A stretch of 64,000 nt of DNA from Nitrospira tepida (GTDB taxonomy: Bacteria; Nitrospirota; Nitrospiria; Nitrospirales; Nitrospiraceae), in assembly GCF_947241125.1 (NCBI RefSeq), contig NZ_OX365700.1:1954001-2018000 (forward strand), in the 5' to 3' direction. Each line of letters begins with the position of its first letter. Positions within the stretch are counted from its first letter, which is position 1. The position numbers and the translations under genes are program-made. The notes beneath the pieces were generated by a model, which was not told where the DNA came from, did no database searches, and saw only the letters and a list, made by a program, of their open reading frames with translations. Shown here piece after piece: positions 1 to 64,000 of this stretch.

Positions 1-1008
1 GCGGTGTTTAGCCCGTTTGTCTCGCCGCTCCTATGGGCGGGGGTCCTCTGTTACGCCCTCTATCCGCTCTATGCCAAATTGGTTCGCGCGACCGGCGAGC
101 GTCGCGCGCTCAGCGCGCTGGCGATGTGCCTGATCCTGACGGTCGGCGTCATCGCGCCGCTGGTCTATCTGTCGCTGCTCATCGCGGAAGACCTGACGGA
201 CGCCTATCGAACGCTGATCGCCACCTTGAGAGGGGGAGACGAGCCCCTCCTCCAGAGCTGGCGGCGCTATCCGCTGCTCGCGGCGCTGGCCGAGGCGCTT
301 CAGAATTTGGAGCGGCTGACAGGAACCGATTTGCGGACGAGCATCGCGGAGAACCTGGCGGAGTTGGGCAAGGTCCTCGTCGGCCAGGTAACCCGCATCG
401 TGACCAATGCGCTGTATGCCCTTGTGCAACTGGGCATGATCCTGTTGTGCGCTTTTTATTTCTTCCGAGACGGGGATGCGATGATCGGCTGGCTTCGCGC
501 GCACCTGCCGATCGTGCCGGAACGCCAGGAGTTGCTGGTCCGGCGGTTCGACGAGGTCGTCAAGGGGGCCGTCTACGGCAATACCGTCATTGCCCTGACA
601 GAGGGTCTGATCGGCGGGGTCGGCTTCTGGTTGGTGGGCTTGCCCTCCGCGGTGCTGTGGGGGGCAGTGATGGCGCTGCTGGCCTATCTGCCGCTGGTCG
701 GGGCCGGGCTCATTTGGATGCCCGCCGCGTTCTATCTGTTCTGGCAGGGCTCGTACCTCAAGATGGCGGTGCTGATCGGAGTCGGCGCCCTCATGGCCGT
801 GATCGATTACCTGGTCCGCACGATCGTCGTGGGCGGCCGCTCCCATCTTCACACGTTGCTGGTGTTTTTCTCCGTCCTGGGCGGGCTCCAGCTCTTTGGG
901 CTGGTGGGCATCGTGGCCGGTCCTTTGGTCGTGGCGATGGGGATTACGTTGGTTGAAAGTTATCGGGGGCCGGCGCCGCCGACGTTGGTGTCCGCCTCGG
1001 AGGCGTAG
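1..1008 (+). CDS. AI-2E family transporter (PerM-like), 5' end cut by window
   Basis: Polytopic inner-membrane protein of the AI-2E transporter/PerM family. The reading frame is open from base 1, and the first residues already lie in the hydrophobic PFVSPLLWAGVLCYALYP stretch that in this family follows another short helix, so the true start is probably upstream and the visible ~335 residues are nearly full length. Paired hydrophobic segments run through the protein, with the family's characteristic C-terminal part (LLVFFSVLGGLQLFGLVGIV then GPLVVA). Family members export small molecules or act as Na+/H+ antiporters; the substrate cannot be read here. The YihY-type gene follows after 11 bases, so the two are probably cotranscribed. 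Confidence 0.85.
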   Translation, partial: AVFSPFVSPLLWAGVLCYALYPLYAKLVRATGERRALSALAMCLILTVGVIAPLVYLSLLIAEDLTDAYRTLIATLRGGDEPLLQSWRRYPLLAALAEALQNLERLTGTDLRTSIAENLAELGKVLVGQVTRIVTNALYALVQLGMILLCAFYFFRDGDAMIGWLRAHLPIVPERQELLVRRFDEVVKGAVYGNTVIALTEGLIGGVGFWLVGLPSAVLWGAVMALLAYLPLVGAGLIWMPAAFYLFWQGSYLKMAVLIGVGALMAVIDYLVRTIVVGGRSHLHTLLVFFSVLGGLQLFGLVGIVAGPLVVAMGITLVESYRGPAPPTLVSASEA

Positions 1009-1019
1009 CAGGTGGTGGT

Positions 1020-1967
1020 TTGGGCAGGCCATCCGTGACGAAAGGCTGGGACTGGGTGTCGCCTCTCACAAGGCTCGGACGGACGGGAATCCTGGCCTGG
1101 CGGATGGCCCGGGAGGTGATGCTGAAGTTCAGCCGGGATCACGGATTGTTTCTGGCAAGCGGGTTGGCCTTCAGCCTGCTGCTCTATGCGATCCCGCTGG
1201 CGCTGATCATGATCTCGGCCTTGGGGTACACGGTGCTCGAATCGCAGCAAGCCATGCAGGAGGTGCAATCGGTCATCCGGCAGTTTCTCCCGAAGTCGGA
1301 ACAGATCTTCGCGGAGAACGTGGAGGCCGTCGTGGCGGACCGAGGTCTGCTGGGGGCAGTCGGATTCACCCTGTTCGTGGCGCTGAGCACGACCCTGTTC
1401 GGGTTCGTCCGGCATGTGTTGAATGTGGTCTTTCAGGCCGGCCCGGGCCGGAGCCTGTTGCGCGGCACGGCGCATGATCTGCTCATGTTGGCGTTCTGCG
1501 TGGCGCTCCTGATCGCGGCCATCGGCTTGGCGTCGCTGTTCGCGGTGATCGGCAACATCGGCGCCCATGTTCCGGCCGTGGGCTTCCTGTGGGGGAAAGG
1601 CATCCGCATGATCCACCGGATCACGGGAATTCTGTTGGGAACCGGCTTGATCCTGGGCCTCTACCGATTCTCGCCGGTCAAGACGCTCAAGCTCGGCTCG
1701 CTCGCGGTCGGCGCGGCTGTGGCGGTCTCGTTGTTCGGGCTCGCGAAGCAGGCCTTTGCCTGGTACGTCCAGTTTGCCCAGGCCAACATCGCCCTCTACG
1801 GAGCGCTGGGGGCCTTTCTGTTTTTCTTCCTGTGGCTCTACTACGTCTCGGTGCTTTTTGTGGTGGGCGCGGAGGCGGCTTGGGTCTTTGAACATCGGCG
1901 GACTCTCGTCCCATCGGCTGGTGGAGCGGCGCAAGACGCGATCGAACCTTTCATCCATAGGCCATGA
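1020..1967 (+). CDS. YihY/BrkB family inner-membrane protein
   Basis: About 315 residues with six predicted membrane helices and the family features: an N-terminal SGLAFSLLLYAIPLALIM segment (A-x-A-x-Y-x-x-P type), a central region ending in FGFVRHVLNVVF, and a C-terminal FLFFFLWLYYVSVLFVVGAEAAWV helix. The family was once thought to be RNase BN but is a membrane protein of uncertain function, often called a virulence-factor BrkB homologue. The annotated start is TTG; a later ATG near base 1104 would give a shorter N-terminus. The stop overlaps the start of the GH15 gene (ATGA), indicating translational coupling. Confidence 0.85.
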   Translation: MGRPSVTKGWDWVSPLTRLGRTGILAWRMAREVMLKFSRDHGLFLASGLAFSLLLYAIPLALIMISALGYTVLESQQAMQEVQSVIRQFLPKSEQIFAENVEAVVADRGLLGAVGFTLFVALSTTLFGFVRHVLNVVFQAGPGRSLLRGTAHDLLMLAFCVALLIAAIGLASLFAVIGNIGAHVPAVGFLWGKGIRMIHRITGILLGTGLILGLYRFSPVKTLKLGSLAVGAAVAVSLFGLAKQAFAWYVQFAQANIALYGALGAFLFFFLWLYYVSVLFVVGAEAAWVFEHRRTLVPSAGGAAQDAIEPFIHRP

Positions 1968-3805
1968 GGGACACCATGACGAATTCTGGATTCACATCGC
2001 TTCACCGTCTCGACGGCTACCTGCCGATCGAGGATCACGGCCTCATCGGAGACGGAGCGACGGCGGCCTTGATCGGCCGCGACGGCAGCATCGCGTGGCT
2101 GTGTCTCCCGCGCTTCGACTCGCCTCCATTGTTTTGCCGCCTGCTCGACCGGGAACGGGGCGGCGCATTCAGGATCGAGCCGGACGGGTTGCGAGCGGCC
2201 CGCCAATATTACGAGCCGGACAGCGCCGTGTTGGTCACGGAGATGCAGGTGGCGGAAGGGACCCTGCGTCTCGCGGATTGCTGTCCCCTGGTGTCCGGAG
2301 CCGATCTGACCGAGGATTTGCCGGCGACGCGCAACGAGCTACTGCGCCGCGTCACCGTGCTGGAGGGCACGGCGCGGCTGCGGATCGAGATCGAACCGCG
2401 GGGCGGGGCCGAGGCGGAGCCCCGCGACGGCGGCCTCCGCATCCGTTGCCTGGCGCAGCCGGATCTCCATCTGCACCTGGGTTCGACGATCCCGTTGACG
2501 GGGCTTCGGACCTCGGTGACCTTGAAGGCCGGGCAGTCGCTCGACCTCCTGCTCTGCTGGCGGTCGTCGCACGTGCCCGCGCCGTCGTTTCATCCGGAAC
2601 AGCTCTACGGCAACACGGTGGCGGTCTGGCGGCGCTGGCTCACGCATCTCGACTATCACGGGCCACAGGAATCGTTAGTCCGCCGGTCTGCCATCACGCT
2701 CAAGCTGCTCGATCACTTTGCCAACGGCGCGATTGTCGCCGCTCCGACCAGCTCGTTGCCGGAGCTCATCGGCGGTTCCCGTAACTGGGATTATCGCTAC
2801 GCTTGGGTGCGCGACGCGGCGTTTTCCGTCTACGCCCTGCATCGCATCGGGCTTTCCCATGAGGCGGCAGGGTTCCTCGCTTGGGTGCTGGATGCCGTCG
2901 AGCGGGACGGCCGGCCCCATGTGATGTACGACCTCGACGGCCGCCTGCCGCCGGAGGAGCGGGAGGATCCCGACCTGGAAGGCTACCGGCGCTCCAGGCC
3001 GGTACGGTGGGGCAATGCCGCGGCAGCCCAGCATCAACATGATGTCTACGGCGAAATTCTGGACTGCGCCTATCAATGGGCTGCGCACCATGGCGAGATT
3101 CCCGAGCGCTTGTGGGCGCGGCTCCGAAAATTGGCGGAGTCCGCGGCTCAAGAATGGCGGCAGCCGGATCACGGCATCTGGGAAGTCCGCACCAGCGGGC
3201 GTCCCTTTACCTATTCGGCCGCCATGTGCCAGGTCGCGCTGGACCGGGCCGCGCGCATGGCCGCGCGCTTCAAGTTGCCGGGGCCTTGCGAGAGCTGGAC
3301 CAGCACGGCGGAGGACATCGCGCGGGCGATTCGGGAAGAGGCGTGGGATGACAAGCTCCAGTCGCTGACGGAGCATCTCGGCGGCGGAGGGCTCGATGCC
3401 AGTCTGCTCGCGCTGCCGCTGCGGCGGGTGATCAAGGCGGATCATCCGAAAATGGTTGCGACCACCCGCGCCGTCGTCGAACGGTTGGGGGTAGGACAGG
3501 GGCTGCTCTACCGGTATCTGCCGGACGAGTCGCCGGACGGGATTGCCGGGCATGAGGGGGCCTTTCTCTTGTGCAGCTTCTGGCTGGTGGACAATCTGGC
3601 CAAACAGGGACGGCTCGATGAGGCGCTGGAGCTCTATGACTCGTTGTGCGAGCGGGCCGGTGCGCTGGGGCTCCTGCCGGAGGAGATCGATCCCTCGACC
3701 GGGGCGTTTCTGGGCAACTATCCCCAGGCCTTCAGCCACATCGGCGTGATTGCAAGCGGGGTCAACTTGGCCCGCCTGCTGAAACAGGCGGGCAGAACGA
3801 AGTGA
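1964..3805 (+). CDS. Glycoside hydrolase family 15 protein (glucoamylase/trehalase-like)
   Basis: Cytoplasmic GH15 enzyme of 613 residues, the usual bacterial length. The N-terminal beta-sandwich starts with DGYLPIEDHGLIGDGATAAL. The (alpha/alpha)6 catalytic barrel contains NWDYRYAWVRDAAFS near residue 274, the general acid in HGIWEVR near 405 and the catalytic base in PEEIDPSTGAFLGNYPQAFSH near 572. The family releases glucose from alpha-glucans or splits trehalose; sequence alone does not decide which. It overlaps the preceding gene by 4 bases; an in-frame ATG five codons in (1976) is an alternative start. A glycogen-debranching enzyme 1.3 kb downstream supports a role in storage carbohydrate turnover. 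Confidence 0.9.
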   Translation: MRDTMTNSGFTSLHRLDGYLPIEDHGLIGDGATAALIGRDGSIAWLCLPRFDSPPLFCRLLDRERGGAFRIEPDGLRAARQYYEPDSAVLVTEMQVAEGTLRLADCCPLVSGADLTEDLPATRNELLRRVTVLEGTARLRIEIEPRGGAEAEPRDGGLRIRCLAQPDLHLHLGSTIPLTGLRTSVTLKAGQSLDLLLCWRSSHVPAPSFHPEQLYGNTVAVWRRWLTHLDYHGPQESLVRRSAITLKLLDHFANGAIVAAPTSSLPELIGGSRNWDYRYAWVRDAAFSVYALHRIGLSHEAAGFLAWVLDAVERDGRPHVMYDLDGRLPPEEREDPDLEGYRRSRPVRWGNAAAAQHQHDVYGEILDCAYQWAAHHGEIPERLWARLRKLAESAAQEWRQPDHGIWEVRTSGRPFTYSAAMCQVALDRAARMAARFKLPGPCESWTSTAEDIARAIREEAWDDKLQSLTEHLGGGGLDASLLALPLRRVIKADHPKMVATTRAVVERLGVGQGLLYRYLPDESPDGIAGHEGAFLLCSFWLVDNLAKQGRLDEALELYDSLCERAGALGLLPEEIDPSTGAFLGNYPQAFSHIGVIASGVNLARLLKQAGRTK

Positions 3806-3873
3806 GGATCGGCGGTCGTCATCACGGCCACTGAGGCGGCCGCGGGACGGAAGACAGAGAAAGGAGGTGTCAC

Positions 3874-4681
3874 GTGGCATACCGATATCCGATAGTGTTC
3901 TCTCTCTTCACCTCGATCAGGCGGACAGGGCTGTCCTTGGCCGGCCTCGCGTTCATGCTCGGAGCGGCCGGCCAGTCGTGGGGCTATGTCGACAACCGCG
4001 CCTCTCAGCGAACGGACGCCGAGTTCCAGGGGGCTATCGAGCAGCGACTGCGGATGGATACACGGATCGACATGGAACACATCGGGGTCACGGTGGAAGA
4101 CAAGACGGCTACGCTGTTCGGGACCGCGCGGACGCTGGAGGAACGGGCGCTCACCGGCCTGATCGCCGGATCGGTCGTCGGCGTGACCGCGCTCAAGAAC
4201 ACCCTGCGCGTCGCGCCGGAGCCCGGTGCGGACGTGAAAGTCGCGAACGCGATCAAGGAGGGCCTGCGGGCCGCCGGCTTGCTGCCGCGCTATGCCTTGA
4301 CCGTCGACGTGCGTGACGGTCAGGCGACGCTCGGGGGGGACCGTCGAGAACCGCCGCGAACGCCGTCAGGCGAGACGGGCCGCGGAATCCGTGCCGGGCG
4401 TCACCAGCGTGACCAGCGCCATTAAGGTAGCGGGTCAGGCGCGATCCGACGAGGAGATCAAGCGGGACGTCGTCGACTACCTCCGCTGGTCTCCCTTCGT
4501 GGATGCGAAACGGCTCGGCGTGACCGTCCGCGACGGCGTCGTGGCGGTCAGCGGTGTCGTGGAGCATCTTGCCTACCGCGATGCGCTGGCCATCGACCTG
4601 GAGCATATCGTCGGCGTGGAAGACGTGGACGTGTCGAACATCGCCGCCGGCCCGGTGCTGGCCGGCGGACAGGCTCCATGA
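3874..4681 (+). pseudogene. Exported BON-domain protein split by a +1 frameshift in a G7 run
   Basis: GTG start behind AAGGAGG, then a signal peptide. Three BON domains can be followed: one around residues 48-115, a second that begins in the first frame and continues in another, and a third (SDEEIKRDVVDYLRW onward) wholly in the second frame. The switch falls exactly at seven consecutive G at 4333-4339: with six G the protein would read QATLGGTVENRRERR without a break. BON domains bind phospholipid or envelope surfaces in periplasmic proteins such as OsmY. The cause may be a sequencing error, a real mutation, or slippage that switches the protein; both halves keep clean coding character, which argues against an old pseudogene. 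Confidence 0.85.
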
Positions 4682-4716
4682 TGACTGCGGGTGGGCGGGG
4701 AAAGAAGAGGTGAGCC

Positions 4717-4956
4717 ATGGACGAGCGGGAGGATCATCCCGCCGGCCGGCAGGGCGGGCGGGACTCGTCGCAGGCGGGAGGGCCACCGGTAGAGGAGTGG
4801 AGAAGCCGGCTCGATCGGTTCCGGACCCTGCTGGCGGAGTTGCGGGCCAAGGTTCTGCGGGCTGCGGCGCCGAAGAGACCGGACCTGACCCGGCGTATTC
4901 AGGAGCTGGAGAATCGCATTGAGGCGCTGCAACGGCGGCTGGACGGAGCCCGCTGA
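4717..4956 (+). CDS. Small charged coiled-coil protein, unknown function
   Basis: Seventy-nine residues, ATG preceded by GAGGTGA. The first 30 residues are polar and probably disordered; the rest is helical with heptad-like spacing (LDRFRTLLAELRAKVL, then RRIQELENRIEALQRRL), consistent with a short coiled coil. No signal peptide or catalytic motif. It lies between the BON-domain gene and the debranching enzyme on the same strand with short gaps and may belong to the same transcript. I do not recognise a family. Confidence 0.55.
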   Translation: MDEREDHPAGRQGGRDSSQAGGPPVEEWRSRLDRFRTLLAELRAKVLRAAAPKRPDLTRRIQELENRIEALQRRLDGAR

Positions 4957-5085
4957 AGACTCGTGCCGGTGTTTCGCGGACGACCGGGTCGCCAAGATGG
5001 AGGCGAAGGAGGCGGGACCTCCCCGGCCCACCCCGAAGAGTAAATGGAGCCTCATTCTGTCCTGTCATCGAGGGGGAAATCAGGG

Positions 5086-7263
5086 ATGTTGAAGGATCGA
5101 GCGCCTATTGAGAAAGCCGCGTCGCTGGCGGGGGACATTGCCAACGCCGTTGTCGTGAAAGACGGCGATCTCTGCTTTGTGTGCGACCCAGACGGGACCG
5201 TCCCGTTGGATGGTCCGCATGGATTCGGTCTGTACTATCGCGATTGCCGCTATCTGAACGGCTATGAGTTCGAGTTGGCCGGCGCGCGGCCCTTGTGTCT
5301 GGTCGCGACCGCGGAGGACGGGTATATGGCCATCTTTCAGCTCACGAATCCGGAGTGTCGAACCGAGCAGGCACGCATTGATCGTGAGACGATCGGCATC
5401 AAATGGGAGCGTTTGCTCGACGGGACGACGCCCGCGCTCCACGAGCGGCTGGCGTTTCAGAATTTCGGAGTCGACCCCGTGGACCTTCCCGTGTCGATCG
5501 TGTTTCGCGCGGCCTTTGAGGACGTGTTTGACGTCCGGGAGCCGAAGCCGGCCGGAGCCGGCACGCGCCGGCCGCCGCGCTGGCGGAACGGCGTCCTCTG
5601 CTTCCACTACGAAGGGAGGGACGAGATTCATCGCAGCCTCTCGGTTCACTGCGAGCCGCAGCCTGATGTAGAGGACGAGGCCGGCGCGACGTTTTACCTC
5701 CGGTTGGCCCCGCAAGAACGACGGGAGATTCTGCTGTCCCTCGTGGTCAAGGAATCGCCGGATCGCTGCGAGACGGAACCCCATCGCTATCACCAGCCCA
5801 ATCGAGGCCAGATGCAAGCGAGGCTCCGGGCGGCCTCGGATGCGTGGTTGGCCCGCGAGGCGAGACTCCTCAGCGACAGTCTCGTCGTCAACCGGGTGAT
5901 GGAACAGTCCCAACGGGCGCTGCATGTGCTCCAAAGCCGCCTTCAGGATCAGAGCTATTTCGCGGCGGGCGTGCCATGGTACGTCGCGCTGTTCGGGCGG
6001 GACAGCCTGATCACCGCGCTCCAAACCCTGGCCTATGATCCGGACATCGCCGCGCAGACCCTGCGGCTGCTCGCACGACATCAGGGGCGACGGGAAGACC
6101 GGTGGCGCGAGGAGGAGCCTGGGAAAATCCTCCATGAATTGCGCACCGGAGAGAAGGCCCGGCTCGGCGAGATTCCTCATGCCCCCTACTACGGCACGAT
6201 CGACGCGACCCTGCTGTTCCTGATCCTGATCGGCCGGCACGCGGCCTGGACCGGCCGACTCGACCTCTTCAAGGAGTTGCGTTCGAACATCGATGCGGCG
6301 TTGGCCTGGATGACGGACTACGGTGATGTCAACGGAGACGGCTATCTCGAATACCGGCGGACCTCCGAGCAGGGGTTGGAGAACCAGGCGTGGAAGGACT
6401 CCAAGGATGCCATCGTGAATGTGGACGGGAGCCTGGCCACGCCCCCGATCGCGCCTGTCGAGGTGCAGGCCTATGCCTATGAGGCGATGACGGGCATGGC
6501 CGAATTGTTCCGGCGAGCGGGAGAGCGCGACCGGGCCGAGCGGCTGTCCCTCGACGCGGCGGACTTGCGCACACGGTTCAACCGGGATTTCTGGTTGGAC
6601 GACAAGGGCTGTTATGCGCTGGCGCTCCAGGCCGGGGGTAAACCCGCGGCGGTTGTCTCCTCCAATGCGGGGCATGTGCTGTGGTGCGGCATCGCCGACG
6701 AGGCCAAGGCCCGGCGGGTCGCCGAGTGCCTGATGGGGGAGTCGATGTTCAGCGGCTGGGGCATTCGGACCCTCTCTGCCGACGAGCGACGCTACAACCC
6801 GATGGGGTATCACCTGGGCACCGTCTGGCCGCACGACAACTCGCTGATCGCGGCGGGATTTCGTCGATACGGATACGGGCAGGCCGCCGCGCAGATCTTC
6901 AGCGGGCTCTTGGAAGCGGCCCTGCGTTTCGACGACCATCAACTTCCGGAACTGTTCTGCGGGTTTTCCAGGCGAGAATATCCCGTGCCGGTTCGCTACC
7001 CCGTCGCCTGTCACCCGCAGGCGTGGGCCGCGGCTTCCATCCCCTACTTGATCGAAACGATCCTCGGGCTCGCGCCCGAGGCGTTCGAGAACCGGCTTCG
7101 GATCGCCCGGCCGGTCCTCCCCGAGTTCGTGACCTTTGTGGAGTTGCACGGGGTCCGCGTCGGGCAGGCCAAGGTCGATTTGCGATTTGAACGCTCGAAC
7201 GGCTCGATCACCGTGTGTCCGCTCAAGATCGAAGGGCCGCTCGATCTCGTGATCGAAACATGA
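5086..7263 (+). CDS. Amylo-alpha-1,6-glucosidase (glycogen debranching enzyme)
   Basis: About 725 residues from the ATG at 5086, chosen because a GAGGGGG ribosome site lies just before it; an ATG at 5044 in frame is possible. The N-terminal part (to about residue 220) is the glycogen-debranching N-terminal domain, recognisable by PDGTVPLDGPHGFGLYYRDCRYL. The C-terminal part is an (alpha/alpha)6 barrel with VPWYVALFGRDSLITAL and GTVWPHDNSLIAAG, the motifs carrying the acidic catalytic residues in GH133/GDE-C enzymes. It removes alpha-1,6 branch points from glycogen or related glucans. With GH15 upstream it makes a small alpha-glucan degradation cluster. Confidence 0.88.
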   Translation: MLKDRAPIEKAASLAGDIANAVVVKDGDLCFVCDPDGTVPLDGPHGFGLYYRDCRYLNGYEFELAGARPLCLVATAEDGYMAIFQLTNPECRTEQARIDRETIGIKWERLLDGTTPALHERLAFQNFGVDPVDLPVSIVFRAAFEDVFDVREPKPAGAGTRRPPRWRNGVLCFHYEGRDEIHRSLSVHCEPQPDVEDEAGATFYLRLAPQERREILLSLVVKESPDRCETEPHRYHQPNRGQMQARLRAASDAWLAREARLLSDSLVVNRVMEQSQRALHVLQSRLQDQSYFAAGVPWYVALFGRDSLITALQTLAYDPDIAAQTLRLLARHQGRREDRWREEEPGKILHELRTGEKARLGEIPHAPYYGTIDATLLFLILIGRHAAWTGRLDLFKELRSNIDAALAWMTDYGDVNGDGYLEYRRTSEQGLENQAWKDSKDAIVNVDGSLATPPIAPVEVQAYAYEAMTGMAELFRRAGERDRAERLSLDAADLRTRFNRDFWLDDKGCYALALQAGGKPAAVVSSNAGHVLWCGIADEAKARRVAECLMGESMFSGWGIRTLSADERRYNPMGYHLGTVWPHDNSLIAAGFRRYGYGQAAAQIFSGLLEAALRFDDHQLPELFCGFSRREYPVPVRYPVACHPQAWAAASIPYLIETILGLAPEAFENRLRIARPVLPEFVTFVELHGVRVGQAKVDLRFERSNGSITVCPLKIEGPLDLVIET

Positions 7264-7342
7264 GCGGCGCCGTGAAAACATGGCGAAGAGGTCTCGCCGG
7301 ATAGGTGGCGAACCGACCACATCTTCAAAAGGAGGGAGGAGC

Positions 7343-7879
7343 ATGGCATTGATGTCAGAACGTGACCGGGCATTGTTCACCGCTGCCGAAATGGCCTTGA
7401 TCAAATCGAGCCTCCCGAAGGAAATCAAGGCTCTCACGCCGTCGAGGCTGAAGGTCCAGATGGCGCGGGCACGCCAGGCCGCGGAAAAGTATCGCGACCT
7501 GGCGCGCAGGCAGCAGCGCCGGACGAAACGGGTCTCCGGCTTCGGCCGGCCCACGCCGCCGTCGAATGCCCGGACGGAGCGCAAGGCGACGCTCCTGGGG
7601 GATGCGGCGGGCCGCTTCGAGCATCGCCTTGAGCAGCTTGAGCACCCGAAGAAACGGAAGACAGGACGGCCTCCGAAGCCACCCCTCCGGGAGACCTCTG
7701 GCTTCGCCACGCAACGCGACGCGCTGCGCCGGAGAAAGCAGCGGCGCCGGGCGGCCAGCGAATCGGCGCTGGCGGCGCGGGTGACTCGCCAGTTTCAGAA
7801 ATCCAAGATGCGGGCGATTCAAGGGCATATCCGCGCCAGCGGCAAACGGCGGCAGGGCAAGCGAGACACCCGGCGATAA
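7343..7879 (+). CDS. Highly basic protein of unknown function
   Basis: Start set at ATG 7343 because of the strong AGGAGGGAGGAG ribosome site directly before it; the open frame extends to 7280. About 178 residues. The N-terminal third (SERDRALFTAAEMALIKSSL, then RARQAAEKYRDLARRQQRR) looks like an ordered helical region; the rest is extremely rich in Arg and Lys with PKKRKTGRPPKPP-like stretches. The composition suggests binding to nucleic acid or another polyanion, but no named domain is visible. It sits between the debranching enzyme and the oxidase on the same strand. Confidence 0.65.
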   Translation: MALMSERDRALFTAAEMALIKSSLPKEIKALTPSRLKVQMARARQAAEKYRDLARRQQRRTKRVSGFGRPTPPSNARTERKATLLGDAAGRFEHRLEQLEHPKKRKTGRPPKPPLRETSGFATQRDALRRRKQRRRAASESALAARVTRQFQKSKMRAIQGHIRASGKRRQGKRDTRR

Positions 7880-7960
7880 ACGGCATTGGCGATGACAACG
7901 CGCGTCAATAACGGCGGCGGGCCGTCGGCCCGTCCGCAGGGACGATAGATTCACGGGGGG

Positions 7961-10849
7961 ATGGCGATGACTGATCACGAACTGGTCAACCGGCCGTTGG
8001 TGAAGGCCTGGCTGTGGTGGGCGCTGATCTGGCTGACGTTCTTTCCGATCGTCGGCGTGCTGGTGTCGATCAAATTTCATCATCCCGGATTTTTGGACGG
8101 CATTTCCTGGCTCACGTTCGGCCGGTTGCGGCCGGTGCATGTGAACGGGGTGATCTTCGGCTCGTTTTCCACGGTCTTTCTCGGCCTGCTCTATTACATC
8201 GTGCCGCGCCTCTGCGGCGTGCGGATGTACAAGGAAGCATGGGGCTGGTGGCTGCTCCATGCGTGGAACGCCTTTCTCGTGCTCGGCACGGTGTCCCTGG
8301 TGCTCGGCTACAACATGGGCCTGGAGGCGGGGGAGTTCGAATGGCCCCTCAACCTCCTGCGGTTCGCCGTGCTCGGCCTGATCACGCTCCAGGTTCTGGG
8401 CACGGTCTTCCGCCGGATCGAACGGCGGTTCTACGTCGCCATGTGGTACACGACGGCCGCCTTAATCTGGACCGTGATGAACCTGATTCTCGGCAACGTC
8501 CTGCTGCCTTATACGGACGACATCGCGGGGGTGAACAGCGCGGCCATGCATGGCCTCTACATCCACTACATCGTCGGCCTCTGGATCACGCCGGCGGGGC
8601 TCGCGCTGATCTACTACTTCCTGCCGCTCAGCGCCAAGAACGCCCTCTTCAGCCATAAATTATCCCTGTTGGGATTTTGGGGCCTGGCCTTTTTCTATCC
8701 CTTCGTCGGCACGCACCATTACCTGTATAGTCCGATCCCCCACTGGACCCAGACGATCTCGATCGTGACCAGCATGTTGCTGATCATTCCGGTTTGGACC
8801 GTGGTGGCGAATTTCTTCGGGACCATGTTCGGACGGTGGGGCAGGGTCGCGGGCGGGGGAGGAGCCGACAACTATGCGGCGAAATTCCTGATGCTCGGGG
8901 CGGTCTACTATCTCCTCGGCTGTTTCCAGGGATCAGTGGAAGCCTTGCGACGGTTGCAGGAATTGACCCACTTCAACGACTTCGTCATTGCCCATTCGCA
9001 CCTGACAGTCTTCGGGACCTTTGTTGTCTGGGCGGTCGGGTCCGCCTATTACGTCTGGCCCAGGGTGACGGGGCGGCAACTCTGGAGCGACAAGCTGGCC
9101 AGTTGGCATCTCTGGCTCACGGTCGGCGGGTTCACGGTGATGGCGGTCGGTTTGACGGCGCAGGGGTTCGTGCAGGGCTCGATGCTCGAGTACGGGGCCA
9201 ATTTCGTGGACACGGTCAAGGAGATGAAGCCCTGGTGGGTGGCGCGCACGCTCGGCGGCGTGGCCATGGACGTCGCGCTCCTGTTGATGATCATCAATTT
9301 CTACAAGACGGCGGCGGAGGGACGTCCGGTCGAAGAAGGAGCGGCCGCGCCTCCGCCGATCGAGACGCCGGTCGAGGTCGTGGCCAAGGGCAGTTGGATC
9401 GAAAGTCCTTCGACCGTGTTGCTGGTCGCCGGCTTCGCCTTTTTCTTCCTGGCGGTCGGCGTCCAGGGCGTGACTCCCTGGTTGATGGCGGAAACCCGCA
9501 CGGCGTCCGTGGAAGACACGGTCACCAAGGCGGTGATCCAGGTCGCGGACTACACGCCGCAAGAGCTGAAGGGCCGGCAGGTCTACATCCGCGAGGGCTG
9601 CTGGTACTGCCATTCGCAATATGTGCGGCCGGTCACCGGCGAATCGTTCCGCTGGGGGCCGGTGTCGCAGGCCGGCGAGTATGCCTATGACCGGCCCCAT
9701 CTGTTCAGCACCAGGCGCATCGGTCCGGATCTGACCAGGGTCGGGCGTAAATTCGGCGACGACTGGCATGCCGCCCACCATTGGAATCCGCGCGAAGTCG
9801 TGCCCGATTCGATCATGCCGGCCTTTCCCTGGCTCTATGAACCGGCGAAGGACGGCGCAGCGCCGGAGCTGAATGAGGAGGGCAAGGCCATGGTCGCCTA
9901 TCTGCAAAAACTGGGGACCGGCATCGGCGATTGGCGCGAAGGTTTTGTCTCCACCCAAGTGGCGGCCGGGCAGGTATTGAACGCGAACCCACAATCGCAG
10001 GACGAACTGCTTGCGCTCGGAAAGATCGTCTACGAACGCCGCTGTGTCGGGTGCCACGGGGTCAAGGGCAATGGAACAGGCCCCTCTGCGCGGTTTATGG
10101 ACCCGCGCCCGCGCGACTTCACGAAAGGCATCTTCAAGTTCCGGTCGACGCCGGGCAAGGACTCGCTGCCCACCGACCTCGATCTCTACAGCACGGTCAC
10201 CCACGGGCTCTGGGGCACGGCGATGCCGTCCTGGCAGGAAATCTCCGACCACGAGCGGCGCGCTGTCGTCCAATACATCAAGACGTTCTCAGATCGCTGG
10301 ACCGAGGAGGCCGTGCCGCCGCCGATCACGATTCCCCCGGAGCCGCCGATCACTCCGGCCTCCCTGGAAACAGGCAAGACGCTGTTCATCGCGAACTGTA
10401 TGTTGTGTCACGGGAACGAGGGGAAAGGGGACGGCCCGATGGTCCCGGTTTTGAAGGATGCCTGGGGACAGCCCCTCAAGCCCGCGAACTTCACGCTGGC
10501 GGCGGGGCTCTCGGGCGGCGTGAAACTGGGTCATGATGGGGAACACCTTTTCAAGACGGCGACGACCGGCGTGGGCGGGACGCCGATGCCGGTGTTCGGT
10601 GAGCAGCTCACGCCGGAGGAGATCTGGGATATCGTCCATTATGTGCAGTCTCTGCGCGTCAAGGCGCACCAGGCCGAACTGGTGGAAGCCGGCCTCAAGG
10701 ACGGGGATCGGGAGCAGACCCGCTTGCGCATCTGGGCGTCGCTCTCGACCGCCGCTCGGCGGGGCGATCTGGACCAGGCAGTGGTGCAGGCTGCGCAGAA
10801 GCCACAGCCGGAAACCGAGTTGGTGGCCGAATCTGCTGATGAGGGGTGA
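7961..10849 (+). CDS. cbb3-type oxidase: CcoN-CcoO fusion with two additional cytochrome c domains
   Basis: Residues 1 to about 455 are CcoN: RPVHVNG (haem ligand helix), FFYPFVGTHHY with the tyrosine six residues before the CuB histidine pair as in cbb3 enzymes, and DFVIAHSHL. Residues about 465-680 are CcoO, a membrane anchor followed by the haem site CWYCH near 546 and a DSIMPAFPWLYEP methionine loop. Two class I cytochrome c domains follow, CVGCH near 697 with GTAMPSW and CMLCH near 813 with GGTPMPVFG; together they take the place of the dihaem part of CcoP. The chain therefore carries three c haems plus haem b, b3 and CuB and should be a complete proton-pumping terminal oxidase. ATG 7967 has better ribosome-site spacing than 7961. 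Confidence 0.9.
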   Translation: MAMTDHELVNRPLVKAWLWWALIWLTFFPIVGVLVSIKFHHPGFLDGISWLTFGRLRPVHVNGVIFGSFSTVFLGLLYYIVPRLCGVRMYKEAWGWWLLHAWNAFLVLGTVSLVLGYNMGLEAGEFEWPLNLLRFAVLGLITLQVLGTVFRRIERRFYVAMWYTTAALIWTVMNLILGNVLLPYTDDIAGVNSAAMHGLYIHYIVGLWITPAGLALIYYFLPLSAKNALFSHKLSLLGFWGLAFFYPFVGTHHYLYSPIPHWTQTISIVTSMLLIIPVWTVVANFFGTMFGRWGRVAGGGGADNYAAKFLMLGAVYYLLGCFQGSVEALRRLQELTHFNDFVIAHSHLTVFGTFVVWAVGSAYYVWPRVTGRQLWSDKLASWHLWLTVGGFTVMAVGLTAQGFVQGSMLEYGANFVDTVKEMKPWWVARTLGGVAMDVALLLMIINFYKTAAEGRPVEEGAAAPPPIETPVEVVAKGSWIESPSTVLLVAGFAFFFLAVGVQGVTPWLMAETRTASVEDTVTKAVIQVADYTPQELKGRQVYIREGCWYCHSQYVRPVTGESFRWGPVSQAGEYAYDRPHLFSTRRIGPDLTRVGRKFGDDWHAAHHWNPREVVPDSIMPAFPWLYEPAKDGAAPELNEEGKAMVAYLQKLGTGIGDWREGFVSTQVAAGQVLNANPQSQDELLALGKIVYERRCVGCHGVKGNGTGPSARFMDPRPRDFTKGIFKFRSTPGKDSLPTDLDLYSTVTHGLWGTAMPSWQEISDHERRAVVQYIKTFSDRWTEEAVPPPITIPPEPPITPASLETGKTLFIANCMLCHGNEGKGDGPMVPVLKDAWGQPLKPANFTLAAGLSGGVKLGHDGEHLFKTATTGVGGTPMPVFGEQLTPEEIWDIVHYVQSLRVKAHQAELVEAGLKDGDREQTRLRIWASLSTAARRGDLDQAVVQAAQKPQPETELVAESADEG

Positions 10850-10854
10850 CGACC

Positions 10855-11067
10855 ATGAGTGACGAACAGAGAAGCGTGAGGACCGATCCGGCGGAGAAGC
10901 CGGAACCGGCGCAGCCGGAATCTTCGGAAACCTCGCCGGCGTATCTGTACCGGCATGCGGGGATCAGAGAGCGCGACGGCTCCATTCCGGTGTGGTTGAT
11001 GCTCGTCGTGATCGGACTGCTGATCTGGAGCGTGTACTATACGGTGCGATACTGGAGCGCGTCGTAA
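10855..11067 (+). CDS. Small single-helix oxidase subunit resembling the CcoP N-terminal anchor
   Basis: Seventy residues from ATG 10855, six bases after the oxidase stop and behind GAGG. A disordered acidic N-terminus is followed by YRHAGIRERDGSIPVWL and one transmembrane helix. That motif resembles the DGIxEYDNPxPxWW segment that precedes the first CcoP/FixP helix, so this looks like a detached CcoP anchor whose cytochrome domains now sit on the upstream fusion. A CcoQ/CcoS-like assembly peptide is the alternative. Position and tight spacing make a role in the same complex very likely. Confidence 0.65.
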   Translation: MSDEQRSVRTDPAEKPEPAQPESSETSPAYLYRHAGIRERDGSIPVWLMLVVIGLLIWSVYYTVRYWSAS

Positions 11068-11139
11068 CGGCCGGTTCACCGCGTGGGGAAAGCGGATGGA
11101 CCCGCGCGATGCGCATGACGGCTCGCGTGCGGAGAGACG

Positions 11140-11445
11140 ATGGGGCTGCTGCTTCTGGGGTTGCTGGTGGCCATCTTTACGGCCCTGTTCGCCCTGCAAA
11201 ACAACGAGTCGGTCACGGTTCGATTCTTGGTCTGGGAACTGGACCTGTCGTTGGCGCTGCTCATTCTTGGGGCGACGGTGTTGGGCGCCATGCTATATCT
11301 GGTGGCCTCCTTGGGAGGGCTCTGGCGGCATGCGCGCGAGGCGCGAGAGCTTGCCAAGCTGGTCGAAAGTCAAGGCGCTCGAATCCGTGAACTGGAGTCA
11401 CAATCGCATGAACGCCATCCGTCCGCACCAACCTGCATCCCGTGA
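11140..11445 (+). CDS. LapA domain-containing (DUF1049) membrane protein
   Basis: 101 residues with two hydrophobic helices (GLLLLGLLVAIFTALFALQN, then LALLILGATVLGAMLYLVA), the N-terminal motif FALQNNESVTVRFL typical of LapA/DUF1049 proteins, and a C-terminal soluble coiled coil (EARELAKLVESQGARIRELE). Members are small inner-membrane proteins linked to LPS assembly control or membrane homeostasis. The last 38 bases overlap the start of the following lipoprotein gene in another frame. Confidence 0.75.
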   Translation: MGLLLLGLLVAIFTALFALQNNESVTVRFLVWELDLSLALLILGATVLGAMLYLVASLGGLWRHAREARELAKLVESQGARIRELESQSHERHPSAPTCIP

Positions 11446-12145
11446 ACAGGAATGCGATGCCATCGAATCTGTGAAACCACCTGGGCGCCGACCCATCAGT
11501 CCGGCGAGCGGAGCCGCGTCGGCCTGGCTCCTGGTCGGGATTCTAGTAGCGAGTGGAGGCTGTACCTTGCCTCAGGAAGTGTCGAAAACGCCCCGCAGCG
11601 CGACCGAACAACTTCTCCTGACCGAGTCGGTGAAGCGAGCGCTGAGCGATCTCGACGTGCCACTGCCAAGAGACGCGACGGTGGCGATTCAGGTGGGTGG
11701 GCTGCAAACGGATCGGGCGCATGTGCATATGAGCGATGAAGAGGCATTCGGCATCGTCGATGCGCCCTCGTGGGATCTTGGTTACGTGCGCGACGTCGCA
11801 ACAGCCCGGCTGGGAGCCTTGGGTTATCTCGTCGGGAGGTCGACAGGGGAGACCTCGTACATCGCCCGGGTCATGGTGGAGTCCATCGGCACGAATCAAG
11901 GCAGGACGTTCTTCGGCATGCCGCCTGTGCAAAGCGTGTTGATCCCGTTTGCGCTCCCGCAGCTCACCCTGTACCAGGAGATCGATCAGTTGGCGCATGT
12001 GCGCCTGTATGTCGATCTCTACGACGGCGTCACCGGACGGTTCATTCACACGACGCCCACATGGATCGGCACGGCCTATTACAACCAATACACCGTCTTG
12101 TTTTTCTTCACATGGACCTCGACCGATCTGGTTGCGGCTCCGTAG
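11408..12145 (+). CDS. Putative lipoprotein, DUF6655-like, unknown function
   Basis: About 245 residues from ATG 11408, which overlaps the LapA-domain gene; a later start is possible because the hydrophobic signal segment (ASAWLLVGILVASGGC) begins around residue 38. The Cys of SGGC fits a lipobox. The mature part begins with SATEQLLLTESVKRALSDL and continues as a mixed alpha/beta protein with a Gly/Phe-rich FFGMPPVQSVLIPFALPQLTLY stretch. ATEQLLL resembles DUF6655 proteins from memory only. Probably periplasmic and lipid-anchored. Confidence 0.6.
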   Translation: MNAIRPHQPASREQECDAIESVKPPGRRPISPASGAASAWLLVGILVASGGCTLPQEVSKTPRSATEQLLLTESVKRALSDLDVPLPRDATVAIQVGGLQTDRAHVHMSDEEAFGIVDAPSWDLGYVRDVATARLGALGYLVGRSTGETSYIARVMVESIGTNQGRTFFGMPPVQSVLIPFALPQLTLYQEIDQLAHVRLYVDLYDGVTGRFIHTTPTWIGTAYYNQYTVLFFFTWTSTDLVAAP

Positions 12146-12240
12146 GCACTGCTTTCCAGCTTTCAAGGGCGCTCGCCATTACGCACTCACACATTTCTGC
12201 TTCACAGTTGCCCGTCGATAAAGATCGGTTAAGGTAGGCG

Positions 12241-13227
12241 ATGGCGCAATCGGTGAAGTACGTGAGGTCAGGAAGCAGCAGATCGGCGTGGTGGACCTGT
12301 TCGGCGGTATTCATCGCCCTTGCCCTGGAGCAGGCGCCGGTTCAGGCCGAGGTATTAGGGCCGACGGCACCCCCGTGGCTTGCGCACCCGTCCGGGCCGT
12401 CGCTCCGGTTGCCTCCTCAAGAAATCTGGGGCGACAATCTCACACGCAAACTGCAAGCACGCAGGGGCCTGGGAGGCGATGAAGATTCTGCCACGATCGA
12501 GCGGGTGTCCGGGGAAGAAAAGGGGCCTCGCATCCCGGAACCGATGGTGTTCGATCTGGTGCGTCCGTTGGGCGCCAAGCGGGGAGAGGCGGAATTCAAC
12601 ACCCTCGGTCTGATTCCGCTCGCGCGCAAGACCCGGACTGTGGATGACGTCTCCGACCCGCTGGGTCTGGTGCGGCGCAGCGAAGACACGCAAGGGGTCG
12701 AATGGGCGCCGGAACTCGAGTTCGTTCTGACGGAAGGCCTTGCGCTCGAGTTAGAACTGCCGATGGAGAATCTCTCGCTGGAAGCGTACAAAACCGCCGG
12801 CCAACTCTCGTTCGGCACCTTATGGAATTATCGATTCATTCACGGTGCCCAGGTGATTGCCCAATATGACCGCCAGCCGGGTCTCTGGACGACGACGTGG
12901 CTGTACCTGGCCGGGTTTCGGTTCGATGAGACCTGGAGCTTCTTCGGGATGGTCGGACCCCGATTCGAACATGGCAGTCAGATCGGCGGGCGGAACGTCG
13001 AGATGCTGGCCAACGTCACGCTGTTCGCCGACATTACGGACCGGCTCGTCGGTGGAATCGAGACGAACTTCGGGCAGGTCCTGGATGGCAGCTCCGCCCT
13101 GTTGGTGATGCCGCAGGTTCACTATGAGGTGGATCCACATTGGATGATCCAGGCCGGCGCCGGCGTGCGCGTGACCCGCGAGTTCACCCTGCCCGAGATC
13201 GGCTTCCGCCTCATCCGAGAGTTCTGA
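12241..13227 (+). CDS. Exported probable beta-barrel outer-membrane protein, unknown function
   Basis: 328 residues. N-terminal signal peptide ending near VQAEV, a polar region to about residue 140, then alternating hydrophobic strands with aromatic girdles (LSFGTLWNYRFIHGAQVIAQYDRQ, TTTWLYLAGFRFDETWSFFG, and similar) ending in Phe, all typical of an outer-membrane barrel. The repeated sizing of strands resembles small transporter-like barrels seen in other environmental bacteria, but no substrate or partner is evident. Followed 48 bases later by an MscS channel gene. Confidence 0.6.
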   Translation: MAQSVKYVRSGSSRSAWWTCSAVFIALALEQAPVQAEVLGPTAPPWLAHPSGPSLRLPPQEIWGDNLTRKLQARRGLGGDEDSATIERVSGEEKGPRIPEPMVFDLVRPLGAKRGEAEFNTLGLIPLARKTRTVDDVSDPLGLVRRSEDTQGVEWAPELEFVLTEGLALELELPMENLSLEAYKTAGQLSFGTLWNYRFIHGAQVIAQYDRQPGLWTTTWLYLAGFRFDETWSFFGMVGPRFEHGSQIGGRNVEMLANVTLFADITDRLVGGIETNFGQVLDGSSALLVMPQVHYEVDPHWMIQAGAGVRVTREFTLPEIGFRLIREF

Positions 13228-13275
13228 CATATTCCTGCCCATACGGTTGTTCTCATCCACAAGGAGGCCTCGGCC

Positions 13276-14211
13276 ATGCTGGAATTGTCCTGGAATGATC
13301 TGGTTCCTTCTCTGGTTCACCTTGGGGCGGTGATCGCCAAGTCGGGAATGCATATCCTGATCGTATTGGCGATTGGGTATGCCGGCGTGCGTTTTGTGAA
13401 GCTTGGATTGGGCCATATGGAGACGGTCATCTCGCGGGCCGGGGAACGGACCGAGTCGGTTCCCGGCATGGCTAAGAAACGGGCCGCGACCTTGACCGGC
13501 ATTCTGCGGACGATCGCGCTGACGTTCATCTGGGCCATCGTGATCGTGGAGGTCCTGACCCTCGTTGGCTTGGACATCAGACCCGTGCTGGCCGGAGCCG
13601 GCATCCTCGGCCTGGCCGTCGGGTTCGGCGCGCAGAACCTCGTCCGCGATCTGATCAGCGGATTTTTCATCATTCTGGAGGATCAAATTCGGCTCGGCGA
13701 CGTCGCGATTATCAACGGGACCGGCGGTCTCGTGGAGGCCATTACGTTCAGGACGATCACGCTCCGCGACTTTTCCGGCGTCGTGCATGTCTTTCCGAAC
13801 GGCGCGATCAACACCCTGTCGAACATGACCAAGGAATGGTCCGCCTTTGTGTTGGATATGGGGGTGGCCTACAAGGAGAACACGGATCGGGTCGTGGCGG
13901 TCATGAAGGCCGTGGGCGAGGAATTGCAGGACGATCCGGGCTTTCGCGACAAATTCGTGTCTCCCATCGAAATGATCGGAGTGGACAACTTCGCCGATTC
14001 GGCCGTGGTGATCCGCATCCGCATCAAAACCAGGCCTCTGGAGCAGTGGAATGTCGGACGGGAATACCGGCGGCGACTGAAACTGGCCTTTGACGCCCAG
14101 GGCATTGAGATCCCGTTTCCACATCGGACGTTGTACATGGGCGAGGCCAGCCGTCCGTTCATGGCCCAGGTCGTGGGCGATCCTCCAAGCCTCGAACCGA
14201 GTCGCGCATGA
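13276..14211 (+). CDS. Small-conductance mechanosensitive channel (MscS family)
   Basis: 311 residues, close to the E. coli MscS length, with a strong AAGGAGG site before the ATG. Three N-terminal membrane helices are followed by the pore-lining TM3 segment GAGILGLAVGFGAQNLVRDLISGFFI, whose Gly/Ala packing and GAQ-x3-D pattern define the family. The beta domain follows (EDQIRLGDVAIINGTGGLVEAITFRTITLRDFSGVVHVFPNG), then the alpha/beta cytoplasmic cage. It opens under membrane tension to release solutes during hypo-osmotic shock. Its stop overlaps the next, truncated gene by 4 bases. Confidence 0.93.
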   Translation: MLELSWNDLVPSLVHLGAVIAKSGMHILIVLAIGYAGVRFVKLGLGHMETVISRAGERTESVPGMAKKRAATLTGILRTIALTFIWAIVIVEVLTLVGLDIRPVLAGAGILGLAVGFGAQNLVRDLISGFFIILEDQIRLGDVAIINGTGGLVEAITFRTITLRDFSGVVHVFPNGAINTLSNMTKEWSAFVLDMGVAYKENTDRVVAVMKAVGEELQDDPGFRDKFVSPIEMIGVDNFADSAVVIRIRIKTRPLEQWNVGREYRRRLKLAFDAQGIEIPFPHRTLYMGEASRPFMAQVVGDPPSLEPSRA

Positions 14212-14754
14212 GGCGACAACTGTCGGTGCAGGTCTGGCCGGGGTCATGCCGCCGAATCGAGGTTCGGCTGGCATTCTGCGGCCTTTTCCCGGCCACGTTG
14301 TTCGACGCAGGCAGGGCCGGAGCCGTGCGTCCGTTTGTGACGGACGATGCCCGTATCGTGAACAAGGGCCAACTCGAAACCGAATCTTTTGCGGGCATGA
14401 CCTTCAGCTCGGGAGGCCGGCCAGGGTATCACCTCGGTGCGCTCCAAGGTTTCTCTCCGACAGACTGGATGGAAATCATCGCCGGCGGCGCGGGACTGGA
14501 ATACCACGAATCACGACTATCCGTGGACGATCTCGTGTTACAGCCGAAGTTTCTGCTTCATCGGCCGTTCGGCATCATCCCGTCGCTGTCCGTGGCAGGA
14601 GGGTGGTTGTTTCCCATCAGTGGCGATCGCCAACGGTGGAACTCCTGTGCCATGGCCCATGCCAGTTGGTTTCTATTCACGCCGGAAGCAAGCGAGGACC
14701 CGTACGACAACGGCCTTGCGGTTCATGTCAACGCCGGGAACCGTTGGACCGGCT
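14208..14754 (+). pseudogene. Exported barrel-type protein, 3'-truncated
   Basis: Overlaps the MscS gene (ATGA). The frame is open to 14996 but is convincing only for about 180 residues: a signal region, then DDARIVNKGQLETESFAGMTF, GALQGFSPTDWMEIIAGGAGLEY and strand-like repeats as in environmental outer-membrane transporter proteins. After NGLAVHVNAGNRW, around 14750, the codons become the antisense of the oppositely oriented alginate-export gene (RRxxxS-rich, Trp/Cys-rich nonsense). The gene has lost its 3' part. The convergent neighbour is cut at the same spot, so one deletion or an assembly join explains both. Confidence 0.7.
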
Positions 14755-15781
14755 GGACAAGGAAGGAGCGGAACTGCCATTGCCGTTCGTCGCCGAGTTG
14801 CCAGTGGATTCCATCGAAGGCGTTGGTCGTGTTCCGAAACCAGTTGCGACTTACCCAGCGGCCTCGTCCCATTTCCATATTGATGCGCCCGACCTTAAGG
14901 ACGGTTGGAATCCTGGTTCCCAGGAAGTTGCTGGAGACGAGGTCCAGGTGGAGCTGCTGGATATCCAGCTCATTGACATGGTCGGTGGTGATGTAGCTGC
15001 CGGTCGTGGTGAGCGGGGCTCGCGAGTCCTGGATCTCGATCAAGAGCCGAACCGGATCGAGAATGTTCTGCACTCCCACCTGGAGGCGAGTGCGCATGGA
15101 AAGCAACTGGCCTCCGTCCGGCTCATTCATCCGCCAGGAGCCGCTGAGTCCTTCGTACCTCGTGCGGTGCTCCCCGCCGAGGACCAGCCAGCGGGGCGCC
15201 CGCAAGGCGTCGTGGAGGAGGCCCGGGCCGACTTTCGTCTTGTCGAGAATTTCGTCGTAAATGCCGATTTGGCTTTCGTATACGCCGAGGAGTTCCTTGA
15301 CTCGTTCTCTTGATTCCGTCCTTCGGGCCGGCGGCGTTCCGGCGGTCCTCTCCCGTTTCCGGTCCCGAGGATCGAGGGAAAGGCCTTGGGGCGGGGCTTC
15401 GTCTGCCGGTGCCGTTTGCTCCAGTTGCCTGACCTTTTCACGGGCTCGCTCTTGTGGAGTTTGTTGTTCTCGTTCAGCCGCCTTGTCCTTGGCGCGCCTC
15501 TCTTCCAACCGGCGGAGCTGCTCCTGAGCCTTTTCTTTCTGACGCGATTGAGGGGACGGAGAGGACTCCGGCGTGGCTGGTGTTTCCCTTTCCAACTCTC
15601 GGAGCGTTTCTGTTGCACTATCCGGTCGCTGATCGAGAGAAGGATCGTCCGCTTCTCCGGGCTGTTCCGGCCGGTCCGTCGCGGCGGCAAAGGCAGCGCC
15701 CGTCATGCCGAGCGCCAACCACAGCAGGGCCTGTGCAAGGGCCAACCGTACGTATCGTGTGTCGGATTGTGCGGCATGCAT
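14723..15781 (-). pseudogene. Alginate-export-type outer-membrane protein, 3'-truncated
   Basis: Start chosen at 15781 because a signal peptide (LALAQALLWLALGMTGAAFA) begins right after; the frame is open to 16072. A charged, coiled-coil region (LRELERETPATP to RERVKELLGVYES) precedes the barrel domain, which begins with PRWLVLGGEHRTRYEGL and contains VGRINMEMGRGRWVSRNWFRNTTNAFDG, typical of the alginate_exp family. It stops at FLVQPVQRFPALT, roughly 80-100 residues into a barrel that normally has about 400. The C-terminal two thirds of the barrel are absent, so an exported functional porin is unlikely. Confidence 0.75.
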
Positions 15782-16094
15782 CCTGGCGTTCTGGTCGGTA
15801 TTTGAATCAACGACAATGGCGCGCCACGCCTTATGCCACGTTTGCCGCAAAGGGACAACCAGGACCGAACGGATCTCCGCAGACGAAACCGGAGACGTGC
15901 TCTTGCATAGGCTCGGAACCCCTCTTAGGATGAATGGACGACGACTCATGTCACGATCCCTACCGTCCACTCCCGCAGCGTCTTGAGGCTGTCCACTTGG
16001 CGGTGGTTTGACTGGTTGGAGATAGAGCGACTGCGTGGTCTGTCTCGGAGGGCCGTGGGCCTTGAGACTCATCTCTCCGGATCATGGAGATGCA

Positions 16095-17447
16095 ATGGAG
16101 CAGGTAGAAGCAACAGGTTCGCAGCAGAATCCGTTGATCCAGCCGGTGGTGGAGCCGTTCCAACGATTCGTCCACGCCGAATCCTCGGGCGGTGTGCTGT
16201 TGCTGGCCGCCACGCTGGCGGCGTTGGTCTGGGCCAATTCTCCCTGGGCCGACTCCTACCATGAACTCTGGCAGTTGCCCGTCAGCTTGGTCGTCGGATC
16301 CCATGCCCTCACGGAAACGCTTTTGGAATGGATCAACGACGGCTTGATGGCGATGTTCTTTTTCGTCATCGGGCTGGAGATCAAACGGGAAGTGCTGGTG
16401 GGGGAGTTGTCCTCGCCCCGACAGGCCCTGCTCCCGCTCGCGGCGGCCCTCGGCGGGACCATCGTTCCGGCTTCGCTCTATGCCGCCGTGAATTCTGGGG
16501 GCCCCGGCGCCCCTGGATGGGGCGTGCCGATGGCGACCGACATCGCCTTCGCATTGGGCGTGCTCGCCTTGCTCGGCAAGCGGATCCCGCTGGCGCTGAA
16601 GGTGTTTCTCACCGCGCTCGCGATCGGAGACGATCTGATGGCGGTGATCGTGATCGCGCTGTTCTATACCTCGACGATATCCTGGATGAACGTGGGCATC
16701 GGCCTTGTGTTCTTGCTTCTGTTGATCGGGGCCAACGTCGCGGGCGTGCGGCATCCGCTGGTGTACTCGATTCTGGGCATCGGCGGCCTGTGGCTGGCGT
16801 TCTTGCTGTCGGGAATCCATGCGACGATCGCCGGCGTGTTGGCCGCAATGACGATTCCGGCCCGCACGCGACTCAGCGGGCGCGAATTTCTCGCCAAGGG
16901 GAAGGCGCTGCTGGAGCGCTTTGCGGAGGTGACCTCGCCCGATACTCCGCCGCTCGCCAACCGTGAGCGTCAACAGGTCACGCAACACTTGGAGGTGGCA
17001 CTCAAGCATGTGGAGACGCCGTTGCAGCGCTTGGAGCGTGTGTTGCATCCCTGGGTGACGGTGGTCGTGATGCCGGTGTTTGCGCTGGCGAACGCCGGGG
17101 TGGCGCTCGATCGCGACCTGACGGCGGCGTTGGGCAACCCAGTCGTGATCGGAATCATGCTGGGTCTGCTGATCGGCAAGCCGGTCGGCATCGTGGGGGC
17201 GACCTGGCTGGCGGTCCGGTCCGGCGCGGCCCAGGTGCCGGAAGGCGTGTCCTGGCGGCAGTTGCTTGGAGTCGGGTGCGTGGCAGGAATCGGGTTTACG
17301 ATGTCGCTCTTTATCGCCGGCTTGGCATTCGAGCAGGCCGAGTTATTGCGCTCGGCGAAGATGGGTATTCTCTTCGCTTCGACGATGGCGGGAACGCTCG
17401 GATGGTCGATCCTGAGGGGAGTCCGACCCGTGGCCACTCGGGAATGA
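16095..17447 (+). CDS. nhaA: Na+/H+ antiporter NhaA
   Basis: Start at ATG 16095; the frame is open to 16035. About 450 residues with the NhaA signature features: GGVLLLAATLAALVWANSPW in helix I, LMAMFFFVIGLEIKREVLVGEL, the assembly region MATDIAFALGVLALLG with the first ion-binding Asp, and ALAIGDDLMAVIVIALFY with the Asp-Asp pair that exchanges two protons for one sodium. A longer loop (residues about 245-310) replaces the short E. coli linker. It exports sodium at alkaline pH. The gene is divergent from the truncated alginate-export gene and ends close to a bidirectional hairpin. Confidence 0.95.
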   Translation: MEQVEATGSQQNPLIQPVVEPFQRFVHAESSGGVLLLAATLAALVWANSPWADSYHELWQLPVSLVVGSHALTETLLEWINDGLMAMFFFVIGLEIKREVLVGELSSPRQALLPLAAALGGTIVPASLYAAVNSGGPGAPGWGVPMATDIAFALGVLALLGKRIPLALKVFLTALAIGDDLMAVIVIALFYTSTISWMNVGIGLVFLLLLIGANVAGVRHPLVYSILGIGGLWLAFLLSGIHATIAGVLAAMTIPARTRLSGREFLAKGKALLERFAEVTSPDTPPLANRERQQVTQHLEVALKHVETPLQRLERVLHPWVTVVVMPVFALANAGVALDRDLTAALGNPVVIGIMLGLLIGKPVGIVGATWLAVRSGAAQVPEGVSWRQLLGVGCVAGIGFTMSLFIAGLAFEQAELLRSAKMGILFASTMAGTLGWSILRGVRPVATRE

Positions 17448-17472
17448 GAGGATGGTGTCCCGTCTTCAGGAC

Positions 17473-17493
17473 TGATCGGGCATCACCCGATCA
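17473..17493. terminator. Short perfect hairpin between convergent genes
   Basis: TGATCGGG and CCCGATCA (8-bp arms, 5-base loop) lie 25 bases after nhaA and overlap the stop codon of the opposite gene. Position fits a bidirectional terminator, but there is no clear run of T on either side. Confidence 0.45.
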
Positions 17494-17758
17494 ACGTCAC
17501 ATAGGCCAGGATTGCGACCACGAGCAGGACAAGCACCCAAAACTGCAACCGGTGGACCATGGCCGCCTGCTTGGCCTGCATCTGTTGCAAGAGGGCCGGG
17601 TTGGCTTGCAGGTATCGATCAATCTCTGCTTTTGCCTCCTGCAAACCGATCTGTTGATCTTCGCGCAGCAGCTTGATGGCTTCGATTTTGTCGCCTCGCC
17701 GTAACGCACCAAGGACGGCAAGTGGAAGCTGGTCGTGCTTGTGAAGCGCAAAGCCCAT
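17483..17758 (-). CDS. Small tail-anchored membrane protein, unknown function
   Basis: 91 residues. The N-terminal 45 residues (VLGALRRGDKIEAIKLLREDQQIGLQEAKAEIDRYL) look like the small helical hairpin related to the ribosomal L7/L12 C-terminal fold that occurs in many hypothetical proteins. A Gln-rich helix follows and one C-terminal transmembrane helix (FWVLVLLVVAILAYVTL) ends the chain. It probably sits in the inner membrane with its N-terminus in the cytoplasm. It is convergent with nhaA. Confidence 0.6.
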   Translation of the reverse strand: MGFALHKHDQLPLAVLGALRRGDKIEAIKLLREDQQIGLQEAKAEIDRYLQANPALLQQMQAKQAAMVHRLQFWVLVLLVVAILAYVTLIG

Positions 17759-17991
17759 TGTCGAGCCCTCTCGTTTGAAACAACCGAACGGCCTGCAGAA
17801 TACGGTTCAGCGGGAGGACCTCATGCTGTCGGCTTCACTCTATGACGAGTTTCGCTGGCGACCAAGAATTCGTCGATTTGGAACCGGTCGTTTCCGGAGA
17901 ACCTCAGAGGCGGGAATTGCGAAAACCGTTGCGTGAGATGATCGGCGCGTGGAGCCAGGCACGTGATAGGAGTGGATGATTGGGACAAGAA

Positions 17992-18022
17992 CCGCGGCCG
18001 CCGGCGAGACGGGCGGCCGCGG
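17992..18022 (-). terminator. Strong rho-independent terminator after the ferritin-like gene
   Basis: Perfect 11-bp inverted repeat CCGCGGCCGCC / GGCGGCCGCGG with a 9-base loop, 14 bases downstream of the stop codon at 18036. Read on the minus strand it is followed by TTCTTGTCC, a weak T-rich tail. Confidence 0.7.
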
Positions 18023-18035
18023 AAAAGGCTCTCGA

Positions 18036-18323
18036 TTATTTGTGCGCAATCGATTTGTTCGTAAACAGGTAGTCCTTGAGGTGGTCGGAGAACGTCGGGT
18101 CCTTGCGTCGAATCCATTCGAGGACCATCGACGCATGCTCCTTTTCCTCGTCGCGGTTGTGCGCCAGGATCGCCTTGAGGTCGGCGTCCTTGCAGGCATC
18201 GACGCGCTGGTTGTACCAATCGACCGCTTCCAGCTCCTCCATCAGCGACGTGATCGCGCGATGCATGTCGCGCGTGGGGTCGGACAGGTCTTCAAACCGC
18301 TCGTGGTATCCCTCATTGGCCAT
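18036..18323 (-). CDS. Encapsulin-type ferritin-like protein (EncFtn family), without targeting tail
   Basis: 95 residues with near-perfect resemblance to the encapsulated ferritin core: HRAITSLMEELEAVDWYNQR followed by ILAHNRDEEKEHASMVLEW. The ferroxidase ligands of EncFtn are all kept (Glu30, Glu32, Trp36, Glu60, His63, corresponding to E32, E34, W38, E62, H65 of the Rhodospirillum protein). The chain ends at YLFTNKSIAHK and lacks the flexible C-terminal extension with the GSLxIGSLR-like encapsulin-loading peptide. No encapsulin shell gene adjoins it. Expected activity is Fe(II) oxidation by an annular decamer; storage would need a shell encoded elsewhere. Confidence 0.85.
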   Translation of the reverse strand: MANEGYHERFEDLSDPTRDMHRAITSLMEELEAVDWYNQRVDACKDADLKAILAHNRDEEKEHASMVLEWIRRKDPTFSDHLKDYLFTNKSIAHK

Positions 18324-18505
18324 ATGAACTCCTTCCTGATGAGTGCAGTGGAATAAGATAGACGCCGCTCGTTGCGTCTGTACCGGCGCCTCATTTCGAA
18401 GTGCCTGATCTCGAATCTAGGCAGGGCCTGGGGCGATGTCAACGGGAGGAGTCGATGAATATATCCGATCGGTGGGAACGAAGATCCACCGTACCATTAA
18501 TCAGG

Positions 18506-18650
18506 TCAACGAGTCCGTAACTTCTCTTCAATATCGTTACGCACGTCCGGCCAAGGCCTCCCGGCAGGATTGGCTTTGTAGGATTCGAGTCGTTCCTGAA
18601 CGATCTGCTGGTGCCACTCTGGGACTGGAACGTGCTCGTTATCGATGCTC
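18506..18650 (-). pseudogene. C-terminal remnant of an addiction-module antitoxin
   Basis: The 47 codons before the stop read VPVPEWHQQIVQERLESY then GRPWPDVRNDIEEKL, a good match in pattern to the C-terminal half of the unstable antitoxin family PF09720 (P-x-WH...ERL...PW..V...I). Upstream of this the frame runs into the dispersed repeat at 18639-18676 and no start codon or N-terminal part of the family follows. No ParE/RelE-like toxin lies downstream. The repeat probably replaced the 5' half. Confidence 0.6.
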
Positions 18651-18676
18651 CTTCCAAGCTTGCTTGTTTGTTCCTC
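18639..18676 (-). repeat. Dispersed repeat family 2, copy 1
   Basis: On the minus strand it contains AAGCTTGGAAGGAGCAT followed by CGATAACGA. The core is shared with copies at 18845-18890 and 55801-55846. It joins the antitoxin remnant. Confidence 0.65.
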
Positions 18677-18844
18677 TTTCAGGGCTGGCAGGAGGATGCT
18701 CTCTGATTGCGCGCATGGACCGAACACCGCCGCTTTGAGGAGTCTGATCGCTTCCTGCGTGCGCGGTCTGCGAGCACGTGAGAGAAGCCCTTGTTTTCGG
18801 TCTTGTTTCCTCGACTTTATCTGTAGTGGCGGCTTGGCGAGGTC

Positions 18845-18890
18845 CCTCACCGTTATCAATGCTCCTTCCAAGCTCGCTCGTTGTGTCCCA
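18845..18890 (-). repeat. Dispersed repeat family 2, copy 2
   Basis: Minus strand: CAACGAGCGAGCTTGGAAGG then AGCATTGATAACGGTGAGGG. It differs from the copy at 55.8 kb by few bases over about 40. Confidence 0.7.
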
Positions 18891-19092
18891 AGGACAGGGC
18901 GTGTCCGGCTCATGACAGCGACTTTGACCTCGGAGCGAGGCAACCGTCGAGGCGAGTGCGCGAAGGGAAGCGGAAACTGACCGAGTCTGCGAGGGAATTT
19001 CCGAGGGGTTCCACGCGCGCTCACCTCGAACGCTCGCTTCGAGGGCGTTGGAGCTATGGAGCCGGACACGCTCTGCCAGCCCCGTTCCCGCC

Positions 19093-19122
19093 TTGACTGC
19101 CCCTTCCACCGGCTCCTATAAT
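19093..19122 (+). promoter_or_regulatory. Sigma-70 type promoter of the moa operon
   Basis: TTGACT (19093-19098), an 18-base spacer and a perfect TATAAT (19117-19122), 41 bases before the moaC start. The resulting leader of about 35 bases is too short for a molybdenum-cofactor riboswitch. Confidence 0.7.
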
Positions 19123-19163
19123 TCGCCGACGGTGGGCGCAAACCGGCTGATTCGCCAAGACAA

Positions 19164-19661
19164 ATGGCTGAATTGACGCATTTCAACGAGTCGGGCCGGG
19201 CGCGGATGGTCGATGTCGGCACCAAGGCCACCACGGAGCGCGTGGCGGTCGCCCAGGCCAAGGTCTTCATGGAGCCGGCCACCCTCCAAGCCATCCAACG
19301 GGGCACGATCGCCAAGGGCGATGTGCTGGCGGTGGCGCAGGTCGCCGGCGTGATGGGGGCCAAACGGACCCCGGATCTCATCCCCATGTGCCACCCCCTC
19401 CTGCTGACCAGCGTCGATATCTCCTTTAAAGAAGCGCCTCAGCCGAACGCCGACGGGCAGTGCTCCATCACCGTCACCGCGACGGTCAAAACCACCGGCC
19501 AGACGGGGGTGGAGATGGAAGCGATGACCGCCGTCTCCGTGGCCGCGTTGACGATGTACGATATGTGCAAAGCCATCGACAAACGGATGAGTTTCGGGGA
19601 GATTTGTTTGCTCTCCAAGTCGGGCGGGAAGTCCGGCACGTTTATGAGAGAAAGGTCCTGA
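19164..19661 (+). CDS. moaC: Cyclic pyranopterin monophosphate synthase
   Basis: 165 residues, full length. Diagnostic motifs are [16 protein letters not shown] at the N-terminus, [20 protein letters not shown] with the active-site His region, [22 protein letters not shown], and the C-terminal KSGGKSGTF with the catalytic lysine. MoaC acts on the 3',8-cyclo-GTP made by MoaA, completing cPMP synthesis, the first stage of molybdenum cofactor formation. The stop is three bases from the moaD-moaE fusion and moaA follows, so the three genes form one operon. Confidence 0.97.
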
Positions 19662-19663
19662 CT

Positions 19664-20398
19664 ATGGCCGGTCCGGTGCAGGTGTCGGTCAAACTATTCG
19701 GTCTGACCAAGAGCCTGGCCAGGAACCAGGCCGATCTGGTCTTTACGTTGAACGGCGACCGGAAGGTCCGCGACCTGGTCGGGTTGATCGACGCGCAGTA
19801 TCCTGCGATCGGAGAGTTGATTCTGAAAAAGAAGGTCCTGGTGTCGGTGAATCAGGACGTCGCTCACGAGGAGACGGAACTCAATACGGGCGACGAAATT
19901 GCCCTGTTGCCACCGTTTGCTGGTGGAGCACCTCCAATGGAACCAAACGGACAGACCGTGGTGGCCGACGACGAGGCCCTGCTCGTTCGCGTCCAACGCG
20001 AGAACTTTTCCATCGACGCGGAACTCGACCGCGTGCGCCGCCGGTCCAAACGGATCGGCGGGATTACCGTGTTTCTGGGCACCGCGCGCGACCGTTCGAA
20101 GGGGCGGGATGTGAGCGGTATCACCTTCGAACATTATGAAGGGATGGCGCAGAAGAAGCTGCGCGAGATCCGCGAGCGGGCGCTCAAGGATTTCGACATC
20201 ATTGAATTGCTGATCGTCCACCGCTACGGTCCGATCGAGATCGGCGAGAACATCGTGTTGATCATCGCCGGAGCCGAGCACCGAGCCGATGCGTTCCGCG
20301 CCTGCAAGTGGGCGATCGACGAATTGAAGCAGATCACTCCGATCTGGAAGTTGGAGCAGACTCCTGAGGGGGAGGTCTGGGTCGAGGAACATCCATAA
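19664..20398 (+). CDS. MoaD-MoaE fusion, molybdopterin synthase
   Basis: 244 residues from ATG 19664. Residues 1-86 are MoaD, a ubiquitin-like sulfur carrier ending in ALLPPFAGG. MoaE follows without a stop from about residue 90 (FSIDAELDRVRRRSKRIGGITVFLGTARD, then HYEGMAQKKL, HRYGPIEIGE and the catalytic-lysine region CKWAIDELKQ). MoaD needs a free C-terminal Gly-Gly to carry the thiocarboxylate, so the fusion must be cut after GG, as reported for mycobacterial MoaX, or work differently. A GGTGGAG box seven to eight bases before an internal ATG (19937) could also give separate MoaE. The product converts cPMP to molybdopterin. Confidence 0.93.
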   Translation: MAGPVQVSVKLFGLTKSLARNQADLVFTLNGDRKVRDLVGLIDAQYPAIGELILKKKVLVSVNQDVAHEETELNTGDEIALLPPFAGGAPPMEPNGQTVVADDEALLVRVQRENFSIDAELDRVRRRSKRIGGITVFLGTARDRSKGRDVSGITFEHYEGMAQKKLREIRERALKDFDIIELLIVHRYGPIEIGENIVLIIAGAEHRADAFRACKWAIDELKQITPIWKLEQTPEGEVWVEEHP

Positions 20399-20446
20399 GC
20401 GCGAGTGCGGCGTCGATCGTCATTCGTCATGGGAGCAGTCTGAAAC

Positions 20447-21514
20447 GTGAGTGAGCCGGTATCCGAGAGGCAGTTGGTGCCGACGGTGAACGATACCTTC
20501 GGCCGGCCGTTGCGCAGCTTGCGGCTGTCCGTGACCGACCGCTGCAACCTCCGCTGCAAGTACTGCATGCCGGAGGAGGACTACGCCTGGCTGCCCCGCG
20601 AGACGGTGCTCTCGTTCGAGGAGATGGCGCTGCTGACCCAGGCCTTTACGGGGCTGGGGGTCGATAAGGTCCGGATTACGGGCGGGGAGCCGTTGCTGCG
20701 GCGCAACCTGCCGCTTTTGATCCGCATGCTTCGGCAGAATCATCAGATCAAGGACCTGGCGCTGACGACCAACGGCATTCTCATGGCGGAGCAGGCGGAG
20801 CTATTGTACGAGGCCGGCCTGGATCGGGTCACCGTCAGTTTGGATACCTTGCGGCCCGAGCGCTTCCGCGCGCTGACTCGCCGCGATCTGTTCCATCAGG
20901 TGCTGGAGGGCATCGATGCGGTGAACCGGACCGGCTTTCCGAACCTGAAGATCGATACGGTGGCGATGAAGGGGTTCAATGACGACGAGATCGTGTCCTT
21001 GATCGAATACGGCAAGGCCGTCAAGGGCGAAGTGCGGTTCATCGAGTATATGGACGTGGGCGGCGCGACCGATTGGTCGATGAGCAAGGTGCTCTCGCAG
21101 GCGGAGATTCTTCAGATTCTGACCAAACACTATGGGCCGATCACGCCGATCCGGGAAGACTCCTCCGCCCCCGCGCAGCGCTTTTCCTTGCCGGACGGGA
21201 CGATCTTTGGCATTATTGCCTCCACGACGGTTCCCTTCTGCGCTACCTGCGACCGGAGCCGGCTGACCGCCGACGGCATGTGGTATCTCTGTCTCTATGC
21301 CAAGCAGGGATTCGATCTGCGCGTCCCGTTGCGCCGGGACGGGACGTTGGAGACGATCCAGGCCCTCATCACCTCCGTCTGGGAAGCCCGCCGCGACCGG
21401 GGCGCCGAGCAGCGGAAGGCCTTGGAAGAGGAGGGGCTCCGCGACTTGCAACTGATCGATGTCTCCCGTCTGCGTGAAGATCCTCACCTTGAAATGCATG
21501 CCCGCGGGGGCTGA
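20447..21514 (+). CDS. moaA: GTP 3',8-cyclase
   Basis: 355 residues from a GTG. Radical-SAM cluster motif CNLRCKYCM near residue 31-39, the GGEP SAM-binding motif (RITGGEPLLRRNL), and the second 4Fe-4S site formed by CATC and a Cys 14 residues later (YLCLYAKQ) that binds GTP. The chain ends in Gly-Gly (MHARGG), the tail that in MoaA reaches into the active site and is needed for activity. It carries out the first step of molybdenum cofactor synthesis and completes the moaC-moaDE-moaA operon. Confidence 0.97.
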   Translation: MSEPVSERQLVPTVNDTFGRPLRSLRLSVTDRCNLRCKYCMPEEDYAWLPRETVLSFEEMALLTQAFTGLGVDKVRITGGEPLLRRNLPLLIRMLRQNHQIKDLALTTNGILMAEQAELLYEAGLDRVTVSLDTLRPERFRALTRRDLFHQVLEGIDAVNRTGFPNLKIDTVAMKGFNDDEIVSLIEYGKAVKGEVRFIEYMDVGGATDWSMSKVLSQAEILQILTKHYGPITPIREDSSAPAQRFSLPDGTIFGIIASTTVPFCATCDRSRLTADGMWYLCLYAKQGFDLRVPLRRDGTLETIQALITSVWEARRDRGAEQRKALEEEGLRDLQLIDVSRLREDPHLEMHARGG

Positions 21515-21576
21515 CGCGCAACGAACGTCCTGCCGGTTTCCGGTCCGGCACGAGATCCGGCGCCGTTCTCGTTCAC

Positions 21577-22287
21577 ATGTCTGATTTTCACTTCCTGACC
21601 ATGTTGGGGTTGGGTTTTGTCCTGGGGTTTCGCCATGCCCTGGATGCGGACCATGTGGCGGCCGTCTCGACGATGCTGGCGCGGTCGTCGTCGGTCTGGC
21701 GCTCCGGGCTGGTGGGCCTCTCGTGGGGCGTCGGGCATACGGTGATGTTGCTGGCGGCTGGCACCGTCATGATGGCCTTCCAGGTGGCGATCCCCGAGCC
21801 GGTGGCGCAGGCGCTCGAAGGGGTGGTCGGCCTGATGCTCATCATCCTCGGTGGCTCGCTCGCGTGGACGCTCTACGCCGAGCGATGGCATTGGCACAGC
21901 CACGAACATGACGGCGCGCGCCATCTGCACATCCACCACCATCACCGCAGTCCGGACCATGATCACCTGCATTGGTGGAACGGGGCCTGGAAACCCTTTG
22001 CCGTCGGCATGGTCCACGGACTGGCCGGATCGGCCGCTCTGTTGCTGCTGGTCCTCTCTAATGTCGGGACGTTGGGGCAGGGGCTGGCCTATATTGCGGT
22101 CTTTGGTGTCGGGTCGATTCTCGGTATGATGGTGACCGGTGCGCTGATCAGTATGCCGATGGTGTACGCCGGGTCCTGGGGAGCCTGGGGACCGGTCGCG
22201 CAGGTGGTGGTGCGGGGCATGGTGAGTCTTGGCACGGTCGGCGTCGGCGCGGTCATGGTCGCGCAGGCCGGATTCGTGAGCCTGTAA
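21577..22287 (+). CDS. Nickel/cobalt permease, UreH/HoxN-like
   Basis: 236 residues, six hydrophobic helices. The first helix has RHALDADHVAAVST, the H-x4-DH metal-selectivity signature of NiCoT and UreH-like transporters; the second has GLSWGVGHTVMLL. A histidine-rich cytoplasmic loop (HSHEHDGARHLHIHHHHR) in the middle is expected to bind divalent metal. The last helices contain GMVHGLAGSAALLLLVLS. It probably imports Ni2+ or Co2+ for nickel enzymes such as urease or hydrogenase, neither of which is in this window. It lies between moaA and accD on the same strand. Confidence 0.85.
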   Translation: MSDFHFLTMLGLGFVLGFRHALDADHVAAVSTMLARSSSVWRSGLVGLSWGVGHTVMLLAAGTVMMAFQVAIPEPVAQALEGVVGLMLIILGGSLAWTLYAERWHWHSHEHDGARHLHIHHHHRSPDHDHLHWWNGAWKPFAVGMVHGLAGSAALLLLVLSNVGTLGQGLAYIAVFGVGSILGMMVTGALISMPMVYAGSWGAWGPVAQVVVRGMVSLGTVGVGAVMVAQAGFVSL

Positions 22288-22346
22288 GCGGCGAGACCCG
22301 TTTCGACGTGGGCTGGCGCGCAATCTACCTCTGAGGGACGTGTCCA

Positions 22347-23183
22347 ATGGCGTGGTTCAAGAAGCAGAAGACGACGGTTGAAGAGCCTCCGCGAAAGCCG
22401 AAAACGGCGGAAGGCATGTGGCTCAAGTGCAACCACTGCCGCGAGATCATTTATCGCAAGGAGGTGGAGCGGAACCATCGCGTCTGCCCCAAGTGCGACT
22501 ACCACTTTCCGATCAGCGTGCTCGAACGGATTGCCTTGCTTATCGACGTCGGCACGTTCAAGGAATGGGATACGGACCTGGAGGCGCAGGACCCCTTGCA
22601 GTTCCAGGATCAACGGTCGTACAAGGACCGGCTTAAGGCCCAGCAGGACAAGACCGGCCGCAAGGACGCGCTCGTCACGGGCGAAGGGCTCATCCATGGA
22701 CGGAAGGCCGTCCTCTGCGTGTTCGACTTCGGGTTCATGGGCGGCAGCATGGGGTCGGTGGTCGGGGAGAAATTCTGCCGCGCGGTGGATCGCGCCATTG
22801 AACAGAAGCTGCCGGTCATCCTGGTCACCTCGTCGGGCGGCGCGCGGATGCAGGAAGGCACCTTGTCGCTGATGCAGATGGCCAAGACCTCGGGCGCGGT
22901 GGCCAAGCTCCATGAAGCCCGGTTGCCCTTTATCTCGGTCCTGGCCGATCCGACCTTCGGCGGGGTGACCGCGAGCGTCGCGATGCTGGGCGATGTGATT
23001 CTGGCCGAACCGAAGGCCCTGATCGGATTCGCCGGACCCCGCGTGATCGAACAGACGATCAAGCAACAGTTGCCCGACGGCTTTCAACGCGCCGAATTTC
23101 TGCTCGAACACGGCATGATCGACCGCATTGTCGAACGCAAGCAATTGAAAGACACCCTGGCTACCCTGATCGGACACTTGTAA
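22347..23183 (+). CDS. accD: Acetyl-CoA carboxylase carboxyltransferase subunit beta
   Basis: 278 residues, normal AccD length. N-terminal four-cysteine zinc ribbon (WLKCNHCREIIY, then NHRVCPKCDYHF), followed by the crotonase-like carboxyltransferase domain with GSMGSVVGEKFCRA, TSSGGARMQEGTLSLMQMAK, PTFGGVTAS and GFAGPRVIEQTI. With AccA it transfers CO2 from carboxybiotin to acetyl-CoA, making malonyl-CoA. folC follows after 19 bases, the classic accD-folC arrangement. Confidence 0.97.
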   Translation: MAWFKKQKTTVEEPPRKPKTAEGMWLKCNHCREIIYRKEVERNHRVCPKCDYHFPISVLERIALLIDVGTFKEWDTDLEAQDPLQFQDQRSYKDRLKAQQDKTGRKDALVTGEGLIHGRKAVLCVFDFGFMGGSMGSVVGEKFCRAVDRAIEQKLPVILVTSSGGARMQEGTLSLMQMAKTSGAVAKLHEARLPFISVLADPTFGGVTASVAMLGDVILAEPKALIGFAGPRVIEQTIKQQLPDGFQRAEFLLEHGMIDRIVERKQLKDTLATLIGHL

Positions 23184-23202
23184 CCGGCGTCTCCCTGTTG
23201 CG

Positions 23203-24510
23203 ATGCCGTCCTCCTACGCCTCCTCGGTCGCCTTCCTCTACGGGCTCCAACGACATGGGATCAAACTCGGCTTGGAGACCATCCGGTCGTTGCTGGCGGC
23301 GCTGGAGCATCCGGAACGCCGGTTTCCTTCGCTCCATATCGGCGGCACCAACGGGAAGGGGTCCACCGCGGCGATCGTGGCGTCGGTGCTCGCCGCGGCC
23401 GGCTATCGCGTCGGACTGTACACGTCGCCTCATCTGGTGGACTTCCGCGAACGCATCCGGGTCAACGGCGAGCTGATTGCCGAGGACCGGGTCGCGGCCC
23501 TGACCGATGATCTCCGTGCGGCCTGCCCGCCCGGGCTGAGTCCCACGTTCTTCGAGTTCACAACGGCCATGGCCTTCCGGCATTTCGCGGATTCGGCGGT
23601 CGATGTGGCCGTGCTGGAAGTGGGGCTCGGCGGCCGGTACGACGCGACCAACGTTGTCACGCCGCTGGTCTCGGGCATTACCACGGTCTCGTTCGACCAT
23701 GAGGAGTTCCTCGGCCATGATCTGCCCTCGATCGCGTTTGAGAAGGCCGGCATCATCAAACCGCTGGTCCCGGTCGTCACCGGATCGCTGCCGAGCGAAG
23801 CCGCGCGGGTGGTTGAGATGGTCGCCAAGGAGCAACAGGCGCCGCTGTTGCGGCTGGGAAAGGACTATTCGATTCTCGGGCGGCATCCGGGGGACTGCCG
23901 GTTCAGCGGCCGCCGGTGGCGGTTCACGGGTTTGTCCTGTCCCTTGCAGGGAACGCATCAATTGGATAATCTCGGCTGCGCGCTCATGATGATCGAGTCG
24001 GCCGCGGAACGCGGGTTGGCGATCTCCGAGCAGGCCGTGCGGCACGGAGTCCGCGGGGTCGAATGGGAAGGGCGCCTCGAAACGGTCGGGCAAGAGCCGA
24101 TGCTGCTGTTGGACGGGGCGCATAATCCGGCCGCGGCGGAAGCCTTGAGCGACTATCTCCGGCAACTGCGCGCGCGCCCGGAACACCCGGATCGTTCGGT
24201 CATTCTCTTGATCGGCATGATGCGCGATAAAGACCATTCCAGATTTCTCCGCGCCCTGCTCCCGCTGGCCGATCAGGTCGTGCTGACCCAGGCCGGTCTG
24301 GCCCGTTCCGCGCCGGTCGAGACCCTGCGCGCGGCGATCCCGCCGGGCGGGCCGCCCGTGCAAGTCGAGCCGGCCGTGGCCGACGCGCTGGCGCTCGCGC
24401 GGCGCCTGGCCCGTCCGTCGGACATCATCTGCGTGACCGGTTCCCTCATGATCATCGGAGAGGTGAAGGCTTTGCTGCGTGGCTCCGCTCTGTCGCCGCT
24501 CCGGGGTTGA
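23203..24510 (+). CDS. folC: Bifunctional dihydrofolate/folylpolyglutamate synthase
   Basis: 435 residues. The Mur-ligase-type P-loop GGTNGKGSTAAIVASVL near residue 46 is followed by TSPHLVDFRERIRVNG, the FolC signature, and the central KAGIIKPLVPVV. The C-terminal domain has the LLDGAHNPAAAEAL motif. It adds glutamate to dihydropteroate and to reduced folates. The stop codon is one base before the lptD start, giving tight translational linkage of accD-folC-lptD. Confidence 0.96.
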   Translation: MPSSYASSVAFLYGLQRHGIKLGLETIRSLLAALEHPERRFPSLHIGGTNGKGSTAAIVASVLAAAGYRVGLYTSPHLVDFRERIRVNGELIAEDRVAALTDDLRAACPPGLSPTFFEFTTAMAFRHFADSAVDVAVLEVGLGGRYDATNVVTPLVSGITTVSFDHEEFLGHDLPSIAFEKAGIIKPLVPVVTGSLPSEAARVVEMVAKEQQAPLLRLGKDYSILGRHPGDCRFSGRRWRFTGLSCPLQGTHQLDNLGCALMMIESAAERGLAISEQAVRHGVRGVEWEGRLETVGQEPMLLLDGAHNPAAAEALSDYLRQLRARPEHPDRSVILLIGMMRDKDHSRFLRALLPLADQVVLTQAGLARSAPVETLRAAIPPGGPPVQVEPAVADALALARRLARPSDIICVTGSLMIIGEVKALLRGSALSPLRG

Positions 24511-24511
24511 C

Positions 24512-26959
24512 ATGAGGGATTTCCCTCAGTCGGTGGTCTGGGTCCTCTGGCTCCTCTGTCCGCTCCTGGCCATCCTGTCCGCCCATTCCGCTCCGGCTCA
24601 ACCGATCGCGGCCTCCAGCGTGGCGACGAGCGGCTCGGCCAATTCGCGCGTCGAGGTCACGGGCGATCGGATCGAATACCTCCAGGAAGTGGACACCTAT
24701 CAGGCCGACGGGTCGGTCGTGATCCTCTATGGCGATCAACGCCTCACGGCTGATCATGTCACCATCCATGCGCTCACGGGCCACGTCATCGCCACCGGCA
24801 ACGTCCATTTGGTCGGGCCGGTGTCGGAAGTCTGGGGCGAGCAATTGCGGTTGGACATCAATACGGAAGGCGGCCTGGTCGCCAACGGCCAGGTCCATTT
24901 CAAGCAAACGAACACGTTCGCCACCGGACGTCTGTTGCAGCGCTATTCCGAAAGCCATTACCGCATCAAAGAGGGGTCCTTCACCAACTGCGATGCCAAG
25001 GACGGGGAGGTGCCGGCCTGGCGGTTTACGTTCCAGGATCTGGATCTCGACACGAGCGACAGTTTGGCCATGAAGGGGGCGTGGTTTTGCGTGTTGGACC
25101 ACAAGCTCTTGCCGTTGCCGACCTTGACCTATCCGGTCAGCTACCGCAAGACGGGGTTCCTGATCCCCTCGCCGACGTTCGACAATCGCTTCGGGTTGGG
25201 CATGCAGGTCCCGTTCTTTTGGGCGATCAATCCCAGCCAGGATCTGCTCATCACGCCGAATTACTACAGCAATCTGGGCTATGGGTCGGATTTTGGTTAT
25301 CGCTACATCCTGAACCGGCAATCGCGGGGCCAGTGGCTGGCGAGCGTCTTTCAGCAGGAGCAGCTCCCAAAGGTATCGGGTGTGCAGGAAGCAGGGGCGG
25401 ATGTCCGGCGCATCCGCGGCCTGCTCAGCGGCAACCATGTGCAGCAATTCGATCAGGATCTCCGGATGATCGCGCAGGTGTTCTTCGTGTCGGACCCCGA
25501 TTATCTCCAGCAACTCAGCAATTCGGGCGTCGCGCGGGCCTTGCCAAGCGGGGAGTCGAACCTGCTGACCACCCAGCGGTGGGGAACCGGCAATCTGTAT
25601 CTGCTCGGGCAATATCTCCAGCCCTTGCAGTCCGGCGGCAGCGACACGTTCCAGCGCCTGCCCGAACTCGGCTACAGCATGGCGAATACGGCGACCCCCC
25701 TCACCGGGCCGCTTCAATTCAACATGGATACGGGCATGACCTATTTCTACCGGGACGAGGGATTTCATGTCGGCCGCGCCACCATCATGCCGGGCTTGAC
25801 CACCGACACGTTGAACCTCGGCCATGTCGTGGGGCTCACCCCGCAAGCCAAGTTTCTGGAATCCTATTACTCGCGCGGGGCGGTCGAGGATGTCTCGGTG
25901 CAGCGCCAGACCTTCTGGGCGGCGCTGGAGGCCAAGTCGCGGCTCACGAAACGGTATGGGACGGGCGACGGCACCAGCATGCTCCACACGATCGAGCCCC
26001 AGGTGATCTACGAATACGTGCCGGCCTCGGATCAGTCCCAGATCGCTCAGATCGACCAATTGGACGATTTGCCCAAGAAAAATCTGGTGACCTATGCCGT
26101 GCGCAGCCGATTGCTGGAGAACAAGCGCTCCGGCAGCGCCTTCAACTGGCTGGATCTGATGATTGCGCAGAGCTACCACGTCGGAGCGGTGCAAACCAGA
26201 GCACGGGATTTCACGCCGGGCGCGCCCCCGACGCTCGGCACGATCACCCAACCGTTGTTTCCCGCCACCACCACGGTCGACGGCCGGAAATTTTCCGATC
26301 TGTGGATCCGGGCGATGATCGGCAACAACACCCCGGAATTCATCCCCGGTCTGACCCCGAACACGATCGATATCTGGTCGCGCCACTATTCGTTGAACCA
26401 GTACCTCACGGTGGACGCCTTCGTCGATCCCTATAAGGGAACCTTGAGCCAGTTCAACACCGATTTCCGGGTGCAGAACAACAATGCCTGGTATATCGAG
26501 GTCGGCCAGCGCTATGCCCGCGAGGGCAATCTCGTGCGCCGCGGGGACATCTGGAATCCGATTTCATTCAACGAGGTCTATGCGCCGACGTCGGAGATTC
26601 AGTTCGTCACGGCCATGGCGGCCGTGCGCCTGTCGCAGGGATGGACGGTCGGGGCCCGCGGCTATTACGACCTGAAAAACGGGCGGAGTCCGGAGTACGA
26701 TGTCGTCGGGATGTACCAGAACCCATGCAAGTGCTGGTCGCTCGGGATGTGGTACCTGCAGTTTCCCGACCGCGTGCAGTACAACGTGGTGCTCAGCCTG
26801 ACGGGAATCGGATGGACGGAGAACTTCGGCACCGCGGTCCTGAAGACCATTCTCTCGCCGATCATGATCGGCGAGCGAGGCCTGCCCTGGGCGGCGGTGG
26901 GAGGCCCCTACGGTCGCATGCAGCCGGCCGGACAGTCCGGCGCCTCTGCCATCAAATGA
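24512..26959 (+). CDS. lptD: LPS-assembly outer-membrane protein
   Basis: About 815 residues from ATG 24512, one base after the folC stop. Signal peptide (WVLWLLCPLLAILSAHSAPAQ), then the OstA/LptA-like beta-jellyroll (VEVTGDRIEYLQEVDTYQADGSVVILYGDQRLTADHV), then a large 26-strand-type barrel containing the conserved YFWAINPSQD-like segment (VPFFWAINPSQDLLITPNYYS). LptD with LptE inserts lipopolysaccharide into the outer leaflet. Cysteines are present in the N-terminal region (FTNCDAKDG, WFCVLD) and near the C-terminus (NPCKCW), consistent with the inter-domain disulfides of active LptD. Confidence 0.93.
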   Translation: MRDFPQSVVWVLWLLCPLLAILSAHSAPAQPIAASSVATSGSANSRVEVTGDRIEYLQEVDTYQADGSVVILYGDQRLTADHVTIHALTGHVIATGNVHLVGPVSEVWGEQLRLDINTEGGLVANGQVHFKQTNTFATGRLLQRYSESHYRIKEGSFTNCDAKDGEVPAWRFTFQDLDLDTSDSLAMKGAWFCVLDHKLLPLPTLTYPVSYRKTGFLIPSPTFDNRFGLGMQVPFFWAINPSQDLLITPNYYSNLGYGSDFGYRYILNRQSRGQWLASVFQQEQLPKVSGVQEAGADVRRIRGLLSGNHVQQFDQDLRMIAQVFFVSDPDYLQQLSNSGVARALPSGESNLLTTQRWGTGNLYLLGQYLQPLQSGGSDTFQRLPELGYSMANTATPLTGPLQFNMDTGMTYFYRDEGFHVGRATIMPGLTTDTLNLGHVVGLTPQAKFLESYYSRGAVEDVSVQRQTFWAALEAKSRLTKRYGTGDGTSMLHTIEPQVIYEYVPASDQSQIAQIDQLDDLPKKNLVTYAVRSRLLENKRSGSAFNWLDLMIAQSYHVGAVQTRARDFTPGAPPTLGTITQPLFPATTTVDGRKFSDLWIRAMIGNNTPEFIPGLTPNTIDIWSRHYSLNQYLTVDAFVDPYKGTLSQFNTDFRVQNNNAWYIEVGQRYAREGNLVRRGDIWNPISFNEVYAPTSEIQFVTAMAAVRLSQGWTVGARGYYDLKNGRSPEYDVVGMYQNPCKCWSLGMWYLQFPDRVQYNVVLSLTGIGWTENFGTAVLKTILSPIMIGERGLPWAAVGGPYGRMQPAGQSGASAIK

Positions 26960-27045
26960 CCGGCGCGACGGCCTGCCCACTGGCCTGAGGGAGCAATCTA
27001 TCTTCTGCCGCAAGGTGAAGCGCGCGAAGCAAGGAGGAGCGGGAT

Positions 27046-27606
27046 ATGTTTGTCAGAAAAGGGAAACGGGCGGTGGGACGAATAGCGCTGGGAGCGTTCC
27101 TGTGGCTCTGTTCGGCCTGTTCGAGTCTCCCGGGAACGACCCTGCCTTCCGAGTCGGCCTCTCCTCATCCCCACCTCCGCCACGCCCGTCTGTACCTTGC
27201 CGCTGCGGACTATCGGCGTGCGATCGACGCCTGTCTGGAAGAGGTTCGCGCGCGGCCCTCCGTGGCGAGTTACGTCTATCTCACGTACGTCTATCATGCC
27301 TTGGACGCATACCTGGACGATTTGGCCAAAAAGGACCAGTGGGTCGGCATCGAACAACTCGCGCTCAGCCTAGCCGGCGACCGGCCGGAGCAGTTGTTGG
27401 ATCCTCCCGACATCCTGGCTCGTGTGGCGAAGGAACTGATCCATACGAGTGTTCAGAAACAGTCCGACATCACGGCCGCGATGGCCTCCCGGTTGGATGC
27501 GGCGGAAGTCAGGCGCCTCTGGGAAGAACAGACGGCCTGGCGGCGCGCGCATCCGCAGGATTGGTGGCGGTCTGCCCCCGAGGCGTGGCGTTGGGACAGT
27601 CCGTAG
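27046..27606 (+). CDS. Putative lipoprotein with TPR-like helices
   Basis: 186 residues behind a strong AAGGAGGAG site. The signal segment GAFLWLCSACSS carries a probable lipobox Cys. The mature part HLRHARLYLAAADYRRAIDACLEEVRARPSVASYVYLTYVYHAL is helical with the spacing of one or two tetratricopeptide repeats. The remainder is helical and Trp-rich at the end. No enzymatic motif. It lies between lptD and trxA on the same strand. Confidence 0.65.
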   Translation: MFVRKGKRAVGRIALGAFLWLCSACSSLPGTTLPSESASPHPHLRHARLYLAAADYRRAIDACLEEVRARPSVASYVYLTYVYHALDAYLDDLAKKDQWVGIEQLALSLAGDRPEQLLDPPDILARVAKELIHTSVQKQSDITAAMASRLDAAEVRRLWEEQTAWRRAHPQDWWRSAPEAWRWDSP

Positions 27607-27727
27607 CGACGGTCCCGCCGTTGACAGCCGAGCGACGGGGAGATTAGGATGCGTGAGTGTCTCGCTCGCGCGAGCGTTGCCGCAGAGATGATTGTAAGGT
27701 GACTGCGTAACCGAAGGAGGCCGTCCG

Positions 27728-28075
27728 GTGGCTGGCTTAGCGCTGAAAGTCGATGATAAGAACTGGGAAGCCGAAGTGATCAACGCGCCGGAACTCGTCA
27801 TGGTCGATTTCTGGGCGGTGTGGTGCGGACCCTGCCAGATGGTGGCGCCCATCGTGGATGAGCTGGCCCAGGAATATGCCGGTCGGGTGCGGGTTCGAAA
27901 GCTGAACACGGATGAAAACCCGGAAATTGCCGGCCGCTATCAGATCATGAGCATTCCGACCATTCTGTTTTTCAAGAACGGTCAATTGGCCGAGCGTCTG
28001 GTTGGCGCCCGTCCCAAGCGACAGTTCAAGGACGTGATCGATTCGTTGTTGGCGAAGCCCTCCGCGACCACCTGA
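27728..28075 (+). CDS. trxA: Thioredoxin
   Basis: 115 residues, GTG start behind GAAGGAGG. The active site is FWAVWCGPCQMVAPIVDELA with the redox pair Cys-Gly-Pro-Cys; the cis-proline loop MSIPTILFFKNG and the conserved buried Asp (VMVDFW) are present. Cytoplasmic disulfide reductase supplying ribonucleotide reductase, peroxiredoxins and others; a PrxQ-type peroxiredoxin is encoded at 40.0 kb. recN follows after 32 bases. Confidence 0.95.
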   Translation: MAGLALKVDDKNWEAEVINAPELVMVDFWAVWCGPCQMVAPIVDELAQEYAGRVRVRKLNTDENPEIAGRYQIMSIPTILFFKNGQLAERLVGARPKRQFKDVIDSLLAKPSATT

Positions 28076-28107
28076 CCGCTCGTCGTGGTTCACCCTCATC
28101 GGGGTTC

Positions 28108-29799
28108 ATGCTCAGCGAGTTGCGAGTTGCCAACTTTGCGCTGATCGAGCAACTCCAGCTCACTCTTCCGCCAGGATTCGTCGTGCTGACCGGTGAAACC
28201 GGGGCCGGCAAATCCCTTCTCATCGATGCGATCGCGCTGCTGCTCGGCCAGCGGGCGGCGGCGGACCTCATCCGGACCGGAGCGGAGGAGGCCGAACTGG
28301 AAGCCGCCTTTTCTCTCTCCGATCCCCACCCGCTCGTTCAGCACCTTCGTTCGCTCGACCTGCTCGGTTCCCAGGAGACGGAGCTGATCGTCCGGCGCGT
28401 CCTCTCCCGGTCGGGCCGGAGCCGGACCTATGTGAACAGCCGCCTGGTGCCGCTTCAGTACCTGGAACAACTCTCCGGGGTGCTCGTGGATATTCACGGG
28501 CAGCACGAACAGCAGTCCCTGCTACGTCCGGCCATGCAACTGGCCGCAGTGGACGCCTTTGCATCTCACGATCATCTGCGGGGACAATATAAGCGGGCCT
28601 TCGAGCAGTGGCGTCTGGCGCGCCGGATAGCGACGGAGGCGGAAGCCCAGGCCCTGGATCTCCGGCAGCGAGAAGAGCTGCTGCGGTTTCAGGCTAAAGA
28701 AATTCAGGATGCGGCGCCGTCGCCTGAAGAGGATCGGGAGTTGCTTGAGGAACTCCAGCGGCTCCGCCATGCGGACAAGCTCCAGAGCCTCTCCGAGGCC
28801 GCATACCAGATTTTGTATCAGGCTGATGGGGCGGTGCTGGGACAACTGGCGATGGTGGAGCGGCAGGCGCAAGAGCTGGCCGGAATCGACCGGACAACCG
28901 CGGACTGGCTGCCCGAGATCCGTACGGTCAAGGTCAAGCTGCGGGACCTGGCCGATGAAGTTCGGCGGTATCGGGACCGGATCGCCGCCGATCCGTCGAA
29001 ACTGGCCGAGGTGGACGATCGGTTGGCCCTCTTGGAGCGTCTGAAAAAGAAATACGGCGGCACGCTGGAGGCGGTATGCCGGAAAGGCGACGAGCTGCTG
29101 GCAGCCCTCTCTCTGCTGGATCATTCACAGGATCGGCTGCACAACCTGCAAGAGGATGAGCGGCAGGCCTTCCAAGAAGTCCGCCGGCTCGCAGATCAGT
29201 TGTCGGCCGCCCGGGAACGCACGGCCGCTCTCCTGGAAAGTCGCCTCCAACGGGAGTTCACGGATCTTCAAATGCCGCACGCACGGTTGCAGGTCAAGAT
29301 CGAACGGAACGACGGCGACGAGCTCTTCGACCCGGCCGGCCAGGATCGGGCTGAATTTCTCTTTTCGGCCAACAAAGGGGAACCGTTGCGTCCCCTGGCG
29401 CGGGTGGCGTCGGGCGGGGAGTTGTCCCGGGTCATGCTGGGGCTCAAGACGGCGTTGGCCGCGCACGATACCGTTCCAACGCTGATCTTCGATGAGATCG
29501 ACGCCGGCGTCGGAGGAGCGGCAGCCGAGGCGATCGGCCGGCGGCTCAGGGCGCTGGCGGCCTATCACCAGGTGTTGTGCGTCACACATCTCCCGCAGGT
29601 CGCGTCGCAGGCCCACGCGCATGTTCTGGTGGAAAAGCAGGCCAGGAATCGGAGGACACAGACCTCGGTCAGGCTCCTGGATGCGGGATCGCGGGCCGAG
29701 GAGATCGCCAAGATGTTGGGAGGCCAGACGGTCACGTCGACGATGCGTCGGGCTGCGGCGGAGTTGTTGAAACAGGGCGGGCAGGCCGAGTCGGACTGA
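28108..29799 (+). CDS. recN: DNA repair protein RecN
   Basis: 563 residues, full-length SMC-like ATPase. Walker A is LTGETGAGKSLLIDAI near residue 30, the RecN-specific DIHGQHEQQSLL follows near 130, two long coiled-coil arms span about 150-390, and the C-terminal lobe has RVASGGELSRVMLGLK (ABC signature) and LIFDEIDAGVGG (Walker B). It acts in double-strand break repair. It converges with the HD-GYP regulator gene, with only eight bases between stop codons. Confidence 0.97.
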   Translation: MLSELRVANFALIEQLQLTLPPGFVVLTGETGAGKSLLIDAIALLLGQRAAADLIRTGAEEAELEAAFSLSDPHPLVQHLRSLDLLGSQETELIVRRVLSRSGRSRTYVNSRLVPLQYLEQLSGVLVDIHGQHEQQSLLRPAMQLAAVDAFASHDHLRGQYKRAFEQWRLARRIATEAEAQALDLRQREELLRFQAKEIQDAAPSPEEDRELLEELQRLRHADKLQSLSEAAYQILYQADGAVLGQLAMVERQAQELAGIDRTTADWLPEIRTVKVKLRDLADEVRRYRDRIAADPSKLAEVDDRLALLERLKKKYGGTLEAVCRKGDELLAALSLLDHSQDRLHNLQEDERQAFQEVRRLADQLSAARERTAALLESRLQREFTDLQMPHARLQVKIERNDGDELFDPAGQDRAEFLFSANKGEPLRPLARVASGGELSRVMLGLKTALAAHDTVPTLIFDEIDAGVGGAAAEAIGRRLRALAAYHQVLCVTHLPQVASQAHAHVLVEKQARNRRTQTSVRLLDAGSRAEEIAKMLGGQTVTSTMRRAAAELLKQGGQAESD

Positions 29800-29807
29800 T
29801 CTGATCG

Positions 29808-30947
29808 TTATGGATCAGGAGCGGAGATAGGGACATTGGCCAGAGCCAGCGCCGGAAGAGAGGTTTTACATTCGCTGACGACCTGGGCAAACATGGTTGC
29901 CAGGCGCGGGTCGAAGTGAGTATGGGCCTGCTGGACGACGTAACGGATGGCGTCGTCGATCGGGAGCGGCGTAGCGCTCGGGCCGTCGGAGGTGATGCGG
30001 TCGAACTCTTCAGCGATCCCCACGATGCGGGCCAGCAGCGGAATGCCTTCTCCTTGCAGTCCGTGCGGAAATCCCTTCCCGTCGTACCGTTCGTGATGAT
30101 AGGAGATGATCTGCCCGACCTCGGCCGGAATGCCGAGCGACAGGACCATCCTGGCGCCGATTTCGGTATGGCGCCCCAGCCGTTCCGCTTGCGCAGTCGT
30201 TTGCTCCGAGGTTTGAGCCGCTTCCATCCCGATCATGCCCAGGTCGTGGAGAAACGAGCCCAAGGCCAGGGATTTCTGCTCCGCCGGAGTCAGACTCAAA
30301 CGGTTTCCGAGCAGCGTCGCGTAGAAGCTGACGCGGCTGGAATGATTCAGAAGGTTCCGGTCTTTGGCTTCCAGCAGGCTGGAGAGCAGCGGCACCAAAT
30401 CGGCATAGTCCCCTGACTCAATTCGCCTCTCAGTCTTGTGCTTCGTCAAGGCCTGATAATTTTCCCGCAGCCGGACCCAGGCCTGTGCGGCCTGATCCTC
30501 TGATTGCCAGAGCGCCTGGCTGCCTGCGAGGAAGGCCCGGAGGAAATCGAGACGCTTTTTCTTGTCCAGCGTTTGGTTGATCAGCGTGATCAGCTCGGTC
30601 ACGTTGAAGGGCTTGAGCAGGTATCCCGCCGCCCCGTGACGAATGCCGTCCATGGCGGATTTCAAGCTTCCATAGCCGGTGATGATGATCACTTCGATGT
30701 CCCGATAGAGCTGCTTGATGTCCTGCAAGAGATCAAGGCCCTGCCGGTCGGGAAGCTTCTGATCCAAGGTGATGAGATCGATGCGGTGCTCTTGAAGGAG
30801 GCGGAGCGCGTCGCGCGCGCAATCGGCCGATTGGACATTGAAGAAGGGGCGCAGGATGACTTTGAGGGCGTCTCGGGGACCGGCTTCGTCGTCGACGACT
30901 AAAATCGTAGGTTTGTCCGTCTGCGAGGGGTCCTGGTTGAAAGGCAT
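29808..30947 (-). CDS. Response regulator with HD-GYP domain, probable c-di-GMP phosphodiesterase
   Basis: 379 residues. Receiver domain 1-125 with the acidic pair Asp19/Asp20, phospho-acceptor Asp62 (LITLDQKLPD), Thr90 and Lys112. A helical linker leads to an HD domain (GSFLHDLGMIG) and the GYP-type motif YHHERYDGKGFPHGL, so HHE and GxP are intact. HD-GYP proteins hydrolyse c-di-GMP. It is the last gene of a minus-strand signalling block whose first member carries a PilZ c-di-GMP sensor. A promoter-like TTGACA-17-TACACA ends six bases before the ATG and there is no ribosome site. Confidence 0.92.
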   Translation of the reverse strand: MPFNQDPSQTDKPTILVVDDEAGPRDALKVILRPFFNVQSADCARDALRLLQEHRIDLITLDQKLPDRQGLDLLQDIKQLYRDIEVIIITGYGSLKSAMDGIRHGAAGYLLKPFNVTELITLINQTLDKKKRLDFLRAFLAGSQALWQSEDQAAQAWVRLRENYQALTKHKTERRIESGDYADLVPLLSSLLEAKDRNLLNHSSRVSFYATLLGNRLSLTPAEQKSLALGSFLHDLGMIGMEAAQTSEQTTAQAERLGRHTEIGARMVLSLGIPAEVGQIISYHHERYDGKGFPHGLQGEGIPLLARIVGIAEEFDRITSDGPSATPLPIDDAIRYVVQQAHTHFDPRLATMFAQVVSECKTSLPALALANVPISAPDP

Positions 30948-30954
30948 AGGTAGG

Positions 30955-30983
30955 TGTGTAGTGGTAATCGCCTAAAATGTCAA
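30955..30983 (-). promoter_or_regulatory. Candidate leaderless promoter of the HD-GYP regulator gene
   Basis: On the minus strand TTGACA (30983-30978), a 17-base spacer and TACACA (30960-30955) that ends seven bases before the ATG at 30947. The bases between, CCTACC plus flank, contain no Shine-Dalgarno sequence. Confidence 0.35.
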
Positions 30984-31214
30984 GCAATTCACAGGCCCTG
31001 AACGGTGAATGCTGTGGACAAGAGAAAGCTCGTAGGTGGGTTTATGACATGGTGTCGTTGACATTCTACCATATATAGTGGGGTCAGGCCATGGGGTGCT
31101 TGCATATAGGCGCGAGGCAGTCCTTTCAGATCGAGCCATGATTCTGACAAAAATGAATATCCTGTGAAAAGATTGTGGGCCGGCTGTGTGAACGGATGTG
31201 GAGGGAGCTCGTGG

Positions 31215-32630
31215 TTATTCCTGCGTCATCGATGGAGGGTCAGAAGCGGCGGGGACCGTCTCCGGACGTGAAATGCCGAGAGTGTCCATTCGGTACTTGA
31301 GCATGCGCCGGCTGATGCCGAGCAGCGTGGCGGCATGAGTCTGCACGTAATTGGTCCGGCGCAGCGCGTCCAAAATGATGTCCTTCTCGAAATCCATGAC
31401 GGCCTTTTCCAGCGACACGCGTCCCGACAAGATATCCTCGCGGAGCGTGCTGGATTTGGTGTCGGACTTCAGCGAGTTGGGGAGGTGGTCGGGCATGATC
31501 GCGGCCCCTTGGGACCAGAGCACGGCCTGCTCGATGACGTTTTGCAGCTCGCGCACGTTGCCGGGCCAGGGATAGCGGCAGATTAACTCCAAGGCTTCCT
31601 TGGAAAAGTCCTGTGGGGGGCGCTTGTCTTCCTCGTTGCGCTTGCTCAGAAAATGCTTGGCCAGCAACGCGACGTCTTCTCCGCGCTCGCGCAGCGGCGG
31701 GAGGTACAGGGAGATGACGTTGATGCGGTAGTAGAGATCCTCGCGAAACGTGCCGCGCCGCACCAATTCGTCCAGGCTCTTGTTCGTGGCCGCCACGATC
31801 CGGACATCCACCTTAATCGGTTGCACGCCGCCGATCCTCGTAAATTCTCGCTCTTGAAGAACTCGAAGCAGTTTGGCCTGCGTGGTCGGGCTCAAGTCCC
31901 CGATCTCGTCCAGGAATAACGTGCCCGTATGGGCGAGCTCGAACTGGCCGACGCGGCGGGCGGTGGCGTCGGTGAACGACCCCTTTTCATGTCCGAAGAG
32001 TTCGCTTTCGATCAGGGTCTCGGGCAAGGCCGCGCAGTTCAGCGCGACGAACGGGCGGTCCCGGCGGGCGCTGTTGTAATGGAGCGCCCGCGCAACCAGT
32101 TCCTTGCCGGTGCCGCTTTCCCCGGTAATCATCACGGTGGTCCGGCTGTCGGCAACCTGCTCGATCTTGGAATAAATCTCCTGCATCGCCGAGCTTTTTC
32201 CGATCAGATTGTGAAACCCGTACCGGTGAACCACTTGGGCGCGCAGGTATCGGACTTCGCGCTCCAGTTCCTGGTTTTCCAGGGCCTTGGCGATGATGAT
32301 GCGGAGTTCGTCGATTTCGAACGGTTTCGAAATGTAATCGGCGGCGCCGAGCTTCATGGCGTCCACGGCCGTCTTTACGGCTTTCGTGCCGGTGAGCATG
32401 ATGACCGGGACCGAACGGTCTTCCGCTTGCAATTTCTCGAGCACGGCAAGGCCGTCCATTCCGGGGAGGATCACGTCGAGCAGCACGAGATGCGGACTTT
32501 CGCGCCTGAACAGGTCCAACCCTTCCTGCGCATCCGCGGCCTGGAGCACCTCATAGGTCGGCTCCAACACCATCTTGAGCGACGTGCGGACCCGTGGCTC
32601 ATCGTCAACGATCAGAATGCGTCTCTTCAT
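31215..32630 (-). CDS. NtrC-family sigma-54 dependent response regulator
   Basis: 471 residues. Receiver domain with phospho-acceptor Asp52 (LVLLDVILPGMDG) and MLTGTKAVKTAVDAMKLGAADYISKPF. AAA+ domain with Walker A GESGTGKELVARAL near 170, LFLDEIGDLSP (Walker B) and RxNVISLYLPPLRER. The sigma-54 contact loop reads KGSFTDA instead of the canonical GAFTGA; the essential Thr and Phe are kept, the second Gly is Asp. The FIS-type helix-turn-helix near the C-terminus is ATLLGISRRMLKYRMDTLGI. It should activate RpoN promoters when phosphorylated. It is downstream of the 1196-residue regulator on the same strand; no cognate kinase adjoins. Confidence 0.95.
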   Translation of the reverse strand: MKRRILIVDDEPRVRTSLKMVLEPTYEVLQAADAQEGLDLFRRESPHLVLLDVILPGMDGLAVLEKLQAEDRSVPVIMLTGTKAVKTAVDAMKLGAADYISKPFEIDELRIIIAKALENQELEREVRYLRAQVVHRYGFHNLIGKSSAMQEIYSKIEQVADSRTTVMITGESGTGKELVARALHYNSARRDRPFVALNCAALPETLIESELFGHEKGSFTDATARRVGQFELAHTGTLFLDEIGDLSPTTQAKLLRVLQEREFTRIGGVQPIKVDVRIVAATNKSLDELVRRGTFREDLYYRINVISLYLPPLRERGEDVALLAKHFLSKRNEEDKRPPQDFSKEALELICRYPWPGNVRELQNVIEQAVLWSQGAAIMPDHLPNSLKSDTKSSTLREDILSGRVSLEKAVMDFEKDIILDALRRTNYVQTHAATLLGISRRMLKYRMDTLGISRPETVPAASDPPSMTQE

Positions 32631-32771
32631 ATCATGTCGGCTCGTGTGACGAGGGGTGTTGGAAACCTTTGCGGTCCGTGGGCGGCCGACTCTCCGGAGG
32701 GGGGACGAACCCCGCGCGTCACTCCGGGTTTTACCTCAGCACCGGAGGAAGTATACACGGAGGTTCCGCTT

Positions 32772-35700
32772 TCAGCCAGTGGAATTCGGCTTCCGGGCGG
32801 TCGCGACGTGAAGGTGATGGGCCAGCGCGGGTTCGACCGCCGGCAGGCGGCCTCCCGCGGTTTCGAGCAGCAATTCCACCTGACGAGGCGTGAACCGCCG
32901 CAGCACTCCTTCCAGATAACTGCGTTGGAATTCGCCGAATGCCCGGAGTAATACGCTGCTCGACGGTCCCGCGCCGGGCGCGCGTCCGGAGAGCTGATGT
33001 CGGTACCAGGCTGACAAATCCGCGGCGGGCTGAAGGCACAACAGAACCAGCCGGCCGCCGGGAACCAAGACGCGCATGCATTCCCTGAGTGTCGACAGCG
33101 GGTCGGCGAAGTGCCCGAGCACAATATGGCAAAACACCGCGTCATAGCTGTTGTCGGAGAGGGGAAGCGGACCGCCGAGGTCGCCAAGGCAGAAGGACGG
33201 CGCCAAGGATCGATCCGCGGGCCAGGGTCGGGCGGATTCGCGGGACAGTTTGGCCTGGATGGACAAGAGAGTCTGGCGGCTTTGGATCAGCCCATCGCAA
33301 TGAAAGTCCAGACCTGTATAGGCCGGGCCATCCAGCCCGGCTGGACCGAGCGTTCGCTGGCGGTACGCGTGGTGCGTCAGGAGAAACGTGCCGAGGTGGC
33401 CGCTGGCGTCGCCGATGCACAGCAGCCGGCATGTGGAATCCAGAGGGGCCAGCAACTGGCAGGATCGTTCGAGCAGTTTCCAGTAGTCGGGAAGATTGAG
33501 GAGCGGGCGCGAATGGGTCGCGAAGTCGTTCCAGTTGCGGGCCCGCTCGGCGGACGAGCGACGGTGCAGGCACCGGACTCGCGTCAGTTCCAGCCCCGTC
33601 TCGAGCCGGAGGTCCTGAGTCGGCATGGGAACCAGCCGGCCCGCCTGCGGCGCGCGCGAGCCCTCCGTCAGACAAAATCGTGCGATCCTGTCGAACCAGT
33701 TGTCCGGACGGAGCGGTTGCGCGGGCGCCCCCGTGATCGGTTCCGCGAGAAAGGTCACAAAACGACAGGCCTCGCCGAGCGCCGCGCGGATCCGGTCCAG
33801 GATGTCCCGGTGCGCCGCGGCCTCTTCGAGCGGCGCAAAGATGCCGGTCGGTGCTCGAAGCCCTTCCAGATCATCAAGGAAATCATGGACGCCGGCCAAG
33901 CGCGACAAGATCGCGTCATGGATGAAACGCTCGGCGATGACGTTGAGGCCGAAGATGGTTCCCGTTTCGAAGTCCGGCTTATGCGCCTGCATCGGATCGA
34001 TGTCGGTGTGCTGGAGCCGATGCAGCTCCTCGTCCAGGTCCAACGGCACATGGAGCAGCAGGAGCCCGGCCAGGCGGGAATAATCCTTGAGGCCTCTGGC
34101 CGCGATGCGCCCACCGATTCCATGGCCGATGACGAACAGGGGGCAACTGGGCCAGAATTCCGCCGCAAAATCGAGGACGGTCGTAAAATCCATGAGCATG
34201 TCGCTGAGCGTCGCGTGCGGCGCGGCGGCGTCGCTCTCTCCCACATGGTTCGTGCAATCGTAACGAAGCACCTGCATGCCCTGGCCGGCGAGGTAGTAGG
34301 CCAGTTCCACGTACTGTTCCTTGGGATGAGCAAAGCCTGGCGTGATGATCACCAGCGGGGAGAGGGCCAAGCGGCTGTGGGGGGCATGATCGTGATACAG
34401 CGCGATTCGGCGGTCGTAGGGATTGATGCAGGATAAGAGGTCGGTGACGACATGCCGGACGGACCGTTGCCCGGCGTCATCCATGGCCGAGAGGACCTGT
34501 CGATTGACAAGCCGGAACAAGGCCTCCGCAGCCTCCTCAGGAATGGGTGTCGATCGCGCGCCATAGGTCCACTTGGCTTCCTGCTCAACGGAGGCTACGG
34601 CCGTCGACGGTTTCTCCCAGACGATCGTGATCGGCAGGGCGGCCGGATTATCCGATCCATGCGCCGCTCCACCGATCGGGCCGTTCGCGCCGATCAGCGG
34701 GAGCATGAGGTGAAACGGATTCTGCCATTTCGAAAGTGGCGTCGTGCTGCTGAAACCACATCCACCCAGGCTGATGTTCACGAGATCGAGAGAGACCGGC
34801 TCATTCCGGTGGCCGTCCTCGCGAGATGTGAGGATCGCCTGAAGTCTACAGGGCGTGCGAAAGTCCAGCCGGCGGTCGCCGTTTTCGATCGTCCAGGAAG
34901 CCTGGGACGATGGAGCCGGGGGCGGCGACGTCCGGAGGTCCCCGGTGATGACGATCTCCACCTTCAAACAGCCCGGTTCCTCCCGTAGGGCTTCCAGAAA
35001 GGACAGGAGCACGGCCCGCTGGATGTCTTCGATCGGGTCGAACAGGGCGCGTCCCGCGGATGGGCGGGCTGTATCGGCCAAGACCATCCCGGTCAGATGA
35101 AGAAACATGACGTCGGATGCCAGACGGATGGCAGCCCGGCCGGCCGGGACCGAGGTGGAGGATGTCGTAAGGTAAAACTGCAAGCCGGTCGCATCCAGAG
35201 TGGTCGTGATCCCGCTCACCGTCCCACCTTCGGATCGGATGTCGGTGGGTAATCGGTGAGCCGGGAGTTCTTGTTGGCGGAGGTCCGTGGGGGCTGTGTC
35301 CGGTGGTGAAACGAGAGGCTCGCTCGCCGCCGATTCAAACCGAGAAGCGGAGGGAAACTGGGGCACGGTCAGAGGCTCCGGCTTCAGCGGCTCGGCGCGG
35401 CGCGGCTCAGAAAGAGACAGGCGACGTTCTTCTTCGGCGACCAATCGGGTTTCGCCGGGCGCGCCCAGAAAGTGTTGGATTTTCTGCCACAACGTCTCGA
35501 TGGTCTCCCAGGATGGATCTGGCTGCGCCTGTTGCTCGGCAGGCATCGGTGTGACCGAAGGCCCGATCGTGGGCCGGCCTGGGCGCGGTTGCCCCACGCC
35601 GCGAATCACGCCTAGGGTGCCGAGGAACATGTTGGAGGGTGCGTAAAGGCCCTTGGCGCTGACGGCGGCGTGCAGACGGGTACGAAGGACGCCCTTGCGA

Positions 35701-36362
35701 AATTTCGGCAAGAGATGGAGGTCGAGGCCGCGGGTGGCCCGCGCGCCGGCCCGCCGTTCATTGAACCGTTGCTCGGCATAGCGTCGCGAGTCGGCATCCA
35801 AGAGCTGGCTGTAGTGCCGGCCCAACAGCTCCTGCGTTCCGTATCCGAGCAGACGATGGACGGCGGGACTGATGTACGTAAATTCTCCTCCGCTGTTCAA
35901 CTCGTAGAGAATCAACCCTGTGGACTCGGCGAACTGAAGGTACTGGCTGTAGGCCGGCTCGCGCATGGCGGGCCGCTCTTTATGGAGGAGCGCTTCCTGA
36001 ACGGCTGACAGCAACTCGTCCCTGAAGTCGGGAGAATGTCTGAACAACACGGCATCGGCTCCGCTCTGCATGGCTTGCAACGGACTCAACACGAAGCGTT
36101 CCGCATGGAGCACGATCCCCGCCCCTGGCGCCTGCCCGCGCAGGGTGCGGACAAAGGAGAGCCCGGGAAACGCGCCATGATCGACATCGACGAGGATGAC
36201 CTCCCATGTGAGTTTGCCCGCCCACTCGATGCTTTCCTCCAACGTGCGGACGGCCTCGATGCGACAGGCATCGTATTCTCGTCGAAGATCCTGCGTCAGG
36301 CGGATCGTCTGTTCGGCCGAATCGGCAATCAGCAGGACGTTTATCAACTGAAGCGAAGTCAT
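32772..36362 (-). CDS. Multi-domain regulator: receiver-like, PAS, two PilZ, LuxD-like hydrolase fold, SAM methyltransferase
   Basis: 1196 residues, apparently cytoplasmic. 1-128: receiver-like, with acceptor-type Asp in VILVDVD but Arg where the conserved Lys should be (LFRHS) and no Thr. 140-255: PAS. 256-375: disordered linker. 378-475: PilZ-like, degenerate. 497-625: PilZ with both c-di-GMP motifs, Arg498-x3-Arg502 and Asn529-x-Ser531-x2-Gly534. 655-900: alpha/beta hydrolase resembling LuxD acyl thioesterases (TPGFAHPKEQYVELAYYL, RYDCTNHVGESD), but the nucleophile elbow reads GHGIGG, with Gly748 in place of Ser. 970-1190: class I methyltransferase (LLCIGDASGHLG, then YDAVFCHIVLGHFADPL). 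No substrate can be named. The adjacent HD-GYP protein would deplete its likely ligand. Confidence 0.85.
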   Translation of the reverse strand: MTSLQLINVLLIADSAEQTIRLTQDLRREYDACRIEAVRTLEESIEWAGKLTWEVILVDVDHGAFPGLSFVRTLRGQAPGAGIVLHAERFVLSPLQAMQSGADAVLFRHSPDFRDELLSAVQEALLHKERPAMREPAYSQYLQFAESTGLILYELNSGGEFTYISPAVHRLLGYGTQELLGRHYSQLLDADSRRYAEQRFNERRAGARATRGLDLHLLPKFRKGVLRTRLHAAVSAKGLYAPSNMFLGTLGVIRGVGQPRPGRPTIGPSVTPMPAEQQAQPDPSWETIETLWQKIQHFLGAPGETRLVAEEERRLSLSEPRRAEPLKPEPLTVPQFPSASRFESAASEPLVSPPDTAPTDLRQQELPAHRLPTDIRSEGGTVSGITTTLDATGLQFYLTTSSTSVPAGRAAIRLASDVMFLHLTGMVLADTARPSAGRALFDPIEDIQRAVLLSFLEALREEPGCLKVEIVITGDLRTSPPPAPSSQASWTIENGDRRLDFRTPCRLQAILTSREDGHRNEPVSLDLVNISLGGCGFSSTTPLSKWQNPFHLMLPLIGANGPIGGAAHGSDNPAALPITIVWEKPSTAVASVEQEAKWTYGARSTPIPEEAAEALFRLVNRQVLSAMDDAGQRSVRHVVTDLLSCINPYDRRIALYHDHAPHSRLALSPLVIITPGFAHPKEQYVELAYYLAGQGMQVLRYDCTNHVGESDAAAPHATLSDMLMDFTTVLDFAAEFWPSCPLFVIGHGIGGRIAARGLKDYSRLAGLLLLHVPLDLDEELHRLQHTDIDPMQAHKPDFETGTIFGLNVIAERFIHDAILSRLAGVHDFLDDLEGLRAPTGIFAPLEEAAAHRDILDRIRAALGEACRFVTFLAEPITGAPAQPLRPDNWFDRIARFCLTEGSRAPQAGRLVPMPTQDLRLETGLELTRVRCLHRRSSAERARNWNDFATHSRPLLNLPDYWKLLERSCQLLAPLDSTCRLLCIGDASGHLGTFLLTHHAYRQRTLGPAGLDGPAYTGLDFHCDGLIQSRQTLLSIQAKLSRESARPWPADRSLAPSFCLGDLGGPLPLSDNSYDAVFCHIVLGHFADPLSTLRECMRVLVPGGRLVLLCLQPAADLSAWYRHQLSGRAPGAGPSSSVLLRAFGEFQRSYLEGVLRRFTPRQVELLLETAGGRLPAVEPALAHHLHVATARKPNSTG

Positions 36363-36929
36363 CGGGCCTGTCCTGCCCCGACCGATCCGGCTGTGTGGAG
36401 AGCGATCAGGTCCTCGCCGGGTTCTGGATATGAGGTCGATGGCTGACCGGCGCAGGTCGGAGCATCCGGGCCAAGAGACGCTATCCGCTGTTGCATGGTA
36501 CGGGCGCGAGGCTTCAGGGCTGGTTGTTTCACCCTTGAGGATTGCGCTCTTCGAGTGGCCATCGAGACCCTGCTCCCTTAGAGCCTGGATAACACAGTTC
36601 TTGTAGAGCGGGGAGATAACAGCTTGGGGGGGCTATCCTACTTGCGCAGGGCCAAAGAATCCACTGACCAGTGAATCCATTTGGTTTCAACAGTAGGGCT
36701 GTACGCCCCATTATGACAAGGATCTCCGGCCCGTAAAAGCGGTTAGGATGGGACGGAGAATACCTACTCGGTTGAGGGAGAAACCGAACAGCCTGACAGC
36801 AGGGCGGCAATCAGCACTTGGGAAAGCCGGATCAACTTCGCAGGGAGGGCGGTGGAGGGCCGAAATGGATGGTCAGGTCATCAGGGTCGGCAATGTGAAG
36901 CGTTGGCGAGGGAAAGAATTCCTCCTGTC
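36363..36929. other. Intergenic region, no gene seen (567 bp)
   Basis: Separates the large regulator from a small exported protein, both on the minus strand, so it should hold the regulator's promoter. I see an imperfect palindrome GAATCCACTGACCAGTGAAT around 36654-36675 and a 7-G run near 36629. Short open frames on both strands show no recognisable protein. No riboswitch consensus could be matched. Confidence 0.5.
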
Positions 36930-37376
36930 CTACCGGGGGGCGAGGGATGTTGCAGGGGAGTCGACGCGCTTCCAGGTGTAGGGCCCTCCCCATTGCCTCG
37001 GGGGGATGTTGTTCTTGCTGCCCACGCGGCTATACCACCAGACTCCCTTGGCTTCCGATCCGTCTTCGCCGAACAACACGTCGAACCCGCCTTCCCGGTC
37101 GTTGCCCGTTTGTTTCCACGTCCCCTCGCACCGGCGGTGACGGCACGTGGAGACGGTGATTTCGCCGTTTTGCCAGGTGTAGAACCCATGGCCGTCCTGA
37201 TCGAGGGTTGCCACGTAGGACTTGTCCTCTTCCTTGATCTCCCACTGCCCTTTGAGATCAGGCTTGTCGCGCTCTGGGGTCGTCGGGGATTCGGCGCAGA
37301 GCCGGTCCGGCTGAACAAACCAGAGCACGGCCAGCGCGATCACGGGCACAATGAAGGTCCACGGCGGTCGAGTCAT
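36930..37376 (-). CDS. Small exported protein of unknown function
   Basis: Start at 37376 (GAGG twelve bases upstream); the frame is open to 37436. About 148 residues: signal peptide (TFIVPVIALAVLWFVQPDRLCA), then a compact beta-rich domain (LKGQWEIKEEDKSYVATLDQ, GFYTWQNGEITVSTCRHRRC, GTWKQTGNDREGGFDVLF). The pattern of GxW-containing strands resembles small lipocalin-like or META-type periplasmic proteins, but this is fold impression only. Two cysteines (TCRHRRC) could form a disulfide. Confidence 0.6.
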   Translation of the reverse strand: MTRPPWTFIVPVIALAVLWFVQPDRLCAESPTTPERDKPDLKGQWEIKEEDKSYVATLDQDGHGFYTWQNGEITVSTCRHRRCEGTWKQTGNDREGGFDVLFGEDGSEAKGVWWYSRVGSKNNIPPRQWGGPYTWKRVDSPATSLAPR

Positions 37377-37438
37377 AGGTGCAACCTCATGATAGAAACG
37401 GATGACGATTGACGATGGGCCCTGATGGGGTGCCAAGG

Positions 37439-38365
37439 CTACGCGGCGGCCGAGGCCTTGTCAATGGATCCGGACCGGGAATCGCGATACGCGCAGACGA
37501 GTACCGTGACGTTGTCTTCTCCGCCCCGGCGGTTGGCTTCGGCGACCAATGCGCGGCACAATTCGGCCGGGCCTTGTCCGGCCTTGGCCGCCAACAGGGC
37601 GAGATCCTGGTCATCGAGCATCTTGGTCAGGCCGTCGGTGCAGAGGATCAGCAGATCGTTCGGTTCCAGCTCGGCCTGTGTGATCTCGGCCTCGACAGTC
37701 GGGTCCAAGCCGATCGCGCGAGTCAAGACATGCCGACGTGGATGGGTGGCGGCTTGGTCCCGCGTGAGCAGACCTCGGCGGATATAGTCTTCCACGAGAG
37801 AATGGTCACGGGTGAGCAGCCGCAAGGCTCCATGGCGGTAGAGATAGGCGCGACTATCGCCGACGTGCGCGAGGTAGGCGATCGGTCTTGGGCTGTCCCT
37901 GATCATCAGGACCACCAAAGTCGTTCCCATCCCGCGCAGGCTTCGAACGGCCGCGCTTTCCTCGAACACGCGGCGATTTGCCGCTTGGACCGAAGCTCGA
38001 AGGAACCGTTCGGCGTCCGCCATGGAACCGGCGGCGGGGCCGGAAGGAGGGGCTTCCGCCGCCAGGCGGCGGATGGCCGCAATCGCCAACCCGCTGGCGA
38101 CATCGCCTCCCGCATGGCCGCCCATGCCGTCGGCGACCGCCCAGATGCCGTGATCGTTCAGGACAAGCAGAGCATCTTGATTGGAAGCGCGTATGAGGCC
38201 GATGTCGCTGAGTCCATATCCGATCCATTGTCTGATGGGTGCCGTCATCTGCGCTCGTACCGCGAGAACCTGAAAGCCCGAGCCTTCGCATCGCGACGAG
38301 GAAGGACGGGAGAGTCTGTTCGAGTCTGCCAGAGTGGACGGCGGGGAATCCAGCCTTGATTTCAC
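37439..38365 (-). CDS. PP2C-family protein serine/threonine phosphatase
   Basis: The frame is 308 residues; the catalytic domain begins at about residue 40, where an ATG at 38248 is a plausible real start. Motifs of Mn-dependent PP2C/Stp enzymes are all present: GLIRASNQDALL, AVADGMGGHAGGDVAS, AHVGDSRAYLYR, SLVEDYIRRG and ILCTDGLTKMLDD. It removes phosphate from Ser/Thr residues and normally opposes a Hanks-type kinase, none of which is in the window. Cytoplasmic; no membrane helix. Confidence 0.92.
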   Translation of the reverse strand: MKSRLDSPPSTLADSNRLSRPSSSRCEGSGFQVLAVRAQMTAPIRQWIGYGLSDIGLIRASNQDALLVLNDHGIWAVADGMGGHAGGDVASGLAIAAIRRLAAEAPPSGPAAGSMADAERFLRASVQAANRRVFEESAAVRSLRGMGTTLVVLMIRDSPRPIAYLAHVGDSRAYLYRHGALRLLTRDHSLVEDYIRRGLLTRDQAATHPRRHVLTRAIGLDPTVEAEITQAELEPNDLLILCTDGLTKMLDDQDLALLAAKAGQGPAELCRALVAEANRRGGEDNVTVLVCAYRDSRSGSIDKASAAA

Positions 38366-38435
38366 CCCGATGAGCCGCTAGAGTGCCCCCGCCGGATGGT
38401 CCGGCGGAAGATGACGAACAGAGTACGAGTGAGCC

Positions 38436-38819
38436 ATGGCCGACACCTCGAAACGCATCAAGATCACCGTCGGACCCGTTCGGGTCGAGGCGGAACTCAA
38501 GTCCAATAAGACCGCGGACAGCGTCTATGCGGCCTTGCCTGTCGAGGCGCCGTTGAATACATGGGGCGAGGAGTACTATTGTAAGATAGTGGGCGTGAAG
38601 GATTTTCGCGAAACCGCGACAACCAAAGTCAAAATCGGCGACATTGCCTGGTGGGGACCGGGGGAGGTGCTGGCGATTTTTTTCGGGCGGACCCCGATGA
38701 GCATGGGATCCGACCCGGTGCCGGCCGACCGCGTCAACGTCATCGGACAGATCGTTGGAGATGCGACGGTCTTGAGACAAGGATTCGATGCCAGCAAGAT
38801 CACAATCGAAAAAGTGTAA
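38436..38819 (+). CDS. Cyclophilin-like fold protein (TM1367 type)
   Basis: 127 residues. KRIKITVGPVRVEAELKSNKTADSVYAALPVEAPLNTWGEEYY and GDIAWWGPGEVLAIFFGRTPMS are characteristic of the TM1367-like small barrel proteins, which have a cyclophilin fold but not the prolyl isomerase residues. Function unknown. Divergent from the phosphatase gene; the DUF507 genes follow on the same strand. Confidence 0.8.
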   Translation: MADTSKRIKITVGPVRVEAELKSNKTADSVYAALPVEAPLNTWGEEYYCKIVGVKDFRETATTKVKIGDIAWWGPGEVLAIFFGRTPMSMGSDPVPADRVNVIGQIVGDATVLRQGFDASKITIEKV

Positions 38820-38865
38820 CGGGTCGGCGCGCCGCGCGCGAATCCTGCCTGAGCGATATTAGGCT

Positions 38866-39147
38866 ATGCGCTTGTCCAAGGAACGTGTCCGTCATCTCGC
38901 CCAGGCTCTCAGCGAACAGCTCCAGACGGAAGGGTTGGTTCGTGTCGCGGGCGACAAAAAGGCCCTGGGGGAAGCGCTGGAGCAGGCGATCACGGACGAA
39001 CTCCAGGTCGAGGATCGCTTGAACGCCGAGGTGCGGGAACTCTTGAAGGCCTATGCGGATCAGATTGAGCGCGGTCAGGTCGATTATCAAAAGATGTTCA
39101 CGATGATCAAGACCAAGTTGGCCCGCGACAGGGGACTTGTCTTGTAG
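38866..39147 (+). CDS. DUF507 family protein, first of a tandem pair
   Basis: 93 residues. Helical protein beginning MRLSKERVRHLAQALSEQL and ending YADQIERGQVDYQKMFTMIKTKLARDRGLVL, the pattern of DUF507. The family occurs in Nitrospirota, Deltaproteobacteria and Aquificales, usually as two adjacent genes, and has no known role. The second copy follows after 14 bases and is clearly divergent, suggesting a heterodimer. Confidence 0.85.
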   Translation: MRLSKERVRHLAQALSEQLQTEGLVRVAGDKKALGEALEQAITDELQVEDRLNAEVRELLKAYADQIERGQVDYQKMFTMIKTKLARDRGLVL

Positions 39148-39161
39148 GAGCGCCGCGGCCC

Positions 39162-39440
39162 ATGTTGAGCGACGACAAGATCTCGCATCTTTCGCACGTC
39201 ATCCTGGCGAGCCTTAAACGCACGCCGGCCGCAACGCTGGACGGCGACGAGGCCAAAGTGTTGCGGCTCATTAAATGGGTGCTGGCGTCGGAATTGGAAC
39301 AAGAAGCCGCGATCGACCGCACGGTGCGCCAACGGCTGGCCTCCTATGCCAGGCCCCTCGTCGAGGGGACACAGGAGTGGGACGTGCTGTATCGGAAGTT
39401 TTCAGAAGAGGAACTGCGCCGGCGGATCGGGACCCGCTAG
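39162..39440 (+). CDS. DUF507 family protein, second of a tandem pair
   Basis: 92 residues. MLSDDKISHLSHVILASLKR then EAKVLRLIKWVLASELEQEAAIDRTVRQRLASYARPLVEG, the same helical layout as its neighbour with low identity. It ends in WDVLYRKFSEEELRRRIG where the first copy has DYQKMFTMIKTKLARDRG. Same likely transcript as the first copy. Confidence 0.85.
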   Translation: MLSDDKISHLSHVILASLKRTPAATLDGDEAKVLRLIKWVLASELEQEAAIDRTVRQRLASYARPLVEGTQEWDVLYRKFSEEELRRRIGTR

Positions 39441-39489
39441 AGCGGCGAAGACGAAGCGGGCGGTCGGATGCAGAAGAGGGCGAACCCCC

Positions 39490-39963
39490 ATGCGTAGACA
39501 CGGAATGACACATCGGTTGCTGTGCCTGTTGATGCTGTTCATGGCATTGGCGAGCGCTGGCTGTCCTCGGTCCAAACCTCAGCCGCTGATTCCCTTGCCG
39601 CTTGACTCGCGCGCGCCCCAGGAGGCCATCGCGCTCACGGAACAGGGAAGCGGAGCCTATCAAAGCCAGCAGTTCGACGAGGCCAAGCAGTATTTTGAGC
39701 AAGCGGTCAAAATGGTCCCTCGCCTGGGGGCCGCCCATTACAATCTGGCCCTGGCCCTCAACGCGCTGGGGGATGCCCAGGCGGCGCACGATGAATTTAT
39801 CGAGGCCGCGACGCTTGAACCGGGACACAAGGTCATCTGGGATTCTCCGGCCTTGAGACCCTACGGCAATCCGGAAGTCTCGCGGCCGGCTCAGGCGCCG
39901 CCGAGCGTCAACAACCGGCGGGGACCCACCAGCGGGCTGGGCGGTATCGGATCGGGCAGTTGA
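39490..39963 (+). CDS. TPR-containing lipoprotein
   Basis: Start at ATG 39490; the open frame extends to 39346 in sequence that belongs to the preceding gene. About 157 residues with a signal peptide ending at the lipobox ALASAGC. Residues about 45-115 contain two tetratricopeptide-like repeats (ALTEQGSGAYQSQQFDEAKQYFEQAVKMVPRLGAAHYNLALALNALGDAQAAHDEFIEA). A Pro/Gly-rich tail ends the protein. Probably a periplasmic scaffold. The stop codon lies inside a 17-bp tandem repeat. Confidence 0.75.
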   Translation: MRRHGMTHRLLCLLMLFMALASAGCPRSKPQPLIPLPLDSRAPQEAIALTEQGSGAYQSQQFDEAKQYFEQAVKMVPRLGAAHYNLALALNALGDAQAAHDEFIEAATLEPGHKVIWDSPALRPYGNPEVSRPAQAPPSVNNRRGPTSGLGGIGSGS

Positions 39964-39993
39964 CCGGATCAGGCAGTTGACCGGATCAGGCAG
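39960..39993. repeat. 17-bp tandem direct repeat
   Basis: TTGACCGGATCAGGCAG occurs twice in a row (39960-39976 and 39977-39993), with a partial third unit just before. The first copy includes the stop codon of the TPR lipoprotein gene. Confidence 0.8.
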
Positions 39994-40017
39994 GCGGTAC
40001 GTCAAAGGAGCATGAGC

Positions 40018-40482
40018 ATGGCAAAAGAGCTGGCGAGCGGGGATGCGGCACCTGAGTTTGCGTTGCCTGATCAGTCGGGAAAGCCGGTGAGTCTCAAGTC
40101 GCTGAAAGGAAAGCAGGTGGTGCTGTATTTCTACCCCAAGGACGACACGCCGGGTTGCACCAAGGAAGCCTGCGGCTTCCGCGATTCCATGGCGCGCCTG
40201 ACCAAGTCGGGAGCGGTGGTGATCGGGGTCAGCCTGGACGGCAAGGAAGCCCATCAGAAATTCATCGCCAAGTACAGCCTGCCGTTCACGCTCCTGTCCG
40301 ACGAAGATGCAGCGGTGGCTAAGGCCTACGGCGTGTACAAACAGAAGAACATGTACGGCAAAAAGTACTGGGGCATCGAACGCAGCACGTTCGTGATCGA
40401 CGAGAAGGGCAAAATCAAAGAGGTGTTTCGCAAGGTGAAAGTCGACGGCCATGTCGACGAAGTGTTGGCCTCATTGAAGTAA
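40018..40482 (+). CDS. Thioredoxin-dependent peroxiredoxin (PrxQ/BCP type)
   Basis: Start at ATG 40018, which is seven bases after AGGAG; ATG 40012 would leave almost no spacing. About 154 residues. The active site YFYPKDDTPGCTKEACGFRD has the peroxidatic Cys and a resolving Cys five residues later, the PrxQ arrangement. The Arg of the active site is in GIERSTFVID. Reduces hydrogen peroxide and organic hydroperoxides using thioredoxin, which is encoded at 27.7 kb. Confidence 0.95.
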   Translation: MAKELASGDAAPEFALPDQSGKPVSLKSLKGKQVVLYFYPKDDTPGCTKEACGFRDSMARLTKSGAVVIGVSLDGKEAHQKFIAKYSLPFTLLSDEDAAVAKAYGVYKQKNMYGKKYWGIERSTFVIDEKGKIKEVFRKVKVDGHVDEVLASLK

Positions 40483-40524
40483 ACCCTGGTCGAATATCAC
40501 CCTCTCACTCCCATCGGGCGACCC

Positions 40525-41382
40525 TTGCCAGTCTGGATCTGCCTTCTCAGCCTGCTCATGAGCTTCTGGTCCGGCGTCGATGTGCGGGCCTCCGAGCGGC
40601 GGGCCGTCTCCGTCATCGTGGGAGATAGCCTTGCGAAGGCCGACCGATCCGTGACCATCGAAGCGCTGCTGGTCGAAGAGGGAGTGTTGCGTCAGCAAGG
40701 GGTGGGAGGAGAACCATTGATCCTCTGGGTGGACAAGGTCCGTGCCGCGACGGCTATGACGGGGGGTGACGGGCGGGCGTTTTTTCAGTACACCCCCTCC
40801 AAACTCGGCACGTTTCGCGTCAGGGTCACGGTCGGCGATTCCCCTCGCGTGGCGGATGCCGAAGGGACCGGGGTCTTGGCGGTGTGGGAACGGCGCCGGC
40901 CGATCCTGTTGGTCGAGGGGGCGGCCCTGTTCGCGTCAACGGAAGGTGGCATCACACCAGGGCTGCCTCTGCCTGTGCCCTTGTCAATGACGGTCGAAAA
41001 GCCGGCGGAGCACGCGGCGGAAGAATTAGAACGCCTCAGCCGCTTCTACTATCACCTGATTTATCTGGTGCCGCCGGGAGGGGCCGCCCTCAAGAGCGTC
41101 CGGCAATTCCGTGAGTGGCTCGATCAACATAAGTTTCCCCAGGGCATCGTCCTGTCGGCCGATCCTGATGTGGACGGATTGCGCAACCTGCTTGAACGGT
41201 TGCGGGCCGACGGTTGGGAAAACATCAAGTCCGGCGTGGGAACGACCGCGGCTTTCGCCGAGGCTTTGGTCGCCGAACGGCTGACGGTGGTGGCGATCAA
41301 CGAGAATGACAGGGTCAAGCTGCCCCGAAAGGCCCGTCGCGTAAAAGAATGGAAGGAGGCGCGCAAGCGGCTGCAGGAATAG
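40525..41382 (+). CDS. Exported protein with Ig-like and degenerate HAD/LNS2-like regions
   Basis: 285 residues, TTG start. Signal peptide (ICLLSLLMSFWSGVDVRA). Residues about 25-120 read as an Ig-like beta-sandwich (GEPLILWVDKVRAATAMTGGDGRAFFQYTPSKLGTFRVRVTV). Residues 125-260 follow the alternation of a HAD-like hydrolase (RPILLVEGAALFAS, HLIYLVPPGGAALKSVRQFREWLDQHKFP, GIVLSADPDVDGLRNLLERLRADGWENIKSGVG) of the APP1/LNS2 type, but the catalytic DxD is replaced by VEGA. Fold assignment is an impression; activity is doubtful. Confidence 0.55.
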   Translation: MPVWICLLSLLMSFWSGVDVRASERRAVSVIVGDSLAKADRSVTIEALLVEEGVLRQQGVGGEPLILWVDKVRAATAMTGGDGRAFFQYTPSKLGTFRVRVTVGDSPRVADAEGTGVLAVWERRRPILLVEGAALFASTEGGITPGLPLPVPLSMTVEKPAEHAAEELERLSRFYYHLIYLVPPGGAALKSVRQFREWLDQHKFPQGIVLSADPDVDGLRNLLERLRADGWENIKSGVGTTAAFAEALVAERLTVVAINENDRVKLPRKARRVKEWKEARKRLQE

Positions 41383-41482
41383 GGATATCCGAGAGGAACC
41401 AGACCTCCCATCACCGTTCATCGAACGAACAGGCCGCGCGCTCTTTTCTTTTGGCGAGCGCATGCATTAACATATTGAAAGC

Positions 41483-42850
41483 ATGCGGGCCAAAACTACT
41501 TTTCACTGCCAGGCCTGCGGGTATCAGGCGGCGCGGTGGCTTGGACGGTGCCCGGACTGCGGACAGTGGAATAGTTTCAAGGAGATCCGCGAAGCTCCCG
41601 CCTCCCGCGGCCGTCCCCAGGCCCTTACCGATCAGGTGGCACAGCCCACGGCCCTTGGCGAAATCGAACTGGCGGAGGAACCGCGTCTGCCGACCGGGAT
41701 CGGCGAATTGGATCGGGTCCTGGGCGGCGGCGTCGTGCCAGGCTCGGTCGTGTTGATCGGCGGCGATCCCGGCATCGGCAAGACGACCCTGCTGTTACAG
41801 GCCCTCCCCAAACTGGCCGGGCCGAAAGAACGGGTGCTCTACGTGTCGGGAGAGGAGTCTCCCCGGCAGATCAAAATGCGCGCGAACCGATTGAACGTCG
41901 GGACCGATTCGCTGTTTATCCTCTCCGAAACATCCCTCCAGGAAATGCTGAACGTCGTCCGCGAGTTCCAGCCGGCGGCGCTGGTCGTGGACTCGATCCA
42001 AACCGTCTATTCCGATCAGTTGACCTCCGCGCCCGGCACCGTGAGCCAGGTCCAGGAAGTGGCGGCGCAGTTGATGTGGCTGGCCAAGCGCGGCGGCCTG
42101 CCCGTGTTCATCATCGGGCACGTGACGAAGGAAGGGGCCATTGCCGGGCCGCGGCTGTTGGAACATATCGTGGACACGGTGCTGTACTTCGAGGGGGATC
42201 GGGGGCACGCCTACCGCATTCTTCGCGCCGTCAAGAACCGCTTCGGCTCGACGAACGAGATCGGCGTGTTTGAGATGAAGGAGAGCGGCCTCGAAGAGGT
42301 CAGCAATCCGTCGGAGCTGTTTCTGGCGGAACGGCCGGAGCACAGTACCGGGTCTGTGGTCGTGTCCAGCCTCGAAGGGACCCGTCCGATCCTCTGCGAA
42401 GTCCAAGCATTGGTTTCCTCGACCAGCTTCAGCATGCCCAAGCGGATGGCGAACGGGGTGGAGGTCAATCGGTTGTCGCTGCTGCTGGCCGTCATGGAGA
42501 AGCGACTCGGGATGCATGTGGCCGGTCAGGATGTGTACGTGAACGTGGTGGGAGGAATCACGATCGATGAGCCGGCCATCGATCTCGGGCTGGTCGCCGC
42601 CGTCACGTCGAGCTTGCGCGAGGTTCCGATCGACCATCGGACCGTCATGATGGGGGAGGTGGGGTTGGGAGGTGAAGTGCGCGCCGTCACCCAGGCCGAG
42701 CTGCGGATCAAGGAGGCGGCCAAGCTGGGATTCAAACGGTGCCTCTTGCCGGAACGGAATTTGGCCAAGCTGGACAATCTCGGCAGCTTCGAAGTGGAAT
42801 TGGTGGGAGTTGAAGAGATCGGAGAGGCGCTTGAAGCGGCGTTGGTCTAA
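41483..42850 (+). CDS. radA: DNA repair protein RadA (Sms)
   Basis: 455 residues. Four-cysteine zinc finger at the N-terminus (FHCQACGYQAARWLGRCPDC), RecA-like core with Walker A GGDPGIGKTTLLLQ near residue 92, the RadA-specific KNRFGSTNEIGVF, and a C-terminal Lon-like domain (GLGGEVRAVTQAELRIKEAAKLGF). It is a helicase that helps branch migration during recombination. The start region lies in an AT-rich stretch with GCATGC repeated on both sides of ATTAACATATTGAAA. Immediately followed by a lipoprotein gene. Confidence 0.97.
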   Translation: MRAKTTFHCQACGYQAARWLGRCPDCGQWNSFKEIREAPASRGRPQALTDQVAQPTALGEIELAEEPRLPTGIGELDRVLGGGVVPGSVVLIGGDPGIGKTTLLLQALPKLAGPKERVLYVSGEESPRQIKMRANRLNVGTDSLFILSETSLQEMLNVVREFQPAALVVDSIQTVYSDQLTSAPGTVSQVQEVAAQLMWLAKRGGLPVFIIGHVTKEGAIAGPRLLEHIVDTVLYFEGDRGHAYRILRAVKNRFGSTNEIGVFEMKESGLEEVSNPSELFLAERPEHSTGSVVVSSLEGTRPILCEVQALVSSTSFSMPKRMANGVEVNRLSLLLAVMEKRLGMHVAGQDVYVNVVGGITIDEPAIDLGLVAAVTSSLREVPIDHRTVMMGEVGLGGEVRAVTQAELRIKEAAKLGFKRCLLPERNLAKLDNLGSFEVELVGVEEIGEALEAALV

Positions 42851-42851
42851 G

Positions 42852-43733
42852 GTGCGCAACAGAGTCGCCTGGTCGCTCGTGGTGGCGTGGCTGGGCATGG
42901 CCGCCTGCGCTGGTCCCGGCGTGAAGCCGAGCGAAGAGTACCAACAGGCTACGGCGGAACAACTGGTGGCGTTGGTGCGGATGCGGGCCGAGGCGACACA
43001 GAGCGCGAAAGGCCTGTTTCGCGCCCAGATCAAAGGCCCGGGCCTCTTGCTGCCTGCCCGGGTCGAAGGGGCAGTCTACTATAGTCGCCCGGACGCGATG
43101 AGGGTCCGGGGCTTCACGCCGTTCGGCGGAGAGCTGTTCGAACTCGTCGTCAGCCGGAACCTTTATCGTCTGTCGATTCCCGCCGAAGGCCGTGAACTGA
43201 AAGGCCACACGGCCCGCCTGGGAGAGGCGGGAAAACTCGGGCGCCCGGTCCAACTGAGTTTGTGGGCCGTGCACGGAGCGTTGGGCTTAACGACGGTGCC
43301 GGCCGATGCCCATGTCCTGTTGCACGAAGAAGGAGACCGATACCGGTTGGATGTGCAGAGTCCGGGCCAGGCTGCCGGTGCAATCGGGTCGGCCGATTTA
43401 AACGGGTCGACCGGCGCCGATCATCAGGTCGGCACGGACGATGCGAACAGCAACAGCCGGCGGCTCTGGTTCGATCGCCGGACCCTCCTGATGGTGCAGG
43501 AAGACCGGCTTTCCGCGAGCGGAGAGGTCGAAGCCGTCATGCGGTTCGAAGATTACCGGCCGGTGGGAGACCAGGTTATTCAGCCTGTAGGAAGTCCGGG
43601 GTCGGCCTCGCGATTGCTGCGTCCGTTCAAGATCACCCTGGAAGACGGGCACGGGCGTGGTTCCGTCCGGCTGACCTTTCACGAAATCGTGCCAAATGTC
43701 ATCTTGCAGCCTGACGAACTGGGCGTGATTTAA
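42852..43733 (+). CDS. LolB/DUF4292-like outer-membrane lipoprotein
   Basis: Start at GTG 42852, one base after the radA stop; the longer open frame upstream is a shadow of radA. About 293 residues. Signal peptide with lipobox VVAWLGMAAC, then MRAEATQSAKGLFRAQI, VEGAVYYSRPDAMRVRGFTPFGGELFELVVSRN and a C-terminal strand region, the half-barrel layout shared by LolA/LolB and DUF4292 proteins. Likely anchored in the outer membrane with a lipid- or lipoprotein-binding groove. tsaB follows after 16 bases. Confidence 0.75.
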   Translation: MRNRVAWSLVVAWLGMAACAGPGVKPSEEYQQATAEQLVALVRMRAEATQSAKGLFRAQIKGPGLLLPARVEGAVYYSRPDAMRVRGFTPFGGELFELVVSRNLYRLSIPAEGRELKGHTARLGEAGKLGRPVQLSLWAVHGALGLTTVPADAHVLLHEEGDRYRLDVQSPGQAAGAIGSADLNGSTGADHQVGTDDANSNSRRLWFDRRTLLMVQEDRLSASGEVEAVMRFEDYRPVGDQVIQPVGSPGSASRLLRPFKITLEDGHGRGSVRLTFHEIVPNVILQPDELGVI

Positions 43734-43749
43734 TCGACGTGATGATGGC

Positions 43750-44529
43750 ATGAAGATTCTCGCTATTGAAACGGCGACAGTTGACCAGAGCGTGGCGATT
43801 CTGGACGACGACCGAGTCCTGGCCTTGACCGAGCAGAACGAGCCCAACAGCCATGCAAAGTGGCTCGTGCCGGCCATCGACCGGGCGTTGAGGGATTGCC
43901 GGCTGTCGTTGTCCGATCTGGACGGTCTGGCCCTATCGATCGGCCCCGGTTCCTTCACCGGACTCAGGGTTGGGCTGGCAACGCTGTTGGGATTCCGTTC
44001 GGTGACAGGGTTGCCGATAGCGGCTGTGCCGACTCTCGAAGCCCTGGCTTCGAATGTGGAGCCTGGGCCATTGCCCATCTGCTCAGTCTTGAAGTGCCGG
44101 CAGGGCGAGCTCTATTGGGCGCAATATGAATGGATCGGCGCCGGCGAGCTGAAGGCCATGCTGGAAGAACGGGTCGGACCACCGGCAGCGATCAGCCAAA
44201 CCCTCCGCAAGCCGACCGTCGTAGTGGGATCGGCCTGGGAACTGTATGGGGATCAGATTGTCACAGCGGCGGACCGCCGCCACGGCCACTTTCAACCGGC
44301 CCCACCGGAACGGATGAAGCCGTCCGCCCTGTCAGTCGGACTCCTGGGTCTGGCGCGTTTGAAGAGAGGCGAGCTATTTGAATCGGGCCAGGCTCCGCTC
44401 TATGTGCAGCGCGCGGAAGCGGAGATCAAGCAAGGGGTGGTGCCGAGCAAATCGAGGCAGATCATCAAGGGACTGGGAAAGGCCAAGAGACGGCCCACCA
44501 AGCAAGCCGGGATCCCAGCCGGTTCATAG
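43750..44529 (+). CDS. tsaB: tRNA threonylcarbamoyladenosine biosynthesis protein TsaB
   Basis: 259 residues. ASKHA-fold protein with MKILAIETATVDQSVAILDD, the SHAKWLVPAIDRAL segment, LSIGPGSFTGLRVGLATLLGF and PIAAVPTLEALA, all typical of TsaB. With TsaD and TsaE it makes t6A37 in ANN-decoding tRNAs. It normally neighbours rimI; here a 450-bp mobile element separates the two. The basic C-terminal tail (KGLGKAKRRPTKQAG) is unusual and short. Confidence 0.95.
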   Translation: MKILAIETATVDQSVAILDDDRVLALTEQNEPNSHAKWLVPAIDRALRDCRLSLSDLDGLALSIGPGSFTGLRVGLATLLGFRSVTGLPIAAVPTLEALASNVEPGPLPICSVLKCRQGELYWAQYEWIGAGELKAMLEERVGPPAAISQTLRKPTVVVGSAWELYGDQIVTAADRRHGHFQPAPPERMKPSALSVGLLGLARLKRGELFESGQAPLYVQRAEAEIKQGVVPSKSRQIIKGLGKAKRRPTKQAGIPAGS

Positions 44530-44550
44530 CCTGTGAGCCAACGAGGGTGG

Positions 44551-45008
44551 CTAACCCGCATTATTCATGAACGCTTCTGCTGCTTTGGCCCATTGCAACA
44601 GAGGAGCAACCGGCGCCCCGATTCGCTGCTGCGACAAGCCAACATGAGAAGTCGAAGGCAAAGTACCTCTCCGCCGCGATGTGATCGGACGCGGCGGCTC
44701 AAGCGAAGCTTGGTATGGCGGGCGTGCTCGCCGCTCGGGTCCGGCCGCCTCACCAACTCGGCGGCGCGCACAGACGTGGCGCTCTTTATTCATCGCGCCG
44801 TGCGCCCCTCGGCGTACTGTTTCAAGTACGCCTTGGTCCTTCGCGGCTGTGCTTGGAGGTACCCATTGCTGGGGGACCCGTTGCGGGTTGTTCCATGCAA
44901 CGGGTCGAACATGCAATGGGTCCAACGCCTGGCGACTGCCGGGTACCCGTTGCTCTTCCCGATGCAACGGGTGCAACGCGACGAATCGTCGTGAATAATG
45001 CGGGCTAA
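44551..45008. mobile_element. MITE-like element, copy A (450 bp) with CTAA target duplication
   Basis: The element spans 44555-45004. Left end CCCGCATTATTCATGA, right end the inverted form of CCCGCATTATTCACGA (15 of 16 match). It is flanked by CTAA on both sides (44551-44554 and 45005-45008), a 4-bp target duplication. It shares GTACTGTTTCAAGTACGCC, CTTGGTCCTTCGCGG and CCTGGCGACTGCC internally with copy B at 60644. It also has extra sequence with six copies of ACCCGTTGC/ATGCAACGGGT-type units (44860-44975) in both orientations. It encodes no transposase. Confidence 0.85.
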
Positions 45009-45015
45009 TAGACCG

Positions 45016-45537
45016 ATGCTGGCTCAAGACTCGGATATTAAATCGACCATTCCGGCGGGATTCGTCCTGCAGCCCGCAACTGTCGGGGACCTGCCGGAGA
45101 TGGTGGCGATCGAAACCGCTTCGTTTTCGGATCCCTGGACCGCCAGAATGTTCGAAGGGGAGATGACGGGCAACCAATTTGCCCGTGTCCTCGTGCTCCG
45201 GCGGCGCGATCACCAGGGAGGCTATGGCCGCCTGGTCGGGTACCTCTGCTATTGGCTCATCTTCGACGAGTTGCGGATCATGAACCTGGCCGTGCAGGAA
45301 GCCGATCGGCGTCAGGGGTTGGCCCGCGCGATGGTGGTCCATGCCGTGCAGGAAGGTCGCCGAGCGGGAGTCCGCCACGCGCTCCTTGAAGTGCGCGCGG
45401 GCAATCCCGCGGCCCGCGGGCTCTATCGAGGGCTTGGATTTCAGGAAACAGGTGTGCGAAAACACTACTATCGGAACCCATGCGAGGATGCGATTTTGAT
45501 GCGTGCGGACTTGGTTTCGGAGAATCGGGCGGATTGA
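45016..45537 (+). CDS. rimI: Ribosomal-protein-alanine N-acetyltransferase RimI
   Basis: GNAT fold with LQPATVGDLPEMVAIETASFSDPWTARMFEGEM, the beta-bulge GYLCYWLIFDELRIMNLAV, the acetyl-CoA loop RRQGLARAMV and NPAARGLYRGLGFQETGVRKHYY, all as in RimI. It acetylates the N-terminal Ala of ribosomal protein S18. The start is uncertain: the frame opens at ATG 44998, inside the right end of the mobile element, and ATG 45016 is next; neither has a ribosome site, so the insertion probably removed the native leader. Confidence 0.9.
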   Translation: MLAQDSDIKSTIPAGFVLQPATVGDLPEMVAIETASFSDPWTARMFEGEMTGNQFARVLVLRRRDHQGGYGRLVGYLCYWLIFDELRIMNLAVQEADRRQGLARAMVVHAVQEGRRAGVRHALLEVRAGNPAARGLYRGLGFQETGVRKHYYRNPCEDAILMRADLVSENRAD

Positions 45538-45596
45538 ATGTCTGGGCGCAGATACGTTCATCCCATTCACCCTCATCCTGACCAGGGAGGTGCCAC

Positions 45597-45842
45597 ATGC
45601 TCAACGACGAGAGCGTCATCGCCGATCGGCTGCGGGCCACGAACATGGAGTACCGGGAGCTGGAGGAGGCCCACCACCGGCTCGATGCCGAGCTTGCAGA
45701 TCTGCAAAAGCGACATGTGTTGACGCCGGCCGAGGAACTCTTGAAGAAGCAGATTCAAAAGGAAAAGCTGTCCAAGAAAGACCAAATGGCTGAACTGATC
45801 CGGCGCGCCAGGGAAGAGAGGCTCGGCACGCCGACACGGTAA
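45597..45842 (+). CDS. DUF465 (YdcH-like) family protein
   Basis: 81 residues behind AGGGAGG. Two helices forming a hairpin: EYRELEEAHHRLDAELADLQ then LTPAEELLKKQIQKEKLSKKDQMAELI, the DUF465/YdcH pattern in which the LK-x-KL-x-LKD motif ends in KLSKKD. Small cytoplasmic protein of unknown role. It sits between rimI and tatC on the same strand. Confidence 0.85.
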   Translation: MLNDESVIADRLRATNMEYRELEEAHHRLDAELADLQKRHVLTPAEELLKKQIQKEKLSKKDQMAELIRRAREERLGTPTR

Positions 45843-45910
45843 GCGGTTCACTGGACAGGGGCGGGCCGGATCGCGGCATCGCCCCTTTTGTTTTGCTCGG
45901 GTGAGACATC

Positions 45911-46693
45911 ATGGCGGCCGTCCTCGCTCCACTTCAAGCGCACATCCGCTCGATCAAGCACCGGTTGCTGGTCATCGCGGGGACCGTGATGGCGGCCTTC
46001 GTCGTGCTGTTCGCCTATTCGGCCGAGATGGTGGCGTGGCTGAAGCGCCCGCTCGCGGATGATCTCGTGTTTTATGGCCCGACCGAGGCCTTTTTCGCGT
46101 CCGTCAAGGTGGCGCTGTTCGCGTCGGTGGTGGTCAGCCTTCCCGTGATTTTTTACCAGTTTTGGAAATTCGTGGAGCCGGCTCTTCTTCAGAAGGAGCG
46201 GCGCTGGGCGATTCCGCTGTTTTGTCTGGCGGCGGGCCTGTTCATGCTGGGATTGGTTTTCTGCAACCTGGTGATCCTCCCGTTGGTCATCGCATTTTTC
46301 GTCGATTTCGGCATGGAACGCTCCCTGACCCCGCAGTTGGCGGTCGGCACCTACATCGATTTCAACACCAAGTTCCTGTTCGTGATGGGCTGCGCGTTTG
46401 AGTTGCCGCTGGCCATGTCGCTGCTGGCCCGCGCCGGCGTGGTCGGCTGGCAGGTCTTCGCCCGGTACCGGCGGCATGCGATTCTCGCCTCGTTGATCCT
46501 CTCGGCGATCGTGACGCCGGACGCCACCATGTTTACCATGCTGTTGATGGCCGTGCCGTTGATGGTGCTGTATGAGATCGGCATCTGGGGCGCCTGGTGG
46601 TTCCGCCGATACGCTCCGGCCGCCTCAGCGAACCAATCGTTCACGATCGACGGCGAGTTGCCCATCGAGACCGCCGGGCATCGCATGCGCTAG
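45911..46693 (+). CDS. tatC: Twin-arginine translocase subunit TatC, divergent N-terminus
   Basis: 260 residues, six membrane helices. Family motifs include FYGPTEAFFASVKVALF, the FVEPALLQKERR loop with the conserved Glu, and TKFLFVMGCAFELPLAMSLL. The N-terminal cytoplasmic motif, HLxELRxRLL in E. coli, reads HIRSIKHRLL, so the conserved Glu15 is Ser and Arg17 is Lys. These residues help bind twin-arginine signals, so this copy may have altered specificity. No tatA or tatB is adjacent. The C-terminus is longer and polar. A beta-propeller gene follows after 14 bases. Confidence 0.9.
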   Translation: MAAVLAPLQAHIRSIKHRLLVIAGTVMAAFVVLFAYSAEMVAWLKRPLADDLVFYGPTEAFFASVKVALFASVVVSLPVIFYQFWKFVEPALLQKERRWAIPLFCLAAGLFMLGLVFCNLVILPLVIAFFVDFGMERSLTPQLAVGTYIDFNTKFLFVMGCAFELPLAMSLLARAGVVGWQVFARYRRHAILASLILSAIVTPDATMFTMLLMAVPLMVLYEIGIWGAWWFRRYAPAASANQSFTIDGELPIETAGHRMR

Positions 46694-46707
46694 TCACAGG
46701 AGGGCGT

Positions 46708-47799
46708 ATGATTTCGCGCAGAACAGACGAGACCATTCGGCGGCTGGCCGCCGCAGGTCCTGCGGTCCTATGGACGATCGTGGCGACGTTCGGCCTGTTC
46801 GGCCTGTTCGAATTGATCGGATGGCAGCCCGGCGACCGTGCCGTCTACGGCAAGGAGGGGGGATTCGTCATCCCGAATCCCGCCGCGAGCATTCAAGCTC
46901 TGACCGCGGTGAACGATCAGCTCATCTATGCCGGGACCTTTGGAGCCGGTATTTACCGCAGCGACAATCGCGGCGACCAGTGGGTGGCGGCCAACGAAGG
47001 ACTGAGCGATCCGTTTGTGTTGTCGCTGGCGACGGCGCGGGACGGCACGGTCTATGCCGGCACCTTTCGCGGGGGGGTGTTTCGCAAGAAGCCGTCACAG
47101 GCTGGATGGGAGCCGATCAACGAGGGGCTCAAGCGGTTGGAGGTCAAGGCGCTGGTGGTGAGCAGCGGCCGGTTGTTCGCCGGAACCGGTGACGGGGTCT
47201 ACGAGGCTTCCGAAGCCTCGCCCAAGTGGTCGGTCGTGACGACCGGTCTCGACGACACCCTGGTGCACGCGTTGGCTCGGTCCAAAGACGGGACGCTCTA
47301 TGCCGGCACGTCCGGAAAGGGCATCATGCGGTATCGCAAGCAGACGCCCGGCTGGTCGCGCATGAGGCAGGGCTTGAAGGACCATGAAGGGTTGGTGGAA
47401 AACTTCATCCGCGTAATCACCGTGGACAAGGACCAGGAACTGTATATCGGGACGTTCGATGGCGGGGTGTTCCACAGCGCGGATCGGGGAGAGAATTGGC
47501 GTCCGATCAGCCGGGCGCTCCCGAATGACTCCATCCGCGGCATCGTGGCCGCCGACAAGACCCTGATCGTCGCGACGGGACGGGGCATCTACAAAACCGA
47601 CAACAAGGGGCAGAAGTGGGTGCCCTTGAACAAGGGGTTGACGGAGCAATCCATCCAATCGCTCGTGGCCTCTCAGAACGGCACGCTCTACGCGGGCACC
47701 AACGCCGGCGTCTTCCGCAGCAGCGACGAGGGCGCCACCTGGGTCGGGGTCAGCGAGGGATTGCGGGTCGAACAGGAAGTGCCGTTCACGTTTCAATAA
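46708..47799 (+). CDS. Membrane-anchored BNR-type beta-propeller protein
   Basis: Start at ATG 46708 with AGGAGGG upstream. About 363 residues. One N-terminal transmembrane helix (VLWTIVATFGLFGLFELIGW), then a repeated unit of about 42 residues built as LIYAGTFGAGIYRSDNRGDQW, with Asp-box motifs (SxDxGxxW) in at least four repeats, ending SSDEGATWVGVSEG. This is the sortilin/YCF48/BNR propeller type. It should face the periplasm. It may serve protein assembly or extracytoplasmic binding near tatC; nothing more precise is visible. Confidence 0.8.
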   Translation: MISRRTDETIRRLAAAGPAVLWTIVATFGLFGLFELIGWQPGDRAVYGKEGGFVIPNPAASIQALTAVNDQLIYAGTFGAGIYRSDNRGDQWVAANEGLSDPFVLSLATARDGTVYAGTFRGGVFRKKPSQAGWEPINEGLKRLEVKALVVSSGRLFAGTGDGVYEASEASPKWSVVTTGLDDTLVHALARSKDGTLYAGTSGKGIMRYRKQTPGWSRMRQGLKDHEGLVENFIRVITVDKDQELYIGTFDGGVFHSADRGENWRPISRALPNDSIRGIVAADKTLIVATGRGIYKTDNKGQKWVPLNKGLTEQSIQSLVASQNGTLYAGTNAGVFRSSDEGATWVGVSEGLRVEQEVPFTFQ

Positions 47800-47821
47800 C
47801 CTCAACGCAGGAGACATCGGA

Positions 47822-48331
47822 ATGACTGCCGTGACTGAAAAAACCCAGGCCACCATTCGCGTGACGATGAAGGGCGAGCCGTTGGGCGAGATCGTGCTGC
47901 GATTCTTTCCGGACGTGGCGCCCAAACACGTGGAGAATTTCGTCAAGCTCGCCCGCGAAAAATTTTACGACGGCACCACCTTTCATCGCGTGATTCCCGG
48001 CTTCATGATCCAGGGCGGCGATCCGAACAGCAAGAACCCCGACCGCGCCCTGCACGGCATGGGAGGCCCGGGCCACAAGGTCAAGGCGGAGTTCAACAGC
48101 AGGCCCCACAAGCGCGGGGCGGTCTCCATGGCTCGGGCCAACGACCCCGACAGCGCTGGGTCGCAGTTTTTCATCTGCGTCGCCGATTCCCACTTTCTGG
48201 ACTGGAACTATACGGTGTTTGGAGAGGTGGTCAGCGGAATGGAGGTGGCGGACCGGGTCGTGAACGCAAAACGGGACGGCCGCGACAACCCGCTGGAGCG
48301 GGTCGAGATGACGGTGACCATTACTGAGTGA
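47822..48331 (+). CDS. Cyclophilin-type peptidyl-prolyl cis-trans isomerase
   Basis: 169 residues without a signal peptide, so cytoplasmic. Cyclophilin motifs FHRVIPGFMIQGGD (catalytic Arg, Phe and Gln), MARANDPDSAGSQFFICV and DWNYTVFGEVVSGMEV are intact. It speeds prolyl isomerisation during folding. Short spacing to the upstream propeller gene suggests one transcript. The stop is followed directly by one arm of the AGTGCTGAG repeat. Confidence 0.95.
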   Translation: MTAVTEKTQATIRVTMKGEPLGEIVLRFFPDVAPKHVENFVKLAREKFYDGTTFHRVIPGFMIQGGDPNSKNPDRALHGMGGPGHKVKAEFNSRPHKRGAVSMARANDPDSAGSQFFICVADSHFLDWNYTVFGEVVSGMEVADRVVNAKRDGRDNPLERVEMTVTITE

Positions 48332-48332
48332 A

Positions 48333-48469
48333 GTGCTGAGTGCTGGGCAATGAGTGCTGAGCGAGGAGACGGGAGAACAACCCGAAGCCTGAATGGTCGC
48401 CATGTCCTCCAGAGATGTCGGCTTCGAAGATCGATCGCCTACTCAGCACTCAGTACTCAGATCACAGCA
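48333..48469. repeat. Inverted AGTGCTGAG / CTCAGCACT repeat element
   Basis: The left arm (48333-48361) contains AGTGCTGAGTGCTG and GAGTGCTGAG; the right arm (48437-48469) contains ACTCAGCACTCAGTACTCAG. Between the arms are about 75 bases. The right arm encodes part of the signal peptide of the next protein and the left arm provides its apparent start codon. Confidence 0.7.
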
Positions 48470-49153
48470 CTACTCCTGTTCGCCGGTTGCGCGATTCCGC
48501 AGGTGCCGGCGCGCGTCGTGTATGAAGACCCGGTCAACTTCGTTCGCTTGGAACCGGATCCCTATGTGCTGCCCGAATGGCCCCCGTCCGCTCACAGCCA
48601 CCCGGCCCACCTCGGCGAAGATCTGCTCGAACGCATCCTGACCGGCCTCCAGGTGCAGGAGCGCCGCATCGTGATCCAGAAGAAACTCTTGGGTCTGGCT
48701 CCGCGCGAACCGGCCTTCCGCGACGAGGAGCTGAAGCTGCTCGTGCCCAAGCTGGCCGAAGCCCTCGCCCAGGCGAAGTGGAACGAACGGGTGACCTTTT
48801 ACCTCAGCCGCCCGGAGACTTCAATCAAGCGGGAAATCACGTCGGGAGGGCTCTATCTGCAGGGCTCGCTGCTGCATTTCGTCCTGGCCAACCGGCAGAT
48901 CATGTACGGCATTCCCGCCTACGGAATGATCTACGACAAGCGGTATCCCATGCGGCCGACGGGACCGAAGGGCTTCAACCTCTATTTCGACGACGGGGCG
49001 GCCGTGGTCGAGCAGCGCCCCAGTTGGTTCGACATTCTGATCGGCCTTGAGAAGGATGAACTGATCATCGACCTCAATCGGGTCCAGGAACCGCCGGCCC
49101 TGGTGCGGGCGACTCCTGCTACCGCAGCACTTCATCCGGACGGTCGGCCGTGA
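48350..49153 (+). CDS. Putative lipoprotein, unknown function
   Basis: 267 residues from ATG 48350, but the first 36 or so are encoded by the inverted repeat element, and the true start is unclear. Lipobox in ITALLLFAGC near residue 46. The mature domain includes FRDEELKLLVPKLAEALAQAKWNERVTFYLSRPETSIKREITSGGLYLQGSLLHFVLANRQIMYGIPAYG and is well ordered with conserved-looking Gly and Tyr. I do not recognise the family. The 3' end overlaps the oppositely oriented tolC-type gene by 35 bases. Confidence 0.65.
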   Translation: MSAERGDGRTTRSLNGRHVLQRCRLRRSIAYSALSTQITALLLFAGCAIPQVPARVVYEDPVNFVRLEPDPYVLPEWPPSAHSHPAHLGEDLLERILTGLQVQERRIVIQKKLLGLAPREPAFRDEELKLLVPKLAEALAQAKWNERVTFYLSRPETSIKREITSGGLYLQGSLLHFVLANRQIMYGIPAYGMIYDKRYPMRPTGPKGFNLYFDDGAAVVEQRPSWFDILIGLEKDELIIDLNRVQEPPALVRATPATAALHPDGRP

Positions 49154-50480
49154 TGAGTCCCGCCGCATAGGCCAGGGTCGCCTGGGAAATCACATAGTCG
49201 TATTGCGACTCCGCGAGGCGCGTCTTGGCGGCCGCCACCGCGACTTCGGCCTGCGTCACTTCGACGACGGTGCCCAGGCCCAACTTGTACCGCTGCTGCG
49301 ACAATTGCAACGCCTCCTGCGCCGTCCGGACCTGCTCCTCCGCGAGTCGGATCTGCTGGGCGAGCGTCAGCGTTTCGAGGTAGGAAGTCGTCACCTGCTG
49401 GCTCAGCGCCTGCTCGACGTTGGCGCTGGCCGCCTGCGCCGCCGCCTGTTGGGCGCCGGCTTCCCGCACCTGGTTTTCGATGAGGAAGCCCGTGAACAGC
49501 GGCATGGACACCAGGGCCCCCGCCGTCCACCACCCCCCGGTCTGCTGGGCTTGCCTTGGATCAAAGGGATCGAACGTGCCGCCGCTGGCAATGGCGGAGA
49601 TTGTCGGAAGGTATTGCCGTTTGGTCGCGACGAGCTTGGCCTCGGCCGAAGCCGTGAACTCCTTGGCGCGCCGCAATTCCGGATGGGTCAGGCTGTCCTG
49701 TAGGAGAGCGGGAAGCGGAGGCAGGTCGCGGATGGCGACCGGGAGATCCTCCAGCACGTAATCATCCAGGCCTTGAATGCCCATCGCGCGGTTCAACTCG
49801 ACGAAACTGGCCTTCAAGTCATTGCGGGCCCGCACGAGCTGCGATTCGGCGTTCGTCAATTCGACCTGCGCCAGATTGAGGTCGAGCTTGGACTTGAGCT
49901 GTTGCCGATAGAGGGCTCCGATCTGGCCGGTGATCGTGCCCCGCTCCCGGACGGTTTCCTCCGCAATTTGCACGAGCCGTTGCCGCTTGAGGCTGTTGAA
50001 GTAGGCCCGTTGCACGGTCAGCATAATGAGCGAGCGGCGCGCTTGCAGGTCCTGTCCCTGCGCCTCGGCTGCGAGTTTGGAGGATTCCACCATGTTTTGC
50101 GTGAAGCCGAAGTCGTAAATCCGTTGGTTGGCGATCAGGCCGCCGGCAAACGTGGACTGGTTCTCCTGCAACAATCCTCCGCCGATGAGGAACCGCGGAT
50201 TGGTCCGCCCGGCCCCCGCGACGGTGTTGGCGTTGGCATAGACCTGCGGGTAGTAGAGCGATTGCGCCTGCTTGATCCGGGCGTCCGCGGCCTTGACCTG
50301 CGCCTGGGCTTCCTGAACGGCGGGATGTTGCTTCAGGCCTATTTCGACGGCCTGCCGCAGGGCGAGAAATGTTCCCTTCAGGAGAACTTCCTCCTGTCCG
50401 AACGCCATGCCGGCGGTCAACAGGAAGGCACAGAGCGTGAACGAGAGGTGCCGAAAGGCTGAAGTTGAATCGGGATTCAT
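49119..50480 (-). CDS. TolC-family outer-membrane efflux protein
   Basis: Start at 50480 with AAGGAG; the open frame extends to 50573. About 453 residues. Signal peptide (LCAFLLTAGMAFG), then two structural repeats of the TolC fold: long helices rich in Gln/Ala (LRQAVEIGLKQHPAVQEAQAQVKAADARIKQAQ, and LTHPELRRAKEFTASAEAKLVATKRQYLP) and beta strands. LxLGLGTVVEVTQAEVAVAAAKTRLAESQYDY is the typical second-repeat helix. It is the exit duct of the tripartite pump encoded by the three upstream genes. Confidence 0.92.
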   Translation of the reverse strand: MNPDSTSAFRHLSFTLCAFLLTAGMAFGQEEVLLKGTFLALRQAVEIGLKQHPAVQEAQAQVKAADARIKQAQSLYYPQVYANANTVAGAGRTNPRFLIGGGLLQENQSTFAGGLIANQRIYDFGFTQNMVESSKLAAEAQGQDLQARRSLIMLTVQRAYFNSLKRQRLVQIAEETVRERGTITGQIGALYRQQLKSKLDLNLAQVELTNAESQLVRARNDLKASFVELNRAMGIQGLDDYVLEDLPVAIRDLPPLPALLQDSLTHPELRRAKEFTASAEAKLVATKRQYLPTISAIASGGTFDPFDPRQAQQTGGWWTAGALVSMPLFTGFLIENQVREAGAQQAAAQAASANVEQALSQQVTTSYLETLTLAQQIRLAEEQVRTAQEALQLSQQRYKLGLGTVVEVTQAEVAVAAAKTRLAESQYDYVISQATLAYAAGLITADRPDEVLR

Positions 50481-50496
50481 CGGTGACTCCTTGCGC

Positions 50497-51735
50497 TCAT
50501 TTCGAGTAGGCGCCGTTGCCATTGGCGCCGTTGGTCCCATTGGAGGCCGGCACGCCGGCGGTTCGCCTCTCAAACCGTTGTGACGAGGCCTGTCCGGCCG
50601 GCAGGTTGTACGGAGAGGCCTTGACCGGCGTCCCGTCGGTGAGCTTGGATTTGCCCACGACGACGACCTCGTCCTGCTCCGTCAACCCGCTGACGATCTC
50701 CAACCAGGTGCCGTCGCTGATGCCGGTCTGAACGAGTCTCGGCTTCGCCCTGCCCTGGTCCACGACGTAGACCAGCTTGGTCCTGTTGGCCGTGGAGAGG
50801 GCGTTCGGCGGGAGGACCAGCGCACCGGGAATTTCGCGGAGCGCCAGGACCACTTCGGCGAAGGTGCCGGGCCGCAAGGCCTGATCCGGGTTCGGCAGGT
50901 CGATTTCGATCAGCATGCTGCGCGTGGTCGGGTCGAGCGCCAGCGTCGATCGGGTGACGGTCCCCTCGAATGTCCGCCCCTCCAGTTCCTTCACGTTCAC
51001 TAAGGCCTTGGTCTTGCCGGGCACTACGAGAGGCGTGTCATCCTGCGGCACGTTGGCGTAGACACGGACCGTGCTGAGGTCCATCACCGTGAACAGCGGA
51101 ATGGCGGTCGTGGCGGAAGACGTGGCGATCTGGATCAGCGCGCCGGGGTCCGCGAAGCGGGCCGTCACCACGCCGTCGTAGGGCGCCCGCACTTTGGTGT
51201 AGTCACGCAGCGCGGCGCGCTGCTCCATTTGGTTCTTGGCGCCTTCATAGGCGGCTTGCGCCACGTCCACATCCTGCCTGGCGATGACGTCGGGCGTGGT
51301 CTTCCAGACATTCTCCAGCCGCTCGAAGGTGAGTTTCTTGATCTTATAATCGGCCACCGCCTGTTGGTACTGTTCCTCGATTTCCGGCGCGTCGATGACG
51401 GCGACGACCTCGTTCCGTTTCACGCGATCGCCCTTGTCCGGGCCAATCCACTTCAAATATCCGGAGACCTTCGCGTAGAGCGTGGTCTGATACCAGGGAG
51501 CGATGTTGGCGGGCAGGCTGACTGTGTAGGCCAGGGTCCGGCGAAGCGGTTTCGTGACCTGCACCTCGACCAACTCCTCCGGGGCGGAAAGTCCTGTCCC
51601 GACCGGCGGCGCCGCGCCCCGATCGTCATGAGCCAGCCAGTGGACGCCGAGCCCGGCCAGAATCAGCGCGGCCAAGAATAATCCGGTCCATCGGACTGAC
51701 GATCGCTGGAAGAAGGAGAGTTGTGCGTCGGCCAT
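50497..51735 (-). CDS. RND efflux periplasmic adaptor (membrane fusion protein)
   Basis: 412 residues. One N-terminal membrane helix (GLFLAALILAGLGVHWLA) anchors the protein. The lipoyl/barrel-sandwich half-motifs (GYLKWIGPDKGDRVKRNEVVAVIDAPE and YTKVRAPYDGVVTARFADPGALI) flank a short helical hairpin, and the C-terminal beta-barrel includes GTVTRSTLALDPTTRSMLIEIDLPNPDQALRPGTFAEV. It bridges the RND pump and TolC protein. Gene spacing is 16 bases to tolC and 8 to the pump gene. Confidence 0.93.
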   Translation of the reverse strand: MADAQLSFFQRSSVRWTGLFLAALILAGLGVHWLAHDDRGAAPPVGTGLSAPEELVEVQVTKPLRRTLAYTVSLPANIAPWYQTTLYAKVSGYLKWIGPDKGDRVKRNEVVAVIDAPEIEEQYQQAVADYKIKKLTFERLENVWKTTPDVIARQDVDVAQAAYEGAKNQMEQRAALRDYTKVRAPYDGVVTARFADPGALIQIATSSATTAIPLFTVMDLSTVRVYANVPQDDTPLVVPGKTKALVNVKELEGRTFEGTVTRSTLALDPTTRSMLIEIDLPNPDQALRPGTFAEVVLALREIPGALVLPPNALSTANRTKLVYVVDQGRAKPRLVQTGISDGTWLEIVSGLTEQDEVVVVGKSKLTDGTPVKASPYNLPAGQASSQRFERRTAGVPASNGTNGANGNGAYSK

Positions 51736-51743
51736 GCGCGCTC

Positions 51744-54700
51744 CTAGTGGGAAGAACTCGTCCCGGCTTCGTGCCGGCGTTGTTCGCGCGCCAGCACCAG
51801 ACTGTGCATCACAGGCACCACGAACAGGGTCATGACCGTCGAGACCATCAATCCACCGACCACGGCGCGGGCCAAGGGGACCATCGTTTCGTTCCCCTCG
51901 CCGTAGCCGAGCGCCAAGGGCAGCAACCCCAGAATGGTCGCAAGGGCTGTCATCAAAATCGGGCGGATCCGCTGCCGTCCTGCGGCCAGGACGGCAGCCT
52001 GCGGCGGCAAGCCGGCGCGGGCCATGCGGTTCGCGAAGTCCACCAACAGAATGCTGTTCGAGACCACGATGCCCATCATCATCAGGGTGCCGATCATCGA
52101 TTCAACGTTGGCCGACGTATTGGTCAGGACCAGCATCAGCGCCGTGCCGATCCATCCCAACGGAACCGCCACCAGGATGATGAGCGGATCGATAAAGGAG
52201 CGAAAGAGCCCGACCATCACCAAGAAGATCAGCAACACCGCCAGGGGCAGCGCCAGGGCGAAGTTGTTGAAGGCCGCGCGCATGTTGGCCACTTCGCCGC
52301 GCAGGACCACCGTGACATCCTTTGGGAGCGTGATCCCGGCCAGCACCGATTCGATCTCCTTGGCGACCCGTCCGAGATCGTTCCCGACCGGAGTCACGAG
52401 CACGTTGATCAGACGGGAGAGGTCGTAGTGATCGACGGAATCGGGGCCTGTCTTGATGCGCAGGTCGGCGACATCTCGCAGCAGCACGGGAGGGCCGCGC
52501 CGTTCGTCCCCTTGCGCATAGAAGCCGCTGGACAGTTCCAACTGACGGCCGGCGAAGGGGGTGTTCTGGAGCGCGAGCGAGGTGGCCCCCGCGCTGGCTC
52601 CAGTCGCCAGGCTCGCCGTCGGAAGCAGCGGCGTCCGCGCCCCGATGATCGGGATGTTGAGCAGGTCCTGAGTATCCTTCAAGTCCTGTTCCGGATATTG
52701 CGCGAGCAGGTAGTATCCATTGGCGGTCTTTGGATCGAGCCAGTAATTGGGACTGAGCGCGATGTTCGAGCTGATCCCGGTGATCACGTCCACGATCACC
52801 CGATCTTGCGTGATGCCGTAGTAGGCGGCCTTGGTCCGATCGACGTCAATATGCAGCTCGGGGTAGGCCTTGCCCTGTTTGATGCGCACGTCCTCCGTGT
52901 CGGGTACCCGCGCCACCTTCTGGCGAATCTCCTCAGCCACCGGTCGGATCAGATCCAGCTTGGGACCTCGGACCTGAATGTCGATTGGCGCGCGCAGGCC
53001 GAAGTTCAACACGTCGCTGATGATGCCGCCGGTTTGGAACGCCACGTCCACGCCGGGCAGATCCTGCCGGAGACGGGCGCGGATTTTGGAGATGTACAGA
53101 TCGGTGGGCACTGCATGACCCGTCACGAGGTTGACCAGGATGAAGGCCGTATGGTTGCCGGTGTTGGGAGCAAACCGCGCCGCATCGCCGAAATACAGCC
53201 CCGTGTTGGAGATGATTTGCTCAAGCTCCTCCTTGGGCACTTCCTCCTGAATGAGGGCTTCGATCCGCGCCACGATCGCCGTGGTCTTCTCAATGCGCGA
53301 CCCCTCCGGCGCGGTGACCAGCAAGGTGAAGTTGCCCGCGTCGATCTTCGGGAAGAACTCGGTGTGCAGGCGCGGGACGACGAAGAGGCCGACGATGACC
53401 AAGGCCAGCGCCGCGCCGAGGATCACCAGAGTCCTGAATCGGAGGCCAAGCCGCAACAACGGCTCGTAGACCGTGAGCACATGGCGAAACCAGTCGGATT
53501 GGGCCGAGTTGTCCTCGCCATGGTCTTGATGACCGGCTCGATACAGTCGGGCGAGGATGACCGGAGTGACGGACATCGAGACGACGTAATCCGCCAACAT
53601 GGCAAAGGCGACCGTGAGCGCCAGCGGCACGAACAAGTACTTCACGATGCCCGTGAAAAAAATGATCGGGAGGTAGACGATGAGGATGCAGATCGTCGCC
53701 ACAAAGATCGGCAGGGTCAATTCGACGGCGCTGTCCTCGGCGGCGCTGCGCCCATCCTTGCCCAATTCGAGATGGCGGTGCAGGTTCTCCTGCACCACGA
53801 TGTTGTTGTCGAGCAGGGTGCCGATGACCAGCGCCAGCCCGCCGAGCGTCATGATATTGACCGTCTGTCCGGTCAAATACAGCGCAACCAGCGCGGTCGT
53901 CAGAGACAAGGGAATCGCCAGCCCGACGACCAGGGCCGCCTTCACGCTGCGGAGAAACAGGAAGATCATCAGGCCGGCCAAAAACGCGCCCAGCAACCCT
54001 TCCTTTTGCAGATTGGCGATGGCCTGGCGGATGTAAACCGACTGGTCGTAGATGAATTTGACGGCCGTGCCGGCGGGAATTTCGGTCAGGTGCGCGAGGC
54101 GCGCTTTGATGCCGTCCGCCACTTCCAGCGTGTTGGCGCCTTCCTGCCTGGTGATCGGGATATAGGTGGATTCGCGTCCGTTCACGCGCACGACGGAGGT
54201 TTGAATGGCGGCCGAGTCGGCGGCCCAGCCGATGTCGCGCACGAAGACCGGCGTGCCGTTCACGACCTTGATGGGGACGTCGTTGATCTTGTCCACGAGG
54301 TCGATGAGGCTGTTGGAGTAGACGTAGTAATCAAGGTCCCCGATTTTGATGTCGCCGGAGGGGATGATCACGCTTTGCGAGTTGATGGCCTTGACGACCT
54401 CCGACGGCGAGACGCCGCGGGCCAGCAGCCGCTGTTGGTCAAGAAACACGGTGATCTGCCGGACTTGGCCGCCCAACGGTGATCCGAACGCGATGCCGGG
54501 AATCCCCGCGATTTGATTGCGAACCGTATAGTAGGCGAGGTCGCGGATCTCCTTCTGGGAAAGCCGATCGCTGCTGATCGAGAGTAAGCCGATCGGCAGA
54601 CTTGACGCCCCGAACTTAAAGACCGACGGAGGAAACACCCCGGGCGGCAAAAGCCGAATGACGTTGTAGGCGAGGCTCGTGATTTCAGCCTGCGCCGCGT

Positions 54701-55001
54701 CAATCCCATATTCCGGCTGAAAGAAGACCTTGATGTAGCTCATGCCGGCGAGCGATTGCGATTCGATATGTTCGATATAGCTGGCTTCAATGAACCGTTG
54801 TTCCAGCTTGAGCGTGATCGCCCCTTCCATCTCAGCCGGGCTGAGGCCTCGATAGAAGGTCGTCACCAGAATGGTCGGGAGCTTGATCTCCGGAAAGATG
54901 TCCACGCGCATCTTTTGATAGGACACGGCGCCGAGCACGATCGCGATCATGCAGAGCGCGAAGACGGCGTAGGGATTCTTGAGGGCGCTTCGGGTCAGCA
55001 T
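51744..55001 (-). CDS. RND-family efflux permease (HAE1-like)
   Basis: 1085 residues, twelve membrane helices in the usual 1+5+1+5 layout. N-terminus MLTRSALKNPYAVFALCMIAIVLG, periplasmic porter domains, and helix IV motif GTLLDNNIVVQENLHRHL. In AcrB the equivalent is V-D-D, so the first proton-relay Asp is kept and the second is Asn, as in a subset of environmental RND pumps. C-terminal end has the conserved TALATILGLLPLALGYGEGNE and GGLMVSTVMTLFVVPVMHSL. Substrate unknown; drugs, lipids or metal chelates are possible. Its start codon overlaps the upstream receiver gene by 7 bases. Confidence 0.93.
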   Translation of the reverse strand: MLTRSALKNPYAVFALCMIAIVLGAVSYQKMRVDIFPEIKLPTILVTTFYRGLSPAEMEGAITLKLEQRFIEASYIEHIESQSLAGMSYIKVFFQPEYGIDAAQAEITSLAYNVIRLLPPGVFPPSVFKFGASSLPIGLLSISSDRLSQKEIRDLAYYTVRNQIAGIPGIAFGSPLGGQVRQITVFLDQQRLLARGVSPSEVVKAINSQSVIIPSGDIKIGDLDYYVYSNSLIDLVDKINDVPIKVVNGTPVFVRDIGWAADSAAIQTSVVRVNGRESTYIPITRQEGANTLEVADGIKARLAHLTEIPAGTAVKFIYDQSVYIRQAIANLQKEGLLGAFLAGLMIFLFLRSVKAALVVGLAIPLSLTTALVALYLTGQTVNIMTLGGLALVIGTLLDNNIVVQENLHRHLELGKDGRSAAEDSAVELTLPIFVATICILIVYLPIIFFTGIVKYLFVPLALTVAFAMLADYVVSMSVTPVILARLYRAGHQDHGEDNSAQSDWFRHVLTVYEPLLRLGLRFRTLVILGAALALVIVGLFVVPRLHTEFFPKIDAGNFTLLVTAPEGSRIEKTTAIVARIEALIQEEVPKEELEQIISNTGLYFGDAARFAPNTGNHTAFILVNLVTGHAVPTDLYISKIRARLRQDLPGVDVAFQTGGIISDVLNFGLRAPIDIQVRGPKLDLIRPVAEEIRQKVARVPDTEDVRIKQGKAYPELHIDVDRTKAAYYGITQDRVIVDVITGISSNIALSPNYWLDPKTANGYYLLAQYPEQDLKDTQDLLNIPIIGARTPLLPTASLATGASAGATSLALQNTPFAGRQLELSSGFYAQGDERRGPPVLLRDVADLRIKTGPDSVDHYDLSRLINVLVTPVGNDLGRVAKEIESVLAGITLPKDVTVVLRGEVANMRAAFNNFALALPLAVLLIFLVMVGLFRSFIDPLIILVAVPLGWIGTALMLVLTNTSANVESMIGTLMMMGIVVSNSILLVDFANRMARAGLPPQAAVLAAGRQRIRPILMTALATILGLLPLALGYGEGNETMVPLARAVVGGLMVSTVMTLFVVPVMHSLVLAREQRRHEAGTSSSH

Positions 55002-55435
55002 CGGACTTTAACGGGAAAGGGCACGCGATTCCAGATCAGCCAGTAGCGGCAGAGCGCCGCGACGCATTGAACCAAATCGGCATAGGTGCCGGGCTTGACC
55101 ACATACCCGTTGGCCCCGCTGCCATAGCAGAGGGACAGGTCCGCCGCCGCATCCGAGTTGGTGAAGACGACCACCGGCAGGTGGGCGAATCGGGGGTCGG
55201 CGCGCAGGCGGCGAAGGAAGTCACAGCCATGTCGTCCACAGAGGTTCAGGTCGAGGAGGACTAACGAAGGGAGCGCGTGCATGTCCGGCGCCTGTTCCAA
55301 GAATCGGAAGGCCTTCTCTGGATCGGATTCGGTCCGAAGCGAGACGCCGATGGCCGATTGTTCGAGCGCCAGGCGGAACAGTTCGTTCTCTCCGGGGCTG
55401 TCTTCGATCAACAAGATGGAGGAATGGCCGGCCAT
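54995..55435 (-). CDS. Single-domain response regulator (Rcp1-like) heading the RND operon
   Basis: 146 residues, receiver domain only. ILLIEDSPGENELFRLALEQ holds the acidic pair, LVLLDLNLCGRHGCDFLRRLR the phospho-acceptor Asp with the long insert and R-x-D-P-R-F-A-H-L-P-V-V loop typical of Rcp1-type receivers, followed by FTNSDA and VVKPG with the conserved Lys. The C-terminal 15 residues overlap the RND start. Stand-alone receivers often pass phosphate on, or act by protein contact. No DNA-binding domain, so it does not itself control transcription of the pump. Confidence 0.9.
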   Translation of the reverse strand: MAGHSSILLIEDSPGENELFRLALEQSAIGVSLRTESDPEKAFRFLEQAPDMHALPSLVLLDLNLCGRHGCDFLRRLRADPRFAHLPVVVFTNSDAAADLSLCYGSGANGYVVKPGTYADLVQCVAALCRYWLIWNRVPFPVKVRC

Positions 55436-55572
55436 GATCGTGTCCGTCGCACAAATCCAGACGGAAGCTTCAGCAGGGATCGTGCCATGGCCTGGCTCCC
55501 TTCACGTGACCGGACCCCTTATAGAATGTGACGAAAACACGGGCATTTCGGTGAGATGAAGATTCGGTTACG

Positions 55573-55660
55573 GGCGGAGGAGGGGGGCGGAGGGCGGGAG
55601 GGTATGGAGAAATGCCAGAGTGGAAGAGGAGAAATTCCAGAGCGGTAGGGAGAGGGAATA
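55573..55660 (+). repeat. G-rich purine tract with a 19-bp direct repeat
   Basis: Begins with several GGG runs separated by short spacers (GGGCGGAGGAGGGGGGCGG then AGGGCGGGAGGG), which fits the pattern of a G-quadruplex. It is followed by two imperfect copies of GAGAAATGCCAGAGTGGAA. Located between the receiver-gene promoter and the inverted-repeat element. Confidence 0.5.
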
Positions 55661-55667
55661 ATCAGGT

Positions 55668-55765
55668 GAGGGAGCGATCAGGCCATCCTTCTTGCTCGCA
55701 GAGCCCGCACTTCGGAAAGTGCTCGCTCGATGCGCGCAGTTGAAGGACAGCCTGATCGCTCCCTC
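55668..55765. repeat. Long inverted-repeat (REP-like) element
   Basis: Perfect 16-bp arms GAGGGAGCGATCAGGC (55668-55683) and GCCTGATCGCTCCCTC (55750-55765), extended by ATCCTTC / GAAGGA. The interior contains a second hairpin, GCACTTCGGAAAGTGC. Related arms (CTGATCGCTTCC) occur near 18745. It has the shape of REP or BIME units. Confidence 0.7.
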
Positions 55766-55800
55766 ATGAAGAAACGGCCGGAGACCTGGAATCTTGGGAG

Positions 55801-55846
55801 AGGAAGCAACGAGCAAGCTTGGAAGGAGCATTATAACGGTGAAGGG
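55801..55846 (+). repeat. Dispersed repeat family 2, copy 3
   Basis: AGGAAGCAACGAGCAAGCTT followed by GGAAGGAGCATTATAACGG and TGAAGGG, closely matching the two minus-strand copies at 18.6 and 18.85 kb. It follows the REP-like element by 35 bases. Confidence 0.7.
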
Positions 55847-56059
55847 CACTCGTGCCGATCCCTTGCTCCCGGAACGCGCACGCAGGATCTAATCCCGCGG
55901 GAGATCTCCGCCTGTAAAGGGGGGGAATCTATAGACTCCTTCCGTCCATAGGTGCCCTTATTTGGTCAGTATTGCAATTGACAAGCTGTCCTGAGGAAAG
56001 TAGCGTAGTGTCAGCTCTCGTGTTCCTCAATCTTCTTATTCCCACTTCCAAGGAATCAA

Positions 56060-56959
56060 GTGGATCAACAAAGCAGCTCTTTTCAGGGCAGTGACCAATC
56101 TCTTGTTGAACGATTTCCGCTTATAATGCATTTGCTGGGCAGAAACTGGCTTGGTAACCATCCAGATTGGCCGTCTAGCGGGAAACCTTTTCAGTGGTGG
56201 TCACCCTGGCTAGGCCAACTGGAGGAGGACCTGGCCATTCTTTCTCAGAAGTTCACCTTCAATGAGGTAAATCGCCAGTACAAGACATTACTGCGAGACC
56301 ACTCTAAATTGATGCAATCCGTCTACGAGATTCACGGAGCAGCATTACTTTGCCCTGTATCTTCAGATCTGATGGTTCATGTTGCACGGCATCCCGATTC
56401 GAATACCAACTTCGACTACAAGGCGAAAGTTCATGGTGTCATAGTGAACGTGGAGACTAAGACACGCGATGACAACTTCTTAATCCCGCGGAATCGCATT
56501 ATAAATGACGACGGCGAATACGCCGGATATTTTGTTGAGCGTGAAACTATCGATCCGCATGACGCGCCGGCTCTCAACGCTAGGGCAGGGCAGAAAGCAC
56601 CCGGTAGCCAATACCAAGCAACTCCGGAAAGCACGGTCCTCCGACAAGTGCTACTTGAGGCATTGAGTCAGCTTCCGGAAGACGGAGTGAATATAGTTTT
56701 TCTGGCTCATTTACAGGGTGAGCGGAAGGACCTTGAACGCGCCTTGTTCGGAACAGAATTCTGCAGGCTTAGGCGTGATCATTCAAACAAGACTTATACG
56801 CCAGAATGGCGATTATCACCCACTGGAGCATTTCGTCCGGACGAGAAAGGAGAACCTTTTCGGAGGCTGAGTGCAGTATTGTGGTTCCGGCTGAGTTCCT
56901 TAGGCGGCCCAGTTGCCAGAGCCTACAACCTTTATCCCAACCTTATGCTTCGTCATTAA
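56060..56959 (+). CDS. Putative PD-(D/E)XK nuclease-like protein on a low-GC patch
   Basis: 299 residues from GTG 56060, with AAGGA eight bases upstream. No signal peptide. Residues 84-140 contain MQSVYEIHGAALL (Glu90), then FDYKAKVHGVIVNVETKTR (Asp119, Glu132, Lys134). Helix-E, then D-x12-E-x-K, is the active-site pattern of PD-(D/E)XK nucleases. The C-terminal half (TVLRQVLLEALSQLPEDGVNIVFLAHLQGERKDLERALF) is alpha/beta. Base composition and codon use are clearly AT-richer than neighbours, and repeats flank the gene on the left, so recent acquisition is likely. Defence or mobile-element nuclease is one reading; no partner gene is next to it. Confidence 0.6.
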   Translation: MDQQSSSFQGSDQSLVERFPLIMHLLGRNWLGNHPDWPSSGKPFQWWSPWLGQLEEDLAILSQKFTFNEVNRQYKTLLRDHSKLMQSVYEIHGAALLCPVSSDLMVHVARHPDSNTNFDYKAKVHGVIVNVETKTRDDNFLIPRNRIINDDGEYAGYFVERETIDPHDAPALNARAGQKAPGSQYQATPESTVLRQVLLEALSQLPEDGVNIVFLAHLQGERKDLERALFGTEFCRLRRDHSNKTYTPEWRLSPTGAFRPDEKGEPFRRLSAVLWFRLSSLGGPVARAYNLYPNLMLRH

Positions 56960-57214
56960 TGCCAGCTAGCGTTCAAGATGCATTACAAAGATCTATCAAT
57001 CACCTAGCGAGGGATTTCAGCTAACTGTAATGAAATGAGAAAGCTTCGTCCAACAGCGTAAACTGGTGGTTGCGACGCTTTTTGGCTGGCGTAGTGGAAC
57101 ATACCACCAATTTTTTGGGAGTCTCCAAATATCGATCCAAAGCCAGGTAGGATACCCACCTACGATTAATCACGCTTTCCTGGGCGATGAGGTGATTCCT
57201 CGAAGGAGGAAAAC

Positions 57215-58462
57215 ATGAAGCCCGATAGGATAGATTTAATGGGGCGCAGGCTTCTGCATTCGATGGACGAGATTGGATCACGGATCAGGGGGATGGTCTT
57301 TGTTGGCATCATGATCGGCGCAGTGACCGTAGGGGCAGCCTTTTTCGTTCCGCCGGTGATCGCAAGCCATCAAGGGCATGAGAGCCATGCGGGTGAGGAC
57401 AGCCATGACGTGGCTGGAACGGGACACCCGATCCCTGGCGCCTCCTTTCAGGTGTTCATAGCTAAGGGTAAGGAAACGGCGGAGAGCGCAGCGCTCGAAC
57501 AGACCCAGGCGGATGAGGCAATCAAGACGGTTGTCGATGCCTTGAGCTTCATGATCCAGCATCGGACCGACTATCCGCGATTCGATGAGAGCGTCACGCG
57601 CAACCTGCTCGAACAGGTCGTGGTCGAGCCGAAAGTGGTCAATCGGGAAGGGAAGGAATTTCCGTTCCTGGTCGCCCGCACGAACGAGCCGGGCCGGGTC
57701 AGGCTGCTGATCAGCGCCTCGTCGCTCAAAGACAAGGGGTATCTGGGCCACCCAGAGCAACTGGTTCCGGTGTTGGCCCGAGAATTCCAATGGGTCGTGA
57801 GCAAGGCGGATACGGCCCCGAAATCCAACACCGTCTCGCTCGAACGCGATCTCAAACATGCCCCGATCCGTACCAACAGAGAGATCGGGGAGCTGTCGGC
57901 GGAAGAGCGGGCGCGTCTCCTGCAGCAGTTGTTCGGGAGCTATCTGACCACCGTGGATGATCAGAAGAGTCTGGAGGGGCAGCCGTTTTACGAGGTCGGG
58001 ACCACCAAGCTGGTTCAGCCGGCGCAGCCGGATTCCACGATCAAGCTCTATGACATTCGGATCCGCGAGGCTCTGCAGACGATCGTGCGCGATCCCTCTT
58101 TTGAGCAGCAGACTCCGAAAGCGGTGAGGAGTCTCTTGAACGGCAAAATCTGGAACGTGTCGTTCGTGAAGATCGACCAGCGGGATTGGGCCACGAGGAC
58201 ACGCGTGCTCCCGGAGGAGCAATCGGTGTTGGTGGGGGAGCGAGAGCGGTCGGTTCAACCGGCCAAGATCTTGGTGAATACCTACCGGACTGCCGCGCCG
58301 GACGATCCGTTTTATGCAGATACAAAGGGATTGCCCATGGGTGCGCTTTCCGCGGACCAGCTTGCCCGCGTCATTGCCTTGGAGATTGAGCGCAATATCG
58401 TGGAAAAATCCATGAAGGGCCATGTGGCCCAGGATGAGAACAAGGGAGGAACCAAAGAATAA
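57215..58462 (+). CDS. Exported protein with His-rich N-terminus, unknown function
   Basis: 415 residues; GAAGGAGGAAAAC before the ATG is a very strong ribosome site. The signal/anchor helix is GMVFVGIMIGAVTVGAAFFV, ending at VIASHQ. The mature N-terminus SHQGHESHAGEDSHDVAGTGH is rich in His and acidic residues and could bind divalent metal. The body is helix-rich, including DEAIKTVVDALSFMIQHRTDYPRFDESVTRNLLEQVV. Reads like a Nitrospira-type periplasmic protein with no named domain. It lies alone between the nuclease-like gene and trmL. Confidence 0.65.
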   Translation: MKPDRIDLMGRRLLHSMDEIGSRIRGMVFVGIMIGAVTVGAAFFVPPVIASHQGHESHAGEDSHDVAGTGHPIPGASFQVFIAKGKETAESAALEQTQADEAIKTVVDALSFMIQHRTDYPRFDESVTRNLLEQVVVEPKVVNREGKEFPFLVARTNEPGRVRLLISASSLKDKGYLGHPEQLVPVLAREFQWVVSKADTAPKSNTVSLERDLKHAPIRTNREIGELSAEERARLLQQLFGSYLTTVDDQKSLEGQPFYEVGTTKLVQPAQPDSTIKLYDIRIREALQTIVRDPSFEQQTPKAVRSLLNGKIWNVSFVKIDQRDWATRTRVLPEEQSVLVGERERSVQPAKILVNTYRTAAPDDPFYADTKGLPMGALSADQLARVIALEIERNIVEKSMKGHVAQDENKGGTKE

Positions 58463-58627
58463 GTTCGCCTCGCGCGGCCAAGCCTGATGCCTGAGCCCTG
58501 CAGGCCCTCACTGCGTCCCAATCTGTTCCAGCCACTCTGTATATGAGCCGCGCGAGATCCCCTCTTGGGGGCTGGTAGGCTCTTGAAGTAGACTGGCCAA
58601 CCGGCGCCTCGGCCGATACTTTGCACC

Positions 58628-59092
58628 ATGTTCGATATCATTCTCTTCCAGCCGGAAATTCCCTCGAACACCGGCAACATCATCCGTCTCTGCGCCAATA
58701 CCGGAGCCAGGCTGCATCTGGTCAAGCCGTTGGGGTTTACGTTGGAGGATCGGCTCCTGCGGCGGGCCGGGTTGGACTACCACGAGTTCGCCACGATCAC
58801 CGTTCACGAGACCTGGGCCGATTGCGCGACATGTCTCAAGGATAGCCGTCTCTTCGCCGTCTCCACCAAGGGTGCCCAGCGGTATGACTTGAATCAGTAT
58901 GTCGCCGGGGATGCGTTCATCTTTGGTCCGGAAACGAGAGGATTGCCGCCCGAGATCCTTGGCAGCGTACCTGCGCAACAACGAATCCGGGTTCCGATGG
59001 TCCCCGGCAGCCGGAGCCTCAATCTTTCCAACACCGTCGCGTTGGTTCTCTACGAAGCCTGGCGGCAGGTGGACTTTGAGGCCGGCCGGTGA
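58628..59092 (+). CDS. trmL: tRNA (cytidine/uridine-2'-O-)-methyltransferase TrmL
   Basis: 154 residues, the minimal SPOUT enzyme length. MFDIILFQPEIPSNTGNIIRLCANTGARLHLVKPLGF, FGPETRGLP and the C-terminal knot IRVPMVPGSRSLNLSNTVALVLYEAWRQ are diagnostic. It methylates the 2'-O of the wobble base at position 34 of leucine tRNAs. A 165-bp gap without a recognisable feature precedes it. Confidence 0.95.
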   Translation: MFDIILFQPEIPSNTGNIIRLCANTGARLHLVKPLGFTLEDRLLRRAGLDYHEFATITVHETWADCATCLKDSRLFAVSTKGAQRYDLNQYVAGDAFIFGPETRGLPPEILGSVPAQQRIRVPMVPGSRSLNLSNTVALVLYEAWRQVDFEAGR

Positions 59093-59210
59093 AAAGGCAT
59101 CGGAAACCAGAACTTCGCCTCTGCAAGGAACCGGTCTTGTAAGTAACGGCCACCGCCAGTGGAGCGGCGTCTTGCGTTCTGTCTCCACCGGGGCGTAGAC
59201 TCGCCCGCCT

Positions 59211-59750
59211 GTGAGTCGGCGCGAACCGGCGAAGGGTGAGGCTTTGCGCATTTGGGGTTCATCGAACGAAGGCAAGGCGCCGGTCGCTCAGCTCATGTGT
59301 GCTGGGCTCCTCCTCCTTGGCCTCGGCGGCTGCGGCAGCAACGACGAGGCTCCTGCCGATACGGCCGCCACGGTGGCCGGCGTGGACGCCGACAACGACG
59401 GCGTCCGAGACGATGTCGAAACCTACATCGATCAAACCTACAGCAGCGGGACAGACGGTCCGACCCGTGACGCCTTGCGGCAATATGCCAGGGCGGTGCA
59501 GGCCGCTATGCTGGATGCGGGGGATCAATCCCGCTCCGTCACCCACGCCGAATCACGGTTCCGGGCGATCGAATGTCTGATGGCCCGGAGGCCGGTGGAT
59601 TTTCCGACGGTCTTCTCCGACTTGCGTGCCCGCATCCTGAATACCGATGCCCGGTCGAAGGCCTATTTGCAGGCCGACGGGCAGGTGACGGCGACTCAGA
59701 TAGCCTTGCTGCCGGCGGACCAGTGGCCGGCTGCCTGTGTAACCCCATGA
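59211..59750 (+). CDS. Putative lipoprotein with calcium-binding-type repeat
   Basis: 179 residues. Signal segment LMCAGLLLLGLGGC, with the lipobox Cys near residue 41; an ATG at 59294 is an alternative start. The mature N-terminus contains VDADNDGVRDDVETYID, an acidic loop of the thrombospondin-3/EF-hand type. The remaining helices (ALRQYARAVQAAMLDAGDQSRSVTHAESRFRAIECLMARR) are of unknown function. It overlaps or abuts the downstream hydrolase gene (ATGA), suggesting that the two lipid- or envelope-located products work together. Confidence 0.65.
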   Translation: MSRREPAKGEALRIWGSSNEGKAPVAQLMCAGLLLLGLGGCGSNDEAPADTAATVAGVDADNDGVRDDVETYIDQTYSSGTDGPTRDALRQYARAVQAAMLDAGDQSRSVTHAESRFRAIECLMARRPVDFPTVFSDLRARILNTDARSKAYLQADGQVTATQIALLPADQWPAACVTP

Positions 59751-59764
59751 GGGCGAAGGAGAGC

Positions 59765-60643
59765 ATGAAGGTGCGGTCTCGCCGCTTGATCATGGTGCTC
59801 GGCCTGCTCGCTTTGCTTGCCGGTACGCCAGACCTCGTGGCCGCCCAGACGGGGCCTCAGCTAGCCTGTCAGAATCCTTCAGCGCCGCGGATCGACATCT
59901 TCTACGTCAACGGAGTCACGACCACGCTCGACGAAGCGCGGGTCAATGCCGGCAAGCTGGAGCAGGAGTTCCTGGGACGCCTTGCGAGCCTGCCGGCCAA
60001 TCTGCAGGGCTTCTGCTACCTCTTTCATCTGAACTACAACCCGACGCACGGGGAGGTGAGGGACTTCCTTGAGGCGGGCGAGCAGCGATTCGGATTTTCT
60101 CCGACGACCTTCTGGCAGGGATTAGAGAGCGTGGCAGTGTTCTCTCCGTTGCTGACGCAACTCCAGGGTCCGATGACCGACGTGAACCAGATCGACCAGG
60201 CGACGATTCAGCGCCATGCGGCACGCTATCGGCAGGAGATCCTGGCTCCCTCCTGCCGGCGGGTGCTGGTGGTGCCACATTCTCAGGGCAATCTCTATAC
60301 GAACGCCGCCTACGACCTGGCCTTTGCCGGTCCTCCGCCGAGTCCTCCGGCCGGCGCCTTGAAGATCGCGGGCGTGGCGACGCCGGATTCGCTGGTGAAG
60401 GGAAACGGGCGGTACCGGTCGTCTTCAACCGATTCGTTGATCAACGTGATTCGTCTGACCCTGTCGAACACCTTGCCGGCCAACACCAATTGGGGCGGCA
60501 ATCTGCTCACCCTGATCGCTCCCGCCTACTCGGGCGGCCACAGCTTCATCGGCTATCTGTCGTTCGATCCCAGCCGAACGGATATTCTGAACGACATCCA
60601 AGCCAATCTGAACGAACTCGCCGCGGTCAACCCCTGTCCCTAG
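59765..60643 (+). CDS. Exported alpha/beta-hydrolase-like protein
   Basis: About 292 residues from ATG 59765 (GAAGGAG just upstream); ATG 59747 overlapping the previous stop is possible, the longer open frame is not. Signal peptide (LIMVLGLLALLAGTPDLVAAQ). The region RRVLVVPHSQGNLYTNAAYDLAF contains a P-H-S-Q-G nucleophile elbow, so Ser is in place for a lipase/esterase-type enzyme. FYVNGVTTTLDEARVNAG precedes it. Substrate unknown. The stop codon TAG is part of the CTAG target duplication of a mobile element, which abuts the 3' end without changing the coding sequence. Confidence 0.7.
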   Translation: MKVRSRRLIMVLGLLALLAGTPDLVAAQTGPQLACQNPSAPRIDIFYVNGVTTTLDEARVNAGKLEQEFLGRLASLPANLQGFCYLFHLNYNPTHGEVRDFLEAGEQRFGFSPTTFWQGLESVAVFSPLLTQLQGPMTDVNQIDQATIQRHAARYRQEILAPSCRRVLVVPHSQGNLYTNAAYDLAFAGPPPSPPAGALKIAGVATPDSLVKGNGRYRSSSTDSLINVIRLTLSNTLPANTNWGGNLLTLIAPAYSGGHSFIGYLSFDPSRTDILNDIQANLNELAAVNPCP

Positions 60644-60838
60644 CCCGCATTATTCATGAACGCTTCTGCTGCAATCTCGGATTCGCCGCTGCGACGGAGC
60701 CTGCCGGCTGGCGTGCTCGCCGCTCAGTCCCTCGACGTACTGTTTCAAGTACGCCTTGGTCCTTCGCGGCTGTGCTTGCCCGTCTCGCCTGGCGACTGCC
60801 CGATTTCGCGACGAACCGTCATGAATAATGCGGGCTAG
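60640..60838. mobile_element. MITE-like element, copy B (191 bp) with CTAG target duplication
   Basis: The element spans 60644-60834, with perfect 16-bp terminal inverted repeats CCCGCATTATTCATGA. CTAG duplicates at 60640-60643 and 60835-60838. Internal parts match copy A, including GTACTGTTTCAAGTACGCC and CCTTCGCGGCTGTGCTTG. No open frame of meaning. Confidence 0.88.
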
Positions 60839-60851
60839 CCGCATCTCATGA

Positions 60852-60921
60852 AAGGTTGAGGTCGAGGCTGAGGCTAAGTGCCAGATGCTTTGTGCTAAAC
60901 CTCGACCTTAGCCTTAGCCTT
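60852..60921. terminator. Imperfect hairpin of AGGCTA/AGGCTG hexamers
   Basis: The left arm AGGTTGAGGTCGAGGCTG plus AGGCTAAG (60852-60878) pairs, with some G-T pairs, with AACCTCGACCTTAGCCTTAG plus CCTT (60898-60921). It overlaps the stop codon of the NtrC-type regulator and lies where transcripts from both sides should end. Confidence 0.5.
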
Positions 60922-62266
60922 CTGACGGCTCGCTCATGCCGTACCGCTTCAGCTTCGCCAGCAGCGTCTTGTAGTCGATCTGAAGCGTCTTCGCGGCCTG
61001 GGTCTTGTTCCCGCCGCAGGAGTCGAGCACGCGCAGAATGTGCCGGCGCTCGATCTCGTCGAGCGAGAGGGTGGTGTCCTCCGCCTGTGTGCGAAGAGTG
61101 GATGGCGGCAACAGGGCGACGACCTCTTCCCTGGTGATGGGGCCGGCGCCAGGACTTGTCAGGATGATGCGTTCGATCACGTTGCGCAGCTCGCGGACGT
61201 TGCCGGGCCAGTGGTGGGCGGCGAGTTGCTCCAAGGCCTCCGGCGAGAGGCTTCGTTTGTGGGGGCCAGGGACCCGCAGGCTGTGAAGCAGATGTTCGGC
61301 CAGCTTCGGGAGGTCCTCCTTGCGGTCGCGCAGGGGCGGCACCCGCAGGGTCACCGTGTTGATGCGATAAAACAGATCGTCGCGGAAGCGCCCTTGCAGC
61401 ACGAGTTCCTGCACGTCCTGGTTCGTGGCGCCGAGGACCCGGACGTCGGCATGGAGCGTGCGCGTGCTCCCCACGGGCCGGAATTCGCCGCGATCCAGAA
61501 AGCGCAGCAACCCCACCTGCATGGAGCCCGGCATCTCGCCGATTTCGTCGAGGAACAGGGTGCCGCCCTCGGCCGCCGCGATGAGGCCGGACTTGGCGGA
61601 ACCGGCGCCGGTGAAGGCGCCCTTCTCATGGCCGAAGAGTTCGCTCTCCAACAGTTCCCGGCTCACGGTCCCGCAATTCACGGCGAGGAACGGCCCCGTT
61701 GACCGGCGGCTCAGCGCATGGAGGAGCCGAGCCACCACTTCCTTGCCCGATCCGGTTTCTCCCTGGATCAGCACCGGCGCGTTGGACGGGGCTACCTGCG
61801 TGATGAGGGTCTTCAGCCGCTGCCAGGCGGGGCTGAGCCCTTCGACAATGGTGTCCCTCAGAAACCCGCCGTGTCGCGCCGCCAAATTTTCCTGCCGGAG
61901 GGCCCGCATCGTTCTGAGCTTGGCGAGGGCCGCCGTGACCGAGGCCGCGTCGAAGGGCGTTTCCTTCACCAGAAAATCCCAGGCTCCGTCCTTCATGGCC
62001 TCCACGGCATCTTTCACGTCCGCGTGGCCGGTCAGCACCATCACGTCGATGTCCGGTTGCCGTTCCTTGATCCATCGCAACACGGCCCGCCCGTCCATGC
62101 CAGGCATGCGCAGATCGGTGATCACGCAATCGACGGAGGCGGTGGTGAGACAGTCGAGGCCGGCCTGCCCTCCCGCCGCCGTCAGGACATCACAGCCCTG
62201 TTCCCGGAGCGTCTGCTCCAGGACGAGCCGCACATATTCTTCGTCATCAATGATCAAAATTCGCAT
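60914..62266 (-). CDS. NtrC-family sigma-54 dependent response regulator, partner of the downstream kinase
   Basis: 450 residues. Receiver with phospho-acceptor Asp51 (CVITDLRMPGMDG) and VLTGHADVKDAVEAMKDGAWDFLVK. AAA+ domain with Walker A GETGSGKEVVARLL, canonical GAFTGA in EKGAFTGAGSAKSG, and TLFLDEIGEMPG. C-terminal FIS helix-turn-helix KTQAAKTLQIDYKTLLAKLKRYG. The gene start and the kinase stop overlap by one base, so the two form an operon: kinase first, regulator second. Likely phosphorylated by that kinase to activate RpoN promoters. Confidence 0.95.
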   Translation of the reverse strand: MRILIIDDEEYVRLVLEQTLREQGCDVLTAAGGQAGLDCLTTASVDCVITDLRMPGMDGRAVLRWIKERQPDIDVMVLTGHADVKDAVEAMKDGAWDFLVKETPFDAASVTAALAKLRTMRALRQENLAARHGGFLRDTIVEGLSPAWQRLKTLITQVAPSNAPVLIQGETGSGKEVVARLLHALSRRSTGPFLAVNCGTVSRELLESELFGHEKGAFTGAGSAKSGLIAAAEGGTLFLDEIGEMPGSMQVGLLRFLDRGEFRPVGSTRTLHADVRVLGATNQDVQELVLQGRFRDDLFYRINTVTLRVPPLRDRKEDLPKLAEHLLHSLRVPGPHKRSLSPEALEQLAAHHWPGNVRELRNVIERIILTSPGAGPITREEVVALLPPSTLRTQAEDTTLSLDEIERRHILRVLDSCGGNKTQAAKTLQIDYKTLLAKLKRYGMSEPSEG

Positions 62267-63822
62267 CAGGAGATGGCCTGTGGAAAGGCCAGGTAGAAGG
62301 TTGCGCCCTGTCCCGGCATGGATTCCGCCCAGACGCGCCCGCCGTGCTTGTCCATGACCAGTTTGACGATGGCCAGACCGACGCCGGTGCCTTCAAAGGC
62401 CTGCGCGCCGTGCAATCGTTCGAAGAGGCCGAAAATACGATCGGCATAGGCCTGGTCGAATCCGATGCCCCGGTCTCGGATGCAGAGGATCGTCTCAGTC
62501 GCGGACAAGGTGCCGGTCACGACGATGTCGGCCGGCTCCCCAGGCCTGGCGAACTTCACGGCATTGTCGAGAAGGTTGGCGAGGGCTTGTCTGATGCTGA
62601 CCGGTTCGCCATAGAGGTCGGCGAACGGGAGATCAATGGTGATCCTGGGCTTGGGACCTTGCGCGCCGGAGAGGCGCTCGGCCGCCAGCGTGCCGAGCAT
62701 TTCGAGCAGGTTGAACCGCGACATCGGGAGCGAGGCCTGTTCCAACCGGGAGTATTTTAGGAGCGCGTCGATCATGTGCGTGAGGCGCAAGGCCGAGGTC
62801 CGGATCACGTCGATGCGGTGCCGCAACTGCTCATCCTGAGTCTGGGCGAACTGTTTTTCCAGGAGGGAGGAGAACCCTTCGATCTCGCGCAGCGGGCCCT
62901 TCAAGTCGTGCGCGACGGAGTAGGTGAAGGCCTCCAGCTCCTTGGTCTTGCGCTCCAGCGCCGAACTCCGTTCCCGAAGATTGGCCAGCATGGCCGCCAG
63001 GGCCTTCGATAGCCGGCCGACCTCGTCCTGACTGGACAGGGGTTGAAACCGCGCGGCCAGGTCGTGATGGGCCACGCGATCGGCGGTGGCGGCCAAACTC
63101 CGGAGCGGCTCGGCGATCTGGGAGTGCGCCACGGCGTAGGTGAGCAGAATCAGCCCCGCGAGGAGCAGGATGCCGGCGACCACGATCACGGTGCCCTGTT
63201 GAGACAACAGATCGCCCTCGGCTTTCATCTCCGCGGTCACGGCCGTCTGAAGGAGGACCAACCGGATCAGATGTTCAGACAGATCTTCGAGCGAGCGGGG
63301 GAGACCGTCGGAGGATGGTTCCGGCGAGGCACCGGCCCGCTCGGCCCATAAACTCTCCACATGGGAGAGCGTGGAGGCGATGGTCGAAACCAGGTGCGCT
63401 TCTTCTTCGACCAGGTCCAGCCGGCCGTGATCATCAAGCATGGTCAGGAGCCGCGGATGGTGGGGACGGATTAAGTGCGTGCCGCGATAAACCTCGAGTT
63501 GACGCCGCAACGTGTGCGAGATGGCTTCCCCCTGGCGGAACGATTCACGGGCCTCCTCGGCGGTCGCGGCATGCTCCCATCGGTGAAAGGTCAGGCGCAA
63601 TTCCCCGGCAAGCTGCTGCATCGCCGCCGTCGTCGCCAAGGCCGGCACCGTGATGCGGTGATGGCGGTCTACGTAACTGTTGATTTTGGAGAGGTAGAAC
63701 AGGATCGCCGCGAAGCTCAGGCCCAGCACGACCAGCAAGATGCCGAAGGAAGTCAGCAGCTTCTTTCCGATGGTCAACCGGCGGAACAATCGGAGCGGCG
63801 AGCGCAGGAGAGCGAACGACAT
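62266..63822 (-). CDS. Sensor histidine kinase with HAMP domain
   Basis: About 518 residues from the ATG at 63822; the frame is open to 63957 but upstream codons look noncoding. Two membrane helices (KLLTSFGILLVVLGLSFAAILFYL and VIVVAGILLLAGLILLTYAVAH) enclose a helical periplasmic sensor of about 170 residues. HAMP follows (SQIAEPLRSLAATADRVAHHDLAARF), then HisKA with AFTYSVAHDLKGPLREIEGF (phospho-His) and an HATPase_c domain with NLLDNAVKFA, DRGIGFD and GTGVGLAIVKLV. The periplasmic helical domain (LAGELRLTFHRWEHA) is of the four-helix type used for small ligands. Pairs with the NtrC-type regulator. Confidence 0.93.
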   Translation of the reverse strand: MSFALLRSPLRLFRRLTIGKKLLTSFGILLVVLGLSFAAILFYLSKINSYVDRHHRITVPALATTAAMQQLAGELRLTFHRWEHAATAEEARESFRQGEAISHTLRRQLEVYRGTHLIRPHHPRLLTMLDDHGRLDLVEEEAHLVSTIASTLSHVESLWAERAGASPEPSSDGLPRSLEDLSEHLIRLVLLQTAVTAEMKAEGDLLSQQGTVIVVAGILLLAGLILLTYAVAHSQIAEPLRSLAATADRVAHHDLAARFQPLSSQDEVGRLSKALAAMLANLRERSSALERKTKELEAFTYSVAHDLKGPLREIEGFSSLLEKQFAQTQDEQLRHRIDVIRTSALRLTHMIDALLKYSRLEQASLPMSRFNLLEMLGTLAAERLSGAQGPKPRITIDLPFADLYGEPVSIRQALANLLDNAVKFARPGEPADIVVTGTLSATETILCIRDRGIGFDQAYADRIFGLFERLHGAQAFEGTGVGLAIVKLVMDKHGGRVWAESMPGQGATFYLAFPQAIS

Positions 63823-63906
63823 GGCGTAGCCTACCATAGGGGAGCCATGGAGGCCAGAGATCGGGGCGTCGGTGGTTGGCCGGCGCCCTTCAGGGATACA
63901 GTATAG

Positions 63907-63938
63907 TTGACAGAATGTCCTGTATTGATTTATACAGG
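63907..63938 (+). promoter_or_regulatory. Promoter with overlapping palindromic operator
   Basis: TTGACA (63907-63912), a 17-base spacer and TTATAC (63930-63935). A perfect inverted repeat CCTGTAT / ATACAGG (63919-63925 and 63932-63938, six-base gap) covers the -10 region, so a dimeric repressor is expected to act here. The start codon of the next gene is only seven bases downstream of the -10 box. Confidence 0.55.
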
Positions 63939-63942
63939 CCGC

Positions 63943-64000
63943 ATGAGCGAGCAGCACCGCGCGGAGCCGGCCGAGAACATCGAGAATCGCCTGCGCCAGG
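63943..64000 (+). CDS. Gene cut by the window end, N-terminal fragment only
   Basis: ATG 63943 followed by 19 codons with no stop (MSEQHRAEPAENIENRLRQ). Too short to assign. It is preceded by a strong promoter with a palindrome over its -10 and lacks a ribosome site, so it may be a leaderless gene. The polar start followed by ENIENRLRQ resembles the N-terminus of some helix-turn-helix regulators, which is a guess. Divergent from the histidine kinase gene. Confidence 0.4.
   Translation, partial: MSEQHRAEPAENIENRLRQ

Follow-up and report, generated by a model that had tools for sequence, protein, structure and literature searches.

A receiver-PAS-PilZ-LuxD-like-methyltransferase fusion of Nitrospira tepida best read as a pseudoenzyme with c-di-GMP sensing retained

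The window, i.e., the whole stretch of 64,000 nucleotides of Nitrospira tepida DNA analysed here, carries a fusion gene (family F1) together with genes for an NtrC-type response regulator and a receiver-HD-GYP response regulator (Table 1). As a sequence-only reading of the window had claimed, the ORF listing gives the fusion as one uninterrupted frame from ATG to stop. Receiver-like and PAS domains had also been placed in front, and Pfam detected both: PAS at residues 154–253 (E 2e-6) and a receiver at residues 10–109 (E 1e-3, below the Pfam cut-off). The matches of the L056 orthologue were far better (receiver, 1e-15; PAS, 1e-14). In the receiver of the window protein, Asp58 is kept, Thr is replaced by His and Lys by Arg, and the acidic pair is incomplete. 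Judged by these residues, this receiver is degenerate.

Table 1 Features of the fusion gene and its neighbours in the window.
Feature	Position	Strand	Basis
1196-aa fusion (family F1), receiver-PAS-PilZ1-PilZ2-LuxD-like-methyltransferase	32772..36362	minus	ORF, Pfam, full-length Nitrospiraceae homologues
Receiver-like domain, residues 7-125, degenerate	35988..36344	minus	Pfam, orthologue alignment, L056 receiver E 1e-15
PAS domain, residues 140-260	35583..35945	minus	Pfam/NCBIfam
First PilZ-like barrel, residues 375-470	34953..35240	minus	AF2 models, Foldseek to MrkH and MotI over both barrels, alignments
Second, canonical PilZ domain, residues 494-630	34473..34883	minus	Pfam, AF2, Foldseek/VIA
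RxxxR c-di-GMP motif, R498 and R502	34857..34871	minus	Invariant in alignment A3
NxSxxG c-di-GMP motif, N529-G534	34761..34778	minus	Alignments
LuxD-like alpha/beta hydrolase domain, residues 664-905	33648..34373	minus	Orthologue aligned to 1tht, fold match
Class I SAM-methyltransferase-like domain, residues 915-1190	32793..33620	minus	Pfam, alignments, Coq5 match
NtrC-type response regulator, receiver-AAA-HTH_8, GSFTDA in sigma-54 loop	31215..32630	minus	Pfam, orthologues beside F1
Receiver-HD-GYP response regulator (RpfG-like)	29808..30947	minus	Pfam, orthologues beside F1
Upstream gene, corresponding to the C-terminal half of family F5 proteins (about 300 aa in orthologues)	36930..37436	minus	
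PP2C-like phosphatase, family F6, in conserved upstream block	37439..38365	minus	Name read from sequence

Pfam assigned a PilZ domain to residues 496–620 (E 3e-6). Both c-di-GMP motifs claimed by the sequence-only reading, R498/R502 and N529-x-S-x-x-G534, are at the positions it gave, the latter as N529-I-S-L-G-G534, and R498/R502 were unchanged across 27 aligned PilZ regions. When residues 375–640 were modelled alone by AlphaFold2 (pLDDT 76.5), Foldseek matched the model to the tandem-barrel PilZ receptors MrkH (7e-6), MotI/DgrA, and YcgR, and the barrel fold of residues 498–630 gave a VIA Z of 8–9.6; structure prediction thus recovered the PilZ fold. A first PilZ-like barrel (residues about 375–470) precedes this domain, and its c-di-GMP motifs are lost in the window protein and present in orthologues. 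In MrkH, YcgR, and MotI, too, a canonical PilZ domain with RxxxR and [D/N]xSxxG comes after a degenerate barrel on its N-terminal side, whereas the barrels of the window protein are part of a 1196-aa fusion that also has enzyme-like domains. From its motifs and fold, the window protein is predicted to bind c-di-GMP, and this is likely. CheR1 methylates chemoreceptors. MapZ-CheR1 (PDB 5xly), in which a PilZ protein controls a SAM methyltransferase in trans, was also among the structure matches of PilZ; however, there is no covalent fusion and no LuxD part in that system.

The LuxD-like hydrolase fold, another claim of the sequence-only reading, was confirmed by an AlphaFold2 model of residues 375–1196 (pLDDT 77.9, pTM 0.72), whose best PDB match in Foldseek was LuxD (1tht, E 1.4e-12) and which aligned to 1tht over 284 residues with a VIA Z of 23.9 and an rmsd of 3.8. 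Pfam matched Hydrolase_4 at residues 670–770 (E 1e-12) and the LuxD family PF02273 at residues 670–732 (E 3e-6), the latter family reaching 1e-31 in the L053 orthologue. Against the LuxD equivalog NF052253, the window protein scored 25.8 bits and the intact relative L161 scored 117.8; the curated cut-off is 420. Since other esterases score as high as LuxD by VIA-align, the fold alone cannot name the substrate. For the intact orthologue L053, the alignment to 1tht spanned 256 residues (E 6e-25) and matched Ser114, Asp211, and His241. The window protein has Gly748, Glu847, and Thr877 in place of Ser, Asp, and His. The family thus shares its fold with LuxD, the myristoyl-ACP thioesterase of Vibrio harveyi, and the intact relatives share its triad as well; in contrast to LuxD, the family is fused to PilZ and methyltransferase domains and lies outside a luxCDABE operon, and the window protein has lost the triad. 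A still active thioesterase in the window was rejected, all three triad residues being replaced. Judged by these replacements, thioesterase activity has very likely been lost in the window copy, although loss of the triad alone does not prove that all activity is gone.

The C-terminal methyltransferase fold named by the sequence-only reading is also present and intact. Pfam matched Methyltransf_11 at residues 1055–1107 (E 4e-11), and SAM-bound Coq5 ranked tenth among the PDB matches of the residue 375–1196 model, as expected of a Rossmann-like methyltransferase fold. The Asp of motif II (YTGLDF) and a motif IV-like Asp are retained in the window protein, while SAM motif I reads CIGDASG instead of [DE]xGxGxG. 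Methyltransferase activity has therefore likely been lost in the window copy, as far as its motifs tell. The sequence-only reading had overlooked the first, degenerate PilZ barrel, the loss of the triad, the damage to SAM motif I, and the degeneracy of the receiver.

We compared the catalytic and ligand-binding residues among 79 sequences, consisting of 56 Ser-retaining and 23 Ser-lost sequences. The whole triad and SAM motif I were intact in all 56 Ser-retaining sequences. The Ser-lost sequences formed one clade in the maximum-likelihood tree (SH-aLRT 88), with the window protein inside it; the triad was kept in none of the 23 and motif I in 10, being broken in 13 including the window protein, and both motifs of PilZ2 were kept in 20 of the 23. 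In the closest relative of the window protein, L051, motif I is kept. Such decay of catalytic residues, with messenger-binding residues held, is what one would expect if an enzyme had turned into a sensor. With the triad gone, motif I broken, and the PilZ motifs kept, the window protein is best read from its residues as a pseudoenzyme with c-di-GMP sensing retained, derived from an active enzyme.

A rather unlikely alternative is that the window protein is still active, its methyltransferase, and not its hydrolase, acting under a c-di-GMP switch on a small substrate, acyl or other, held by the dead hydrolase fold. The significant Pfam match, the retained Asp of motif II, the structural match to SAM-bound Coq5, and the 10 of 23 Ser-lost sequences that keep motif I are in keeping with such activity; however, CIGDASG departs from the [DE]xGxGxG found in 56 of 56 Ser-type members, and the whole LuxD triad is gone in the same protein. 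For the same reason, the proposal of the sequence-only reading that c-di-GMP gates an acyl- or lipid-modifying methyltransferase is unsupported for the window: the triad is replaced and motif I is broken, in a clade that is losing both. A catalytic reading fits the residues of the intact relatives but not those of the window copy.

A search of 61 related genomes gave a match to some part of the window protein in 49, and several of these matches were full-length (about 1185 residues aligned, 29–34% identity, in several separate genomes). The architecture of receiver, PAS, tandem PilZ, LuxD-like hydrolase, and SAM methyltransferase recurs across Nitrospiraceae and is a trait of this family, not unique to the genome of the window. 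Many relatives are about 1400 aa long and have an additional stretch between PAS and PilZ. Weak matches to HisKA and HATPase were found in this stretch of L056, which was therefore read as a decayed kinase. The gene order is also conserved: a ribonuclease-H-like protein, a PP2C phosphatase, a SnoaL-like protein, a secreted protein, the fusion, a histidine kinase, NtrC, and receiver-HD-GYP, followed by recN in the opposite orientation (the names of the upstream genes and recN were read from the sequence). In the fetched neighbourhoods, the orthologues showed 67–88% (NtrC) and 41–71% (HD-GYP) identity to the window proteins. The HD-GYP gene was thus found where the sequence-only reading had put it, two steps downstream on the same strand, and the block of fusion, NtrC, and HD-GYP for which a conservation check had been suggested is kept across the family. 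The HD-GYP protein of the window has the HD and HHERYDGKGFP, and the Lys of HDxGK is replaced by Met.

It is very improbable that the protein is a loose fusion of domains without a common function, or an assembly artefact. The receiver match in Pfam is weak and domain content varies among relatives (REC-PAS-PilZ-MTase in L047; the minimal LuxD-MTase in L161), yet the full architecture and gene order repeat in separate assemblies, including single-contig genomes. The fusion is more than chance because full-length homologues occur in several separate genomes. The repeated occurrence across assemblies also led us to reject an assembly fusion. The architecture of the family and its conservation are certain. 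A scan for sigma-54 promoters found no site near the window locus. When plasmids were searched with an intact LuxD-MTase, the sole hit was on an E. coli plasmid, in an acyl transferase gene that is evidently luxD. In the literature, full-text searches combining PilZ with any of LuxD, thioesterase, methyltransferase, and Nitrospira turned up no relevant report.

Leaving aside contig ends and a few copies that lack a co-directional gene, nearly all Ser-type copies whose downstream gene could be read have there a kinase of 706–1009 aa with transmembrane segments. In contrast, wherever the neighbour of a D/G-type copy could be read, there was either a soluble kinase of 422–464 aa or no recognised kinase. 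The adjacent cognate sensor kinase seen beside intact relatives is absent at the window locus, as it is beside the fusion in L051 and L056. L062 (Ser to Asn) is an exception that keeps a 7TM kinase. HisKA_7TM was confirmed by Pfam in two partner kinases, and the other counts of transmembrane kinases are hydropathy estimates by script. With relatedness counted, the association between enzyme and kinase is not statistically significant because it reflects about two independent changes on the tree, and too few independent events were available for an independent-pairs test of the link between Ser and kinase. A search for 7TM kinases elsewhere in the Ser-lost genomes gives weak evidence of absence because it missed G046, the genome of locus L062, which has one.

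Genes for fatty-acyl metabolism were found near several relatives. In other classes of the phylum, the minimal form is a 549-aa LuxD-methyltransferase (L161 and L162), with a KAS II (FabF-like) gene just upstream and a 7TM-type histidine kinase downstream; these loci also have a second kinase and, in L161, a REC-HD-GYP gene. PilZ-KASIII is found at the L062 locus, and an acyl-CoA-dehydrogenase-like gene lies upstream in L165–L167 (this gene and KAS II were read from the sequence). In the genome of the window itself, an acyl-ACP-reductase-like gene (TIGR04058, E 2.5e-23) lies directly before a 7TM kinase gene (G000:C1:1510041-1514712). Among 147 family genomes, 12 have such a gene, and in most of these the kinase gene is its neighbour. 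The N-terminus of this acyl-ACP-reductase-like protein appears PilZ-like by eye, and Pfam reported no PilZ there.

These neighbours would suit any lipid role, including one in which the ancestor supplied the envelope or a polysaccharide with a methylated lipid or fatty acid, the kinase sensed the membrane state and controlled such genes, and the window protein is a remnant. Consistent with that alternative, PrsK/PrsR of exosortase-polysaccharide loci are similar to the partner kinase and NtrC (TIGR02916, E 6e-35; TIGR02915, 444 bits; both below curated cut-offs). We nevertheless consider it unlikely: the closest association is with one receptor-like kinase gene, not with a cluster for lipid export or polysaccharide, and the loss of the membrane part of the kinase falls in the same clade as the death of the enzyme.

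Kinases of the HisKA_7TM type can also respond to ligands of other kinds. In DSF signalling, the RpfF/RpfC/RpfG locus holds a fatty-acyl enzyme with a crotonase fold, a sensor kinase, and a receiver-HD-GYP regulator. The likeness to this content is clearest in L161, although here the putative synthase is a LuxD-MTase instead of a crotonase-fold enzyme, NtrC is added, and the kinase is not RpfC. In Ralstonia, PhcB makes and PhcS senses 3-hydroxy-fatty-acid methyl esters, and the PhcB/PhcS/PhcR/PhcQ system likewise combines a histidine kinase and receiver proteins with an adjoining SAM methyltransferase (PMC6989110, PMC8578825). However, LuxD and PilZ parts are not described for PhcB, and the outputs here are NtrC and HD-GYP, not PhcA. 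The resemblance of thioesterase, methyltransferase, and receptor-like kinase to PhcB/PhcS is thus one of parts alone. Since a 7TM kinase lies beside intact copies and its membrane part or gene is lost in the dead clade, a pair of synthase and receptor is suggested: by analogy, a fatty-acyl signal synthase with its receptor, PhcB/PhcS-like in function, may have been converted to a c-di-GMP-responsive regulator.

The ancestral form, which appears to survive in related genomes beside a 7TM histidine kinase gene, would be a LuxD-type acyl-ACP thioesterase fused to a SAM methyltransferase, usually behind one or more PilZ domains. The enzyme would free a fatty acid and methylate it, giving a fatty-acyl signal for the kinase, and c-di-GMP may tune this synthesis through PilZ. 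This signal-synthase reading of the ancestor is a tentative hypothesis, well short of an even chance. In the clade of the window, the catalytic residues have degenerated, and either the membrane part of the receptor or the gene of the kinase is gone from the locus, whereas the PilZ site and both outputs, NtrC and receiver-HD-GYP, are still there. The window protein would then bind c-di-GMP through PilZ2, integrate the PAS input, and signal by protein-protein contact to the NtrC/HD-GYP pair, possibly holding acyl-ACP or SAM without turnover. Taken as a whole, the best explanation of the window protein is an enzyme-derived regulator that is catalytically dead and responds to c-di-GMP, with about an even chance of being right. 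The broader proposal is doubtful, if possible: that Nitrospirota have an undescribed fatty-acyl system of cell-cell signalling in which a LuxD-thioesterase-methyltransferase, controlled directly by c-di-GMP, makes a FAME-like signal and an adjacent 7TM kinase reads it, the synthase having become a pure c-di-GMP sensor with the same NtrC/HD-GYP output in the one large clade to which the window protein belongs. An acyl-homoserine-lactone system is already known in nitrite oxidisers (PMC8553950); if true, the proposal would give them and their kin a second, lipid-based signalling route, tied to c-di-GMP at one protein, and a clear case of an enzyme turned second-messenger sensor.

Both forms are carried in genus g18 (Nitrospira, including Ca. 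N. defluvii). The intact form is a PilZ-LuxD-methyltransferase with a 1000-aa 7TM kinase, and the dead form, of 1400 aa, lies at the NtrC/HD-GYP locus. Coexistence in a single genome speaks for a separate role of the dead form and, if the reading is true, would make the function testable by comparing active and dead copies of the same genome.

Motif inspection of the NtrC-type regulator encoded downstream of the fusion gene showed GSFTDA at the position of the sigma-54-contacting loop, which is usually GAFTGA. GSFTDA was kept across most orthologous loci, GAFTDA was found in the regulators of L047 and L053 (loci of fusion orthologues), and among the orthologous loci compared, only L062 retained GAFTGA. 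Because GSFTDA replaces GAFTGA here and in most orthologous loci, the usual mode of sigma-54 activation may, judging from sequence, be absent from this regulator.

Motif inspection of the receiver-HD-GYP regulator showed HDLGM, in which Met replaces Lys, and its GYP motif is replaced by GFP, whereas many orthologues carry HDIGK and GYP. HDLGM is shared with the orthologue at L051, another fusion locus.

Coordinates of the genes and segments described
Feature	Location	Strand
Receiver-HD-GYP regulator	window 29808-30947	-
NtrC-type regulator	window 31215-32630	-
Upstream flank of fusion gene	window 36362-37436	
Shikimate dehydrogenase-like variant	L061:925-2994	
PilZ-FabH-like gene	L062:7158-8756	
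Acyl-ACP-reductase-like gene and kinase	L160:7994-12713 (= G000:C1 about 1510000-1514700)	

The upstream flank lacks F4, a secreted protein (about 350 aa in relatives), and only the C-terminal half of F5 is left.

At L061, a shikimate dehydrogenase-like domain is joined to the same receiver-PAS head (689 aa). In one genome (L168/L077), a 1641-aa frame spanning LuxD-methyltransferase and the 7TM kinase probably arose from a sequencing frameshift.

In the N. tepida genome, a gene with an acyl-ACP-reductase-like domain is directly followed by a 7TM histidine kinase. This pair was found again in other Nitrospiraceae, and looks like an exchange of the enzyme adjoining the receptor. At L062, the fusion gene is separated from the kinase by a gene that joins PilZ to a FabH-like ketoacyl synthase; a family F38 member occupies the equivalent position at L047.

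What the first reader, a model, noticed from the sequence alone, without database searches (positions are those of the whole stretch)
44551..45008. Non-autonomous mobile element between tsaB and rimI
Seen: TIRs matching 15 of 16 bases, CTAA duplication, shared internal blocks with a second copy 15.6 kb away. Known: CTAR 4-bp duplications are preferred by IS5-type elements. It removed rimI from its usual tight spacing to tsaB, and its right TIR supplies an ATG in frame with rimI (44998). Inference: insertion altered rimI translation or created a new start.
Basis: partly seen in the sequence, partly recalled or inferred. Interest (0 to 1): 0.6.

Follow-up and report, generated by a model that had tools for sequence, protein, structure and literature searches.

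The report
Folded Nitrospira mini-transposon between two genes
A short gene-less jumping element has landed between the genes tsaB and rimI of a Nitrospira-type bacterium; it belongs to a many-copy family whose ends match an IS1380-type transposon, whose folded interior is conserved across the bacterial family, and into which a second mobile element repeatedly inserts.

Summary
It is one of at least 77 delimited copies in this 4.73-Mb genome; the flanks carry a real 4-bp YTAR duplication. It is a MITE, but most likely not an IS5 derivative: the same ends and the same YTAR duplication bound seven 1.7-kb IS1380 elements in related genomes. No IS1380 with these ends was found in this genome. In the 29 other genomes compared, tsaB and rimI are adjacent without the element, so the insertion is derived. 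An effect on RimI translation is possible but unshown; an in-frame ATG outside the element remains. (1) The 191-210-bp core is conserved across Nitrospiraceae and folds with strong compensatory change (32 of 48 interior pairs changed on both sides), without a sign of a plus-strand RNA. (2) An IS110 element is present in ten copies, seven of them at one point in the MITE's central hairpin; its predicted guide loops fit that target. The element is a new variant of a known kind; the rimI story is ordinary.

The parts
44551..44554 (.). left target-site duplication CTAA
44555..45004 (+). MITE, 450-bp form (191-bp core plus inserted hairpin modules), no transposase gene
44555..44570 (+). left TIR CCCGCATTATTCATGA
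44989..45004 (-). right TIR CCCGCATTATTCACGA (read on the - strand); carries ATG 44998
45005..45008 (.). right target-site duplication CTAA
44812..44836 (+). central hairpin GCGTACTGTTTCAAGTACGC with the IS110 target point (TACGC-CT-TGG) at its 3' foot; empty in this copy
   Evidence: hairpin covaries
44861..44926 (+). nested ACCC[AG]TTGC...GCAA[CT]GGGT hairpins inserted in the MITE
44945..44972 (+). further ACCCGTTGC...GCAACGGGT hairpin
   Evidence: G000:C1:1998945-1998972
   Evidence: PF00814
45016..45537 (+). rimI-type GNAT acetyltransferase from the ATG outside the element (44998 is the alternative in-frame ATG inside the TIR)
60644..60834 (+). second MITE copy in the window, 191-bp core form, TSD CTAG

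Best explanation
[quoted passage not shown] Shown: matched TIRs, a real 4-bp YTAR duplication, many copies, no transposase, an element-free tsaB-rimI junction in relatives, and the same ends and target on IS1380 transposons in related genomes. Inferred: an IS1380 transposase acting in trans cut the element and pasted it at a YTAR site. The interior is not IS1380 sequence but a conserved multi-helix fold kept paired by compensatory change. Its central hairpin is the preferred landing site of an IS110 element, most likely through the guide loops of that element's bridge RNA (inferred). In this genome the family may now be stranded, because the IS1380 copies found here have other ends.
For: 77 TIR-bounded elements, 40 with exact 4-bp duplications; shuffled flanks give 16.7 on average and at most 30 in 10,000. 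Where both flanks are YTAR (51), the outer bases agree in 47 of 51 and the inner in 44 of 51, so the duplication is 4 bp and not TA plus a TIR base. Seven IS1380 elements of 1691-1707 bp (L110-L116) have these ends; 5 of 7 have exact YTAR duplications, 2 of 7 differ at one base. 29 of 29 other genomes lack the element at tsaB-rimI. Fold. IS110 in the hairpin.
Against: No IS1380 copy with these TIRs was found in this genome: the four nearly full-length ones have CCCTATTCTCCGGCTAAGC ends. Beyond the TIR the MITE shares no visible sequence with the IS1380 ends, so it is not a simple deletion derivative. IS1380 and MITE TIRs differ at several positions except at the left end of L110, and matches with up to 4 of 16 mismatches were accepted. 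No movement was observed. IS5 transposases were not searched for with a profile.
Confidence: 0.87

Rival explanations
1. The MITE belongs to an IS5-type transposon, as the first reader proposed from the CTAR duplication.
For: A 4-bp YTAR duplication is confirmed and is also described for IS5-type elements (recalled).
Against: The transposases identified between such ends are IS1380. Three further long TIR-to-TIR stretches (L262, L269, L283; ORFs of 305-369 aa) were not profiled; I read them as host genes between separate copies. IS5 was not searched by profile.
Confidence: 0.06
2. The compensatory changes come from template switching or conversion between the arms of DNA palindromes, not from selection for a fold.
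For: G-T and A-C mismatches are about equal or tilt to A-C (46 against 71 interior cells), so there is no plus-strand RNA sign; REP-like hairpins nest freely in the element.
Against: The changes lie in eight helices including long-range ones (columns 25-44 with 170-188), which a short-hairpin process explains less easily; the fold and many unpaired columns are conserved across genera.
Confidence: 0.35
3. The conserved interior is a functional RNA or regulatory structure carried on a transposon-like frame (minus strand if any).
For: 32 of 48 interior pairs with changes on both sides, 0 of 500 shuffles as high; conserved across genera.
Against: No Rfam match at gathering score; no promoter or terminator pattern; A-C cells exceed G-T only weakly.
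Confidence: 0.25
4. The insertion changed RimI translation or gave it a new start.
For: ATG 44998 is in frame; the SD-like GAGGGTGG at 44543-44550 is now 465 bp from ATG 45016.
Against: ATG 45016 is intact and outside the element; the SD-like motif would have been 11 or more bases away even in the empty site; orthologues start at variable places.
Confidence: 0.25

Closest known systems
IS1380 family (PF13701, DDE_Tnp_1_4)
   Same: TIR sequence and 4-bp YTAR duplication of seven full-length members in related genomes
   Different: No transposase; interior unrelated; the IS1380 copies of this genome have other ends
Bacterial repeats with conserved secondary structure, e.g. bcr1 of Bacillus cereus and ERIC (recalled, not read)
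   Same: Short, many copies, paired interior with compensatory change (as recalled)
   Different: IS1380-type ends; a core spread across most genera of one family; inserted hairpin modules; IS110 landing site
IS621 and other IS110 elements that insert in REP palindromes (PMC11208160, passages seen)
   Same: Site-specific insertion in a dispersed palindrome; non-coding region before the gene with loops that fit the target; short core
   Different: Target is the central hairpin of a MITE; three of ten copies sit elsewhere; RNA not shown here
piggyBac (PMC10813416, passages seen)
   Same: IS1380 transposases serve as its outgroup; TTAA and, rarely, TTAG or CTAA duplications
   Different: Eukaryotic, with a transposase of 500 aa or more

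Membership tests
MITE | matched terminal inverted repeats | tested here: met
   15 of 16
MITE | target-site duplication | tested here: met
   CTAA both sides; family 40 of 77 exact
MITE | short, no transposase gene | tested here: met
   450 bp, too short for a transposase of this kind; its mechanical ORFs were not run against a profile library
MITE | many copies | tested here: met
   at least 77 delimited copies
MITE | moves in trans | not testable with these tools
   needs an assay
IS1380-derived | TIR shared with an IS1380 element | tested here: met
   L110 left end 16 of 16; L110-L116 at both ends within 4 mismatches
IS1380-derived | same target duplication | tested here: met
   YTAR at 7 of 7, exact duplication in 5 of 7
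IS1380-derived | matching autonomous copy in the same genome | tested here: not met
   five PF13701 hits; four copies with other TIRs, one fragment
IS5-derived | TIR shared with an IS5-family element | not tested
   no IS5 profile search was run
IS110 (the guest element) | DEDD_Tnp_IS110 plus Transposase_20 | tested here: met
   E 9e-23 and 4e-21
IS110 (the guest element) | bridge RNA in the long non-coding end with target-matching loops | tested here: inconclusive
   180-nt region before the ATG; TACGCCT and GGCCGAG flank a hairpin in its predicted fold; not expressed or assayed

The most novel reading that the evidence does not exclude
An old, family-wide structured element of Nitrospiraceae: its interior fold is under selection as a folded nucleic acid, it spreads with borrowed IS1380 ends, takes up REP-like hairpin modules, and serves as the programmed landing site of a bridge-RNA-guided IS110 element, a three-layer nesting of mobile elements.
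Probability: 0.3. Interest if true: 0.72.

Novelty: new variant of a known kind. Interest (0 to 1): 0.47.

Why it matters
It corrects the transposon family, gives Nitrospira genomics a repeat family that crosses genera, and supplies a large natural set of related hairpins for asking whether MITE folds are selected or arise by palindrome conversion. It also offers a natural target series (ten insertions, variable flanks) for testing how a bridge RNA tolerates mismatches.

Tried and rejected
IS5 parent: not supported, but not searched by profile. TA-only duplication with a TIR base (IS630-like): rejected by flank agreement. The large TIR-bounded copies as autonomous parents: rejected, they hold an IS110 element inserted in a MITE. 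Own-genome IS1380 as parent: other TIRs. Plus-strand RNA: no support from G-T against A-C. Rfam: three weak matches, none at gathering score. RAYT origin of the ACCC[AG]TTGC hairpins: eight Y1_Tnp hits, no complete hairpin in the 8 loci held, only half-sites in three of them. Search of relatives' IS110 flanks: a MITE half at the gene's 3' side in 2 of 29 other loci (L296, L300), a separate MITE piece in one more (L318), none in the rest. Literature listings showed nothing on this family; a MITE review (PMC10969869) has no hit for IS1380, Nitrospira, IS110 or bcr; PMC12542641 concerns other MITEs (passages); PMC3281130 lists an IS1380 element with a 5-bp repeat (passages), which differs from the 4 bp seen here.

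Rows dropped: two chance TIR pairs (355049, 2637374) before the count of 77; a few of the 77 have a poorly placed end (for example 2337382). For the alignment, 97 elements were collected, 88 were left after dropping those with ACCC[AG]TTGC hairpins, N or duplicates, 59 after thinning at 93%, 55 after removing three with an unrelated interior and one with a hairpin insert, and 51 of these 55 were aligned. The structure was derived in part from this alignment, which favours the percentage paired over the slid controls.

Full report
What is there. The element spans 44555-45004 with TIRs matching 15 of 16 and CTAA on both sides. It lies between tsaB (43750-44529) and a rimI-type acetyltransferase. 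The window is G000:C1:1954001-2018000 of a single 4.73-Mb contig. The genome holds 88 forward and 85 reverse TIR sites within two mismatches; the reversed pattern gives none. From the listed places I delimited 77 elements of 36 to 1540 bp, most of 191, 209-210 or 239 bp. Listings are capped, so 77 is a lower bound.

Duplication. 40 of 77 have identical 4-bp flanks; shuffling gives 16.7 on average and never more than 30 in 10,000. Of the 51 with YTAR on both sides, the outer base agrees in 47 and the inner base in 44, while the two TIR-adjacent bases do not correlate (p = 0.16). The duplicated target is therefore four bases, YTAR.

Parent. The exact TIR occurs in 102 of 147 genomes of the family, in 16 of 22 genera, with zero control hits. 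PF13701 (IS1380) occurs in 54 of 147. Of 30 loci with that transposase, 7 (L110-L116) have TIRs of this type at both ends, 1691-1707 bp apart, with YTAR outside: exact in 5 and one base off in 2; four more (L120, L124, L125, L138) show one such end next to CTAG. L110's left end is identical to the MITE TIR. This genome's own four IS1380 copies end in CCCTATTCTCCGGCTAAGC, and a fifth hit is a fragment. The interior of the MITE is not seen in the IS1380 ends. So the ends are of IS1380 type; trans-mobilisation is inferred, and a matching donor in this genome was not found.

Insertion at rimI. The family search found a RimI match in 136 of 147 genomes. In 30 loci read (this one and 29 others), tsaB lies directly upstream in all 30; none of the 29 others has a TIR; spacers to candidate starts range from overlap to about 190 bp. 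By subtraction of 454 bp the empty site here had 32 bp between the tsaB stop and ATG 45016. ATG 44998 in the TIR is in frame, six codons further out. An SD-like GAGGGTGG (44543-44550) is now far from rimI. Whether translation changed is open.

Spread. A 31-base pattern of the left end plus interior, scanned over one genome for each of 84,980 species, hit 81 stretches; all 80 listed are titled Nitrospira, Nitrospirae or Nitrospiraceae, except one called uncultured Nitrosospira from an isolate named CMX. N. moscoviensis is among them.

Fold. In 51 aligned cores (17 from this genome, 9 from unnamed and 25 from named genomes) RNAalifold predicts 46 pairs, 21 with a change on both sides. A structure extended by hand, TIR excluded, has 48 pairs: 93.0% of cells paired (81.6% in shuffles, 30-37% when slid), 32 pairs with changes on both sides (18.9 in shuffles), covariation score 0.291 against 0.121, with 0 of 500 shuffles reaching any of these. 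All nine pairs of the variable hairpin 57-65/76-84 change on both sides. As single-stranded DNA, the 450-bp and 191-bp copies fold better than all shuffles (z -6.6 and -4.4). Against an RNA of the plus strand: G-T cells 46, A-C cells 71. Cells are not independent, and related sequences inflate such scores, so the fold is shown better than its cause.

Modules. The 450-bp form is the core with inserted blocks. One kind is a hairpin of mostly 27-30 bp, ACCC[AG]TTGC...GCAA[CT]GGGT, of which the genome has 69 pattern matches; of the 50 listed ones that I placed, 30 lie in delimited MITEs and 20 outside.

IS110 guest. Ten near-identical copies exist. Seven sit in MITEs of different subtypes at the same point; three sit elsewhere (L288, L291, L292). 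In the orientation of the gene, the flank on one side ends TACGC in 9 of 10 (TAAGC in one) and the other begins CT[CT][AG]G in 8 of 10 and CTCGC in 2 of 10. Read with a CT core, the MITE target is TACGC-CT-YRG. The 180-nt region before the gene contains TACGCCT and, across a small hairpin, GGCCGAG, which pairs with CTCGGCC and, with wobbles, with CTTGGTC. That layout resembles the target-binding loop described for IS621 (PMC11208160, passages). The match is short, was found by looking for it, and is not tested. In relatives only 2 of 29 IS110 loci showed a MITE half at the 3' side of the gene.

Verdict. The conserved fold and the IS110 landing point are the parts that a specialist would want to follow.

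Noticed in passing
window 60640-60643: The CTAG duplication of the 60644 copy supplies the TAG stop of the ORF 59573-60643; YTAR targets contain TAA or TAG, so insertion at a stop codon can keep the stop.
   Followed up: no
L284, L285, L286, L287, L289, L290, L293: IS110 element inserted at one point of the MITE hairpin in seven copies of different subtype.
   Followed up: yes
L288, L291, L292: Three IS110 copies outside MITEs, one of them (L291) inside another repeat-like stretch with an AAAAAGGCCGTC...GACTTT pattern.
   Followed up: partly
G000:C1, 69 places: REP-like hairpins ACCC[AG]TTGC...GCAA[CT]GGGT inside and outside MITEs, sometimes nested in one another.
   Followed up: partly
L174 705-1570: An IS1380 fragment with other TIRs begins about 40 bases beyond the right end of the 450-bp MITE at 2346815.
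   Followed up: no
L106 1072-2390: A 1319-bp stretch bounded by MITE-type TIRs and CTAG on both sides without a recognisable transposase ORF; possible capture of host DNA.
   Followed up: no
L148, L155, L156, L166: Other, longer sequences with repeat-like character fill the tsaB-rimI spacer in some other genomes, so this gap may take insertions repeatedly.
   Followed up: no
L073 209-244, L055 201-276: Minimal TIR-to-TIR elements of 36 and 76 bp.
   Followed up: no
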